Source of the DNA: a virus | Reading direction: 5' to 3' (one strand) | Length of the DNA stretch: 45,770 nucleotides | IMG/VR virus record: IMGVR_UViG_3300025135_000011 | Coordinates: 1-45,770 of that record | Shown here: positions 1 through 45,770 of the stretch, in pieces | How positions within the stretch are numbered: the first letter of the stretch is position 1 | Layout: each line of letters begins with the position of its first letter | The notes under the pieces: generated by a model | The model's input: only the letters and a program-made list of their open reading frames with translations | What the model was told of the DNA's origin: nothing | Databases searched by the model: none | Position numbers and translations under genes: made by a program

Positions 1-563
1 CCCTCCGCTTCTGGAAAGACCATGACCTCGCCGTCGAGTGCAGCGCTCGCCACGCGAGGATGACACACGGGCACCCGCTCGCGGGCGCCGCGAGCGCGGC
101 GCTGACGTCGGGCGTGTGGCACGCGCTGCACGGGGCGACTCGTGACGAGATCTGCCAGTCCATGATCGACGCGGCGGCGCGCTACGACGAAACGACCGCG
201 ACGATGCTGCTGACGGACAGGGACATCGGCCTCATGGTGCGCGCGAGCCCTGATGACGGGCTCCGCGCGCTGATTGCGGCGAAGGTGCTCGACGAGCGAC
301 GTGGCTGGGCGGGACACGAAGCGATATGCGCTGCGATGTTCTGCTTCCTCGTTGGGCACAACTACAAAGACACGGTGGTGCTCGGTGCGAACAGCCCTGG
401 GGACTCGGACAGCATCGCGTGCATCGCTGGCGCGTTGGCCGGCGCATTCTACGGGGTGCAGGACATCCCGGCCCGCTGGGCCGAAGTCATCGAACGCCGC
501 GACGAACTGCTCATGACGTCGGGGATGCTCCTCGCGGCGTCGGGCTACGGAGGTATAGGATGA
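1..563 (+). CDS. ADP-ribosylglycohydrolase (DraG family), N-terminus outside window
   Basis: The reading frame is open from the left edge (frame starting at base 3), so only the C-terminal ~186 residues are seen. They contain the family signature THGHPLAGAASAA and, near the end, GDSDSIACIAGALAGAFYG, which matches the metal-binding GDTD-x-IA-x-IAGA-x-AGA motif of DraG-type hydrolases. Members remove ADP-ribose from arginine or other acceptors on proteins or nucleic acids. A phage copy could reverse host ADP-ribosylation, including defensive modification; that role is inference. An internal ATG at 60 exists, but upstream in-frame codons also look coding, so the real start lies to the left. The stop overlaps the next ATG (GGATGA). 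Confidence 0.85.
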   Translation, partial: LRFWKDHDLAVECSARHARMTHGHPLAGAASAALTSGVWHALHGATRDEICQSMIDAAARYDETTATMLLTDRDIGLMVRASPDDGLRALIAAKVLDERRGWAGHEAICAAMFCFLVGHNYKDTVVLGANSPGDSDSIACIAGALAGAFYGVQDIPARWAEVIERRDELLMTSGMLLAASGYGGIG

Positions 564-856
564 AGAAGATCAGCTACGCGCAGCTCGGGGAGACAATCGG
601 CTTGCTCGTCGAGAGCAAGCAGAAGCAGTACGGCGACTCGTTCGGCAAGAGCGGGCAGATCGTGCGCGTGCTCTACCCGGACGGCATCGCAGCGCATCAA
701 CTGGATGACGCGCTCGCGCTCGTGCGCGTCATCGACAAGCTGTTCCGCATCGCGCAGCGTGGAGAGGACGGCAAAGACCTCGGGGGCGAGAGTCCTTGGC
801 GCGACATCGCAGGCTACGCGCTGCTCGGCGCGACACGAGATGAGCGCAAGGCGTGA
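560..856 (+). CDS. Small Nmad1/DUF1599-like phage protein
   Basis: This 98-residue protein starts at the ATG overlapping the DraG stop. The order KQKQYGDSFGKSG, then VRVIDKLFRI, then ESPWRDIAGYALLG resembles the nucleotide-modification-associated domain 1 (DUF1599) pattern. That pattern has a K-x-x-x-YG-x-S/F motif, an R/V-x-DKL-x-R helix and an ES/PWxDxxGYA motif. The family is found in phages and near nucleotide-modification genes, and its biochemical function is not established. It ends in a GTGA overlap with the methyltransferase gene, so the two are translationally coupled. Assignment is by remembered motif only. Confidence 0.65.
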   Translation: MKKISYAQLGETIGLLVESKQKQYGDSFGKSGQIVRVLYPDGIAAHQLDDALALVRVIDKLFRIAQRGEDGKDLGGESPWRDIAGYALLGATRDERKA

Positions 857-1686
857 AGCTCAACACGCTCGTGAAATGGATCGGCGGGAAAGGCAAGCTC
901 GCGCCTTTTATTCTGGAAAAGATGCCAAAGCGCATCGAAGGCACGTACTTCGAGCCCTTCGTCGGCGGCGGTGGGCTGTTCTGTGCGCTCGTATCCGCTG
1001 GTCGCATCCAAGGGGACGTCGTGCTGGCCGACAACAACCGGGATCTCATGTCTTTGTACGAGCAAGTCCGCGACGACCCGAAGCAGCTCATCGACGACCT
1101 GCGCGCATACGAGAAGCGGTACTACGACGGAGACGTCGCTGCACGTTCGTCGCTCTACTACGAAGTACGTGGCGAGTGGAACGCTGGGCTTCGCTCTCCC
1201 GCGCGCTTCGCCTTCCTGAAGCAAACGGCGTTCAATGGCCTCTGGCGCGTGAACAAGCAGGGCGACCTGAATGCCGCGTGGGGCAAGTACGAGAGACCAA
1301 AGATCCTCGACGCGGACGGCATCCGCGCCTGGCACAAAGCCCTGTACGGGGCGACGCTGTGCACGGGGGACGCCGTCGAATGGGATTGGACGATAGGCCG
1401 CTTGCCAACGAGGGGTGACGTCGTCTACCTCGACCCCCCGTACGCAGGCACATTCGGTGGGTACACCCGCGAAGGCTTTGGCCTCGCGCAGCAGACGCGC
1501 CTCCTCGACCTAGCACGACGCTTTTCGGAGGGCGGCGCTTTCGTCGGGTACAGCAACAGCTTGGCCGTGGAAGCGTTGTTGCGACTCGTGTGGCCTTGCC
1601 ATGTCGAGAGACTCCAGACGAGCTATACAGTGAGCCGAGACGCCACAAGGCGCTCTGGAAAAGAGGAGCTGTTCGCATGGACGTGA
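853..1686 (+). CDS. D12-class DNA N6-adenine methyltransferase (Dam-like)
   Basis: The 277-residue product has the full D12/Dam layout: WIGGKGKL near residues 9-15 (motif X, SAM pocket), FEPFVGGGG at 33-41 (motif I, SAM binding), TAFNGLWRVN near 126-133, and the catalytic DPPY at 194-197 (motif IV). Such enzymes transfer a methyl group from SAM to N6 of adenine in short sites such as GATC. The specificity cannot be read from sequence. No restriction nuclease is adjacent, so this is probably an orphan enzyme that protects or marks phage DNA. It starts with GTG at 853, overlapping the upstream stop by 4 bases. Confidence 0.93.
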   Translation: MKLNTLVKWIGGKGKLAPFILEKMPKRIEGTYFEPFVGGGGLFCALVSAGRIQGDVVLADNNRDLMSLYEQVRDDPKQLIDDLRAYEKRYYDGDVAARSSLYYEVRGEWNAGLRSPARFAFLKQTAFNGLWRVNKQGDLNAAWGKYERPKILDADGIRAWHKALYGATLCTGDAVEWDWTIGRLPTRGDVVYLDPPYAGTFGGYTREGFGLAQQTRLLDLARRFSEGGAFVGYSNSLAVEALLRLVWPCHVERLQTSYTVSRDATRRSGKEELFAWT

Positions 1687-1991
1687 TTCAACGAGAGCCG
1701 ACGACGCCGGGCGAGCTGTTCTCCTCGAAGGAGCAGGCGCGTAACTGGCTCTGCGACCTCGCGACCGCCGTGCGCGAAGCGCGCGCTCACTGCGACCTCG
1801 AACGGGACGCGAGCACCGCGCGCTCGTGGGCGCGCAAACTCCTCGTGCGCTACGGCGCGGCGAAGGGCGCTCTTGACGCGCTCTATCGTACCGGCCACCT
1901 CGACGACGATTTTCACAGCACCCTAAGCGAGCAACTGCTCGTCGCAATCGCCGCAAAGGTGACCGACGCTGACGCTGCCGACGTCCGATGA
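1677..1991 (+). CDS. Hypothetical protein, 104 aa
   Basis: The likely start is ATG 1677, inside the last codons of the methyltransferase, and the stop overlaps the next ATG (ATGA at 1988). The protein is helical and rich in Ala, Arg and Leu, with the phrase SWARKLLVRYGAAKGALDAL in its centre and an acidic end. No domain is recognised. The position between coupled genes and consistent GC-rich third positions support it as real. Confidence 0.65.
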   Translation: MDVIQREPTTPGELFSSKEQARNWLCDLATAVREARAHCDLERDASTARSWARKLLVRYGAAKGALDALYRTGHLDDDFHSTLSEQLLVAIAAKVTDADAADVR

Positions 1992-2443
1992 AGCCTATTA
2001 GAAAAAGGAAGAAGAAGATGCCAAAACAAAGCCCAGTCGCCATCCCGCCCGTGTTCGATGGCGACAAGTTCACGCCGCAGGCCGAGCTGTCCGCACAGAC
2101 AGCGCAGATGATGCAGATGGCGTCGGAGATCCACGCCCTGATTCCAGACGGCACCACGCCTGGGATGCAGAGGGCGATCGGGCAGCAGAAGGACTACGTG
2201 CGCCTGGAGATGGCGCGCCATGCTGCGTTCATCGAGGGCTATGCCACGGCGCTTACGCAAGCGGGCCTCATTCCCCCCAAGGAGTGGGAGGATATTGGCC
2301 GCTTCGTCATCGCTGTGATGCACAATCCCCAGGGGCTCGCGCAAAAGGAAGCAGAAGCAGAACCGCCACCCGAGGACGCCCATGACCCCCTGGCTACGCA
2401 AAGTGTGCCGATCGACTCTCCCTCCGCTGACAGCGTGGGCTGA
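1988..2443 (+). CDS. Hypothetical protein, basic N-terminus
   Basis: A 151-residue product that overlaps the previous stop by 4 bases. It begins with a strongly basic stretch (KPIRKRKKK), which may instead be upstream of a true start at ATG 2018. The middle is a predicted helical region with several Gln and Met residues, and the C-terminus is acidic and proline-rich. No family is recognised. Confidence 0.65.
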   Translation: MKPIRKRKKKMPKQSPVAIPPVFDGDKFTPQAELSAQTAQMMQMASEIHALIPDGTTPGMQRAIGQQKDYVRLEMARHAAFIEGYATALTQAGLIPPKEWEDIGRFVIAVMHNPQGLAQKEAEAEPPPEDAHDPLATQSVPIDSPSADSVG

Positions 2444-2786
2444 CGCGGAGGCCGAGCTAGAGGATTTGTACGCCACCCTCGACGATTATTTGTCGTACGA
2501 TCCCGACGACACGGAGTCGACGATGGACGATCACGACGAGATACAAGCGCTCCGCGAAAAGTGCAAAGAGCTGTCGGCGGAGCTGTCGGCGGTCAAGGCA
2601 CTCCACACGGATGAGGCGGTATGCGCGACTTTCCTCGACTCCTCGGCCGGGCGCACCCTCGTGTCGCGAATGGCGGCGCTTCAAGCTCTGGAAACAGCAG
2701 TGCGGGAGTCTCTCGCCGTTCCGCACGATCAACGGCTCTCCGTCGAAGAGCTGGTGCTGCGACTGCTCACCTCGCAAAAGGCGTAG
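2382..2786 (+). CDS. Hypothetical coiled-coil-like protein
   Basis: This 134-residue product overlaps the previous gene by 62 bases if it starts at 2382 (GAGG six bases upstream). An alternative start is ATG 2523. The region DEIQALREKCKELSAELSAV has heptad-like spacing consistent with a short coiled coil. No family is recognised. Its stop (TAG 2784-2786) is followed in the -1 frame by a coding-like tail; see the next entry. Confidence 0.6.
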   Translation: MTPWLRKVCRSTLPPLTAWADAEAELEDLYATLDDYLSYDPDDTESTMDDHDEIQALREKCKELSAELSAVKALHTDEAVCATFLDSSAGRTLVSRMAALQALETAVRESLAVPHDQRLSVEELVLRLLTSQKA

Positions 2787-2905
2787 GATTCCAGATCGAC
2801 TCGCTTTCCCCAGAGGATGCCGCGCTGTGGCTTTTTCGGCGCGGCCACTTTGACGCCGCGTTCTGGCTGTTGCACCGAGAAACCGATGAAGATCCGGTAC
2901 GTTAG
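2787..2905 (+). pseudogene. Coding-like tail in the -1 frame, no start codon
   Basis: After the TAG at 2784-2786, the -1 frame stays open to a TAG at 2903-2905. It reads as normal protein (IDSLSPEDAALWLFRRGHFD, then AAFWLLHRETDEDPVR). There is no ATG, GTG or TTG close to its beginning. A single-base shift within the CAAAAGG stretch at 2775-2781 would fuse it to the preceding gene. It may be a mutated C-terminus, a programmed frameshift product or a sequencing error. Confidence 0.35.
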
Positions 2906-2923
2906 GGGATCACGTTTATTCGC

Positions 2924-2952
2924 TTGACGGCACCGAGCCGGGTCAATATAGT
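2924..2952 (+). promoter_or_regulatory. Phage promoter P1 with operator-like spacer
   Basis: The -35 box TTGACG (2924-2929) and -10 box TATAGT (2947-2952) are separated by 17 bases. The -35 runs into GGC, and the spacer carries GCCGGG, giving the GGC...GCC inverted repeat shared by all promoters of this family. The upstream AT-rich GTTTATTCGC is identical to that of P6. A GGAGGT ribosome site follows at 2960. Confidence 0.85.
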
Positions 2953-2973
2953 TTGATCTGGAGGTAGGAAGTG

Positions 2974-3384
2974 ATGAAAAAACTCGGCGCCGGTGGTGGG
3001 ATGGTGAAGCACGGTGGAGCCCCGCTCGCGATGAAGGGCTCGCACCCGATCAAGGTGAAGCACGTGATGCTGCTCGACTGCGGTGATGGTGCGTACGTCG
3101 ACGCGTCGGTGAAGGTGAAGCCCCACGTCAGTGACCCGAACAAGCTCGCGGTCAAGTGTGTGGACCTCGCCCGGTTGCTCGACGCTCTGAAACGGATGGG
3201 GCTGAAGCTCGCGGGTCCTCTGGTGCGCGGCGGCAAGCACCACATCGCCATCGTCTACAAAGCCGACCTCGCCGACGCGTTGCTGCTCGGCGGTGGCGGG
3301 GCCGGCATGCTGGACGCGGGCTCGGGCGTGAAGGCCCCCGCGATGAAGAAGCTCGACGGCGGCAAGGTCAAGGTGCTGAAGTGA
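2974..3384 (+). CDS. Hypothetical basic protein after promoter P1
   Basis: Start is ATG 2974 (GTG 2971 is also possible), eight bases after GGAGGT. The 136-residue product is rich in Gly, Lys and Val, with a glycine-rich N-terminus (LGAGGGMVKHGG) and a GGGGAGM stretch near the end. The centre reads as beta strands (IKVKHVMLLDCGDGAYVDAS). No domain is recognised. It is the first gene of the P1 transcript, so it is likely an early phage protein. Confidence 0.7.
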   Translation: MKKLGAGGGMVKHGGAPLAMKGSHPIKVKHVMLLDCGDGAYVDASVKVKPHVSDPNKLAVKCVDLARLLDALKRMGLKLAGPLVRGGKHHIAIVYKADLADALLLGGGGAGMLDAGSGVKAPAMKKLDGGKVKVLK

Positions 3385-3404
3385 GGAGGTTGAGATGAAG
3401 ACAA
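3382..3404 (+). repeat. 23-bp duplicated ribosome-site/start cassette, copy 1
   Basis: An identical 23-base stretch (stop TGA, AGGAGG, start ATG and the codons for M-K-T/K) also occurs at 3599-3621. It contains the Shine-Dalgarno sequence GAGGAGG and the ATG of both following genes. This is a perfect direct repeat about 217 bases apart. Confidence 0.85.
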
Positions 3405-3580
3405 GGAAACAGGTCTTGCGCGACGCCGGTGCCAAGTACGGCATGTATCACGGTCAAGGTGGGGAACTCGTTTGGAAGAACGGCACCCTTGTGCAGAAGA
3501 GGGGCTGGTATCTTCCCGGGCGCTGGCTCGGGGCCAACGCGCTCGCCGCCGTGCAAGCTCTAACACTTGACGGCCCATAG
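3395..3580 (+). CDS. Hypothetical small protein, 61 aa
   Basis: ATG 3395 follows a strong GAGGAGG site. The protein begins MKTRKQVLRDAGAKYG and continues with tryptophans and tyrosines (ELVWKNGTLVQKRGWYLPGR). The last codons (ALTLDGP) are encoded by the -35 region of promoter P2, so the gene end and the next promoter share DNA. No family recognised. Confidence 0.7.
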   Translation: MKTRKQVLRDAGAKYGMYHGQGGELVWKNGTLVQKRGWYLPGRWLGANALAAVQALTLDGP

Positions 3581-3595
3581 CCGGGTGTCTAGGAT
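3567..3595 (+). promoter_or_regulatory. Phage promoter P2 with operator-like spacer
   Basis: The -35 box TTGACG (3567-3572) and -10 box TAGGAT (3590-3595) are separated by 17 bases. The spacer carries GGCCCATAGCCGGG, another GGC...GCC palindrome. It overlaps the end of the preceding gene and lies just upstream of the PHP gene start at 3612. Confidence 0.8.
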
Positions 3596-3598
3596 AAC

Positions 3599-3621
3599 TG
3601 AGGAGGTTGAGATGAAGACAA
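3599..3621 (+). repeat. 23-bp duplicated ribosome-site/start cassette, copy 2
   Basis: Second copy of the repeat at 3382-3404. It supplies GAGGAGG and the ATG of the PHP-domain gene. Confidence 0.85.
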
Positions 3622-4367
3622 CAAAGATCGACATGCACTCACACACACGCGGCAGCGACGGCGTGGGCACCCCGGCGCAGATCGCGCTGGCGGCGCGCAA
3701 GGCGGGCCTCGACGCGCTCTGCCTCACGGACCACCACACGAACCTCACGGAAGAGGTCGAGCTGGTCGCCGAAGCTCTGCGCAACGTGGGCGTCCTCCCC
3801 ATCCTCGGGGTCGAATACAGCACCGCCGACGGGCACCTCCTCCTTTTTGGTGTCGACGTCCCCGCCTACGCCTGGGGGGAGTACCCGCCGATGCAGGCTG
3901 TCATCGACGACGTGAACGCGCTCGGGGGTGCCTGTGTCGTGCCGCACGCATACAAAGGCTACACGCGAGCCCTCCGCGACAAGCTCAAGGACATCTATGG
4001 TCTCGCGGCGGTGGAGGTGATCAACGGGCAGGTCGAGCAGAGAGACCCGCCGACAAACCGCAAAGCGCGCGACGCCGCGACTGTGATGGGCGCGCGAATG
4101 TGCGCTGGCTCGGATGCCCACTTCCCCGGAGACCTCGGGATCGTCTACACCGAGTTCGACGGCGACATCCGCACCGAGGACGATTTCCTGGCTGCGCTCA
4201 AGGCGGGCACCTTCCGCCCGAAGGTGAACGCGATGGCCTTCCTCGCGCGCGGCGTCGCACGGGAGGCGACCTTTGCGACGCAGCGCGCGGCGCCGAAGCC
4301 GGCCATCCCCCCGCCCCCGACTTTCGTCTACAAGAACTGGCGCACAGCCGAGCAGGAGAGCCCGTGA
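3612..4367 (+). CDS. PHP-domain metal-dependent phosphoesterase
   Basis: The 251-residue product opens with the PHP signature IDMHSHTRGSDGVGTP (H-x-H at residues 7 and 9 in the MKTTKIDMHSH start). It then has LCLTDHHT, a histidine in CVVPHAYKG, and GSDAHFPGDLG near residue 170. Together these supply the His/Asp/Glu ligands of the trinuclear metal site. PHP proteins hydrolyse phosphoesters; relatives are histidinol phosphatase and the DNA polymerase III proofreading domain. The substrate here is unknown. Start ATG 3612 follows the GAGGAGG cassette and lies downstream of P2; earlier in-frame codons lie within the promoter. Confidence 0.88.
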   Translation: MKTTKIDMHSHTRGSDGVGTPAQIALAARKAGLDALCLTDHHTNLTEEVELVAEALRNVGVLPILGVEYSTADGHLLLFGVDVPAYAWGEYPPMQAVIDDVNALGGACVVPHAYKGYTRALRDKLKDIYGLAAVEVINGQVEQRDPPTNRKARDAATVMGARMCAGSDAHFPGDLGIVYTEFDGDIRTEDDFLAALKAGTFRPKVNAMAFLARGVAREATFATQRAAPKPAIPPPPTFVYKNWRTAEQESP

Positions 4368-4627
4368 AAACAGTGACCCCGAAGCAAGCCGAAAAGGCTT
4401 GCGCGTCCGTCCTGGGTACCATCGCAGTCAACATCCGATCCCGCCGCGAGCACGGCGGGATCACGCGGCGGGACCTCGCCGCGCAGTGTGGAGTCCACGA
4501 AGACGTGCTGCAAAAAATCGAGCTGGCACAGCGCCTCCCGATGGTCGAGACTTTGGTGCTCGTGTCGCTGGCGCTGGGCGTTTCGATGCGCGACATTTTC
4601 CAGACGGGCTTGAGCGATGCTGAGTGA
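4364..4627 (+). CDS. XRE-family helix-turn-helix regulator
   Basis: An 87-residue protein starting at GTG 4364, overlapping the PHP stop. Residues about 22-75 form a classic HTH_XRE/Cro-C1 domain: IRSRREHGGITRRDLAAQCG, VHEDVLQKIELAQRLP, then LVLVSLALGVSMRDIF. It has no second domain, so it is a Cro-like minimal DNA-binding protein. It is a candidate ligand for the palindromic promoter spacers of this phage; that link is inference. It overlaps the next gene by 11 bases. Confidence 0.88.
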   Translation: MKTVTPKQAEKACASVLGTIAVNIRSRREHGGITRRDLAAQCGVHEDVLQKIELAQRLPMVETLVLVSLALGVSMRDIFQTGLSDAE

Positions 4628-5291
4628 TTTTGAGATCGAGCGCTTGCGTGAGATGGGCGCCATCATCATCGAACCGTTTCGCCTTGAGCATCTGAACCCC
4701 AACAGTTACGACCTCACGCTGGGGCCTTATGTGGCGCGGTATAAGCGACGCCCTCGCGGGCAGCCGATGCTCTCCGACGAAGGCGTCGCTGTCGTCGACA
4801 TGCACATGGTGACAGGCGACGATCTTTTCCACATCGAGGATCATCGCGGCGCCGGGGAGTTTCGCATCCACGCGGGCGAGAGCCTGCTTTGCCACACGAA
4901 CGAGTTCGTGGGGGGCACTGGCGTCTGGAATCCGGTGTTGCAGTCTGTCGAGCGTCACGCGGTGAACACGCAGCTTCGCGCGACGTCGACGGCTGGTCGC
5001 TTCGGACTCACGGCCTGTCGCTGTGCGGGACACGGTGATGCGGGCTACTTCGATCGCTGGACGCTGGAGGTGCAAAACAACAGCCCACACGACCTCATGC
5101 TCCCTGTCGGTGCCATCATCTGCCAGCTCGTATTCTTTGCGGTCGCGACCCCGCGACGGCTGTACCAAGAAGCCTCTGGGTCGTACCAGGAGCATCGTGA
5201 TCTGGAAAAGCTCCAGGCGGAGTGGGTACCGGCGAAGATGCTTCCGCGCAAACTTAAGCAAACGGAGTTTTGGCGGGGGCTCTACCTATGA
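4617..5291 (+). CDS. dcd: dCTP deaminase / dUTPase-like protein
   Basis: The 224-residue product shows the trimeric dUTPase/Dcd fold signature. NPNSYDLTLGP comes near residue 27, then AGESLLCHTNEFVGG, then the nucleotide-binding stretch STAGRFGLTACRCAGHGDAG leading to FDRWTLEVQN. That last motif keeps the glutamate that is catalytic in dCTP deaminases. GAIICQLVFF corresponds to the conserved Gln motif. Dcd enzymes convert dCTP to dUTP. A phage copy can adjust nucleotide pools or support modified DNA bases. The C-terminal tail is longer than in the core fold. Deaminase versus dUTPase is not settled. Confidence 0.85.
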   Translation: MLSDFEIERLREMGAIIIEPFRLEHLNPNSYDLTLGPYVARYKRRPRGQPMLSDEGVAVVDMHMVTGDDLFHIEDHRGAGEFRIHAGESLLCHTNEFVGGTGVWNPVLQSVERHAVNTQLRATSTAGRFGLTACRCAGHGDAGYFDRWTLEVQNNSPHDLMLPVGAIICQLVFFAVATPRRLYQEASGSYQEHRDLEKLQAEWVPAKMLPRKLKQTEFWRGLYL

Positions 5292-5404
5292 CCTTCGTTA
5301 TTCTGGGCGCCTTTGTCGGCGTCGTGGTCTTGGTCGAAGTGCTGCGCTGTCTCGACGACCGAGACAGGCAACGGCGCGAGCAGCGCGGGTGGGAGGAGTT
5401 GTGA
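5288..5404 (+). CDS. Single-span membrane peptide, 38 aa
   Basis: ATGA overlap with the upstream stop. The sequence begins with a hydrophobic segment (FVILGAFVGVVVLVEVL) followed by a highly charged tail rich in Arg, Asp and Glu. This is an N-out or N-in one-pass membrane peptide. The GGGAGGAG before its stop is the ribosome site for the next gene, whose GTG overlaps the stop. Confidence 0.65.
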   Translation: MTFVILGAFVGVVVLVEVLRCLDDRDRQRREQRGWEEL

Positions 5405-5667
5405 GCAATACGGTCAACCACGGCACGAATGACGCTCTCTACACCTTGCGCGGAGAAGAGGCGTCCGGCGTGGTGCGCGAGACGCGAATCCGGCTTGCCT
5501 TGGCGTTTACCGGCACCGAGCAGGCGTTTTTGAAGCTCTCCGAGGAGTTCACTGATCTGGAAGCGGCGTTTGTGCGGCTCCGAGATCACAGCGCGGAGTG
5601 GGAAAGGCGCGCGTTGGCGGCCGAGGAGGCGCTCGCCGTCGCTCTGAGTCGGAATGACCACCCCTGA
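5401..5667 (+). CDS. Hypothetical helical protein, 88 aa
   Basis: GTG 5401 follows GGGAGGAG. The protein is mainly alpha-helical, with leucine/phenylalanine spacing in AFLKLSEEFTDLEAAFVRLR consistent with a short coiled coil. No family recognised. It overlaps the following zinc-finger gene by 14 bases. Confidence 0.65.
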   Translation: MSNTVNHGTNDALYTLRGEEASGVVRETRIRLALAFTGTEQAFLKLSEEFTDLEAAFVRLRDHSAEWERRALAAEEALAVALSRNDHP

Positions 5668-5854
5668 CCCCCGCTGTCGTCGCTGCGACGGTACGGGGCT
5701 CGTGATGGAGACGGCCTGGGAGATTCACAGCGTGCGGGTGAAGGTGACGGCGACCACTGTGCGTGATGTTTCCCGGCCCCGCATGGTGCGGTTCCCCATC
5801 CCGTGTACGTGCTGCGGGGGCATCCGTACGCTCGATTTTGACGGACGATTATAG
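5654..5854 (+). CDS. DnaJ-type zinc-ribbon protein, 66 aa
   Basis: Two metal knuckles are visible: CRRCDGTG near the N-terminus and CTCCGG near the C-terminus. This is like one repeat of the DnaJ cysteine-rich domain. The middle is a beta-rich spacer. Such small ribbons are common in phage early regions, and their targets are usually unknown. Confidence 0.7.
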   Translation: MTTPDPRCRRCDGTGLVMETAWEIHSVRVKVTATTVRDVSRPRMVRFPIPCTCCGGIRTLDFDGRL

Positions 5855-5890
5855 GTATGTACTTCTTTCCAGACGGGCTACGCTCCTCGC

Positions 5891-6490
5891 GTGGTTGGCC
5901 GTCCTGGTAACTCATCAGCGCAGGAGGTGGAGCTGTGGCGGCTCCTTCATCATGCACGTTCCTGCGACGGTCTCAGGCGTTCTGAGACCGGCAAACTTGT
6001 CGTGTGCTCGACGTGCGCGCTCATTGATCGGCGCCTAGAGGACGGCTCGGCGTACTACGCCGATGATCCCGTGGTGCGTCTGGGCGCGATCGATAAGGCG
6101 CTCATCGCCATCGCCCGGCAGCAGGTGCGCCTAGCGTCGGTGATCGAGGTATCGTCTCTCCCACAGTCGGCGCGGGCCGTTGCGCTGCAACTGGTAGAGT
6201 GGACGGAGCGCACCCGCACGCTACTCACACTGCCCATCATGGAGGTCCCTGGCTATGACCGAGAGCGACAACCACGAGAGCGACGTCGCGAGCGCGCTGA
6301 TCGCGCAGCTCCGCGCACGGGTGGCAGCTCTGGAAAACGAGAGCGTCGAGACGAACCGTCGCAACCTACTCCTTGTGCGCGAGAGTGCGGCGGTGCGCCA
6401 GCGACTTTTACAATCGGAGCACTCCGTCGTCCTCCTCGAACAGCGGTTGCTGTCCTTGTCGTCGGTGCTCAAGGCCCCCAAGGGGACTAG
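5891..6490 (+). CDS. Hypothetical zinc-knuckle protein, C-terminal half doubtful
   Basis: The frame is coding-like from about 5891 to 6255, with SCDGLRRSETGKLVVCSTC (possible Cys pairs) followed by a helical part. Beyond 6255 it is arginine-rich and simply shadows the next gene, so the true protein probably ended near 6255 in a stop/start overlap and the stop has been lost. The start is uncertain: GTG 5891 has no ribosome site, while AGGAGG at 5922-5927 would serve GTG 5927 or CTG 5933. Confidence 0.4.
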   Translation: MVGRPGNSSAQEVELWRLLHHARSCDGLRRSETGKLVVCSTCALIDRRLEDGSAYYADDPVVRLGAIDKALIAIARQQVRLASVIEVSSLPQSARAVALQLVEWTERTRTLLTLPIMEVPGYDRERQPRERRRERADRAAPRTGGSSGKRERRDEPSQPTPCARECGGAPATFTIGALRRPPRTAVAVLVVGAQGPQGD

Positions 6491-6587
6491 GTCGGAGGAC
6501 CTCGGTCGCCACGCGCAGACCATCATGCGGAGGTCGGTGACTGACGAGGAGTGGGAGCGCATCGAGATGCGCCGACGAGACTCTTGA
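6255..6587 (+). CDS. Coiled-coil hypothetical protein, 110 aa
   Basis: ATG 6255 has GGAGGT ten bases upstream. Long heptad-like runs (ALIAQLRARVAALENESVET and VVLLEQRLLSLSSVLK) indicate a coiled coil over residues ~12-75. The acidic/basic C-terminus ends just before promoter P3. No family recognised. Confidence 0.75.
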   Translation: MTESDNHESDVASALIAQLRARVAALENESVETNRRNLLLVRESAAVRQRLLQSEHSVVLLEQRLLSLSSVLKAPKGTRSEDLGRHAQTIMRRSVTDEEWERIEMRRRDS

Positions 6588-6612
6588 CGGCGTAGTGCCG
6601 GGGCTATACATT
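6584..6612 (+). promoter_or_regulatory. Phage promoter P3 with operator-like spacer
   Basis: The -35 box TTGACG (6584-6589) and -10 box TACATT (6607-6612) are separated by 17 bases. The spacer starts GGCGTAGTGCCGGGG, the family palindrome. The -35 overlaps the stop of the upstream gene. The gene at 6630 follows directly. Confidence 0.8.
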
Positions 6613-6629
6613 GTTCCACGAGGTGAACA

Positions 6630-7049
6630 ATGAAAGTTCCGCGCACAGCAGTACGTCCCGCAGCCCCATCAGCAGACTTCCAGCGCGCCGCCACGGCGGA
6701 GCGGCCCACGTCTCCGTCCCGACGCTTCTTGAAGGAGGAGGTCGCCGAGGCATGGGAGCGCGTGAAAAGCCTGCCCGCGTCCATGGGGCCACGTGACGAC
6801 ACGCGCGCTGTCGTCGACGTGCTCGTGCGAGGCGATACGCGCTACGTCTTGGGGCCGTTTGTAGTTCTGGAAAGTGACCGCGTCGTCGTCCTGACGTTCC
6901 CCGCGACATTCCCGGACGAGGGGCTGGCGGGGGTCTCGGTCGCAGGGGTGGTCTTTGCCGAGCGCCCTGGGCAGTTCTGGGCGGAGTTCACGCACCCGCT
7001 GGACGGACACAGACGATCCGTGCTCGCTGAACCGAGCTGGATCTCGTGA
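6630..7049 (+). CDS. Hypothetical protein, 139 aa, under promoter P3
   Basis: ATG 6630 follows GAGGTG and lies 18 bases after the P3 -10 box. The first ~45 residues are rich in Pro, Arg and Ala and are probably disordered. The remainder looks like a beta-rich domain (TRYVLGPFVVLESDRVVVLT). No family recognised. Confidence 0.7.
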   Translation: MKVPRTAVRPAAPSADFQRAATAERPTSPSRRFLKEEVAEAWERVKSLPASMGPRDDTRAVVDVLVRGDTRYVLGPFVVLESDRVVVLTFPATFPDEGLAGVSVAGVVFAERPGQFWAEFTHPLDGHRRSVLAEPSWIS

Positions 7050-7069
7050 AGATTCACACGCTTTTACAC

Positions 7070-7097
7070 TTGACGGCACGACGCCGGGCGCTATACT
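7070..7097 (+). promoter_or_regulatory. Phage promoter P4 with operator-like spacer
   Basis: The -35 box TTGACG (7070-7075) and a near-perfect -10 box TATACT (7092-7097) are 16 bases apart. The spacer has GGCACGACGCCGGG. The AT-rich upstream segment CGCTTTTACAC resembles that of P7 and P8. Confidence 0.88.
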
Positions 7098-7120
7098 CGG
7101 GGGGAAGAAAGGGAGAGACC

Positions 7121-7474
7121 ATGAACGACGAAGATAAAACCCCCGCTGTCGTGATGAAGGCCATTCACGCGTTTGTCGAGGCCGCGAACGCCATGAAGAG
7201 CGCGCACTATGATGAAAGCGACTACCCGGACCACATCCGTGACTGTTTTCGGCTCGACGCTCCAGGGCGTCGGTTCGTGCGGGTGGTCTCCCAGGCCAAG
7301 CACCCGGGGAAGCATAGTGGCCGATCGGTGTACGTGTTCATCGAGCTGAGCACTGGCGACGTCTACAAGCCCGCAGGCTGGAAAGGGCCGGCCAAGCATG
7401 TCCGATCGAACGTCCTTGCGGCGGACTGCGGGCTCTCCGGCGTAGGCGTGTACAGCGCCCGGTATCTGAGGTGA
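7121..7474 (+). CDS. Conserved-type phage hypothetical protein, 117 aa
   Basis: ATG 7121 follows GGGAGAG and promoter P4, and upstream in-frame codons lie within the promoter. The pattern GRRFVRVVSQ, SVYVFIELSTGDVYKPAGWK and KHVRSNVL matches, from memory, a widespread small phage protein of unknown role: a beta-sheet core with the TGDVxKPAxWKxPAKHxRxN motif. Function unknown. Confidence 0.78.
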   Translation: MNDEDKTPAVVMKAIHAFVEAANAMKSAHYDESDYPDHIRDCFRLDAPGRRFVRVVSQAKHPGKHSGRSVYVFIELSTGDVYKPAGWKGPAKHVRSNVLAADCGLSGVGVYSARYLR

Positions 7475-7486
7475 TCTAGGCAAGGC

Positions 7487-7515
7487 TTGACGGCACTACG
7501 CCGGGTGGTTAGGTT
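7487..7515 (+). promoter_or_regulatory. Phage promoter P5 with operator-like spacer
   Basis: The -35 box TTGACG (7487-7492) and -10 box TAGGTT (7510-7515) are separated by 17 bases. The spacer has GGCACTACGCCGGG. A purine-rich leader (GAAAGGAAGGGAAGG) leads to the start at 7540; P8's leader is similar. Confidence 0.82.
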
Positions 7516-7539
7516 GAGTGTGAAAGGAAGGGAAGGACC

Positions 7540-8088
7540 ATGGAAAGCTACGTCAACGCTCCTGCGACAAAAATGCTCGCGAGCCACTGCTGCGTCTGCG
7601 CGCTCCCGCTCGTCGATGCTGAGTCGGTGGAGAAGGGGATCGGCCCCATCTGCCGAAAGCGCTACAAGTACGACATCCCCGCCGACGACGCGGCGCGCAA
7701 ACGGGCGAATGCGCTCGTGCACGAGATCGCGCTCGTGCAGAAGGGCGCAAAGGCGTTTGTGGCTTGTCGTGAGCTGCACGACCTCGGGTGGTTCGATCTG
7801 GCTGGGCGGATTATGCACCGGCTCACGAAGATCGAGATCGAAGCGGTGGGCGAAGAGCTGGTGGTTCGCACCCCGATGAGCCTCGGCTTCAACGCGGGCC
7901 TCAAAGGCGCGCACCTTGGCGCGACGTGGAGCAAGGACGCGAAGGGCTGGCGGCTCCCTGGCGACGCGGAGGTAAAAGTCGTGTTGTACCGGCTCCTCGT
8001 GAAGCACTTCGAGGGCAAGTGGGCCAACGGGCCGAAAGGGCCGTTCGTCGTCGGCGCAAAGACTGAGACGACAACGGAGGCCACATGA
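7540..8088 (+). CDS. Zinc-ribbon protein with DUF6011-like N-terminus
   Basis: The 182-residue product carries HCCVCALPLVDAESVEKGIG followed by PICRKR (residues ~17-41). This is the C-x-x-C...GIGP-x-C pattern of DUF6011-type ribbons found in many phage proteins. The middle is helical. The C-terminal part (HLGATWSKDAKGWRLPGDAE) resembles a small module that follows DUF6011 domains in other phages. Binding target unknown. It is driven by P5 and overlaps the next ATG (ATGA). Confidence 0.78.
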   Translation: MESYVNAPATKMLASHCCVCALPLVDAESVEKGIGPICRKRYKYDIPADDAARKRANALVHEIALVQKGAKAFVACRELHDLGWFDLAGRIMHRLTKIEIEAVGEELVVRTPMSLGFNAGLKGAHLGATWSKDAKGWRLPGDAEVKVVLYRLLVKHFEGKWANGPKGPFVVGAKTETTTEAT

Positions 8089-8345
8089 AGACCATGACCG
8101 CACGAGAAGTCCGCGCTGCTTTCTGGAAAGCGCATCCCGAGTGCAGGCGAAAGCGCATCCGAGATCACGCGGGTACCGGCCTGATGTACCCGGCGGATAC
8201 GCGCTGTGCGTTCGTTGACTTCGTCGACCATCTAGCCCGCGCTGGTGAGATCTCCGAGTCGGTCGCGGCGCGCGTGACGCTTGATCCGCCGAGAGATCCA
8301 TTGATCAAGGAACCTGTCGGTATGTTCCTGTGGGGGCCAGAATGA
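8085..8345 (+). CDS. Conserved-type small phage protein, 86 aa
   Basis: ATGA overlap with the previous gene. VRAAFWKAHPE, then RCAFVDFVDHLARAGEISES matches, from memory, a widespread phage family in which these two helical motifs are kept. The function is not known. The stop overlaps the next start. Confidence 0.72.
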   Translation: MKTMTAREVRAAFWKAHPECRRKRIRDHAGTGLMYPADTRCAFVDFVDHLARAGEISESVAARVTLDPPRDPLIKEPVGMFLWGPE

Positions 8346-8992
8346 CTGTATCCGTCGTCATCGGCGCAGACCCGAAGCGCGTTCTCTGGGTGGGTGGCCC
8401 ACCAGGCAAGACTTTTCAGAAGATCGTCGCCAAACTGGCGGCGGACAATCTCGCCGTGGTCGGCCAACAGGAACACGGCTTCGATGGGCTCCCGACGAAG
8501 ATCGACGCCGTGCTCGTGTCGGTCGATATGCTGTCGCACTCGGCGTTCGACGCGGCGAAGGCGGCTGCGAAGGTAGCTTCGATCCCGTGTGTATCCGTGC
8601 GGCTCGACTACTCGCGCTCGCGGGCGGCACTCGTCGCGGCGGGGCTCATTGCCCCTGACGCCCCCATACCCATAAGCACACGCTTGGACGCGGACGACAT
8701 TCTGAGCAAGAGTGACGACCCTGCCGCTGCCCTACGTGCCCTCATCCGATCCTTGCCCCCGGAGCTAACCCGAGTGGCGGCGGAGGAAGCCACGACCTCG
8801 CTCGCGGCGGTGGACGCGGCGGCGCGCGCGGCGCTTGTCGCGAGCGCTCTGGAGGCGTTCCACCTCCTCGCGGTCTGCTCTGACCCGAGCGACGCATACG
8901 AACAGTTCGCGGCGGGAATGGACCACACCGAGCGCGCATCTCTCTGTGCGCGTCTCCCATCTGGAAAGAGCGAAAATGCCAAACGAAGATGA
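8342..8992 (+). CDS. DUF2325-like protein with Ala-rich C-terminus
   Basis: ATG 8342 overlaps the preceding stop. The N-terminal ~95 residues look like a Rossmann-type DUF2325 domain: VLWVGGPPGKTFQKIV, an HGFDG turn, AVLVSVDMLSHSAFDAAK, then IPCVSVRLDYSRSRAAL. The rest is helical and alanine-rich, with no recognised domain. DUF2325 proteins are small predicted nucleotide or ligand binders of unknown function. The last 17 bases overlap the next gene. Confidence 0.65.
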   Translation: MTVSVVIGADPKRVLWVGGPPGKTFQKIVAKLAADNLAVVGQQEHGFDGLPTKIDAVLVSVDMLSHSAFDAAKAAAKVASIPCVSVRLDYSRSRAALVAAGLIAPDAPIPISTRLDADDILSKSDDPAAALRALIRSLPPELTRVAAEEATTSLAAVDAAARAALVASALEAFHLLAVCSDPSDAYEQFAAGMDHTERASLCARLPSGKSENAKRR

Positions 8993-9197
8993 CCTGCGGT
9001 TTCGGCTCGTGACTTCCTTGGAGTCCATGCTCCAGTTCGCGGGCCATGAACCTTCGTGCCCGGAAGACGGCGCATCCGACAAGCACGTCAACACCCCGTG
9101 CCCGTGCGGCTTCCGCGAGCTGCGACGCCGCGCGCTCGCGCTGGCGGCGGAGACGATGGGGATTCTTGTGCGTGAAGACGGGGAGTCGTGGGAATGA
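8976..9197 (+). CDS. Small Cys-containing hypothetical protein, 73 aa
   Basis: ATG 8976 follows a TCTGGAAAGAG sequence that may double as a weak ribosome site. Cysteines in EPSCPEDG and NTPCPCGF could bind zinc. The rest is helical. The stop overlaps the next ATG. Confidence 0.65.
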   Translation: MPNEDDLRFRLVTSLESMLQFAGHEPSCPEDGASDKHVNTPCPCGFRELRRRALALAAETMGILVREDGESWE

Positions 9198-9757
9198 GGA
9201 ACCCACACCCAAAGCGGAAAGACAATGAGTCGCTATCCGTGCTCGGGCTGCACCACCTCATCCAGCTCGATTATTGCGCTGAGATGACGAGCGCCGCGCT
9301 TCAGGCGGTGGTGGACCGACTCGACGACGTCGACCCCGTCCCCGGCTCGATCACCGTGGTGGTGGCGCTGGAGGGGGTTGTTGAAAACGAGGACGCGCTC
9401 GCCCGATATAAGGACGCGCTCAAGCGCGGTGATATATCTTTTCCAGAAGACGCCATCGAGGTCCGGCTCTACGTAAGTTTGCACCCGACGCGTCGCACGA
9501 AGCCGCGCGCCGATTGGAGGCTTGTGTTGCAGCATGACAACGGCGCGCAGTTTTACCTAGCGCCGATCGGAGAATCGGGCTCGCGCGTGTTTTCGGGGAA
9601 CCTCCTCGTGCCGGAGGAAGGGGAAACGGATCGCTGGTTGGTCTGCGAGGCGAAAAGGTTCTGCGCGTTGGCGCAGGAGGACAGCCGCAAGAGGTTCGAG
9701 CGCACGATCCCGCTCCTATCACTACTGCGAGCCACGCTGATAATGGATGAAGCCTGA
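9194..9757 (+). CDS. Hypothetical protein, 187 aa
   Basis: ATG 9194 overlaps the previous stop. It is a mixed alpha/beta protein with motifs ITVVVALEGVVENEDALARY and AIEVRLYVSLHPTRR but no recognised family. It is the last gene before the ~155-base gap preceding the terminase. Confidence 0.68.
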   Translation: MRNPHPKRKDNESLSVLGLHHLIQLDYCAEMTSAALQAVVDRLDDVDPVPGSITVVVALEGVVENEDALARYKDALKRGDISFPEDAIEVRLYVSLHPTRRTKPRADWRLVLQHDNGAQFYLAPIGESGSRVFSGNLLVPEEGETDRWLVCEAKRFCALAQEDSRKRFERTIPLLSLLRATLIMDEA

Positions 9758-9913
9758 GAGTCAGTAAGCACACCGGATGCGCGCTGACGGCGACGACGTG
9801 GGCGCGTCGCTGCTGTCCGCTTGTATGGTTGACCGCGTCGCCTTCAAGCGGGACCAGCTCCTACTTTGGTGACCGTCGCGCTGGACTGCCGTTCCAGAAC
9901 GCGACACCATACG
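9758..9913 (+). other. Gap before terminase with a promoter-family relic
   Basis: This stretch has no convincing gene. CTGACGGCGACGACGTGGGC at 9784-9803 resembles the promoter family's -35/operator but has no GCCGGG arm and no -10 box at the right distance. Two TCTGGAA words lie near its end and just beyond (9892 on the minus strand, 9945 on the plus strand). In many phages this position holds a small terminase or a packaging site, but I see no such gene here. Confidence 0.4.
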
Positions 9914-11851
9914 ATGATGCGCCTGAAGAGACCTGAGAATCCGTTCTGGAATCCGACGGACGAAAAGCCAAAGCGCACGGCAAAAGTCGTCCACATCACG
10001 GACCCTCTGCTGAAAAACCTCGTCGACGAGGACGTGCAGCACGACAAGGCGCGCACTAGGTTCACCCTGGAGATGATGCGCAGCTCGTGCGCGTTCTTCG
10101 CCAGCGAGGTGCTGACTGGACCTCTCCAAGCCCCGTACAACGGGAAGTTCATTGCAGCCGAGCACCACGAGCTGTGGGATGACCTGATCACCACGCAGCT
10201 ACGGCTCTGTGTTCTTGCGCCACGCGACCACGGCAAGACCTACTTCTTCGACTTCGCGTATCCCATCTGGAAAGCGTGTTTCACGCCGAACGGCAAGGGC
10301 TACATCTTCTCGGCGACGGCTCCGCAGGCGGCGCGCATTCTGGAGGACATCAAGGAGGAGATTGAGAGTAACCCTCGTCTCCAGTGGTTGCTCCCGACGG
10401 GGTCAAACACGAAGTGGAGCGGCACAGCGATCACGCTCTCCAACGGGCATAAAATCTACGCACGCGGCTACGGGACAAAAGTGCGCGGCGCTCACCCTGA
10501 CTGGATCGTGGTGGACGACGGCCTGAATGACGAGGACGCGTACAGCGAGATCACGCGCCAGAAGAACAAGGATTATTTTTACACGGCTATCACGAACATG
10601 GTTGTTCCCGGTGGGCAGATCGTGGTTGTCGGCACTCCGTTTCACGGCAGCGACCTCTACGCAGATCTCGCGAAGAACAAGCGCTACTGCTTCAGCAAGT
10701 TCCCGGCTCTCACGCGTGAGGGCCTGCCGTTGTGGCCGGCCCGGTACAGCGCGGAGGATTTGGACGCGAAGAAGGTGGAGATCGGGAGCATCCGCTTTAC
10801 TCGTGAGTTCCTGTGCGAGCCTATCAGCGATGACATGAGTCTCTTCCCCGAGAAGCTCTTTCGCGGGAGCGATGTCGAGGTGCGCAATGTGGCGCTGGGC
10901 AGCTCCGCGAGGTTCTGGAATGAGATGGGGGTCACGAAGCGCTACGTCGGCGTGGACTTCGCGCTCTCATCCAGCACGAGCGCCGACTACACAGCGATCT
11001 TCGTTTTGGGCTTGGACACGATGGGCAACCGTTGGGTGGTGGACATCCAGCAGCACCGGGGGCTGGGCTACAACGAGCAGCTAAGCCTCATCAACGCTGT
11101 GGGCCGGAAGTATCGCCCTGAGATCATTTATCTGGAAGCCAACCAAATGCAGCGCATCTTTGGCGACGAGCTGATACGGACCACGGACCTTCCCATCGCG
11201 AAGTTCTACACGACGGGGCAGGGCACTCCGAAGAGCAGACGCAAGCGCGCCCCGAAGGGGAACAGCGCCAGCTCCAACAAGAACAGCCTTGAGGGCGGGG
11301 TGCCAGCCTTACGCGTGCTTCTGGAAAACCGGAAGTTCCGCATTCCACGCGGTGACGCGAACAGTATCGAGATGACCGACCGCTGGATTAGCGAGATGAA
11401 GTCCTTCACGTGGATGGAGGGCAAGCTCCAGGGGGTGGGCTCGCATGATGACATGGTCATGGCGTGTTGGATTGCAGACCGCGCCATCAAGGACACAGGC
11501 TTCTCGTTCGAGAACACCGGGGAGACGCAGGAGGAGATGGACAGGGCCGACCTTGACACCATCCTCGCCGAGAGCATGGGTGGGCGTGCTGACGGGAGCA
11601 ACATCGACGACGCCGAAGACCTCGACCATCTGGAAAACGATGATCCTGTTTTGGAAATCGTGGCCCGCTTCGCTGGGGAGGCGCCCACGAAGAGAAGGGC
11701 GCCGAACCTTTCTGGTGGTAGTGTGCGCGCCGTGGAGGGTGACTTCGATGAAGACGACGGAGACGACGGAGACGACCGTGAGCGCGACCCCTTCGCCATC
11801 CATGCAAGCACAAGGGCCGCTTGGGGGCAGCTCCCTGGCTTGCGGCGTTGA
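9914..11851 (+). CDS. terL: Terminase large subunit (packaging ATPase/nuclease)
   Basis: The 645-residue product has a Walker A-like LAPRDHGKTYF (residues ~97-107), a Walker B IVVDDGLNDED (near 199), and a coupling region VVVGTPFHGSDL. The RNase-H-like nuclease domain begins GVDFALSSSTSADYTAIF (near 350) and ends with SHDDMVMACWIAD (near 511), which supply the Asp residues for metal binding. It packages DNA through the portal. The start is ATG 9914 or 9917; TTG 9866 is in frame but less likely. The C-terminus after ~535 is acidic and probably disordered. No small terminase was recognised nearby. Confidence 0.93.
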   Translation: MMRLKRPENPFWNPTDEKPKRTAKVVHITDPLLKNLVDEDVQHDKARTRFTLEMMRSSCAFFASEVLTGPLQAPYNGKFIAAEHHELWDDLITTQLRLCVLAPRDHGKTYFFDFAYPIWKACFTPNGKGYIFSATAPQAARILEDIKEEIESNPRLQWLLPTGSNTKWSGTAITLSNGHKIYARGYGTKVRGAHPDWIVVDDGLNDEDAYSEITRQKNKDYFYTAITNMVVPGGQIVVVGTPFHGSDLYADLAKNKRYCFSKFPALTREGLPLWPARYSAEDLDAKKVEIGSIRFTREFLCEPISDDMSLFPEKLFRGSDVEVRNVALGSSARFWNEMGVTKRYVGVDFALSSSTSADYTAIFVLGLDTMGNRWVVDIQQHRGLGYNEQLSLINAVGRKYRPEIIYLEANQMQRIFGDELIRTTDLPIAKFYTTGQGTPKSRRKRAPKGNSASSNKNSLEGGVPALRVLLENRKFRIPRGDANSIEMTDRWISEMKSFTWMEGKLQGVGSHDDMVMACWIADRAIKDTGFSFENTGETQEEMDRADLDTILAESMGGRADGSNIDDAEDLDHLENDDPVLEIVARFAGEAPTKRRAPNLSGGSVRAVEGDFDEDDGDDGDDRERDPFAIHASTRAAWGQLPGLRR

Positions 11852-11984
11852 GCTGCGCTTCGATGAGGCGCGTGCGATGCTGTGTCCGTGGTGCGGTCAC
11901 AGCACGCACAACGAGAAGTGCCGCGTCATTTGTCGGTCGGAAATGTGCCGGTACCGCATCGTCGAAAACTGCAACGGAGACTGA
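11748..11984 (+). CDS. Small zinc-ribbon protein, 78 aa
   Basis: It overlaps the terminase 3' end by 104 bases in another frame. The start is ATG 11748 behind GGAGGGTGA. The first 30 residues are Thr/Ser-rich. The C-terminal half MLCPWCGHSTHNEKCRVICR with a further Cys (SEMCRY) is a compact four-cysteine ribbon. Function unknown, but position and ribosome site support it. Confidence 0.68.
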   Translation: MKTTETTETTVSATPSPSMQAQGPLGGSSLACGVELRFDEARAMLCPWCGHSTHNEKCRVICRSEMCRYRIVENCNGD

Positions 11985-11989
11985 ACCGG

Positions 11990-14900
11990 ATGCCAGTGAA
12001 CAAAGACCGAAGGGGTGATGCTGATTTGGAGAAGGCGCAGTATCCGGCGCTTCCCATCTTTGTCATCCCCGGCCAGGTACCGCGCCAGACGCAGCCAGCC
12101 GCCCTGGAGGCGCTCACAGGCATGCCGAAGGCCATCGACATGGCAACCGAGCGGCTGGCCTTCACCGACCCTGTGCTGCGCGTCGAGGGCATCACCAAGG
12201 GCCTCCCGATGGAGGCGACCGTCGCGAAGGCGTTTGAAAAGTTCGTCAGCTCGCAGCTCCAGAAGGCGTCGAACGAGGCCGAGTTTCGCATGGGCCTTTT
12301 TCGCCATCTGCACTACGACATGAAGGAGGGCGACCCCACGTTGCGTCGCGCGCTCGTCCAACGCTCGCTCGCGTTCTACAAGAGCAAGGGCACGAGTCCG
12401 AGGCAGCAGGTCGTGGATCGTGCGGCGCGAGGCTTTCGCATGGAGAAGGGCGCCCTCGCGACGCACAGCGAAGGTTCGCGCGGTGGGCACGTCATCGGCC
12501 ACACGTCATCTGGAAAACCGATCTACGAGCGCAAGCTCACCGCCGCGCAGCTCCGCGAGACGCTCGCCAACGGGCACTACTCGGTCATCTCGGCGGGTCG
12601 CAACCCTGAGCATCCCGAGGAGAAGCATCTCCCCGCGCACCACGAGCAGTTCAAGCAAAGGCACGAAGCTCTGCGCGGAGATCTGGAGCAGCGGGGGATG
12701 CCATACACCGAGGTCGAGGGACACTACGGTGGAGCGGAGCCATCGTTCATCGTCCATCACCGAGACGGGGGGAAGGCTGACGGCAAGGCGTTCCTCGTGC
12801 ACCACACGGACAAGACCGAGCACGCGGTCATCCGCGACCTCGGCAAGAAGCATCGACAGGACAGTGTCATCCACTCGAAGGGTGGCGTGCACGAGATGCA
12901 CTACACGACGGGGCCACTGAAGGGCATGTTCATTGGAGGCGACGGCCACGAGATGACCCCTTTGGCGGAGGACTTCTACACCGAGGTCCCCCACGACGGG
13001 GCGCGTGCGTCAAGGTTTTCGCTCAACTTTACATGGGATAAGACCCGTCCGTTCGTGGAGGCGCTGCACAAGGGGGCTCCGCAGCAGCAGCTTTTCGTCG
13101 GGCCAAAGGGTGGGAAGTATTCCGACGCGGCACACAAGCATGCCTGGACAGACCCTTGGAAGGACGCTTGGCACGAAGGGCAGGCCAAGCCCCGCCCGGT
13201 GAAGGCGTTGGGTGAGGGCGACCCCTCGCCGAAGCTCAAGCGGTCGGAGGCACTCGCTGGCAACCTCGGCATCGACCGCTTGGAGATGCCGCAGATCCCA
13301 AGCAAGGCGCTCCCCGCGTTCCTCGATGAGACGCGGGCATCTGGAATACGGGTCACGGGGCGTACGGTACCGGCGTCTGCACTGCGCGCTACACAGAGCG
13401 AGCTACACAGAGCTGACGTCGAGAAAAACTTCCGTAGGCAGACACAGCTTGAGAAGCCTCTTGTCGTGAGTGGCGACGGCTTCATACTTGACGGGCACCA
13501 TCGCTGGGCCGCAATCCGCGCGCTCGATCCACACGGGGCAGTCAACGTGGTCGAGGTGGGCCTGCCGATTCGCGCGTTGCTGAAGCACGCGCACGCATTC
13601 AGCGGTGTGGCCTACAAGAAAGCTCTGGAAGAGGCGTACATGCAGTACATGATCAAGAGTGGCGGTGAAGGCTCGCGCGGCGGCAAGATCGTCGGCCACA
13701 CGTCATCTGGAAAACCCATCTACGAGAACGCGAACCATCCGTCACACGCGTCATTCAGCCGGGGCGACCATGACGAGGCGGCGTCGGCGCATCTCAAGCA
13801 TCTCAAGCCCGGCATGACTAAAGAGCAGTCGACGCCGATCATCGAAGCGGCCAACGCCCACGTGAAGCTCGCGTACCCGCACGCACCCGAGCCGTCGTGG
13901 GAGGGGGCCGGCTCCGTCAAGCTCGACTTCAAGAACGAGACGAACAACAGCACGAAGCCCGGCCATGTCGGTGAAACGAAACGGGGGCTCAAGGTGCTGG
14001 CGGCAAAGGGGCACCCACACCTTGGGTCCGAGGCTGACAACCACTACGCGCAGGGGCCGAAAGGATTGGAGCACCACCCTTTCACCAGGGAGACGGCTCA
14101 CTGGACGACGCAGGATCACAAGGACGCAGCGAAGATTCTGCGCGGGCAGGGAAACACCGCTGACCGGCATCTCGCAAACGCCCACGTCGCCGCCGCGTCT
14201 GAGAAGGAATCGCACGGCGGCACACTCGGCCCGGTCATCGACCATCTGGACAAAGTTCAACGCAACCTCGACAAAAGCCTTTCCGCAGGAGACGACGCGG
14301 CCACCGCCTCGAACCTCGTCGTGAAGGCAGAGCCCCGTGGTGGCAGCTACCACCGCCGCGTCACCGATCCCGATTCTGGAAAACACAAATACTTCTACAA
14401 AGAAGAAGACTACGTGAAGCGCCCCGACGCGCACGTCAGCGGCGCCGAAGCAAAGAAGGCGCGGGCGAAGCGTCACATCATGGAGCACGTCGGCGAAAAG
14501 GGCGCGAGTGTCGACTCCCTGCGGGCGCTCACCGACCGCTACGATTCTGGAATGATCACCGATCTCGTCAAGCAGTGCTGCGCTGCGGGCGAGCTGGAAC
14601 ACAACAACGGCCACCTGAAGAGGGTGGTTGAAGCAAAGGGACTCAAAGTGGAGAGCACGAAGCCGGCCTTAGATGCGGTGAAGAAGTCGAGTTCCGGTGA
14701 AGGGTCGCGTGGCGGCAAAATCATCGGCCACACGTCTTCGGGCAAGCCCCTCTACGCGAGCAACGGCAAGCCGCAGCACGAGGCGAACCCCCACCTCTCG
14801 CACGCAGACCATGCGGAGATCGCAAGCAACGCGCAGAAGTTCGCGCAGAAGCACGCGCCCGACGGAGCGGAACCGCACGAGGCGAAACACGCGAGCGCGA

Positions 14901-16534
14901 CGAAGGTTGCCGCCGCACACAACGCGGCGGCGAAGATGAAGGGGCACGACCCGAGCAACGCGCTCGTCGCGGCACACGCGAAGCTCCTCGCGAGCAGAGC
15001 GCTGCAACGCCCCGACCCCGCGACGGCGTTGAAGGTCGGTAAGATGATCCACTCCGCAACGGAGCGCAGCACTCCAGAGGAGCACAAGGCGGCGGCCGAC
15101 TGGCACCGCGCCGAAGCGTACCGCTCGCGCGACAACAAGAGCGGCAAGCACCCCGCCGGCTGGCATAGCGCCAGGCGCGACATGCGCGCGAAGCTCCACG
15201 GGCTCATGGCGGAGCAGCACGAGAGCAAGGCCGGAGTCACCAAGTCGGGCCTGCACGGGTGGCTTGACGACGTTCTGGAAAAGAGTCGGGTCGTCGGGCA
15301 CAAATACATCAGCCGGACCCCGAAGCGTGGGGGCAAGGGCTGGGACTACGTCTACGCCCCCGGACAAGGGCCGCAGCAGCGCGGCAGGGCGGCCGAAGAG
15401 CCCGCGCATCCGTTTCGCGAGATCGAGGGCAAGCAGGTCTTCGATCAGAGGCCCACACGCGGCAAGGTGTCCGACGCGCGTGCCAAGGGGGGCGCGCGTA
15501 ACTGGGTTGACCACCACCCCGACCACCCTACGCGCGCATCAGGTGGTACCGCGAGTAAGTACGGCATCAACGCGGACACCGGCGTAGCGCACGACGCAGG
15601 ACGCGCGAAGCTCCACGAGGAAATCATCGCGAAGCATTTTGACCATGTCCCGTCTGTGCCCCGGAACAAAAAGCCCGTGGCCTTTGTCACGATGGGCGGT
15701 CCCGCGTCTGGAAAAACAAGTGGGCTGGCGATCCTCGGGATCGCTGGGCGTTCTGACTTCGTACACGTCGACCCCGACACAGTGAAGACGGGGGATAAAC
15801 ACCTTGGCACTACTGGCCTCCCCGAGTTCCACGAGGGAGCGTCCCTGGGCTTTTCGGCCGGCGGCGAGCGCGTCAGCTCGAAAAGCGCCGCGTCCGTGGT
15901 GCATGACGAGTCGAGCTACATTGCCGACCGCTTACGCGACAAGGCGATCGAGGCGCGCAAGAACGTCGTCGTCGACGGTACCGGCAAGAACGCGGAGAAG
16001 CACATCGCGCTTATCCGCCGTTTGAAGGACGAGGGGTATCATGTCCACCTCATCATGCCTCACCAGACGGCGCAAAATGCGAAGCGGCTGAACAAGATCC
16101 GCTCTGCTAAGCAGGGGCGTCACGTCCCCGAGGACATCGTCGATGAGGCATACTCGAAGATCCCGCACAACTTCCATCGCATCGCAGCCGAAGCGGATGA
16201 GGCGGTCTTGTTCAACGCGAGGGATGGTTTCCCCCCGAAAAAGGTCTGGCAGAAACACGTGAGTGGCGAAACGACGACGCACGACGCGCACTTCATGCAC
16301 CACTTCAACGGGACGTTCGGCGGCCCACCCATGCAAAAATCGGAGTCAGACGTGCCAAAGAAAATCAAGAAGGACCTCCCGCTCTCCATCCCCGTAGAGC
16401 AGCTCCGTAAGATGGTTGACGATGCCTTCGGCGCCGCAACCCATGAGGGGCACGAGGCGGAAAGTGAGCACTCCTACGATGATCTCCATCTGGACATGAG
16501 CGCGAAGAAGGCCCCGAAGAAAGAAACAAAGTAG
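11990..16534 (+). CDS. Polyvalent multidomain protein with DUF3293-, ParB- and Zeta-like domains
   Basis: A 1514-residue protein starting at ATG 11990, after GGAGACTG. Domains in order: the tag GSRGGHVIGHTSSGKPIYE (~161); a DUF3293-like region (YSVISAGRNPEHPEE to EMHYTTG, ~181-338); a VGPKGGKYSD motif (~365); a ParB/Srx-like domain ending ILDGHHRWAAIRAL (~447-527); a second tag (~560); a tyrosine tag HRRVTDPDSGKHKYFY (~785); a winged-helix-like segment (~824-881); a third tag (~904); GLHGWL (~1087); and a Zeta-type kinase (~1229-1404) with Walker A GGPASGKTS. The kinase also has VHVDPDTVK and VVVDGTGKN, and a basic tail follows. Zeta kinases phosphorylate UDP-amino sugars. Multidomain proteins of this kind next to head genes are thought to be packaged and injected; that is inference. 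Confidence 0.82.
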   Translation: MPVNKDRRGDADLEKAQYPALPIFVIPGQVPRQTQPAALEALTGMPKAIDMATERLAFTDPVLRVEGITKGLPMEATVAKAFEKFVSSQLQKASNEAEFRMGLFRHLHYDMKEGDPTLRRALVQRSLAFYKSKGTSPRQQVVDRAARGFRMEKGALATHSEGSRGGHVIGHTSSGKPIYERKLTAAQLRETLANGHYSVISAGRNPEHPEEKHLPAHHEQFKQRHEALRGDLEQRGMPYTEVEGHYGGAEPSFIVHHRDGGKADGKAFLVHHTDKTEHAVIRDLGKKHRQDSVIHSKGGVHEMHYTTGPLKGMFIGGDGHEMTPLAEDFYTEVPHDGARASRFSLNFTWDKTRPFVEALHKGAPQQQLFVGPKGGKYSDAAHKHAWTDPWKDAWHEGQAKPRPVKALGEGDPSPKLKRSEALAGNLGIDRLEMPQIPSKALPAFLDETRASGIRVTGRTVPASALRATQSELHRADVEKNFRRQTQLEKPLVVSGDGFILDGHHRWAAIRALDPHGAVNVVEVGLPIRALLKHAHAFSGVAYKKALEEAYMQYMIKSGGEGSRGGKIVGHTSSGKPIYENANHPSHASFSRGDHDEAASAHLKHLKPGMTKEQSTPIIEAANAHVKLAYPHAPEPSWEGAGSVKLDFKNETNNSTKPGHVGETKRGLKVLAAKGHPHLGSEADNHYAQGPKGLEHHPFTRETAHWTTQDHKDAAKILRGQGNTADRHLANAHVAAASEKESHGGTLGPVIDHLDKVQRNLDKSLSAGDDAATASNLVVKAEPRGGSYHRRVTDPDSGKHKYFYKEEDYVKRPDAHVSGAEAKKARAKRHIMEHVGEKGASVDSLRALTDRYDSGMITDLVKQCCAAGELEHNNGHLKRVVEAKGLKVESTKPALDAVKKSSSGEGSRGGKIIGHTSSGKPLYASNGKPQHEANPHLSHADHAEIASNAQKFAQKHAPDGAEPHEAKHASATKVAAAHNAAAKMKGHDPSNALVAAHAKLLASRALQRPDPATALKVGKMIHSATERSTPEEHKAAADWHRAEAYRSRDNKSGKHPAGWHSARRDMRAKLHGLMAEQHESKAGVTKSGLHGWLDDVLEKSRVVGHKYISRTPKRGGKGWDYVYAPGQGPQQRGRAAEEPAHPFREIEGKQVFDQRPTRGKVSDARAKGGARNWVDHHPDHPTRASGGTASKYGINADTGVAHDAGRAKLHEEIIAKHFDHVPSVPRNKKPVAFVTMGGPASGKTSGLAILGIAGRSDFVHVDPDTVKTGDKHLGTTGLPEFHEGASLGFSAGGERVSSKSAASVVHDESSYIADRLRDKAIEARKNVVVDGTGKNAEKHIALIRRLKDEGYHVHLIMPHQTAQNAKRLNKIRSAKQGRHVPEDIVDEAYSKIPHNFHRIAAEADEAVLFNARDGFPPKKVWQKHVSGETTTHDAHFMHHFNGTFGGPPMQKSESDVPKKIKKDLPLSIPVEQLRKMVDDAFGAATHEGHEAESEHSYDDLHLDMSAKKAPKKETK
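12470..12529 (+). repeat. HTSSGKPIY tag, copy 1
   Basis: This encodes E-GSRGGHVIGHTSSGKPIYE. The DNA carries TCTGGAAAA across the SSGK codons. Further copies are at 13667, 14699 and 17126, with divergent forms near 17432 and 29115. Confidence 0.85.
13667..13726 (+). repeat. HTSSGKPIY tag, copy 2
   Basis: This encodes E-GSRGGKIVGHTSSGKPIYE, again with TCTGGAAAA in the DNA. It separates the ParB-like domain from the following histidine-rich region. Confidence 0.85.
14699..14758 (+). repeat. HTSSGKPIY tag, copy 3
   Basis: This encodes E-GSRGGKIIGHTSSGKPLYA. Here the SSGK codons are TCTTCGGGCAAG, so the peptide is kept although the TCTGGAA word is absent. The peptide itself is therefore under selection. 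Confidence 0.85.
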
Positions 16535-16573
16535 AATCGGCCCACGCATCCCCCCACCGAAGAGAGAACAACG

Positions 16574-19006
16574 ATGAAGACACAGATGTTGAAGGCGGAG
16601 TCGACCGGCATCTCCTCCGACTTTGGGGGCAACCCCGAGAGCACCGACGTGCGCGCGGTGCGTGTGATGGAGAAGGCCGACGAAGACGACGACGGCGACT
16701 ACGAGAAGGCAGCGTCAAAGATGCCCGCCTCGACGGGCGAGGCACTGGACCCGCCCCCGAAGGCGCCCCCGTCCCAGGAAGAGCAGCAGGCCGGACGACC
16801 GGAGGACGACGAGGACCAGGCCCCGGTCACCCCCGCGAAGAAGCCAAACCCTTTCCAGAAGGCGATCCCCGGCGCGGATGCCCCGGCCCCCGAAGGCAGC
16901 ATTCTCGGCGACGAGGGTGATCCCGAGGGCAAGAACCTCGACACCTCCGATGACGCCGCACTTCAGGCGTCACAGCGCATGCTCAATGCGGGGCTCAAGG
17001 GGTGGCTCGCGAAAGCCGAAGGCGAGGAGGACGAGGAGGTCGACCCCGAAGCCGATCCAAATGACCTGTCCGACGAAGACGACGGAATGATCACCGACCT
17101 CGACACCGTCGAGAAGGCTGGTGGTGAAGGGTCGCGTGGTGGCCGCATCATTGGGCACACGTCATCTGGAAAGCCGATCTACGAGCGCGGCAACGCTGGG
17201 CACTACGACCAGTGGAGCAAGGTCGATCACCGGGATGCGGAAAACGCGCACTCCCGTCATTCCGAGGAAGCGCATGAGCGGAGCAAAAAGGCGTGGCTCC
17301 CCTCAAAGAAGAAGGAACACGCGGCACAGTCGGCGCAGCACAAAGAGCGCGCCACGTACCACCAAGCCGTTCGACACCTGGCGGAATCGAAGGACTCCGC
17401 TGGTGAAAGCAAGCCCCGCGCAAAGGTCACCGGGCGGCAAGGGTCACAGATCGGAACCACGAGCACAGGCAAGCCGGTCCACACGACGTACATCCACTCC
17501 ACGGACCCGCAGTACGGGCACGACTTTACCCCGGCGGAGCACCGCGAGGCCGCCGAGATGCACCGGAAGAAGGAGGCATCCCTTGGGGGAGGTCGCTCCT
17601 TCGCCATGACCAGACACGAGCATCAAAAACCGAACCTCTCCGACAAGGGGTCCGATGCAGCGCGGCACGCGATGAGCGCGGCGCGCCACTTTGCCGCTGC
17701 GCGCGCCGCGAAAGACACCGTCGAGAAGGCTGAAGGCTCACATGATGAGGAGATGGAAGGGCTCTCCGCCCAGGGCGACATGGAGAAGGCGTCGTACACG
17801 AAGCGCACGGGCACCCCCGGGCACTACAAGTACGAGTACGCGGGCGCCGGTAAGCCGATGTCACACGAGGCGGCGGGCTTCGGCTCGTCCAATCACGCCG
17901 CGCTCGCGCACGAAGCGGAAGCGCGCGGCGACATCGCCGGCGCCATCGAGCACCACCGGGCGGGCATGAAGGCCGACGACGACCGCTTCGACGCGGCTGC
18001 CGACTGGCAGCGCGGCGACCCCATCGGCAACGGCAAGGGCTTCGCGGCCCACAACGAGGCGCTGAAGCGCCTCGGCTCCCCGCACCACGAACCCGACCCG
18101 TCGAACCGGCCCGGAGTCCGCGAGGTCAAGAAAGGCAACATGACCGAGTTCCAGAAGACCGGCCTCAACGGTTGGCTCAAGGCGTGCAGCATCCCCGGCG
18201 CAGAGGACACCTCCGACGGCAAAGACCCCGCGTGGGGTTTGCCCGACGGCGCCCCCGCGCTCGACCAAGGGGCAGACGTCAATGGTGCGATGATCGATGG
18301 CCTGGGGCGCGAAGACCGAGCCCAGGCAAACGGCAATGACGCTGAAGACACGACCGGATCGGTTGATTCTGGAAAAGGCGTCTCGCTCTCCGCAGATGAT
18401 CCCGCGTTCGGCGCGATGGCGAGCGGTGAGCCTGGCTGTGAGCATGGCACCCCCGAGATGAGCGGCAGCATCGGCCAAGGCAAGGGGGCGGACCTTGGCG
18501 GCTCCCTCCGTGGTCCCGGCGGCACTGGTGGTGACCTTGCTTCCCTCTCGAAGAGTCGAGGGTTCCTCCCTGACCGCAACGACATCTACGAGCAGCGGAG
18601 CGCACTCGCTCGGCTACAGGCCCGAGGGCGCGGTCCCGCTGACCTTCGTGGTGTTGGCGTCGGGCGCGCTGGCCCCCGAGCAGCGCAGGTGCAGGGGCCG
18701 GCCCCGACCGTCATCCGCAAGGGGCAGGTGGTCTACTCCGACGCCAGCGACCTCGCGGTGGACGCTGTCATGCAGAAGGGCGACGACTCGTTTTTCCAGA
18801 ATGCAGGCGGCATCTCGGAGCTGCGCAAGAGCGAGAGTTGCTCCTCGTGCGGCACGGCGAAGCCCGTGTGGCTCTCGCACTGCCCGGAGTGCGGGGGACA
18901 TGCGGCCCGCGCACAGCTCCAGAAGAGCGAACAGCCCCAGGGCCGGTTGCGTCTCCGCGTCGAGCGCGACCTCGTGCTCCCCGAGGGCACGAAACGTACG
19001 AGGTGA
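16574..19006 (+). CDS. Modular virion-associated protein candidate, 810 aa
   Basis: No enzymatic domain is recognised. The N-terminus (~1-170) is acidic and proline-rich. It contains the tag GSRGGRIIGHTSSGKPIYE (~186), a divergent tag GSQIGTTSTGKPVH (~288), a tyrosine tag YTKRTGTPGHYKYEY (~410), two GLxGWL motifs (NAGLKGWLAKAE ~140, KTGLNGWLKAC ~530), histidine-rich helical regions, and a C-terminal zinc ribbon CSSCGTAKPVW...CPECGGH (~760). It lies between the polyvalent protein and the portal and shares tags with its neighbours, so it is probably a virion or injected protein. The reading frame continues for 26 codons after the TGA; see the next entry. Confidence 0.7.
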   Translation: MKTQMLKAESTGISSDFGGNPESTDVRAVRVMEKADEDDDGDYEKAASKMPASTGEALDPPPKAPPSQEEQQAGRPEDDEDQAPVTPAKKPNPFQKAIPGADAPAPEGSILGDEGDPEGKNLDTSDDAALQASQRMLNAGLKGWLAKAEGEEDEEVDPEADPNDLSDEDDGMITDLDTVEKAGGEGSRGGRIIGHTSSGKPIYERGNAGHYDQWSKVDHRDAENAHSRHSEEAHERSKKAWLPSKKKEHAAQSAQHKERATYHQAVRHLAESKDSAGESKPRAKVTGRQGSQIGTTSTGKPVHTTYIHSTDPQYGHDFTPAEHREAAEMHRKKEASLGGGRSFAMTRHEHQKPNLSDKGSDAARHAMSAARHFAAARAAKDTVEKAEGSHDEEMEGLSAQGDMEKASYTKRTGTPGHYKYEYAGAGKPMSHEAAGFGSSNHAALAHEAEARGDIAGAIEHHRAGMKADDDRFDAAADWQRGDPIGNGKGFAAHNEALKRLGSPHHEPDPSNRPGVREVKKGNMTEFQKTGLNGWLKACSIPGAEDTSDGKDPAWGLPDGAPALDQGADVNGAMIDGLGREDRAQANGNDAEDTTGSVDSGKGVSLSADDPAFGAMASGEPGCEHGTPEMSGSIGQGKGADLGGSLRGPGGTGGDLASLSKSRGFLPDRNDIYEQRSALARLQARGRGPADLRGVGVGRAGPRAAQVQGPAPTVIRKGQVVYSDASDLAVDAVMQKGDDSFFQNAGGISELRKSESCSSCGTAKPVWLSHCPECGGHAARAQLQKSEQPQGRLRLRVERDLVLPEGTKRTR
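17126..17185 (+). repeat. HTSSGKPIY tag, copy 4 (in a second protein)
   Basis: This encodes E-GSRGGRIIGHTSSGKPIYE within the 810-residue protein, preceded by KAGG. It contains TCTGGAAAG. It shows that the tag is shared between separate genes. Confidence 0.85.
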
Positions 19007-19087
19007 GTGGTCCGTCTGGAAAAGCACGGAGACGGAACCTACCCCCTCGCGGAGTGGCGCCGAATCGTGCAAGCAGGTGGGCACTGA
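19007..19087 (+). CDS. 26-codon extension or micro-ORF in frame after the TGA
   Basis: GTG 19007 follows the previous gene's TGA directly (TGAGTG) and is in the same frame. The peptide VRLEKHGDGTYPLAEWRRIV looks like normal protein. It could be a tiny coupled gene or a readthrough extension of the 810-residue protein. There is no separate strong ribosome site. Confidence 0.35.
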   Translation: MVRLEKHGDGTYPLAEWRRIVQAGGH

Positions 19088-19099
19088 AGGAGTCTCCAG

Positions 19100-20995
19100 A
19101 TGGCAGGTATTCGCGACGTGTTCCGCACCTTCTCCCGTGGCGTTGCCGTCGCGGCGCGCGACGCGCTACTCAAGGCCACGGATGACGACGACGACGCTCC
19201 AGAGGGGGAATCCCCCAGGAGGGCCGCCGCGCCGCCCGAGGACGATGGAGCGGACGCCGACGGTGATGGCGTGGTCGACTCGGAGGAGGCCGCAGCGCAC
19301 GCAGAGGAGGAGAGCGATTCGCTGACGGATGACTCGGGGGACTTCCCTGACGTCGAGGATGAGCAACTGCCGCAGTCCCCGCTGACGATGATGCACGGCG
19401 TGCGAGCTGACGAGCCAGCGAAGATTCCAGATAAGCCGCAGGACATCCAAGAGGCTCGCGCTGACCCACAGTCTCTCTTCTGGGACCCTTACGCGGTGAT
19501 CGACGCGCTCGGGTACAAAGAGCGGCCGTCTCCGATGACCTACGCGACGCTGCGGGCGATGGTGTGGCGCATGCCCATCATCCAGGCGATTGTGCAGACG
19601 CGCGTTGCCCAGGTGACGGCATTTGCGACACCGCAGGTGGACAAGTATTCGATGGGCTTCCGTGTGGTGCAGCGCGACCGCAAGGCGAAGCCGTCACCGG
19701 AGACCGAAGCGCGCTCGCAGCAAATCGAGCGGTGGCTCATGGCTACGGGGACGACGGAGCACCCCGAGGCCCGTGATGACTTCGAGACTTTCCTCGCAAA
19801 GCTCGTGCGCGACTCGCTGACGTTCGACCAGATCGCGTTCGAGATCGTGCCCTCGCGCTCCGGTGCTCCCGCTGAGTTCTATGCTGTGGACGCGAGCACC
19901 GTGCGCATCGCCGATACGACGAAGCTCTACCTCGATCCCGAGGACCAAGACATCATCCGCTACGTGCAGGTCTATGACGGGCTTGTCGTCGCCGAATACA
20001 CGAGCAGCCAACTTTGCTTTGGCGTGCGGAATCCGTCGAGTGACATCCGTTTGCAAGGCTACGGGCAGAGCGAGCTGGAGATGCTCGTCTCGACGATCAC
20101 CGCGCTGCTCTGGGCGTGGGACTACAACCAACGCTTCTTCTCGCAGGGCGCAGGCGTAAAGGGCATCATCAACTTCCAGGGGACCGTGCCCGAGAAGCAG
20201 CTCCGCGCTTTCCGTCGCCATTGGTATTCGATGGTCGCGGGCACTGAGAACGCATTCCGCACGCCCATTATGAACGCCGAAGGGCTCCAGTGGGTGAACC
20301 TCCAGCAGTCGAACAGAGACATGGAGTTCAACGCTTGGATGGACTTCTTGATCAAGGTGGCGTCGTCGATCTACCAAATCGACCCGATGGAGGTCAACTT
20401 CAAATACGGCAACGAAGGCCAGAAGGCGATGTTCGAGAGCGGCAACCAAGGCAAGCTCACGGCGTCCAAAGACAAGGGACTCAAACCCCTGCTGCGCTTT
20501 CTCCAACGCCGCATCTCCTCGCACATCGTCACGCGACTTGACCCCGACTTCGAGTTCGAGTTCGTCGGTCTGGAAACTTCCACGCCTTCTGAGCAAGCGA
20601 CGCTCAACGCCCAGCTCGTGAAGAGCACGCGGACTATCGACGAGCTGCGCGCCCTAGAGGATCTCGCGCCGCTGCCAAATGGGATGGGGGACCTCATCCT
20701 CGATCCCGTGTTCTTCCAGCATATGCAGGGCGCGGCACAGGCTGAGCAAGGCTCGGGAGCCTTTGCTCCCCCGCCGCCGCCCTTCGATCCCGACAACCCC
20801 GAGGGGGACGACTTCGAGCAGCTCCAGAGCCAACTGGACGGTGGCGACGAAGACGAGGCCGACCGCTCGCCCCAGCCTCCGCCCGGTGGCCCGAAGCCCC
20901 CCGGTGCTCCGCCGCAGTTCGGCAAATCGCGCCGTCGGCTGACGACCCTTCGCAAGAGCGATTTGAAGAAGTACGTTTTGGAGATCGACATCTGA
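19100..20995 (+). CDS. Portal protein
   Basis: The 631-residue product has an unusual acidic, Asp/Glu-rich N-terminus (~25-110). The portal core follows: YATLRAMVWRMPIIQAIVQT, FYAVDASTVRIADTT, a GYGQSELEMLVSTITALL helix, NQRFFSQGAGVKGIINFQG, then MDFLIKVASSIYQIDPMEV and the MFESGNQGKLTASKDKGLKP region typical of phage portals. The C-terminus is Pro-rich and basic. It forms the dodecameric ring at the packaging vertex. Start ATG 19100 follows GGAGTC. The order terminase, two large modular proteins, portal is unusual, since portal normally follows terminase directly. Confidence 0.9.
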   Translation: MAGIRDVFRTFSRGVAVAARDALLKATDDDDDAPEGESPRRAAAPPEDDGADADGDGVVDSEEAAAHAEEESDSLTDDSGDFPDVEDEQLPQSPLTMMHGVRADEPAKIPDKPQDIQEARADPQSLFWDPYAVIDALGYKERPSPMTYATLRAMVWRMPIIQAIVQTRVAQVTAFATPQVDKYSMGFRVVQRDRKAKPSPETEARSQQIERWLMATGTTEHPEARDDFETFLAKLVRDSLTFDQIAFEIVPSRSGAPAEFYAVDASTVRIADTTKLYLDPEDQDIIRYVQVYDGLVVAEYTSSQLCFGVRNPSSDIRLQGYGQSELEMLVSTITALLWAWDYNQRFFSQGAGVKGIINFQGTVPEKQLRAFRRHWYSMVAGTENAFRTPIMNAEGLQWVNLQQSNRDMEFNAWMDFLIKVASSIYQIDPMEVNFKYGNEGQKAMFESGNQGKLTASKDKGLKPLLRFLQRRISSHIVTRLDPDFEFEFVGLETSTPSEQATLNAQLVKSTRTIDELRALEDLAPLPNGMGDLILDPVFFQHMQGAAQAEQGSGAFAPPPPPFDPDNPEGDDFEQLQSQLDGGDEDEADRSPQPPPGGPKPPGAPPQFGKSRRRLTTLRKSDLKKYVLEIDI

Positions 20996-21004
20996 GGAGA
21001 GCCT

Positions 21005-21400
21005 ATGAGGATCAGACACAAGGTCAACGTCACGATCTCCGACGACGCTGACGGTCGGGACAAGCTCCTGGCACTCGATGACGCACTATCCGAGGTGGTG
21101 CTCGACGGCTATGAAGAGCACAACGCCGGCAAGACCCGGCTCGCGGCGAGCGACGCGTTCGTTGTCCCGTTCGGCGGCGTGGGAGACGCACGTGGCTTGT
21201 TCCTGAAGAGCACGGGGGACTGCGACGTGAGCATCAATGGGGGCGCTGCGCTGCCTGTTCGGCGGGGCGTGCAGATGGCCGGTGGCGCGCGGGCGTCTTC
21301 CACGAAGCTGTTCTTCGAGGGTACTCTCGTCTCTGTGACAGTCAGTGCGGTTGAGGAAATGTACCTCACGTACGTGGTCTGGGGAGACGCAGTGGCATGA
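21005..21400 (+). CDS. Small beta-rich structural protein candidate
   Basis: ATG 21005 follows GAGGAGAG. The 131 residues contain DAFVVPFGGVGDARGLFLKS and DCDVSINGGAALPV, a pattern I recall from small phage head/neck-associated proteins. It sits directly downstream of the portal. The exact role is unknown. The stop overlaps the next ATG. Confidence 0.65.
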   Translation: MRIRHKVNVTISDDADGRDKLLALDDALSEVVLDGYEEHNAGKTRLAASDAFVVPFGGVGDARGLFLKSTGDCDVSINGGAALPVRRGVQMAGGARASSTKLFFEGTLVSVTVSAVEEMYLTYVVWGDAVA

Positions 21401-21702
21401 CGACACAGTTCACTCGGACAAACAACTTCAACATCCGGCAGACGTGGCATGAACCCGTGCGGGACGACGCATCTGGAATCCGCACGTTGTACCTGGGTTG
21501 TTGCGGCTGCGGGACGCCGATCCGCGCGGACATCAACGTGGCGGACATCGACGGGGACGCGGCGACCTTCAGCGTGTATTGCATGTGCGGGTATGCGGCG
21601 GCCGACGCTTCCATCGTTGGGCTGGCTGAGCCCGCACCGCCGCCACCCGTCCCGGAGCCTGCCCCGGAGCCTCCCTCCTTCCCACCTGGGCAAATCGTGT
21701 GA
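21397..21702 (+). CDS. Cys-rich protein with proline-rich tail
   Basis: A 101-residue product with CCGCGTPI and YCMCGYA cysteine clusters, a likely zinc site, and a PAPPPPVPEPAPEPPSFPPG tail. It overlaps both neighbours by 4 bases. Function unknown. Confidence 0.65.
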   Translation: MTTQFTRTNNFNIRQTWHEPVRDDASGIRTLYLGCCGCGTPIRADINVADIDGDAATFSVYCMCGYAAADASIVGLAEPAPPPPVPEPAPEPPSFPPGQIV

Positions 21703-22163
21703 AGATCCGCATCGAAGCCGACACTCAAGACGAGCTGCGCGAGAAGGGCGACGCCTTTCTGAGCAAGCTCGCAAAGGCGTTGGAGACGTCGGCTCCCGAC
21801 ATTGCGGATGCGTTGGAGAAAGCGCGGACGAAGCTCCCGGCGAAGGAGAGCGAGCTGAAGCACCAAGCGCTGCGCGATGTCGCCGCGCAAGCGCGCTCTC
21901 GCTACCAGATGATGCTTGACGACATGCTGGGGGAGATTGGTCGCACGCTCGACGACCACGTTGTCGGCCTCACGAAGAGCGACGATCCCGACTACACGAA
22001 GGGGATCGTGCAGCTCGAACAGGCGAGCTACGACCGCGCGAAAGACCAGCTCGCTCTGCACGGCTACACCGATGCGGACCATCTGGAAAACGGGAGGCTG
22101 TACGGGCTCTCGGCGAATGACCTGCGTGAGCTGCTGAAGCAGCTCAATGCAAGGACGGGCTGA
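21699..22163 (+). CDS. Helical hypothetical protein, 154 aa
   Basis: GTG start overlapping the previous stop. It is almost wholly alpha-helical, with charged repeats (EKARTKLPAKESELKHQALR) and a C-terminus HLENGRLYGLSANDLRELLK. No family recognised. A role in the virion is suggested only by position. Confidence 0.65.
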   Translation: MKIRIEADTQDELREKGDAFLSKLAKALETSAPDIADALEKARTKLPAKESELKHQALRDVAAQARSRYQMMLDDMLGEIGRTLDDHVVGLTKSDDPDYTKGIVQLEQASYDRAKDQLALHGYTDADHLENGRLYGLSANDLRELLKQLNARTG

Positions 22164-22164
22164 G

Positions 22165-22359
22165 ATGCCCGACGAGACGAGATCCCTCGCTGAGAACATG
22201 GATGCCTGCGCCGCCGTTTTGGGGGCGTGGGCCGCGTATGCGCAGCAGCAGGCGCGTGCGGTTGACTCACGTGTGTTGCGTATGATTCTCGGGGCTCTCG
22301 CGGGCGGCTTGCACTACAGCGCATCCGAAGCGCGTAGCGTCGTGAAAGAGAGACCGTGA
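22165..22359 (+). CDS. Small hypothetical protein, 64 aa
   Basis: ATG 22165 follows AAGGACGG; the upstream ATG 22147 lies in the previous gene. It is helical, with an alanine-rich centre and RMILGALAGGLHYSASEARS. The stop overlaps the MuF gene start. Confidence 0.6.
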   Translation: MPDETRSLAENMDACAAVLGAWAAYAQQQARAVDSRVLRMILGALAGGLHYSASEARSVVKERP

Positions 22360-24971
22360 TGGCGTTCCTCACCCCGCAGCTTCTTTTCCAGATCAAAGAG
22401 ATCATCCGTAAGCACCACACTGCTTTTGTCGCGAATGTGTTCGGGCACGACGCTGTGCCGAAGGACGTGCTCGAAGGTCTGGTGAAGCTCGGGCTCATCG
22501 ACATGAAGGGTGCGAAGGGCCTCGACGACGCGTACCTGTATGGGCAGGCTGTCGCCATTCTGGAACAGACGAAGGTCACGTCCTCGTCGACGATGGAGTC
22601 GGTGCTTGCGTCGGTGAAGAAGAATCCTGTGGCGCTAACGACGACGGAACAGTCGGCGGCGGCTACTGCACGGCTCACCGGGGCGACCTACGTCGTGGGA
22701 CTAGGAAACACCATCGACAAGGACACCGGGCAGCTTCTCATAGAGGCAGATCACGCGCTGCGGGAGAAGCTGCGCGGGGAGATCGCAGACAAGACTGCGC
22801 TTGCCATCGAGGCCCGCAAGACCGCGAAGCAGCTCAAGAGCGACCTCGGCTATGCGACACAGGACTGGACTCGCAGCCTCGACCGCATCGCGATCACCGA
22901 GACGCACAACGCCATGCAGCAGGGCGTCGCTGACGGCTACAAGAAGCGCTATGGCGGCGAGGCGCGCGTAGCGATCCGCCCGATGCCTGACGCTTGCCCC
23001 ATGTGCAAGGCGCTGCACCTCGGCTCCGACGGACACCCGAAGATTTTCAAACTCTCACAGCTCGCCCCTCCCGGCGCGAACGTGAAGCAGCCGAAGAGCC
23101 AGTGGGTCGCGTGCATCGGTGCCGTGCATCCCCACTGCCAGTGCCAGCTCGTGCGCATCCCTAACGGCTGGGGGTTTGACAAGGACGGCTCGCTCACCCC
23201 AGGGGGACGTTTCGGTGAGGAACAGGACGATGATGAAGAGGATGACGCCGAGAAGTCATCTGGAAAGGTCACAGGCCCCATACACACGCGCGAGCGTTTC
23301 GTTCTGGAGAAGGCGTTGCTCACGACGGGCTCACGCATCGCGGGCTCGGAAGTCACCACGAGTGTCGGCGACTACGGGCACAACCCGACGGGCGCTGGTA
23401 CCGCCATCCAGGGGAAGACCCCGCAACGTCCGATCAACCCGCAGAACGCGAACGTGAAGCTCGTACTGACCGACCCCGGCAACATGCGCAGTAACGTGCT
23501 CATCACGCGAGACCCGAAGGTCTACGAGCGCCAACCGCGCCTCACGTACATCTACCCGCTGTCGCTGGCCCACGCGCAGTATGAGATGTCCGCCGAAGCC
23601 GACAACTTCGCGGCGAAGAACAAGGACACGCTTGTGCGCGTCGCGCACCAAATCCTCGACGTCCCGCGCAATCGGGTGGACCCGACGTACACGGGCGCGG
23701 GGCTCAACCCCCGTATGGGCGCACCGCTCGACGCGGGTTCTGAAGATCAAGACGCAGCGAAGGACGACGTCGACGAAGCTGTCGAGAAGGCGCTCGGGCA
23801 CAAATACACCTCGAAGACGTGGCATCACGGGCACTGGGTTTACGAGTACGCGCAGCAGCACGCTGGCAAGGTGAGCGAGCACAAAACTGACCCCGACCAA
23901 ATCATGGTGAAGTTCCCGAAGACGCTTGCCGGCGCGAAAGCCGCAAATACCCTGAAGGGTAAGCACGGCGTCAAAGGCAGCGTCACCGAGGGCGGCCAGT
24001 ATTTCATGCTGCCCGTTCACAAGGACGAGCTGGCGAAGCCCGGTGAGGCGAAGCAAGCAGCCCCAAAACCCCCGAAGCCCAAACCCCTCGCGGCGCAGAA
24101 GGTCCTGGCGAATCTCCCGCCCGTATCTGGAACGCAGACCGAGACCGGCACGGGGCCGCAGCAGGCGGGCTTTGACCATCAAGCGGCGCTCGACCACATC
24201 ACGAAGGTGACCGGCCTGAACGCGCCTGCCATCAAGACGGCGCTCACGGCGTCGAGTGTCGTGGGGGACGCGAACCTGAAGCAGATGCGCGGCGACATCG
24301 TGCACGCCCTTTTCCAGAACGAGGCGCTGCTGCACAAGGACGCGCTCCTGGCAGTCCTCGCGCAGCAGGCCCCCGGAGCGCTGGAGGCGAAGGTCGACCA
24401 AGTCGTGAAGGGCTCGCCGAAGGCCATCGCGCGCGCGAAGCAGGAGTACGCGGACGTGCCGGTGTTCGACCTCGCCACCGTGTCAAAGGTCGTCGTGCAC
24501 GACAAGACGATCGGAGGCTACGCCACGGCACAGCTCCAGACTGGTGAGATCAACATCGGTGTGCGCCCGAAGACGGGTGACTGGGCCACGGGCGATTGGC
24601 GGCACGAGCTGGGACACATCATCCACGGCACGTTTATCGGGCGTCCACTCGACGAGGAGGTCATCCACACGGAGTGGGTGAAGGCGATCAAGCGGCAGAA
24701 GGCGAACCCCCACGGCCCCGACAATGCCGATTGGTTCGAGGAGCACTGGGGCGTCGTCGGCCCCCGCGCTGTGGATTCCAGACTGGAGTTCATCGCGGAG
24801 GCGTTCCGGGGCTACCACCGCACGCTGCATCAACAGAAAGCGGGCACGAAAGTGAAGGGCAGCAACACGCTCGACCTCTTCCGCACACGGCACCCGACGA
24901 TGTCGCGGTTCATGGACGCGCACTACACCGCAGCTCTCCTCGGTGAGCTGGCGAAGAAGGGGGCCTTCTAA
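22359..24971 (+). CDS. MuF-type minor capsid protein fused to a zincin metalloprotease
   Basis: An 870-residue product. Residues ~169-268 are the MuF/SPP1 gp7 head morphogenesis domain: RIAITETHNAMQQGVADGYK, MPDACPMCKALHLGSDGH and HPHCQCQL with its conserved Cys/His residues. The middle holds a tyrosine tag (GHKYTSKTWHHGHWVYEY, ~480) and a Lys/Pro linker. The C-terminal domain (from ~690) has HELGH at 749-753 and RLEFIAEAFRGY near 809, the motif pair of lethal-factor-like zincins. MuF domains with toxin-like C-termini are a known polymorphic class in temperate phages and may be delivered with DNA. The peptidase target is unknown. Start is ATG 22359 (GTG 22356 also possible). Confidence 0.85.
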   Translation: MAFLTPQLLFQIKEIIRKHHTAFVANVFGHDAVPKDVLEGLVKLGLIDMKGAKGLDDAYLYGQAVAILEQTKVTSSSTMESVLASVKKNPVALTTTEQSAAATARLTGATYVVGLGNTIDKDTGQLLIEADHALREKLRGEIADKTALAIEARKTAKQLKSDLGYATQDWTRSLDRIAITETHNAMQQGVADGYKKRYGGEARVAIRPMPDACPMCKALHLGSDGHPKIFKLSQLAPPGANVKQPKSQWVACIGAVHPHCQCQLVRIPNGWGFDKDGSLTPGGRFGEEQDDDEEDDAEKSSGKVTGPIHTRERFVLEKALLTTGSRIAGSEVTTSVGDYGHNPTGAGTAIQGKTPQRPINPQNANVKLVLTDPGNMRSNVLITRDPKVYERQPRLTYIYPLSLAHAQYEMSAEADNFAAKNKDTLVRVAHQILDVPRNRVDPTYTGAGLNPRMGAPLDAGSEDQDAAKDDVDEAVEKALGHKYTSKTWHHGHWVYEYAQQHAGKVSEHKTDPDQIMVKFPKTLAGAKAANTLKGKHGVKGSVTEGGQYFMLPVHKDELAKPGEAKQAAPKPPKPKPLAAQKVLANLPPVSGTQTETGTGPQQAGFDHQAALDHITKVTGLNAPAIKTALTASSVVGDANLKQMRGDIVHALFQNEALLHKDALLAVLAQQAPGALEAKVDQVVKGSPKAIARAKQEYADVPVFDLATVSKVVVHDKTIGGYATAQLQTGEINIGVRPKTGDWATGDWRHELGHIIHGTFIGRPLDEEVIHTEWVKAIKRQKANPHGPDNADWFEEHWGVVGPRAVDSRLEFIAEAFRGYHRTLHQQKAGTKVKGSNTLDLFRTRHPTMSRFMDAHYTAALLGELAKKGAF

Positions 24972-25217
24972 ATGAAGCTCATCGACTCATCTGGAAAAGT
25001 GCTGGGGCACCTCGACGCTGCGGGGAAGTTCGTGCCCTCGGATGATCCGCGCGCTGCGGGTTGGGACGTCGCAGTCCCCTCCATCCGCGCGCGCACCCTC
25101 GACGACGGCACCATCGTGGAGGAGGGCGTGGAGGTCAGCAGCGCTGATGAGGTGTACGGGCTAGCCTTCGCGGAAGCTGCGCATGAGCGCGGCTGGTCCT
25201 TCGAGGAGGACGCATGA
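24972..25217 (+). CDS. Small acidic hypothetical protein, 81 aa
   Basis: The ATG directly follows the MuF stop (TAAATG). It begins MKLIDSSGKVLGHLD, where SSGK is again encoded by TCTGGAAAA. Otherwise it is a beta-rich N-terminus with an acidic C-terminus. No family recognised. Confidence 0.6.
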   Translation: MKLIDSSGKVLGHLDAAGKFVPSDDPRAAGWDVAVPSIRARTLDDGTIVEEGVEVSSADEVYGLAFAEAAHERGWSFEEDA

Positions 25218-25492
25218 ACGACGACGGAGAGTTCACCACACAGGGCCTCGCGGCTATGACGCGCTACGCGAATGCGTGGCTGCGTGGCTCACGCGACCTC
25301 GGCATCGAGCGGGCGTGGCCCGATCTCGCAGGCACGTTCTACGACCTTCGCGCGAACAGCGACTATGCGCGCCGTTACGCCGACGCCCCCCTCACCATCA
25401 TGGTGAAGTCACGGCTGACACTCACCGAGGCGTTCCAGAAGGCGGGCCTCGCCGAGAACGCCCCGCAGTTCGTGGTGAAGGCAAATGGCTAA
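25214..25492 (+). CDS. Hypothetical protein, 92 aa
   Basis: ATGA overlap with the preceding gene. It is mixed helical, with AMTRYANAWLRGSRDLGIE and a C-terminal LTLTEAFQKAGLAENAP. No domain recognised. It overlaps the next gene by 8 bases. Confidence 0.6.
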   Translation: MNDDGEFTTQGLAAMTRYANAWLRGSRDLGIERAWPDLAGTFYDLRANSDYARRYADAPLTIMVKSRLTLTEAFQKAGLAENAPQFVVKANG

Positions 25493-25838
25493 GTCGGATG
25501 AGGACACGAGGAAGCGCGGCGTCTTTTGGGGCGCGGTCCTCGGCGCCGCCGTCGTGTCCCTCCTGTCGTCTGGTGCGGTCGCCAAACTCACTGGGGACCG
25601 CGCGGAGGCGGGTACGCAGCAAGCTGTGCGGGGCTCGGACATGAGCGCGGCGTTGTACCTCGACGCGCTCCGGCAAGCCCTGGAGATGCGGTTCGCCGCA
25701 CAAGAGGCCCGGATCGTTGATCTGGAAAAGCAGGTCCGCGAGCTGCGCGCTCGGGAGACGACACGCTCCCCTGCCTCTGCACTGCCAAGGTTGGACCCGC
25801 CGGCAGCGATGCCGCTGCCGTCGTACGCGGTTCGGTAG
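25485..25838 (+). CDS. Membrane-anchored coiled-coil protein (inner-spanin-like)
   Basis: A 117-residue protein with one hydrophobic segment (FWGAVLGAAVVSLLSSGAVA, ~14-33) after a charged N-terminus. A periplasm-type helical/coiled-coil stretch (EMRFAAQEARIVDLEKQVRE) and a proline-rich tail follow. This topology is that of an i-spanin, and the small lipoprotein encoded 94 bases downstream would fit as partner. That is inference: no holin or endolysin was recognised nearby. Confidence 0.6.
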   Translation: MAKSDEDTRKRGVFWGAVLGAAVVSLLSSGAVAKLTGDRAEAGTQQAVRGSDMSAALYLDALRQALEMRFAAQEARIVDLEKQVRELRARETTRSPASALPRLDPPAAMPLPSYAVR

Positions 25839-25879
25839 CGCCGCCTACCTGCCTGGATCTACAAAACAAGTTTATTCGC

Positions 25880-25908
25880 TTGACGGCACCGCGCCGGGTG
25901 CGTATCTT
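25880..25908 (+). promoter_or_regulatory. Phage promoter P6 with operator-like spacer
   Basis: The -35 box TTGACG (25880-25885) and -10 box TATCTT (25903-25908) are separated by 17 bases. The spacer has GGCACCGCGCCGGG. The upstream segment GTTTATTCGC and the first operator arm are identical to P1 although 23 kb apart. Confidence 0.85.
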
Positions 25909-25931
25909 CATGTCTGAAGGGAGAGGAAGCC

Positions 25932-26048
25932 ATGGAGATCCTTCTTGCGCTTGTCGGTTTGTTCGTTCTGGGGGCCGGGTGCGCCCAGGATGCCCAGCCC
26001 CCTCCCCCGTCAGACCCGATGCACGACGCTGACGTCGACGTCGAGTGA
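25932..26048 (+). CDS. Tiny lipoprotein, 38 aa
   Basis: ATG 25932 follows GAAGGGAGAGGAAG, under P6. MEILLALVGLFVLGAGCAQ is a textbook lipoprotein signal with lipobox LGAGC. The mature part is only ~22 residues, Pro-rich then Asp-rich. Candidate roles are outer-membrane spanin subunit or superinfection/envelope lipoprotein. If lipidated and sorted to an outer membrane it would point to a Gram-negative host, but the sequence alone does not show this. Confidence 0.68.
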   Translation: MEILLALVGLFVLGAGCAQDAQPPPPSDPMHDADVDVE

Positions 26049-26090
26049 CCCCAACAGCGGCTCCGGCCGCAAGCCACACCAGGAGAGACA

Positions 26091-26384
26091 ATGACCAGCA
26101 AGACCCGAATCCCCGCCTCGCTCGCCGCCCTTTTCGCCGACGCCATCGCCGAGCACGCCGCCGCCGGCTACGGCCCAGCCGACGCCGTTCGCTTCGCCCT
26201 CGCGGACGACGACGACCGGATCGATGCTTTCCGCTGTGAGGCGGCCACCGCTGGCGACGACGCCGGGCACGCCCTCGCCGATCAGGCCCTCGGCGAAAGC
26301 CACCGACAAGGCCCCGCCGGGTCACGCTGGGATGTCGCCGGCCACATCCTCGACGCGCTGTGCGCCGAGCACGACGACGCCTGA
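26091..26384 (+). CDS. Ala/Asp-rich hypothetical protein, 97 aa
   Basis: ATG 26091 follows AGGAGAG. It is helical, acidic and alanine-rich (LAALFADAIAEHAAAGYGPA). No family recognised. Confidence 0.6.
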   Translation: MTSKTRIPASLAALFADAIAEHAAAGYGPADAVRFALADDDDRIDAFRCEAATAGDDAGHALADQALGESHRQGPAGSRWDVAGHILDALCAEHDDA

Positions 26385-26448
26385 CCCTCCACCCACCACC
26401 AGCCTCGCGCGGGGATAGGCTCCCGCACCCGGCCGCACGGAGAACGAG

Positions 26449-26745
26449 ATGGACACCGAGATCGCAAACACAATCCTTCAGCAGATGGGCGGCGGCGGGC
26501 GAATCCGCGCGATGACAGGCGCGAAGCAGTTCGTCGCGCACCCCGACGGGGTGGCGTTCCGCTTCCCCAACCGGCGCGGTGCCAACCACGTCAAGGTCCA
26601 GCTCACCGCTGCTGACGACTACGTCGTGACCTTCACCCGGATCGCTGGAGCGAAGTGCACGGTCGTGGAGGAGGCGGCGGGGGTCTACGCGGAGGACCTC
26701 AAGCCGATGTTCGAGCGGGTGACGGGGCTCTACCTGAGCCTCTGA
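26449..26745 (+). CDS. Conserved-type phage hypothetical protein, 98 aa
   Basis: The pattern ILQQMGGGGRIRAMTGAKQF, GVAFRFPN, NHVKVQLTAADDYVVTF and GVYAEDLKPMFERVTGLY matches, from memory, a very common small phage protein of unknown function, typically ending GLYTSL. This one ends GLYLSL. The start ATG 26449 has only a weak ribosome site (GGAG at 26440). Confidence 0.75.
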   Translation: MDTEIANTILQQMGGGGRIRAMTGAKQFVAHPDGVAFRFPNRRGANHVKVQLTAADDYVVTFTRIAGAKCTVVEEAAGVYAEDLKPMFERVTGLYLSL

Positions 26746-26774
26746 GCGGTTCTGGAAGCAAACAGGAGGATGCG

Positions 26775-26993
26775 ATGATGGTCTATGTGTTGGTTGACGG
26801 GGCTGGGCGGATGGTGGGCGTGCGGGCCTTCACGGACAAGGGGACGGCTGAGTTCGCCAAGAATGGGATGATGATGTTCGCCCCCGAGGGCGACACCACG
26901 GAGGTCTACGTGCGGGCGTGCAGGGTCGTGGACGGCAACGTGGACGACTTCCTCGCGACGGCGGGCCTGGGGCCGAAGGCGGTGCGGGCATGA
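26775..26993 (+). CDS. Hypothetical protein, 72 aa
   Basis: ATG 26775 follows AGGAGG and a TCTGGAA word at 26751. The leader GGAGGATGCGATGA is identical to that of the gene at 28013. The protein is a short alpha/beta fold (MVYVLVDGAGRMVGVRAFTD). The stop overlaps the next ATG. Confidence 0.6.
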   Translation: MMVYVLVDGAGRMVGVRAFTDKGTAEFAKNGMMMFAPEGDTTEVYVRACRVVDGNVDDFLATAGLGPKAVRA

Positions 26994-27217
26994 GCACCCT
27001 CGGATTCCACAGAGACATGGCGGCGGTGGTGTTCGGGGAGGCGAGTGGCGCCACGCGATACCTCGACGCTCGGATCGAGACGGACGGTCGTGATGCGGAG
27101 GTCGTCTGCTCCGAGGAGCAACTGCTCTGCCTCCTAGTCGATCTCCACGCTTCTGCGCTTGACGGCGCTATGCCGGGTGGCTATGGTAGCTGTGAAGGAA
27201 GGAAGGGAAACCGATGA
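26990..27217 (+). CDS. Hypothetical protein whose end contains promoter P7
   Basis: A 75-residue product. Its last ~20 codons (ALDGAMPGGYG and beyond) are translated from promoter P7 and the leader of the next gene, and its stop overlaps the next ATG. Translation through the promoter may limit use of P7 when the upstream gene is active. No family recognised. Confidence 0.5.
   Translation: MSTLGFHRDMAAVVFGEASGATRYLDARIETDGRDAEVVCSEEQLLCLLVDLHASALDGAMPGGYGSCEGRKGNR
27159..27187 (+). promoter_or_regulatory. Phage promoter P7 with operator-like spacer
   Basis: The -35 box TTGACG (27159-27164) and -10 box TATGGT (27182-27187) are separated by 17 bases. The spacer has GGCGCTATGCCGGG. It is embedded in the 3' end of the preceding gene. 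The upstream element CACGCTTCTGCGC is similar to that of P8. Confidence 0.82.
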
Positions 27218-27990
27218 CCAAACGAACAGACATCCACCGGAAGAGCGCCGTCGTGGCGAGCGACTACGACTACGTCCTGAGCTACTCGCTCCCCACCACG
27301 CTCGGCGGCTGGCCCGTCCCCGCGATCAACGTGGACCTCGCGCTCGCGCTCCAGGCCAGCGAGCCGTTCGCCGCGCACGGCTCGCTCACGAACTGCACCC
27401 TGTGCGGCGCCCACTACGGCTACGGGGACATCTGGAAACACCGCGCGACTGGCGAGCACGTCTGGGTGGGCCACGACTGCGCCGACAACGTCGGGTGGGC
27501 GGTCGACCGCTCGGAATACGACGGGCTGCGTCTCGTGATCGTGAACGCGATCAAGGCGGACAAGAAGCTCCACGCGAAGTGCGACGGGAACGAGGCGCTA
27601 TTCGCCGCCTTGCGCGATGCGGTCCACCCCGTGCTCGTCGACATGCGCGCGAAGCTGCTGAAGTACGGTCGCATGAGTGAGAAGGCTGTGAAGTACGCGC
27701 TGTACCTCGCGGGCGACGGCGGCGAGAAGCCCGCAGGGCTCGCGACCGCCGCCGTGAAGTGGGTGGCGGTCACCGGGGACACCTACCCCGTGAAGGAGCA
27801 ACTGAAGGCGCTCGGCGCCCGCTGGGACAGCTACGAGCGGGTGTGGCGGGTGCGCGAGGAGAAGCTGGCGCAGGCGACTGCCCTCCTCCTCCCGGTGGCT
27901 CCGGCCGACGAGACGAATGAGGATGACGACGGAACGCTGGCGGACAATGGCACGACGATGGAGGCAGCAGCGGCGGCGCTGCCCTTCTAA
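27214..27990 (+). CDS. Zinc-ribbon protein with DUF5710-like C-terminus
   Basis: The 258-residue product has NCTLCGAHYGYGDIWKHR and GHDCADNVG (residues ~69-93), a probable zinc site. A helical middle follows, then VTGDTYPVKEQLKALGARWD and SYERVWRV (~189-216). This is the KALGARWD...W motif of DUF5710-type modules, seen in phage and plasmid replication or primase-associated proteins. The acidic tail is low complexity. Its role is probably nucleic-acid related, by inference. It is transcribed from P7. Confidence 0.72.
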   Translation: MTKRTDIHRKSAVVASDYDYVLSYSLPTTLGGWPVPAINVDLALALQASEPFAAHGSLTNCTLCGAHYGYGDIWKHRATGEHVWVGHDCADNVGWAVDRSEYDGLRLVIVNAIKADKKLHAKCDGNEALFAALRDAVHPVLVDMRAKLLKYGRMSEKAVKYALYLAGDGGEKPAGLATAAVKWVAVTGDTYPVKEQLKALGARWDSYERVWRVREEKLAQATALLLPVAPADETNEDDDGTLADNGTTMEAAAAALPF

Positions 27991-28012
27991 TCTGGAAACC
28001 GAGGAGGATGCG

Positions 28013-28201
28013 ATGAAGTTTCAATACAGCACACAGCACATCGACGCGATGATGGCGTGGGAGGAGGGCGAGCTGGATGAGGAGGGAGAGGCGGAGCTTT
28101 TTCAGCACCTCGTCGATACCGGCCTCGCGTGGTCTCTCCACGGGATGTACGGACGGCACGCGCAGCGGCTCATCGAGGCTGGGGTGATCGATGAGCGGTA
28201 A
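28013..28201 (+). CDS. Small conserved-type phage protein (DUF7417-like), 62 aa
   Basis: ATG 28013 follows GAGGAGG and a TCTGGAA word (27991) that directly follows the upstream stop. HIDAMMAWEEGELDEEGEAE and LFQHLVDTGLAWSLHGMYGR match a short family I recall from many phages: an acidic helix, then F-x-x-L-V-D-TG-x-x-W-x-L-x-G. Function unknown. Confidence 0.72.
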   Translation: MKFQYSTQHIDAMMAWEEGELDEEGEAELFQHLVDTGLAWSLHGMYGRHAQRLIEAGVIDER

Positions 28202-28367
28202 GCCCTATCTCGTGTCCAAATGCGATGAGGCTGTCGGGCACACCTGGGACGTCCTCCGCCGCGAGGACCGCGTCTGCGTGGCGCAGGGTTTCCAGACGCG
28301 CAGTGCCGCGCTCGACGTAGGGCACCGGCATTTCGCGCGCACTCGTCGAAGGTGGGTGATGGGATGA
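28191..28367 (+). CDS. Small hypothetical protein, 58 aa
   Basis: ATG 28191 overlaps the preceding gene by 11 bases, and the stop overlaps the next ATG. The protein reads MSGKPYLVSKCDEAVGHTWD, then QGFQTRSAALDVGHRHFART; it is basic at the end. No family recognised, but the coupled start and stop support it. Confidence 0.58.
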   Translation: MSGKPYLVSKCDEAVGHTWDVLRREDRVCVAQGFQTRSAALDVGHRHFARTRRRWVMG

Positions 28368-28588
28368 AGTACCGAATCTTTCGGGCAGACCGCCGCACGT
28401 TCCTCGCCCGCGCTGACGACGGCGACGACAAGGTCATCGCTGAGTTCTTCGGCGCCGTGACGCTGGGCGAGACGGGGGAGATTCTCCGTGCCCTGTCCGC
28501 TTTTGCGGGAGACCACCACGCTTTTCCGCTTGACGGCGATATGCCGGGGAGTATAATGGGTGTGAAAGGAAGGGAGACAAGACCATGA
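28364..28588 (+). CDS. Hypothetical protein whose end contains promoter P8
   Basis: A 74-residue protein, MKYRIFRADRRTFLARADDG, then a helical middle. The final codons (FPLDGDMPGSIMG) lie in promoter P8 and its leader, as seen for the gene at 26990. The stop overlaps the next ATG. Confidence 0.55.
   Translation: MKYRIFRADRRTFLARADDGDDKVIAEFFGAVTLGETGEILRALSAFAGDHHAFPLDGDMPGSIMGVKGRETRP
28530..28557 (+). promoter_or_regulatory. Phage promoter P8, consensus -10
   Basis: The -35 box TTGACG (28530-28535) and a perfect -10 box TATAAT (28552-28557) are 16 bases apart. The spacer has GGCGATATGCCGGGG. It is the best match of the family to a sigma-70 promoter, followed by the purine leader GAAAGGAAGGGAG. 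Confidence 0.9.
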
Positions 28589-28884
28589 CAATGACCACCG
28601 CGCACCCGCTCGACGACGCCCTGACCATCGCACTCGCCGCAGCCGAAAGGGCCAGCGCCGCTGAACAGGAGGCGCTTGAGGCCACAATCGAAGCCCTCCA
28701 CATCGCTCGCGCCTATGCCGCCCAAAGTGCGTATGACGGCGGCGTCAACACCGAGGCGCTCCTGCGGGACGCGGCTGCGCTCCTCCTAGCAAAGCGGGTG
28801 GCGACGACGGCTCGCGATTCAGCCAACACGGTAGAGGAAGCGTTGTTGTCTGTGTACCGCCGCCGTGAAGCACGGAAGGCTTGA
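28585..28884 (+). CDS. Ala/Glu-rich helical protein, 99 aa
   Basis: ATG 28585 follows GAAGGGAG and P8. It is an all-helical, alanine-rich protein (ALTIALAAAERASAAEQEAL), a likely coiled coil. A -35/operator-like relic (TTGACGGC at 28881) overlaps its stop. A terminator follows at 28974. Confidence 0.65.
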   Translation: MTMTTAHPLDDALTIALAAAERASAAEQEALEATIEALHIARAYAAQSAYDGGVNTEALLRDAAALLLAKRVATTARDSANTVEEALLSVYRRREARKA

Positions 28885-28973
28885 CGGCAGGGCTACCAGC
28901 CACCACGAACGCCGCGCTCGCGCCCATGTCTCTGGAAAGCATGATGGACTAGGGGTCAGTCCCCGCGTAGGCT

Positions 28974-29007
28974 CGGGCCTCCACAGGCGAGGCCCGCGTG
29001 TTTTTTT
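28974..29007 (+). terminator. Rho-independent terminator before/at the giant gene start
   Basis: The stem CGGGCCT (28974-28980) pairs with AGGCCCG (28990-28996), with a 9-base loop, then CGTG and seven T (29001-29007). The preceding 28885-28973 has no gene and holds one TCTGGAA word. The GTG start of the giant gene (28998) lies between the hairpin and the T run. Confidence 0.78.
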
Positions 29008-32000
29008 CCGACCTCTCCCCTTCACCGGGCCAGATCCACAAGGCGCACTCGGTCACGCTTTCGAAGGGGTTCGGGACGTGGGACGGGCTCCCTATCATCG
29101 CCATTGGCCCGCTGGGCGGGAAGATCGTCGGCTACTCAAAGGGTAAGCCCATCTACGCGGGCTCGAAGCAGGCGGCGAAGCTCGCCCAGCAGCAGAGTCA
29201 GGCGGCAGCTCACAAGGGGGACGACGAAGCCTCGGGGAGCACCCTCGGTGGCGTCATTGACGCGTGGCTGGAGCTACTGGGGTTCAAGTCAAAGGCCCAG
29301 TCGGGTTCCATGATCGCCTACTCCGCCGAGGACGCGGCGGAGCTGAAGGAGTATTTCGGCGTATCTGGAAAACCGATGAGCGGTGGTGCTGCCGTCGCGT
29401 TCGAGGCGAGTGTCTTCCAGCCGTTCGCCGGGAAGCCCCTCACGCCAAAGCTCGGGCAGGAGGTCTCGACACATGCCGCCCTCGCCTCGGGTACGTTTGG
29501 CGAGGACGCCCCCTGGACCAAAGAGGAGCTGGCGAAACTGTCCATCAAGGGCGGTCCACTCGGCTCGCACGGGCACACGTACATCGTCACGGACGGCAAG
29601 GGCGCCGAGGTCGGCATCTGGAAAACGAAGGACGCCACGATCTACCGCGCCGAGGAAGCCTGCGCGCGTATCGGCCAGCTCGTCTTTCCGAAACCCGCGT
29701 TGATCGCGAAAGCGGAGGTGGTGACTCTCGGTGGGGCGCAGGGGGTGCTGCTCTCGCACATCAAAGGCACAGAGCTGGGTGCGGAGTCGAGCCACAAAAT
29801 CTCCGACGCCAAGCTCCAGAAGCACGGCGTTCGCCTGATCCAGCATCAGGTGTTGGACTGGCTTCTGTCCAACCACGACGCGCACGGCGGGAACTTTCTC
29901 GTCACGCCCGACGGCGACGTCGCGGCCATCGACAAGGGGCAGGCGTGGCGCTTCGTCGGGAACGACAAGCTCACGGGCGACCTGTCGTACAACCCCAACA
30001 ACAAGAGCTACGGGCTCGCCGCGCAGCAAGTGTGGACGAGGTGGAAGGAAGGGTCGATCAAGCTCGACGAAAAGGAAGTGATCGCTGCTGTCGAGGAGGT
30101 GCTCGGCGGCATCGCTACGCTCTCGAAGGAGCAGTACGAGCAGATCATCGCGCCCTACCTCGCGCTGAAGCCTGCCTCCGTCAAGCCGGCGCTCGCACGG
30201 TTCGAGAGTATGCACGGGGACTGGGAGTCCTTTCTCTCGAAGCAGTTCGGGCACAAGGTCAAGCTGACGCCCTCTGTGAAGGGCGCAGAGGCGGCGCCTG
30301 CGCTGACCATCGTGGCGGACGTCCCCGCGCCTCCTGCGCCGGCTCCGAAGGCTCCGAAGCCTAAGCCAAAGGCCCCCGCCGTCGATGCGCCCGTGTCCGA
30401 GCCAAAGACGATGGTGGAGAAGCTGATCGAGGAGATCGACGCGCCACCCGCGCAACCCAAGCTCGTCATCCAGCTCCCCGGCTGGCCGAAGAAGAAAGGC
30501 AACGTCACGGTCCATCATCCGGGCAACCCGGCCCCTGCGACGTGGCCCGCGAAGTACCCTGGCCCCGGGTACAAGGCGACGGTCGTGTTCAAGGGCAAGC
30601 CGTACGGGTTCGATTTCGGCATCTCCCACGGCAAGCCTTTTGTGTCGGTCACCGATCCATCTGGAAAAGTGGTCAAGGAAGGCGCCTCTATTCAGGAGGC
30701 GGCGGACATCCCCTCGCTCATCGCGAAGGGTCTGCCTCTCAACCTGAGCAGCACGCAGAAGAAGAACATGGGCTACTCGGCCATGAAGCTCTTCCAGATT
30801 GCGGCGTTCGCGGACGACTTCGCGAACGTGTCAATGCTGAACGCCTCACCGGCCTCGGAGTCGGTGGCGGAGCTAGAGGCGACGCAGGTCGTCACGCCTG
30901 AGAAGAAGACGCTCAACCACCATGAGATCATCACAGCGTCGCTGGGCGGAGCCTTCAGCGGTGCGGTGTCCGACATGGCGCTGCTGCCGGTCGACGTACA
31001 GGACTATGTCTCGAACGCCCTCGCTTCGTACAAGTACGACGGCCCCTGGGGCGCGCCTTCGCTTGGGACCGTTTTCGTCGAGAAGATGGTCGGTGACGTT
31101 AGTGCTGGGGGTGGTGGTTACCTCGGTATCACTGCGATGGGTGTGTCTTTCGGGGGTGGTGGCCCCGTCTATCAGACGTGGAATCTCTTTCCAGACGGCA
31201 CTTTGATCGGGACCGGCGCGGCGTACCCTGACAGTCTCACGCTCTCTGGGATCAAGGCTGCGTTCCCAGCCCAGGAGGTCGCCATACCCGGCACCGAGGT
31301 CCCGGCGGCGCCGGTAAAGGGGGCGCTCACACCGTCGGACAACTTCGCCACCATGCCGAAGGGGACTGTCGTCGAGGGGCCATCTGGAAAGATGTACGAG
31401 GCGCTGGGCAACGGCGCGTGGAAGACGGGCACCTCGACCCTTTCCTCGACGGAGATGAAGGGAGTCGCGGTCGGTGGCCTCACGCTGGTCGAGGCGAGCG
31501 ACTACGACTATGTGCTGCCCCCCACACCCGGCACCGTCGTTGCCGCAACATTGCCGGTGATCGAGGCTGCGAAACTCGGTGCGGTGCTCGCGGGCAGCGC
31601 TGGCACCTACGAGAAGGTCGAGGATGGGGAGTGGAAAGAGGTCAACCTCAACGTCTACTTCAGCCCTATGGAGATGGCGGATGGGGCTCTGCACAAGGTC
31701 ATCGCCTGGCCGCTTGTTGGTTCGCCGCTTCCCGAGGCAACGCAGTCGAATATCGACGCACTCATGCAGGCGCCGATCGGATCGAAGGCGAAGCACCCGA
31801 AGGGACAGACCTATACGAAGGTGAGCCCGCCGGACAACGCCTGGGGCAGCTTCAGCGGCGTCTGGGTGGACTCCACCGGGCAGGAGCACAACTCGGGCGA
31901 CCTCGATCCAAGCGTCGAGATCGTCGAGGAGCTACCGCCCCCCGCGCAGAACGCGACCCCCGTATCAACGATGGTGCAGCCGAAGGTCGTCACTGACTTG

Positions 32001-35000
32001 GAGTCAGTGCCCGCCGCTGTGAAGGGCTGGGTGTCAAAGGTCTGGGACGCGCAGGTCGCGTTCGGCGCTACCTCGAAGCCTGGGGGACACACGGCCGCGC
32101 AGAAGTCGCCGCTGTGGGACGCGTGGGTGCCGCCCCCCGGTAAAGTCTTGGAAGGCGAGGTGGACGGCAAAAAGTTCTTCATGACGCAGGTTTTGTCGGG
32201 GTATCTCAACGACGGCTCGGCGGCGGCTTGCGTGCGGTTTGAAATCATCGACGAGCACGGCAACACTCAGTCCGGGGTACCGAATCCCAACGCTGAGAAG
32301 GCGCTCGGGTGGCCGATGGCGTGGGCGATCGGCGACCTCGCGTTCAACGATGAGGACCAGCTCCCGCCGTTCATCGCGAAGGCGAAGGCGGCTTTCAATC
32401 TGGAAAACGCGGCATTCCCCGCGAATAGCACCGCGCTCGACGACACGGCGCCGTCTGCTGACTCAGTGATCACGACGCCTCCCGAGGACATCCCCGCGAG
32501 CGAGCTGCCAAAGAAGGTCACGAAGAAAATCTCGTTAGCCGACGCCATCACGCTGCCCTCGACGAAGACGAAGTATGGCTTCCCAAGCGGTTTCTACTCG
32601 TCCCCGGCGAACACCGGAAAGTTCGGCGCGAACACTTCGTACATCAACGTGAAGGCATCGAACAACACGGTTGATTGGCCGAAGAAGCTCCAGATGTTCT
32701 TGGACGATCATGGCGTGCTCGCCTCGCACATCGTGGCGGGGCCGAGCACAAGCCAGTTTGGCGGTGCGTACGTCGTCATCAAGGACGAGGCTCTCGACGC
32801 CGAGACGCCGATCGAAGTCACGGTCGCGGAGGCAACGCAGACGACGCCTGATCCTGTGCCGGCCCCCTGGCCGGTGAAGGGCGAAGCGTTCGACGTACAG
32901 GCGATGCACAACGCACCCGGAGGCACGTACCTCACTAAGCTCGGCGAGGACGGCGTCCCGACGCACAAGTGGATCAAGGGCGGCACCGGCTTCTACACCG
33001 TCGACATCGAATCTGGAAAACTCGGTACCACGATCCTAGCGGGGGAGATGGCGGACATCTTCGCGCAAGGCGGCGTGTCCGTGACGACGGCGGAAGGCGA
33101 GACGGTCTACACACCGGATAAAGCCAACCATGAGTTGGCTGTTCTCATCGAGGCATCTTCCGGCAAGAAAGCGCAAGACCTGACGGCGTCAGCTCTGGCG
33201 GCGCTGCCCGTCGGGACGGTGCTGCTCGACGGTGAGGAGGATAATCCAAGTGTAGCGAACGCGGTGAAGCTCGCCTCCGATTCTTGGTTTGTGACGTTTG
33301 TCGGCGGAAACACAGGGTATTGGTCAAACGAACAGGCGCAGGGTAGCTGGATCGTTCAGGCGACGCCCGACTCCACGCCCCTCACCACGTCGGAGCACTT
33401 CGATGCCCTGCCGGTCGGCTCGATCGTCTCACAGGCACAATCCGGGGGGCCGGTAACCTACAAGAAGGACGTCAACGGGAAGTGGAAACTGGCACATCTC
33501 GTTCCCGGCGGGACTTTCACGGGCGCCGTGATGGCTAACGACGTGTCAAACGGCGCGTACACGCTGCTCACGCTCGGGGCCGCAGCCACACCGACCCCGC
33601 CAGCCACACCGACCGCGCCACCGCCGGTCACAGCGACTCCCGCGCTCCCAAAGAAGATCAACAAGAGCGCCACGAAAAAGTCGATCAAGGCACTGCTCGT
33701 CTCACTTCCCGTCGGAGTGAAGCTCACGCTGCCGAACGGATCTGTGCTGGAAAAGAACGAGGAGCTGTGGTGGACCCTCGACGGTAAAGGTCCCTGGGGC
33801 ACGTTCACCGCGTCCACGTATATCCACAAGCAGGGCGCCGCTATCACACCTCCAGGGATGGCGGCAGCCCCACCCCTGCCGGCGAAGCCGAAGCCACCAC
33901 CGAAGCCCGAGGACCCCGCCATTGCGGCGGCGAAGGCGGAGAAGCTGGCCGAGCAACTCGCGAAGTTCGCGAAGGCGAAGGAGTACGCGGTCTGGGCGAA
34001 AGCGAACCCGCAGCCGTGGGATGCCGTCACGCTTCAGGCGCTCTCCGCTTTCCAGAATAGCGGCAAGCCCCCACCGAAGCTCTACGCGCACACGCACACG
34101 TCGGGTGCTTCCGTCTCGTTGCTCCTCGGGTCGCCGGACTTCGACGCGTTGAAGCAGTCTGTCGACAACTGGGAGGGGTTCCCCCCGTACGAGGAGGTCG
34201 ACTCTCCGCTCGGTAAGCTCGTGAAGGTCGACCCCCAAGCCTTCGCTGATGTCTTCCCTAACGTCGGTGTGGTGGTCGGTCCCGACGGGGCGACGCACCC
34301 GAAGGGCACGACATTCTCCGAGAAGCAGGTCTCCACGGGCACCGTGGGCGCTGCGGTCAAGAAAGAGCCCGGCCACCACAAGACCGTGTCAGACACGACG
34401 TCACCGGCCGACACGGCAGCGGTGAAGTGGAAGTATGACGCTTACGGGACCGTAGAGGAAAAGGAAGCAGCGAAGGGACAAGCGCTCGCGTCGCTCGCGA
34501 AACACGGCCTCACTCCCACCGAAACTATCGTCGGCAGCGCAAACATCATCACGAAGGTTCCGCTCGCCGCGCTGGCAAAGGACACGGGCACCACGACTGA
34601 GGTCGTCGCGACCCCGCCGCCACAGCTCCCCGCGTTCGTGGCGGCGACTCCGCCATTCAGCGTTGGCGCGCAGCAGCAAGGCGCCATCGCGCTCAACAAC
34701 GAGGCGGACATCGACGTGTTCGACGTGATCAAGCCGGGCCTCCTCGGGCATTCCGTGCGGACTGGCGGCGCCGGCCTCTGGGCGAACTCGCAAGTGCGCA
34801 TGCGTAAAGTTATCGAATCTGGAAAAGAGTACGTGGAAGTGGTCGGAGATCTCGTACCACTCATGGGGGTGGCGAAGCCCCAAGGAACGTCGCACGTCAC
34901 ACTGAAGATCCCGAAGGCGAAGTATAGCGCCAATACGGGCAAACATACCGCCTCGGCCTTCTCACTCATCGACACGCAAGCGAATGGAACGACCCTGGCG

Positions 35001-36053
35001 AGTGGTACGACCATCGGTGTGTTCCACAGCAGTGACGGCGACTTCGTGATGGAAGGGACATGCGTCATCCGTGTCCCTGCGGAAAATATCTCGAACCTGC
35101 GCGCAGAGATGACCGCTGCGTTGAAGGCTGTCGGGGTGAGTGACGCGCTTGCGTCTTCGACACACGAAGCGAATGCGGAGCGTGTCTTCATCAAATCGCA
35201 AATCGTGCGTCGATGCCTTGGCTCGAAGGGCTGGGGCCAGAACGGTAAAGTCAAATCTTTCTCCGAAAGCGGCGCAGGGTACGGCAGCGGCAAGACTCCG
35301 ATCACGGAGATGCACAACGAGGCGTGGCTCGACGAGCAGCTCAAGAAGTTCAAGGCCGAGCACCTTGTCGCTACCGCCGTTATCCGCGTGACATCGGGCG
35401 GGCAGCATTCAGTGTGGCTAGACGAACCCTCGGACGTAGACCTGGCGAACAACGTGCGCTTCGTACAATCCGGTCAGAAGGCTGAGGTTGCTAAATCGGC
35501 GATCTTCTCCGGCATAGGGCAGCCCTCTTTGAAGGCGCGTGTGATCGCAGGGCTCAGTGGCCCCGGCACGGGTCACGCCTCTAGCGACCTCACGGCGGGC
35601 GGCGACGGCTCGATGTTCCGTACCGTAGGGTGGGACTCGGGCGGCATACCGTTCGGTAACTGCGGCGGCACCGGCCAGGTAGCTGCCCGCATGATAGCGC
35701 ACCCACGGGTCCTCCGCCGGGCGGACTGCCGGATACACAAGGGGGATTTCGGATACCACCACAAGGACCAAACTGGCGCCGGCGAGTCAGCGTTCAACCA
35801 TGTGACTGACTCCGTCATGCAGTACGGGGGGTACAACGAGACTTTGCACGAGGGAGGTATCGGCGCCGAAGACTTTGCCGGTTGCTGGGTAAATACCGAC
35901 GACGTCAAGCAGGAAATGCTTGCCGAAGCGGCGAAGCGCAACGTCACACACATCAACACGATCCCCGTCGAGAAGTTCTTCTTCACAAGCAGCGAAACGC
36001 AATCGGCCATTCACAAGGCGTGCGAGGGGCTGAAGCCTGGGGTGCTGCCGTGA
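28998..36053 (+). CDS. Giant modular protein, 2351 aa, with atypical-kinase-like N-terminal domain
   Basis: Residues ~39-54 hold a divergent tag (GGKIVGYSKGKPIYAG). Residues ~190-390 look like an atypical kinase of the HipA/PI3-kinase type: VGIWK (K209), LLSNHDAHGGNFLV (D294, N299) and AAIDKGQAW (D312). The middle repeats a small module of the form LPVG-x-x-V...G-x-x-Y-x-K...G-x-W at least six times (about 31340-33850), separated by Pro/Ala linkers. The C-terminal ~500 residues contain YVEVVGDLVPLMGV and a glycine-rich stretch ending DLTAGGDGSMFRTVGWDS. I recall that stretch from large phage proteins but cannot assign it. It is likely a virion or injected protein. The start GTG 28998 lacks a Shine-Dalgarno sequence and is uncertain. 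Confidence 0.75.
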   Translation: MFFSDLSPSPGQIHKAHSVTLSKGFGTWDGLPIIAIGPLGGKIVGYSKGKPIYAGSKQAAKLAQQQSQAAAHKGDDEASGSTLGGVIDAWLELLGFKSKAQSGSMIAYSAEDAAELKEYFGVSGKPMSGGAAVAFEASVFQPFAGKPLTPKLGQEVSTHAALASGTFGEDAPWTKEELAKLSIKGGPLGSHGHTYIVTDGKGAEVGIWKTKDATIYRAEEACARIGQLVFPKPALIAKAEVVTLGGAQGVLLSHIKGTELGAESSHKISDAKLQKHGVRLIQHQVLDWLLSNHDAHGGNFLVTPDGDVAAIDKGQAWRFVGNDKLTGDLSYNPNNKSYGLAAQQVWTRWKEGSIKLDEKEVIAAVEEVLGGIATLSKEQYEQIIAPYLALKPASVKPALARFESMHGDWESFLSKQFGHKVKLTPSVKGAEAAPALTIVADVPAPPAPAPKAPKPKPKAPAVDAPVSEPKTMVEKLIEEIDAPPAQPKLVIQLPGWPKKKGNVTVHHPGNPAPATWPAKYPGPGYKATVVFKGKPYGFDFGISHGKPFVSVTDPSGKVVKEGASIQEAADIPSLIAKGLPLNLSSTQKKNMGYSAMKLFQIAAFADDFANVSMLNASPASESVAELEATQVVTPEKKTLNHHEIITASLGGAFSGAVSDMALLPVDVQDYVSNALASYKYDGPWGAPSLGTVFVEKMVGDVSAGGGGYLGITAMGVSFGGGGPVYQTWNLFPDGTLIGTGAAYPDSLTLSGIKAAFPAQEVAIPGTEVPAAPVKGALTPSDNFATMPKGTVVEGPSGKMYEALGNGAWKTGTSTLSSTEMKGVAVGGLTLVEASDYDYVLPPTPGTVVAATLPVIEAAKLGAVLAGSAGTYEKVEDGEWKEVNLNVYFSPMEMADGALHKVIAWPLVGSPLPEATQSNIDALMQAPIGSKAKHPKGQTYTKVSPPDNAWGSFSGVWVDSTGQEHNSGDLDPSVEIVEELPPPAQNATPVSTMVQPKVVTDLESVPAAVKGWVSKVWDAQVAFGATSKPGGHTAAQKSPLWDAWVPPPGKVLEGEVDGKKFFMTQVLSGYLNDGSAAACVRFEIIDEHGNTQSGVPNPNAEKALGWPMAWAIGDLAFNDEDQLPPFIAKAKAAFNLENAAFPANSTALDDTAPSADSVITTPPEDIPASELPKKVTKKISLADAITLPSTKTKYGFPSGFYSSPANTGKFGANTSYINVKASNNTVDWPKKLQMFLDDHGVLASHIVAGPSTSQFGGAYVVIKDEALDAETPIEVTVAEATQTTPDPVPAPWPVKGEAFDVQAMHNAPGGTYLTKLGEDGVPTHKWIKGGTGFYTVDIESGKLGTTILAGEMADIFAQGGVSVTTAEGETVYTPDKANHELAVLIEASSGKKAQDLTASALAALPVGTVLLDGEEDNPSVANAVKLASDSWFVTFVGGNTGYWSNEQAQGSWIVQATPDSTPLTTSEHFDALPVGSIVSQAQSGGPVTYKKDVNGKWKLAHLVPGGTFTGAVMANDVSNGAYTLLTLGAAATPTPPATPTAPPPVTATPALPKKINKSATKKSIKALLVSLPVGVKLTLPNGSVLEKNEELWWTLDGKGPWGTFTASTYIHKQGAAITPPGMAAAPPLPAKPKPPPKPEDPAIAAAKAEKLAEQLAKFAKAKEYAVWAKANPQPWDAVTLQALSAFQNSGKPPPKLYAHTHTSGASVSLLLGSPDFDALKQSVDNWEGFPPYEEVDSPLGKLVKVDPQAFADVFPNVGVVVGPDGATHPKGTTFSEKQVSTGTVGAAVKKEPGHHKTVSDTTSPADTAAVKWKYDAYGTVEEKEAAKGQALASLAKHGLTPTETIVGSANIITKVPLAALAKDTGTTTEVVATPPPQLPAFVAATPPFSVGAQQQGAIALNNEADIDVFDVIKPGLLGHSVRTGGAGLWANSQVRMRKVIESGKEYVEVVGDLVPLMGVAKPQGTSHVTLKIPKAKYSANTGKHTASAFSLIDTQANGTTLASGTTIGVFHSSDGDFVMEGTCVIRVPAENISNLRAEMTAALKAVGVSDALASSTHEANAERVFIKSQIVRRCLGSKGWGQNGKVKSFSESGAGYGSGKTPITEMHNEAWLDEQLKKFKAEHLVATAVIRVTSGGQHSVWLDEPSDVDLANNVRFVQSGQKAEVAKSAIFSGIGQPSLKARVIAGLSGPGTGHASSDLTAGGDGSMFRTVGWDSGGIPFGNCGGTGQVAARMIAHPRVLRRADCRIHKGDFGYHHKDQTGAGESAFNHVTDSVMQYGGYNETLHEGGIGAEDFAGCWVNTDDVKQEMLAEAAKRNVTHINTIPVEKFFFTSSETQSAIHKACEGLKPGVLP
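31340..33850 (+). repeat. Degenerate small-domain repeats inside the giant protein
   Basis: Coding repeats appear near 31340 (MPKGTVVEGPSGKMYEALG), 31570 (KLGAVLAGSAGTYEKVEDGE), 31760 (APIGSKAKHPKGQTYTKV), 33190 (LPVGTVLLDGE), 33400 (LPVGSIV, then VTYKKDVNGKWKL) and 33690 (LPVGVKLTLPNGSVLEKN). Each has a turn, a G-T/S-x-V strand, a Y-x-K strand and a tryptophan. They are divergent, so they are old duplications rather than recent copies. Confidence 0.6.
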
Positions 36054-36505
36054 TCGTTACTGTCCCTACCGGCGCGTACATCGCGTACGACACGCGTAAG
36101 CTCGACGAAGAGGCGCGCCGCTGCACGGTACTCGTGTGGCTTCACCAGTTTGAAGGCGAACTCCATGTGAAGAACCTCAACTGGAATCGGGGGGACTTCT
36201 ACGAAGTCCCCGACGACTGGACCGATTGGACCGAGGACGGCGGGGTGCTGCACACGCCGCGAGGCGACATCTCTTTTGCCAGAGCGACCCTAGCTAGGCT
36301 CTCGGAGCCCGACATTGACGCGCGCATTGGCGGTTTGCGGGAGCAACTCATCTACTATCGCGGTGTGCGCTACAACGAAGACAAGGAGGAGACGGTGGAA
36401 GAGGCGGAGCGCGTCGAGGACGAGGTGGATGCACTCCTCGCATCTGGAAACGACGAGGCCCTGAATGCGGCGTGTGAAGTGCTCTGTTGGGGGGAACACT
36501 ACTGA
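36050..36505 (+). CDS. Hypothetical protein, 151 aa
   Basis: GTG 36050 overlaps the giant gene's stop (GTGA). The N-terminal part is beta-rich with several tryptophans (CTVLVWLHQFEGELHVKN, DDWTDWTEDGG). The C-terminal half is an acidic helix (EETVEEAERVEDEVDALLAS). No family recognised. Its stop overlaps the next ATG. Confidence 0.65.
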   Translation: MIVTVPTGAYIAYDTRKLDEEARRCTVLVWLHQFEGELHVKNLNWNRGDFYEVPDDWTDWTEDGGVLHTPRGDISFARATLARLSEPDIDARIGGLREQLIYYRGVRYNEDKEETVEEAERVEDEVDALLASGNDEALNAACEVLCWGEHY

Positions 36506-36735
36506 TGCGCTGCCCTCAATGCGCAAATAAGATCCTTCAGAGGAGTGGCAGCGCAACGAAGCTGCGCATCACTGGCGCCGTCGAGTTCGACGTACAAGGG
36601 AAGGCACACGCGCAGTGCTACTGGTGTAAGACGCGCGTCGAGCTGCCGGTGTCGTTGAACAAGCCGGCGGACGATGAGGAGCGTTTTACCATCGCAGCCC
36701 AAAGGCCCAGGCTTGACCCACTTCCAGATGGCTAG
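36505..36735 (+). CDS. Com-like zinc-ribbon protein, 76 aa
   Basis: ATG 36505 overlaps the previous stop (TGATG). MRCPQCANKILQRSG and HAQCYWCKTRVELP form a C-x-x-C...C-x-x-C ribbon like phage Mu Com, a translational activator of the mom gene. Com-like ribbons are common in phages with varied or unknown roles, so function is not inferred further. Confidence 0.68.
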   Translation: MRCPQCANKILQRSGSATKLRITGAVEFDVQGKAHAQCYWCKTRVELPVSLNKPADDEERFTIAAQRPRLDPLPDG

Positions 36736-36780
36736 TACCGTTCGTCGGGTATGGCCCGGTAGGAACCGTTGGGTTCGTTG

Positions 36781-36828
36781 GGGCGAGAGCTTGAGAGCCG
36801 CACTGCGGTTCCGGCCTCGCCCTTTTTT
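36781..36828 (+). terminator. Rho-independent terminator before the protease gene
   Basis: GGGCGAG (36781-36787) pairs with CTCGCCC (36816-36822) around an internally structured loop, followed by six T (36823-36828). It ends the transcript of the giant-gene block. A TCTGGAA word (minus orientation) follows immediately at 36830, before the protease ribosome site GGGAGG. Confidence 0.85.
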
Positions 36829-36851
36829 GTTTTCCAGATGGGAGGTAGCTA

Positions 36852-38456
36852 ATGTCGTCTGCGTTCCAGTTCTTCGCGCCTCTCGCGTTCTTCGAGAAAG
36901 CGTCCGCCCCCGAAGGCAAGCGCAAGCGCATCGCTGGTGTGATCTCGACGGAAGACCTCGACAAGCAAGGCGAGGTCATCATCCAGAAGGGCCTCGACCT
37001 CGCACCCTTCCTGAAGGAAGGGTGGTTCAACGACAACCACAGCAAGAAGACCGCTGACGTGCTCGGGTACCCCGAAGGCGTCACGCAGTTCGCGAAAGGC
37101 GAGCGCTTGCCTGACGGCAACACCGCGCCCACCGCCCTGACATGGGCAGAGGGCTACCTGCTCGACACCCCCGAAGCCTCCCGCATCTGGGACCTGGGCA
37201 ACGCGCTCAAGAAGGCAGGCGGCTCTCGCCGCCTGGGTTTCAGCATCGAAGGTGCCGTACAGAAGCGCACCGGCCCCGCAGGGCGTGTGGTTGCGAAGGC
37301 GCTCGTGCGAAACGTGGCGATCACCAACTGTTTTCCGGGTGACGTCCGCGTGAGCGGCGCTGCCGAGAAGGTGACGCGGCGCGCGTACTCAGGCCCCATG
37401 ATCGAGCTGACACTCGCGACGGGTGAGAAGATCACCGGAACACCGAATCACCCGGTACTCACGCAGCGTGGGTGGGTGGCCCTTGGTGAGTTGGTGGAAG
37501 GCCAAGACCGCGTTGGCCGTTTCGACCGTGACCTCGTCCCTACGCCGTCGATCCCCCATGACGTACAGGACATGCCAGCCCCGCTCCAGGAGGTGTTCGA
37601 TCTTGCGCTTCTCTCCAAGGCGACCCGTTGGGTCGGTCTTGCTGGAGAAGCTGAGTTCCACGGCGACGTCTCCGACAGCGATGTCGATGTTGTACTTGCC
37701 GAAGGACTTCTGAAGGAACGGCTGGAGTCCTCGTTTTTCCAGAAGTTCGGCAAGGAGGCGCTCCCCGCCTCCGACAAAGAGCTGCCGAGCCTCGCGAGTG
37801 ACGGACTTCGCGCGCAGCTCCTTGAGGGAGGCTTTCTTGCTGCGCCGAGCGACGTTCGCGGCGTGAACCAGCTCCTTTCGCTCGGTGGCGGTGCGGAGTT
37901 GGTTCCGACGAACCTGTTCCTCATGCCTGCTGCGGACAACGCCAAAACGCTTGGCGATGTCGTTCACAGTCCAGCGGTGCAAGCCAAAGCGTTCAGCGAG
38001 GAGCCCCGCACCCTCTCCAGCCGCGTAGGCTTCAGCCACATTGCGAGCAAGCGTTTCGTCGATGGGTTTGTGGGCCACGTCTTCAACCTCCAGACGTCGC
38101 ACGGATGGTACGACGCAAACGGCATTGTGGCACACAACTGCCCCGTGGGTGAAGGGACGCGACTCGAAGTTCTTGCGAAGAGCCTCGGGGACGTGGAGAA
38201 GGGCCTCTCTATGGGGGAGGCGACTCCGGGCTCCAAGCCCGCTGGGCCGAAGTCAGGCCCCGGCGCCGGGCAAGTGCTCGCGCCGCAGTCGTTAGAGCAA
38301 GACGGGCAGCAGCGCTTGCTTGACGACGGCGACGATAAGGAGATCTCGAAGTCGGCCGCTGTCGCGCGCATCCAGCATCGCTTCGCTTGCTCACCACAAA
38401 CCGCCGAACGTCTTTTCCAGACGATCGGCATCCTGAAGGACAACGACCTTCTCTGA
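36852..38456 (+). CDS. Prohead protease interrupted by an intein
   Basis: The 534-residue precursor equals ~159 N-extein residues, a 270-residue intein and a ~105-residue C-extein. The extein reads as a head maturation protease: GVISTEDLDKQGEVI, a histidine in WFNDNHSKKT (His63), a serine in RLGFSIEG (Ser131), and VRNVAITN joined to CPVGEGTRLEV. That is the HK97-type layout with the conserved Pro after the beta strand. The insertion lies exactly at this conserved region, as expected for homing elements. The C-extein tail may be a scaffold-like segment. Excision needs Cys160, Asn429 and Cys430, all present. ATG 36852 follows GGGAGG. Confidence 0.88.
   Translation: MSSAFQFFAPLAFFEKASAPEGKRKRIAGVISTEDLDKQGEVIIQKGLDLAPFLKEGWFNDNHSKKTADVLGYPEGVTQFAKGERLPDGNTAPTALTWAEGYLLDTPEASRIWDLGNALKKAGGSRRLGFSIEGAVQKRTGPAGRVVAKALVRNVAITNCFPGDVRVSGAAEKVTRRAYSGPMIELTLATGEKITGTPNHPVLTQRGWVALGELVEGQDRVGRFDRDLVPTPSIPHDVQDMPAPLQEVFDLALLSKATRWVGLAGEAEFHGDVSDSDVDVVLAEGLLKERLESSFFQKFGKEALPASDKELPSLASDGLRAQLLEGGFLAAPSDVRGVNQLLSLGGGAELVPTNLFLMPAADNAKTLGDVVHSPAVQAKAFSEEPRTLSSRVGFSHIASKRFVDGFVGHVFNLQTSHGWYDANGIVAHNCPVGEGTRLEVLAKSLGDVEKGLSMGEATPGSKPAGPKSGPGAGQVLAPQSLEQDGQQRLLDDGDDKEISKSAAVARIQHRFACSPQTAERLFQTIGILKDNDLL
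37389..38078 (-). CDS. Antisense homing endonuclease candidate nested in the intein
   Basis: A 229-residue protein on the minus strand, codon-aligned with the intein frame. The start is GTG at 38078-38076, seven bases after a GGAGGT at 38091-38086. The N-terminal part has a helix-turn-helix: AEAYAAGEGAGLLAERFGLH followed by RWTVNDIAKRFGV (37938-38048). After a basic linker comes a nuclease-like core: GERLLAELLEKRG, FGKYNIDIAVGDVAVELSFS, and KIEHLLERGWHVLYV (about 37560-37770). Candidate catalytic residues are the E of GE, the D of NIDIA and the E of VAVELS, as in Vsr/EDxHD-type PD-(D/E)xK homing enzymes. The frame could extend to a GTG at 38135. It would cleave intein-free protease alleles. 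No promoter was identified. Long antisense frames are common in GC-rich DNA, but motif content and the ribosome site argue for a real gene. Confidence 0.72.
   Translation of the reverse strand: MAHKPIDETLARNVAEAYAAGEGAGLLAERFGLHRWTVNDIAKRFGVVRSRHEEQVRRNQLRTATERKELVHAANVARRSKKASLKELRAKSVTREARQLFVGGGERLLAELLEKRGLQPFLQKSFGKYNIDIAVGDVAVELSFSSKTDPTGRLGEKRKIEHLLERGWHVLYVMGDRRRRDEVTVETANAVLAFHQLTKGHPPTLREYRVIRCSGDLLTRRECQLDHGA
38086..38091 (-). promoter_or_regulatory. Shine-Dalgarno for the antisense nuclease gene
   Basis: GGAGGT on the minus strand, with a 7-base spacer to GTG 38078. On the plus strand the same bases encode N-L of intein block F (VFNLQTS). It matches the strength of the phage's other ribosome sites (GAGGAGGTTGAG). 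Confidence 0.7.
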
Positions 38457-38470
38457 AGGGAGAAAACGCC

Positions 38471-39175
38471 ATGAAGAAGATGACCGAACACGATCTCGAA
38501 AAAGGAATGAACGCGCTCGCCGAGGCCGCGCTCAAGAACAACACCGCGACCCGCGCGGCGGACCTGTTCGCGAAGGCGCAGAGCGGGGAGATCACTGACG
38601 ACGAGAAGGACGAGCTGGTCAAGTCCCTGCGGGGCGACGAACTCGCAAGCAAGGTCATGGGCGGTTTCCAGACCGACACGATCCAGAAGTCCATCGACGT
38701 GAGCGACTTCCTGCGTGACGCCACCGTGGGCATCACCGACGGGCTCCGCACGCTCACCGACCACATCCAGAAGTCCCAAGGCGACGACCACGGCTACCGC
38801 GTGGCTCTCGCGACAACTCTCGCGTCCATGACCGATGTCATCACCTCGCAGAGCGAGATGCTGAAGTCGATGGCTTCGCAGCTCGGGGTGCAGCCCGCGC
38901 GCGGCCCCATGAGCAAGGGCGTCCGGGGTGCACAGCCGATGGCGAAGTCTTTCGCCGGGGCTCCGACCCAGGCGAATGCCATGGAGCAGGGCTCGGACCT
39001 CTCCAAGTCGCAGATCCTCGATGGCCTCGACGCGATGATTGCCAAGGGCGGCAACAACGCGAGCAACGGCGAAGATCTCGTCAAGGCGTCCACCAAGTAC
39101 GAGTCCCTCAACCAGATCTCACCCGTGGTCCTCGCGGACGTGCAGAAGTTCCTCAACACCCACAAGGCCAACTGA
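38471..39175 (+). CDS. Putative scaffold or capsid-assembly protein
   Basis: ATG 38471 follows AAGGGAG. The 234-residue protein is almost all helical and charged (MTEHDLEKGMNALAEAALKN ... DVITSQSEMLKSMASQLGVQ), with no recognised enzymatic motif. It lies between protease and major capsid genes, the usual place of the scaffold. Several Gln/Ser/Met-rich stretches fit a cleavable scaffold. Assignment rests on position and composition. Confidence 0.6.
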   Translation: MKKMTEHDLEKGMNALAEAALKNNTATRAADLFAKAQSGEITDDEKDELVKSLRGDELASKVMGGFQTDTIQKSIDVSDFLRDATVGITDGLRTLTDHIQKSQGDDHGYRVALATTLASMTDVITSQSEMLKSMASQLGVQPARGPMSKGVRGAQPMAKSFAGAPTQANAMEQGSDLSKSQILDGLDAMIAKGGNNASNGEDLVKASTKYESLNQISPVVLADVQKFLNTHKAN

Positions 39176-39222
39176 GCCAGCCTTCATAGGCTTCCAGTTT
39201 CCAGAAAGAGCAGGAGAACAAC

Positions 39223-40659
39223 ATGAATGAGCAGATTTCTTGGAAAGACTACGAAGGTTTGGACGGCTTCGGCGGTGGCAGCCTTGGCAGCCCCGAGACG
39301 CTGAGTGAGCTGAACAAAGCTCTCACCGCAGGTCAGGCAATCAACAACCCAGGTGCGAGCTTTGGTGACGGTTTCCCGCTGCGCGTCGAGTCGCTGGAGC
39401 GCACGCTCAAGAACGTCACGTACCGCATGGAGCACCTGCGGTTGTTCAAGGCCATCCCGAAGATCGGGGCCATGAACACGGTCGAAGAGCACAACGTGAT
39501 CCAGTCCTACGGCGAGGGTGACGACGTCGGCTTCGTGGCCGAAGGCGATCTGCCGGAATCGCAGGACAGCGCGTACGAGCGTCAGTACGCTGTGGTGAAG
39601 TACCTCGGCACGACCCGCAAGGTGACGCACGTCATGTCGCTCGTGAAACCCGCGCACGGCAACGTGATCGCCAACGAGACGGTCAGTGGCACAATGTGGC
39701 TGCTCCGCATCCTCGAACGCGCCTTGCTCTTCGGGCGCTCTGATCTGTCGAGCCTTCAGTTCGACGGCTACGAGAAGCTCATCGGCGACTTGGCTCCCGC
39801 TGCAAACATCATCGACATGCGCGGCCAGCCGCTCGACGAAGATGTCCTGATCGACGCCGCGCTGACAATCTCGGACGCGCCCAACTTCGGTGTCCCCACG
39901 CACTTGCACCTCAACCCCAAGGTCAAGGCGGATCTCGTCAAAGCCTTCTTCCCCAAAGGTCGCTACGACATCGGGGCGGGTGTCAAGGGCGACATGGTCG
40001 GCCTCGACGTCAACGGCTTCACCTCGCCCGCAGGAGACATCTCCTTCGAGCCGAACGTGTTCATCACCGACGGCGGCGCTCCTGCCGTCGCGAGTGGCGA
40101 TCCCTCGAAGCGCCCCGGCGCTCCGACGATCACAGCAGCGGCAACGACCCCCATCGACGCCGCCAGCCTCTTTGGTGACGATGACGCCGGGTCCTACGTC
40201 TACAAGATCGTGGCGTTCAACGACGCCGGTCGCAGCATCGCGGTCGACATCGGTGGTGCCATCGCCGTTGCGGCGGGCGAAAAGCTCACCTTCGGGGTCA
40301 CTCCCGCAGGCGGCGCACCCACCAAGTGGTACTCGCTGTTCCGCACAAAGAAGGGTGGGGCGGGCGGTACCGAGCGCCTTATCGCGCGAATCCCCAACAC
40401 CGCTGGCGTCGGCCAGCTCACCGTGGATGACTTCAACACGAGCCTCCCCGGCGCCACGTCGGCGTTCATGTGGCAGCAGAACCTCGAAGTCATGAGCTGG
40501 AAGCAACTTGCCCCGATGCTCAAGATCCCACTTGCCACCGTCGACGCGACCATCCGCTGGATGCAGCTCATCTACGGTGTGCCTGTGCTCTACGCCCCCG
40601 GTAAGACCGTGCTGTTCAAGAACATCGGCCGCGCGCCGCAGTTCAAGGGACAGCCGTGA
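39223..40659 (+). CDS. Major capsid protein with inserted Ig-like domain
   Basis: ATG 39223 follows AGGAGAA. The 478-residue protein has an N-arm, SLERTLKNVTYRMEHLRLFK and the HK97-like beta regions (GTTRKVTHVMSLVKPAHGNV, IDMRGQPLDEDVLIDAALTI, PNFGVPTHLHLNPKVKADLV). Residues ~287-412 (RPGAPTITAAAT, GSYVYKIVAFNDAGRS, KWYSLFRTKKGG) look like an inserted Ig/fibronectin-type domain, probably displayed on the capsid surface. The fold resumes at MWQQNLEVMSWKQLAPML. It is followed by a strong terminator. Confidence 0.85.
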   Translation: MNEQISWKDYEGLDGFGGGSLGSPETLSELNKALTAGQAINNPGASFGDGFPLRVESLERTLKNVTYRMEHLRLFKAIPKIGAMNTVEEHNVIQSYGEGDDVGFVAEGDLPESQDSAYERQYAVVKYLGTTRKVTHVMSLVKPAHGNVIANETVSGTMWLLRILERALLFGRSDLSSLQFDGYEKLIGDLAPAANIIDMRGQPLDEDVLIDAALTISDAPNFGVPTHLHLNPKVKADLVKAFFPKGRYDIGAGVKGDMVGLDVNGFTSPAGDISFEPNVFITDGGAPAVASGDPSKRPGAPTITAAATTPIDAASLFGDDDAGSYVYKIVAFNDAGRSIAVDIGGAIAVAAGEKLTFGVTPAGGAPTKWYSLFRTKKGGAGGTERLIARIPNTAGVGQLTVDDFNTSLPGATSAFMWQQNLEVMSWKQLAPMLKIPLATVDATIRWMQLIYGVPVLYAPGKTVLFKNIGRAPQFKGQP

Positions 40660-40675
40660 GCTGACGTGAGCTGAC
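40656..40675 (+). repeat. Tandem 10-bp duplication at the capsid gene stop
   Basis: GTGAGCTGAC occurs twice in tandem (40656-40665, 40666-40675), carrying the stop codon. The second copy pairs with GCTCAC (40676-40681) to form a small hairpin just upstream of the main terminator. Confidence 0.75.
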
Positions 40676-40686
40676 GCTCACCAAAG

Positions 40687-40709
40687 GAGCCCCCGAAAGG
40701 GGGCTCTTT
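40687..40709 (+). terminator. Strong rho-independent terminator after the capsid gene
   Basis: GAGCCCCC (40687-40694), loop GAAA, GGGGGCTC (40699-40706), then TTTCGTTTC. A perfect 8-bp GC stem with a stable GNRA tetraloop. Confidence 0.9.
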
Positions 40710-40766
40710 CGTTTCGGACGCAGCCGCTCTATACCTATGGTCCCGGCTTTCCAGAAAGGGAACCAA

Positions 40767-41450
40767 ATGCGACTACAGACGAAGTATTCCCACAAGAAGC
40801 TCACCACGATCACCGTGAACGGACGCGCCTACGAGATCGACTCGCAGTGTTGCATTGACGTTGACAACGACGCCGACTCCAAGAAGCTCCTGTCACTCGG
40901 CGACGAGTGGAGCCTGGAGGTCAGGAAGAGCGCGCTGCACTCGATTTCCAAGATCCCTGAACCGGGTAAGCCTATGCGATCGGCGGTGGAGTTCGTCACG
41001 CTGCTGGGGCAAGACACCGAGCTGGCGACCCGCGTTGCGTCCTTGCGGAGCTTTGCGGCGCTCTCCTCCCTCGCGACGAACCTTGGCTTCCGCTTCACCG
41101 AGAACGAGTTCAAGGCCGCAACGGACCAGCTCCAGCGCACGGCGGAAAAGGCAGCGCGCGTGGACGCGGCCAGCGCGGAGAGGGCGAAGGCCGACGCTGC
41201 CAAGGTGGCAACGAAGGCTCCTCCTGCGCCGGAGAAGCCAAAGGGCAAGAAGGCCCCGGCGTACACCCCGGAGTCGGAGACGCTGCCAAAAGTCTTGGAG
41301 GAGGAGGGTAGTGGCGTTTGGCCTGACCCCGCCCCAGAGATGTCCGCCGCGTACCTGAAGCGAATGGCCGCCGCGTATGAGGTCAAGTACGATGCGACGA
41401 CCACGAAGGACGCGCTGATCGGAGCTATCCGGTTGGCGATGTTCGAGTAG
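40767..41450 (+). CDS. Protein with Nif11-like and HeH/LEM-like parts
   Basis: ATG 40767 lies behind a weak GGGAACC; TCTGGAA (minus) sits at 40748. The 227 residues divide into three. A beta-rich N-terminus (TTITVNGRAYEIDS) comes first. A Nif11-like helical stretch follows (RSAVEFVTLLGQDTELATRV, then LATNLGFRFTENEF). Last, after a Lys/Pro/Ala linker, comes a small helix pair (MSAAYLKRMAAAYEVKYDAT ... DALIGAIRLAM) like HeH/LEM modules. Position suggests a head-completion or decoration protein. Nif11 domains are otherwise known from peptide leader families, so that label is tentative. Confidence 0.6.
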   Translation: MRLQTKYSHKKLTTITVNGRAYEIDSQCCIDVDNDADSKKLLSLGDEWSLEVRKSALHSISKIPEPGKPMRSAVEFVTLLGQDTELATRVASLRSFAALSSLATNLGFRFTENEFKAATDQLQRTAEKAARVDAASAERAKADAAKVATKAPPAPEKPKGKKAPAYTPESETLPKVLEEEGSGVWPDPAPEMSAAYLKRMAAAYEVKYDATTTKDALIGAIRLAMFE

Positions 41451-41490
41451 ACGCCCGATTCCAGAACGCCCCCAACCGCAGGAGATAGAC

Positions 41491-41823
41491 ATGGGTTTCC
41501 CAAAAGAAGCACGCGACCACATTCCGTACGCCGCCGACCAGGGCTTGCCCCACCTCGCGGGTGCCGCCAAAGCTGGGGTGAGCGTTCAGCGCAAGAAGAT
41601 CACCCTCGACGGCGCCGCACCGCACGCCATCGATCTCGAAGCGGAGGGCCTTTCGCCCATGGCTGACTCGACCTACTGCGTCCTCGTTGGCGGCGAGACG
41701 TTGGCGCCTGTGATGGTGGACGAGAGCACGCAGACGTCCGTCGGGTTCGACCTCCTCGGGGGCGCGGCTGCCGAGGTCGTGCACCTCGTGATTGTCGGCA
41801 CCCTCAAGGGTCAAGCGGTCTGA
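41491..41823 (+). CDS. Small virion protein candidate, 110 aa
   Basis: ATG 41491 follows GCAGGAG. It is beta-rich, with VQRKKITLDGAAPHAIDLEA and GAAAEVVHLVIVGTLKG. This composition is typical of small capsid-associated or head-tail proteins, but no family is recognised. Confidence 0.62.
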   Translation: MGFPKEARDHIPYAADQGLPHLAGAAKAGVSVQRKKITLDGAAPHAIDLEAEGLSPMADSTYCVLVGGETLAPVMVDESTQTSVGFDLLGGAAAEVVHLVIVGTLKGQAV

Positions 41824-41834
41824 TACCCCGGGGT

Positions 41835-41859
41835 GGGGTGGGCCGCGATGGCCCACCCC
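41835..41859 (+). terminator. Perfect 10-bp hairpin between small structural genes
   Basis: GGGGTGGGCC (41835-41844), loop GCGAT, GGCCCACCCC (41850-41859), followed by GTTCTGGAAAA rather than a T run. It could act as a weak terminator or an mRNA-stabilising hairpin. The TCTGGAA word sits immediately at its 3' edge. Confidence 0.6.
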
Positions 41860-41886
41860 GTTCTGGAAAACCGAAAGAGGCGCTCC

Positions 41887-42177
41887 ATGGGCATGCAAAA
41901 TCTCGGTGGGATTCCACGTGCGAAGACAGTGTCGATCGACACGACGGGGCGCGTTGTCCCTTTCGAGGCGCTCTCGATGAGTATTCTCGTGCGTGCTGCG
42001 GGGAACGCGTGCCGCCTCTACTTCACGAAGGACGATTTCGACGCCAACATCAACTTCTGGGAGGTGAGGGTCGCGGACCCCCCGCTCCAAATCCCTTTGG
42101 AGGACCGAAGCATCTTCATGCGCGGTGTGGTTGGTGCCTCTGACGTGCAGCTCGTCGTCTTCCACCGCAAGGGCTGA
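41887..42177 (+). CDS. Small structural protein candidate, 96 aa
   Basis: ATG 41887 follows AAAGAGG; ATG 41893 is an alternative. It is a beta-sandwich-like sequence (KTVSIDTTGRVVPFEALSMS, VQLVVFHRKG). It sits in a row of small genes after the capsid, as neck or decoration proteins often do. Confidence 0.62.
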   Translation: MGMQNLGGIPRAKTVSIDTTGRVVPFEALSMSILVRAAGNACRLYFTKDDFDANINFWEVRVADPPLQIPLEDRSIFMRGVVGASDVQLVVFHRKG

Positions 42178-42194
42178 TGCCCCTCTGAGGGGCC

Positions 42195-42482
42195 ATGCCA
42201 AACGTCCCACGACGACCGATTGAGCCACACACGAGATGGCGTACGCAGGTGGCGCTTGTCCCGGTGAGCGCAACGGTGTTCACAACTCCCGAAAAGTTCG
42301 TCCATGTCATCGACGGGGCGAGCATCGCCCTGTTCTGTAACGGGCAACGCCTGGAGTCTGGAATCGGCAACGACTTCACGGTGTCCGAGGGCGGCGGCCC
42401 AGACAGCGGGTTTGACACTGTTACGCTACTGTTCGTATCGGAGCCGTCCGACAAGTTTCGCGCTGACTACTTCGTCTTCTGA
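42195..42482 (+). CDS. Small structural protein candidate, 95 aa
   Basis: ATG 42195 follows GAGGGG. VTALVP-like VALVPVSATVFTTPEKFVHV, ASIALFCNGQRLESGIGNDF and FDTVTLLFVSEPSDKFRADY match, from memory, a short beta-rich phage family whose members carry an N-G-x-R-L/Y-x-x-G-x-x-x-D-F-T-V turn, found in tail and head fibre proteins. Function inferred only from this. Confidence 0.65.
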   Translation: MPNVPRRPIEPHTRWRTQVALVPVSATVFTTPEKFVHVIDGASIALFCNGQRLESGIGNDFTVSEGGGPDSGFDTVTLLFVSEPSDKFRADYFVF

Positions 42483-42506
42483 CCTATCTGGAAAGAGAGC
42501 ACCTTC

Positions 42507-44078
42507 ATGGCACGTACGTTCATCCGTCAAGAAGTTCAGATCGCACAGTCCCTCAACTTTCTCGACAACGTCGCTCCCGGCGCGACGATGGAGAGCGGCG
42601 CGGCGAACATCGAGGACGACCTCAACAACATCCGGTCGCTGCTCAACCTCCACAAACGAGCCGATCAGTCGCTCAACTGGTACGACGACCTCGTCGCGCC
42701 GACCACGTTCCCCGGGGAGGGCAACGTCAAACGCGGCGTCGACGAGGTCAACCAAAGCCTGCACGACGTCGAGCGCAAGCGCGTCCTCCGCACCATGACC
42801 GGACTCGTCGACGTTACCGTGGGCGCCGGCAACAACTTCAAGGTGCTGCTCATCGGCGAGCTGCCCGCGAACACCACGGCTGCCGTCGGCAACGTGAGCA
42901 CGCGCGGCACCGTCGCCGCTGCCCACGGTGGTACCTTTGGTACTCACGCTCTAACGGAGGTCAGCGGCACGACCTCGATCTCGCCGAAGAATCTGTGCGA
43001 CGTGGTTGACGGCGCAACGCGCGACCCGATTCTCTCCGGTGGGCGAACCATTTATGCCCTGTTCCAGACGGAGACAGCGACCGACGGCCACACGATGACC
43101 GGCACCACGACCACGCGCGCGCAACTGAGCTTCGTGCGGCTCAACGCGGCTGGCGATGACCTCGAAGCCGTCCCCGTCGCCGACGTCGAGAACCGCGTCA
43201 TCAACTTCTCCAGCGTCGAGCGCGTCGCCCTCGAAGACCTCAACGAGCAGGACTTCCTGCGCGGCGCCGCCATCGACGTGCCCGCCAGCTTCGCTGTCAC
43301 CCGGCAGGGCGCGTACAACGGTCAGGGCACCGCTCCCGTCGATCTCACGACCGACGCCACCCTCGACCTCGAAGGCGCGGGCCTCGCGTGGCGCATCCGC
43401 GACGACGCGGAGGCCAACCTGTTCTCGGTCGTCGAGGGCAGCGCGGGCGGCACGAGCGAGGTCGCTATCGGCGCCGACGTCGATACGTTCAACGTGGACG
43501 CGGTCGTCAACGACTTCCGCACCGGGCTCCGCGCGAACACCGCTGGCACGCGTCCGATCCATGTCGGCGTGAACGACGGCGTGATCGAGTCGACGGCTGG
43601 CGACCTCCGGGTACTCTCGGCGGGCGAGCTGTTCCTCGACGACGTCAACCAGACGGGCTCGACGTGGGCGCAGACCGACGGCATCAAGCTGTCGGACTCG
43701 ACCGCTGAGTGGGACGCCTTCGACGCGAAGTTTGGTGAAGTCTCGCTGCTCAACGCCATCACCAACAGCGCTGTCACGCGCACAAAAGTTCAGGCGACGC
43801 TCACCGCCAGCGTCACCGCCGACAACGACGTCAACGGTCCCGGCACGCCGCACGCCAACACAAACGTGGATCTCCCACCGTACGACGCTGTTGTCTTCGT
43901 CGACGACGTCGAGGTCTATCTCAACGGCGAGCTTCTGCGGAACGCAGTCAACGATGCGGGCGGCGAGGACGTCTATCCCGGTGGCACCCCGACCGAAGGC
44001 GACCTCCGCTTCCAGTTCAACCTGCAAGGCGTCGGGGCCAAGCCAGATCAGATCACGGTGATCGTGAACGGGCAGTGA
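42507..44078 (+). CDS. Large virion structural protein, 523 aa
   Basis: ATG 42507 follows TCTGGAAAGAGAG. The N-terminal ~90 residues are helical (ANIEDDLNNIRSLLNLHKRA). The remainder is rich in Thr, Ala, Asp and Val with many predicted beta strands. The C-terminal PYDAVVFVDDVEVYLNGELL segment resembles the N-G-E-L-L-R beta turn of phage fibre or adhesin proteins. Probably a neck, tail or fibre protein; no precise family assigned. Confidence 0.65.
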   Translation: MARTFIRQEVQIAQSLNFLDNVAPGATMESGAANIEDDLNNIRSLLNLHKRADQSLNWYDDLVAPTTFPGEGNVKRGVDEVNQSLHDVERKRVLRTMTGLVDVTVGAGNNFKVLLIGELPANTTAAVGNVSTRGTVAAAHGGTFGTHALTEVSGTTSISPKNLCDVVDGATRDPILSGGRTIYALFQTETATDGHTMTGTTTTRAQLSFVRLNAAGDDLEAVPVADVENRVINFSSVERVALEDLNEQDFLRGAAIDVPASFAVTRQGAYNGQGTAPVDLTTDATLDLEGAGLAWRIRDDAEANLFSVVEGSAGGTSEVAIGADVDTFNVDAVVNDFRTGLRANTAGTRPIHVGVNDGVIESTAGDLRVLSAGELFLDDVNQTGSTWAQTDGIKLSDSTAEWDAFDAKFGEVSLLNAITNSAVTRTKVQATLTASVTADNDVNGPGTPHANTNVDLPPYDAVVFVDDVEVYLNGELLRNAVNDAGGEDVYPGGTPTEGDLRFQFNLQGVGAKPDQITVIVNGQ

Positions 44079-44090
44079 ACGAGGTAGTTC

Positions 44091-44606
44091 GTGAAGGAGT
44101 ACACCAAGGGTCGCCTCGATCTCGCTAATGACCTCGGAGAGCAGCTCGACAAGCTCGCCGAGCTGTCAGAGCAGGAGGTCTATCAACGCGCTGGGCAAGC
44201 GTCCGGTCTGCGTGAGGGAGCTGAGAAAGTGCGGCTCCTTCACGCGCACGTGGACAAGGACTTCGAGGAAGACAAGCTCAAGGGTGTGAGCGACCTCGAA
44301 GGTGTCGCGACGGTGAAGCTCTACATCACCCGCGCGACCGAGATCCTGCTGAATCTGTCCGAGAAGGCCAAAGCGGAGCACCTCGTGGCGAACGGGAAGG
44401 CTGCGCAGGCGAAGCAAGCCGTCGAGGTCGTTCAGCGCTACGCACGGGCGGCGAAGGTCACTCTGGAGCAGAGCTACGCATCGGAAGCGGAGGCGGCGAA
44501 GCTGAAGGAGGACGGCGCCATGCGTCCGTCGCGCGGCGGACGCGAGTCGGTCGCCGACAGGCGAGCGCGTCCCGCGAAGGCCAAGGCCAAGAAGAAGGTG
44601 AAGTAG
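44091..44606 (+). CDS. Helical coiled-coil protein, basic tail
   Basis: GTG 44091 has only a weak purine-rich site upstream (GAACGAGG). The 171-residue protein is helical (ANDLGEQLDKLAELSEQEVY, TLEQSYASEAEAAKLKEDGA) and ends in a Lys/Ala/Arg-rich tail (PAKAKAKKKVK) that could bind DNA or acidic proteins. It sits among structural genes. Confidence 0.65.
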   Translation: MKEYTKGRLDLANDLGEQLDKLAELSEQEVYQRAGQASGLREGAEKVRLLHAHVDKDFEEDKLKGVSDLEGVATVKLYITRATEILLNLSEKAKAEHLVANGKAAQAKQAVEVVQRYARAAKVTLEQSYASEAEAAKLKEDGAMRPSRGGRESVADRRARPAKAKAKKKVK

Positions 44607-44608
44607 CC

Positions 44609-45064
44609 GTGGCGGGCGCACGCAACGAGCGCGTCGAGGACTTGTTCTTCCAGCCGCTCTCAGGTGAACCGACCGAGGAGGGGCAAGTACGTTTCGTAGA
44701 CGGCGACCTCCGCGCGTTCCTAGACGGTGTGGTTCAGAGTCTCGTCACGGGTTCTGGAATAACAGCTTCCGGGCATAGCTCGCTGCTGCAACTCATCCAC
44801 TTCATCGACGAAGGCCCCGCCGAAGGCTTCACGACCGGAGCAACGAAGACCGTCACGGGCACAGTGTTCCCGTCCCAAGTGCTCTGGCGCCGCGCAGACA
44901 GCACCAAGCTCGTCGAGCAGAACATCACGTGGACCGGGGCGAACGCGACGACCGTGGAGTGGAAGATCTACGCCGCTGACGGAACCACCGTGCTCGCGAC
45001 CATCACCGACACGATCACCTACAGCGGCCCGTTTGAGGCGTCGCGCGTGAGGGCCATCGCATGA
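44609..45064 (+). CDS. Structural (tail/fibre-associated) protein candidate
   Basis: GTG 44609 is two bases after the previous stop. In the 151-residue product, a helical start (LRAFLDGVVQSLVTGSG) and SSLLQLIHFIDEGPAEGFTT are followed by a beta-rich domain (WTGANATTVEWKIYAADGTT) typical of phage tail-side structural proteins. The stop overlaps the next ATG. Confidence 0.65.
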   Translation: MAGARNERVEDLFFQPLSGEPTEEGQVRFVDGDLRAFLDGVVQSLVTGSGITASGHSSLLQLIHFIDEGPAEGFTTGATKTVTGTVFPSQVLWRRADSTKLVEQNITWTGANATTVEWKIYAADGTTVLATITDTITYSGPFEASRVRAIA

Positions 45065-45770
45065 GCAACCTCTCGCCTGCTTCGATCCTGTACGACGCCA
45101 CTGGCGTCGAGAAAGGCACGGGCGCTAACCCCGTGCGCACAGACCCCACGGGCACCACAACGCAGCCCGTGAGCGGTCCCCTGACGGACACGCAGCTCCG
45201 CGCGAGCGCGGTCCCCGTGTCCGCAGCCAGCCTTCCGCTACCTACCGGCGCAGCCACCGAGGCAACGGCGCTGACACTCCTCACGCAAGCCGACTTCGTC
45301 ACGCGTACAGGCGAGGTACAGGCTACGCCGACGGCGAACACGATCCTCGCGCGGCTCAAGGACATCTTTGACGGCATCGTCGCGAGACTCGGGACGCTCG
45401 GGCAGAAAGCGATGGCGGCGAGCACGCCCGTGGTCATCGCCAGTGACCAGAGTGCAGTGAACGCGCAGCTTACCGACGACTCCGGGGTCAAGCTCGGCGT
45501 CGACAACGGCTTCGCCATCCCGGCAGGTACCGACGGCATTTTGGCCATGGCCACCGACTATGACGGTATTGCCCGACGTCTCAGGACGACCACCGACGGC
45601 CGGCTCATCACCAACAGCGCCGTCTCGTCGCCACCGGGAAACACCGCCGTGACGCAGGTTCACGTCGGGAACGTGTCATCCGTGACCGACAACTTCTACG
45701 TCATCCCAAACGGGGCGCAGCTCAAGATCCAGCGGTTTGCCGGTGGCGGCGAGGAGGGCGCTATTGGTGG
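45061..45770 (+). CDS. Tail or fibre protein, truncated by the window end
   Basis: ATG 45061 overlaps the previous stop, and the frame is open to the right edge (236+ residues). The Thr/Pro/Ala-rich repeats around QPVSGPLTDTQLRASAVPVS and MAASTPVVIASDQSAVNAQL are typical of phage tail/baseplate proteins with short 'TQPVSG...LRASPVPV' repeats. The C-terminus is not seen. Confidence 0.72.
   Translation, partial: MSNLSPASILYDATGVEKGTGANPVRTDPTGTTTQPVSGPLTDTQLRASAVPVSAASLPLPTGAATEATALTLLTQADFVTRTGEVQATPTANTILARLKDIFDGIVARLGTLGQKAMAASTPVVIASDQSAVNAQLTDDSGVKLGVDNGFAIPAGTDGILAMATDYDGIARRLRTTTDGRLITNSAVSSPPGNTAVTQVHVGNVSSVTDNFYVIPNGAQLKIQRFAGGGEEGAIG

Follow-up and report, generated by a model that had tools for sequence, protein, structure and literature searches.

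An intein in a phage head maturation protease carries a putative Vsr-superfamily homing endonuclease gene on its complementary strand

Analysis of a 45,770-nucleotide viral DNA (IMG/VR record IMGVR_UViG_3300025135_000011, positions 1 to 45,770; referred to here as the window) revealed a single segment that, with high probability, encodes an intein on its sense strand and, on its antisense strand, a nuclease of the Vsr superfamily that would home into intein-less alleles of the interrupted gene. A preliminary description of this DNA had proposed that splicing and nuclease are divided between the two strands of the same 0.8 kb, and that proposal is supported by the codon constraint on the antisense strand, the predicted fold of its product and the intein motifs of the sense strand. 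At the level of the family it is near certain that the antisense gene is real. The sequence evidence makes it likely that the nuclease is the homing endonuclease of its own intein, and the protein would be made in infected cells. The sense-strand features of the locus are as follows.

36852-37328, + strand: N-extein, head maturation protease codons 1-159 (from phrog_1028 and intein-less homologues)
37329-38138, + strand: intein, 270 aa, with a Hint splicing domain (residues 1-66 and about 230-270) and a long, mostly unstructured middle
37329-37331, + strand: block A with the catalytic Cys1, read from the sequence and invariant in the homologue alignment
37440-37451, + strand: block B, TPNH (T38PNH41), with T38 and H41 invariant in the homologue alignment
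37656-37667, + strand: FHGD motif in the sense reading, opposite the nuclease active-site strand VAVE, with constraint on both strands
38079-38090, + strand: core of block F, VFNL (residues 251-254), where the codons AAC CTC CAG are the source of the antisense Shine-Dalgarno sequence
38133-38138, + strand: block G, His269-Asn270, read from the sequence, with Cys+1 at 38139-38141
38139-38456, + strand: C-extein of the protease, from sequence comparison with intein-less alleles

Residues 3-158 of the N-extein match the head maturation protease family phrog_1028 (E 2.5e-33), intein-less homologues of the protease read without interruption across the insertion site (...ITNCPVG...), and the joined exteins of the window give a normal conserved protease sequence. 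Blocks A, B, F and G had been described as intact, and all four were found, with Cys1, the TxxH motif, the terminal Asn and a Cys, Ser or Thr at +1 (Cys in the window) present in the window and in nearly all homologues. The window intein scores above the family cut-off of NCBIfam intein_Nterm, and Pfam Intein_splicing was matched by 35 of 36 sense homologues. In the structural model of the sense intein only the two ends (residues 1-66 and about 230-270) reach a pLDDT of 91-96, with block means of 73-90 for residues of about 80-130 and values below 50 for residues 166-229; the top Foldseek match of this model is the Mtu RecA intein (2imz, E 1.2e-3). A family scan of the 36 sense inteins found no endonuclease family, the matches being to Intein_splicing, related Hint families and chance hits, in agreement with the earlier observation that the sense middle has no LAGLIDADG or HNH motif. 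A bifunctional intein with an in-frame LAGLIDADG or HNH endonuclease was rejected because the sense polypeptides lack a nuclease family and their middle is mostly unstructured. Elsewhere in the head region of the window, a 2351-aa ORF (28998-36053, + strand) has no PHROG match.

The complementary strand of the intein carries the following features.

37389-38078, - strand: antisense nuclease gene, 229 aa, with a GTG start at 38078 and its stop at 37389
38087-38091, - strand: Shine-Dalgarno-like GGAGG, 8 nt upstream of the GTG start, from the sequence and the CTC bias of the block F Leu
37941-38066, - strand: helix-turn-helix, antisense residues 5-46 (AlphaFold helices 8-19, 24-31 and 35-44; helix-turn-helix chains align at residues 5-46)
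37416-37781, - strand: Vsr-like nuclease domain, antisense residues 100-221 (VIA-align to 1cw0 and 3r3p; Pfam REase_MTES_1575 in homologues)
37761-37763, - strand: Glu106, putative active-site Glu on the leading helix, at least 90% conserved
37683-37685, - strand: Asp132, putative metal ligand, invariant in homologues
37656-37658, - strand: Glu141, putative metal ligand, invariant in homologues

As originally reported, the complement is open from 38135 to 37389 and aligned codon on codon with the intein frame, and the reported length of 229 residues agrees with initiation at the GTG that follows GGAGG (38078-38076), which is the likely start. The length of this frame was rejected as evidence for a gene, since more than 10 minus-strand ORFs of the window, the GC content of which is 64%, are longer, and the gene for the major head protein is equally free of antisense stops (0 in 479 codons). 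Conservation of the YRVIRG motif and of the start region was likewise rejected as independent evidence, because both lie opposite the conserved blocks B and F. None of ten other long minus-strand ORFs scanned in the window matched a Pfam family at E 0.1; the antisense gene had been called the only convincing minus-strand gene in the window, a view that holds against these ten ORFs, to which the comparison is limited. Because openness alone is uninformative in the window, evidence was drawn instead from relatives, substitutions by codon position, codon bias at the ribosome site and the fold of the product.

Searches with tblastn, using either the antisense protein or the sense intein, arrived at a common set of phage loci, for the most part "head morphogenesis" or MuF-like genes, and at each locus examined the sense gene contains an intein and the antisense frame is open with its start opposite block F. 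A single, pattern-limited scan of viral contigs with the antisense alignment gave 163 related places, of which 80 were kept; genome contigs added two further, distant loci, and single-protein scans of viral contigs yielded one locus each. The opposite, codon-aligned frame is stop-free across the nuclease match in all 83 loci examined, and nearly all of them have the block B and block F-G motifs. As 80 of the loci were found by nuclease-derived patterns, their stop-free state is in part a result of how they were selected, which does not affect the tests of codon position and codon bias. The interrupted genes encode MuF or minor head proteins, portal-MuF fusions, the terminase large subunit, DNA polymerase and, at locus L024, a deaminase-like protein, in addition to the protease of the window, and the carriers include phages of Salmonella, Escherichia, Gordonia, Aggregatibacter, Klebsiella, Idiomarinaceae and others, as well as many uncultured phages. 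The arrangement is a widespread phage class and not a singleton. Within it the window nuclease forms a long branch, with a best identity to its relatives of 34%.

Most of the records seen are annotated on the sense gene only; Salmonella phage PK1 (L011:1004-1813, - strand) is among the few in which the antisense ORF is annotated, as a hypothetical protein. What the profile of phrog_15127 ("head protein") recognises is the intein, whether its host is a terminase, a DNA polymerase or a MuF gene, and the family label thereby spreads wrong "head protein" annotations. In Virus Rctr197k (L024:1123-2475) the same kind of intein interrupts the gene that is deaminase-like by its sequence, and the annotation as a head morphogenesis protein is probably due to the intein. 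At L005:2392-2899 (+ strand), in a minus-strand portal-MuF ORF, the sense intein frame stops prematurely after block B and the antisense nuclease core is open, which may point to an intein in decay or to a frameshift.

In a codon-on-codon pair, sense position 1 lies opposite antisense position 3. Among 14 distinct Guernseyvirinae genes, all 1,860 nt long and ungapped, variable columns at sense positions 1/2/3 number 142/92/318 in the exteins and 119/29/64 in intein residues 61-248 (Fisher p 3e-15 versus exteins), with counts of 1/1/12 in the last 22 intein residues, comprising blocks F-G. The same reversal was observed in six further clades (Gordonia Vividuovirus, L021/L022, L055/L080, L043/L093, L070/L101 and L084/L086/L104). 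For the intein middle, dN/dS (Nei-Gojobori, Jukes-Cantor) is 0.10-0.29 in the antisense reading and 0.64-1.32 in the sense reading, and the exteins show the reverse. The codons TTA, CTA and TCA, which are antisense stops, occur 0 times in 13,850 intein codons of 57 non-redundant loci, where about 200 would be expected, a zero that is partly ascertained because the loci were chosen by antisense similarity; in the exteins of the same 57 loci they account for 332 of 23,030 codons (1.44%). The preliminary description had suggested comparing codon constraint on the two strands of homologous inteins, and in the middle of the intein it falls on the antisense strand, which has no stops. At the family level, represented by seven clades other than that of the window copy, the antisense product is under purifying selection. 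A small region is constrained in both readings: the sense residues F-H-G-D, opposite antisense VAVE, are kept in most loci, and the antisense third positions opposite them are frozen (GAA in 49, GTG in 47 and GCC in 55 of the 57 loci), so the sense residues there are also selected.

The start signals of the nuclease lie within a splicing block, the start codon being opposite the His that precedes VYNL and the Shine-Dalgarno sequence opposite Asn-Leu-Gln. The block F Leu is encoded by CTC in 36 of 48 cases, compared with 30% in exteins (p 2e-10); CAT, which is ATG on the antisense strand, encodes the His facing the start in 33 of 43, compared with 33% (p 5e-8). A Shine-Dalgarno sequence of at least 4 nt was found upstream of the start in 55 of 71 distinct loci. 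At L070 and L101 a strong one (AGGAGG or GGAGG, 7 nt before ATG) lies further inside the intein and replaces that of block F. A promoter scan found no sigma-70-like promoter on the minus strand near the window nuclease gene, and in phage jersey the sole minus-strand promoter site lies ~870 nt before the start of the nuclease gene, with predicted terminators in between. That expression of the nuclease is uncoupled from that of the protease, as had been suggested, is plausible.

The AlphaFold (AF2) model of the window antisense protein, built from 47 aligned sequences, is confident over its full length (pLDDT 92.7). Its top Foldseek match is the catalytic domain of I-Bth0305I (3r3p, E 4.9e-3, probability 1.00); the Foldseek E-values for this model are modest, none being 0.001 or below. 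VIA-align superposed it on Vsr (1cw0) with Z 9.9 and an r.m.s. deviation of 3.1 over 112 aligned residues, and on I-Bth0305I with Z 9.8 and 3.5 over 94. Pfam REase_MTES_1575 was matched by 48 and HTH_7 by 33 of 57 antisense homologues, the nuclease and helix-turn-helix families matching the antisense strand only, and a PDB profile search matched the endonuclease-like 3hrl (E 1.9e-5). Scanned alone, the window protein gives only weak scores (MTES_1575, E 0.09-0.12), and the informative scans are those at family level. Asp132 and Glu141 are invariant in the 57 sequences and Glu106 is at least 90% conserved, with all three intact in the window. The 57-sequence alignment contains no invariant catalytic Lys or His, and the alignments have no invariant His or second Asp after Glu141, where the window reads VELSFSSKTDP. 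Strict EDxHD membership was rejected, as the xHD part of the signature is not conserved. The reading of the complement as a helix-turn-helix plus nuclease core is borne out by AlphaFold, Foldseek and VIA-align, and structure prediction, which had been proposed as a check, gave a confident helix-turn-helix and Vsr-like fold with I-Bth0305I and Vsr as the best solved matches; of the assignment to Vsr/EDxHD nucleases, the Vsr-like fold stands and the strict EDxHD signature does not. The antisense protein is very likely a helix-turn-helix nuclease of the Vsr superfamily.

Comparison of closely related genomes indicated that these inteins are mobile. In contig L122 exactly the 810-bp intein of the window is missing, with 121 of 121 nucleotides identical on the left and 99.88% identity over 7,518 nt on the right; such a 99.9%-identical empty allele suggests a recent gain of the intein in the window. 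Two of the nine SNPs between the two sequences lie 18 and 21 nt from the insertion site (P 2.7e-4), compatible with co-conversion or a changed target. In many Guernseyvirinae records the MuF gene gave two matching pieces that together span about 1,044 nt, as would be expected if the 816-bp intein were absent. Among Gordonia phages whose exteins are 95-98% identical, one MuF site is empty in some and occupied in others by a 948-bp intein or by an unrelated one of 825 bp; the two unrelated antisense-nuclease inteins at this single insertion site are those of L021/L022 and L002/L019/L020 (825 and 948 bp). Between Salmonella phage PST-H1 and Escherichia phage Snoke the intein is 97.7% identical and the N-extein 68.7%. 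Precise presence and absence among near-identical genomes and transfer between diverged ones, as expected of homing, were both found, and by these comparisons inteins of the class are transferred horizontally.

A free-standing homologue of the nuclease (HMM E 7.6e-49) was identified in Acinetobacter phage BUCT629 (L113:1501-2394), in antisense orientation and adjoining an intein-less MuF gene, with many stops in all opposite frames; phages IME285 and P1068 also match by tblastn, with scores identical to those of BUCT629. The BUCT629 homologue nests among intein-borne copies, in a seven-row clade with support of 99/92, and probably escaped from an intein. Similarity of the antisense nuclease to annotated free-standing phage homing endonucleases is weak.

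Four other explanations were weighed against an antisense homing nuclease. A GC-rich artefact, in which an ordinary intein has an antisense frame conserved only as a reflection of its sense strand, can hardly be entertained: longer chance antisense ORFs do occur in the window, and conservation of YRVIRG and the start region is partly forced by the blocks opposite, but the codon-position pattern is reversed in the middle of the intein in seven clades, which refutes the artefact, with mis-registration excluded for the Guernseyvirinae by their ungapped genes of one length. Neither the antisense dN/dS of 0.1-0.3, the codon bias for a Shine-Dalgarno sequence and ATG, the confident Vsr-like fold with family matches on the antisense strand only, nor a free-standing homologue without an intein fits such an artefact, and the ten other long antisense ORFs without a Pfam match at E 0.1 also speak against it. 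It is most unlikely, too, that the sense middle (FHGD...VDIV) is a functional module to which the antisense protein is secondary. The frozen antisense third positions opposite FHGD and the intermediate pLDDT of residues of about 80-130 would favour such a module, yet dN/dS is near 1 across the sense middle as a whole, the middle is mostly predicted to be unstructured with family matches to the intein domain only, and the FHGD motif takes up little of the antisense gene.

Given a real and selected nuclease, a role other than homing, such as attack on competing phages or host DNA, or regulation, with the gene simply riding in the intein, is decidedly improbable. A helix-turn-helix joined to a Vsr-like domain would also fit restriction- or repair-like roles, and the lack of an invariant catalytic Lys or His in the alignment counts in the same direction; against this, the closest catalytic domain of solved structure belongs to a homing endonuclease, the setting within an intein, the exact empty alleles and the incongruence of intein and exteins all agree with homing, and the two SNPs close to the insertion site and the weak similarity to annotated phage homing endonucleases point the same way. 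There is a slight but real chance that the class is genuine and the window copy itself degenerate, a dead nuclease whose frame persists solely through the need of the sense strand for an uninterrupted reading. Degeneration is a common stage in the cycle of homing genes, and the long branch, the GTG start and the weak single-sequence family scores of the window copy are what a dead copy might show, but its frame has no antisense stop, Glu106, Asp132 and Glu141 are intact, a canonical GGAGG stands 8 nt before the start, the model is confident over the full length, and the nearly identical empty allele suggests that the intein was gained recently.

Under the preferred reading, of an intein with an antisense homing nuclease, the sense strand would be translated into a protease-intein precursor in which residues 1-66 and 230-270, the two halves of the Hint domain, bring about splicing and regenerate the protease, the middle serving as a mostly unstructured linker between them. 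The antisense strand, read from the Shine-Dalgarno sequence and start opposite block F, would yield the 229-aa helix-turn-helix and Vsr-superfamily nuclease. This enzyme may recognise and cut the intein-less allele at the ITN|CPV site, and repair from the intein-bearing phage would copy the intein in, with co-conversion of neighbouring bases, so that cutting of the empty site would drive the spread of the intein. The nuclease would have evolved under selection while the sense strand needed only a stop-free linker, and the sense frame would stay open because the complements of the stop codons, TTA, CTA and TCA (Leu/Ser), are easily avoided. We regard it as reasonably probable that these loci represent a widespread and hitherto unrecognised class of mobile element in which one DNA segment is obliged to code in both directions, with an intein on the sense strand, a homing nuclease on the complement, splicing blocks that supply the ribosome-binding site and start, and at least one patch, FHGD/VAVE, selected at the amino-acid level on both strands.

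The textbook intein is a bifunctional protein that has its endonuclease within the polypeptide undergoing splicing. With mobility and splicing on separate strands, one polypeptide need not fold as both enzymes, and intein and nuclease could be expressed separately; if this is true, opposite transcription would separate the timing of the nuclease from that of a late head gene. Annotation of the sense strand only would mean that an unrecognised nuclease gene lies hidden in many "head morphogenesis protein" entries. The class also offers a large, replicated natural case of double coding at one locus, in which selection is measurable on both strands and the start signals lie inside a conserved protein motif, with empty sites as controls and the free-standing homologue serving as a negative one.

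Canonical bifunctional inteins carry a LAGLIDADG or, rarely, an HNH endonuclease in frame. They share with the present elements the Hint domain, an endonuclease between blocks B and F and spread to intein-less alleles; they differ in that their endonuclease normally belongs to the same polypeptide and strand, whereas here the other strand encodes it as a separate protein and the middle of the sense product is a linker. Dassa and colleagues reportedly described, in 2009, fractured genes that contain split inteins with a homing endonuclease nearby; there the nuclease gene lies between the split halves, whereas in the window it overlaps a contiguous intein on the other strand. The BUCT629 gene belongs to the same nuclease family, is also in antisense orientation and adjoins the same kind of target gene, but has no intein and an opposite strand full of stops. 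I-Bth0305I, which is intron-encoded, resembles the window protein in its nuclease fold (3r3p, Z 9.8), phage setting, helix-turn-helix-type DNA-binding parts and homing context; unlike the latter it is not antisense in an intein, and the window family lacks the strict xHD of the EDxHD Vsr-like homing endonucleases reviewed in PMC3943268. No antisense homing endonuclease gene within an intein was found in the open-access literature, and subscription papers may describe one. Group I introns are known to harbour homing genes in antisense orientation, and within the open-access literature the intein version appears to be new. A close parallel is provided by the SSU rDNA group I introns of Porphyra, in which genes for His-Cys box homing endonucleases lie on the complementary strand (PMC2585584). 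These too are self-splicing mobile elements with the homing endonuclease gene antisense to the host gene, but their host strand is a ribosomal RNA intron with the endonuclease gene in a peripheral extension and no double coding (PMC2585584), whereas in the window the two strands of an intein both encode protein, one codon opposite another, and the nuclease is of another family.
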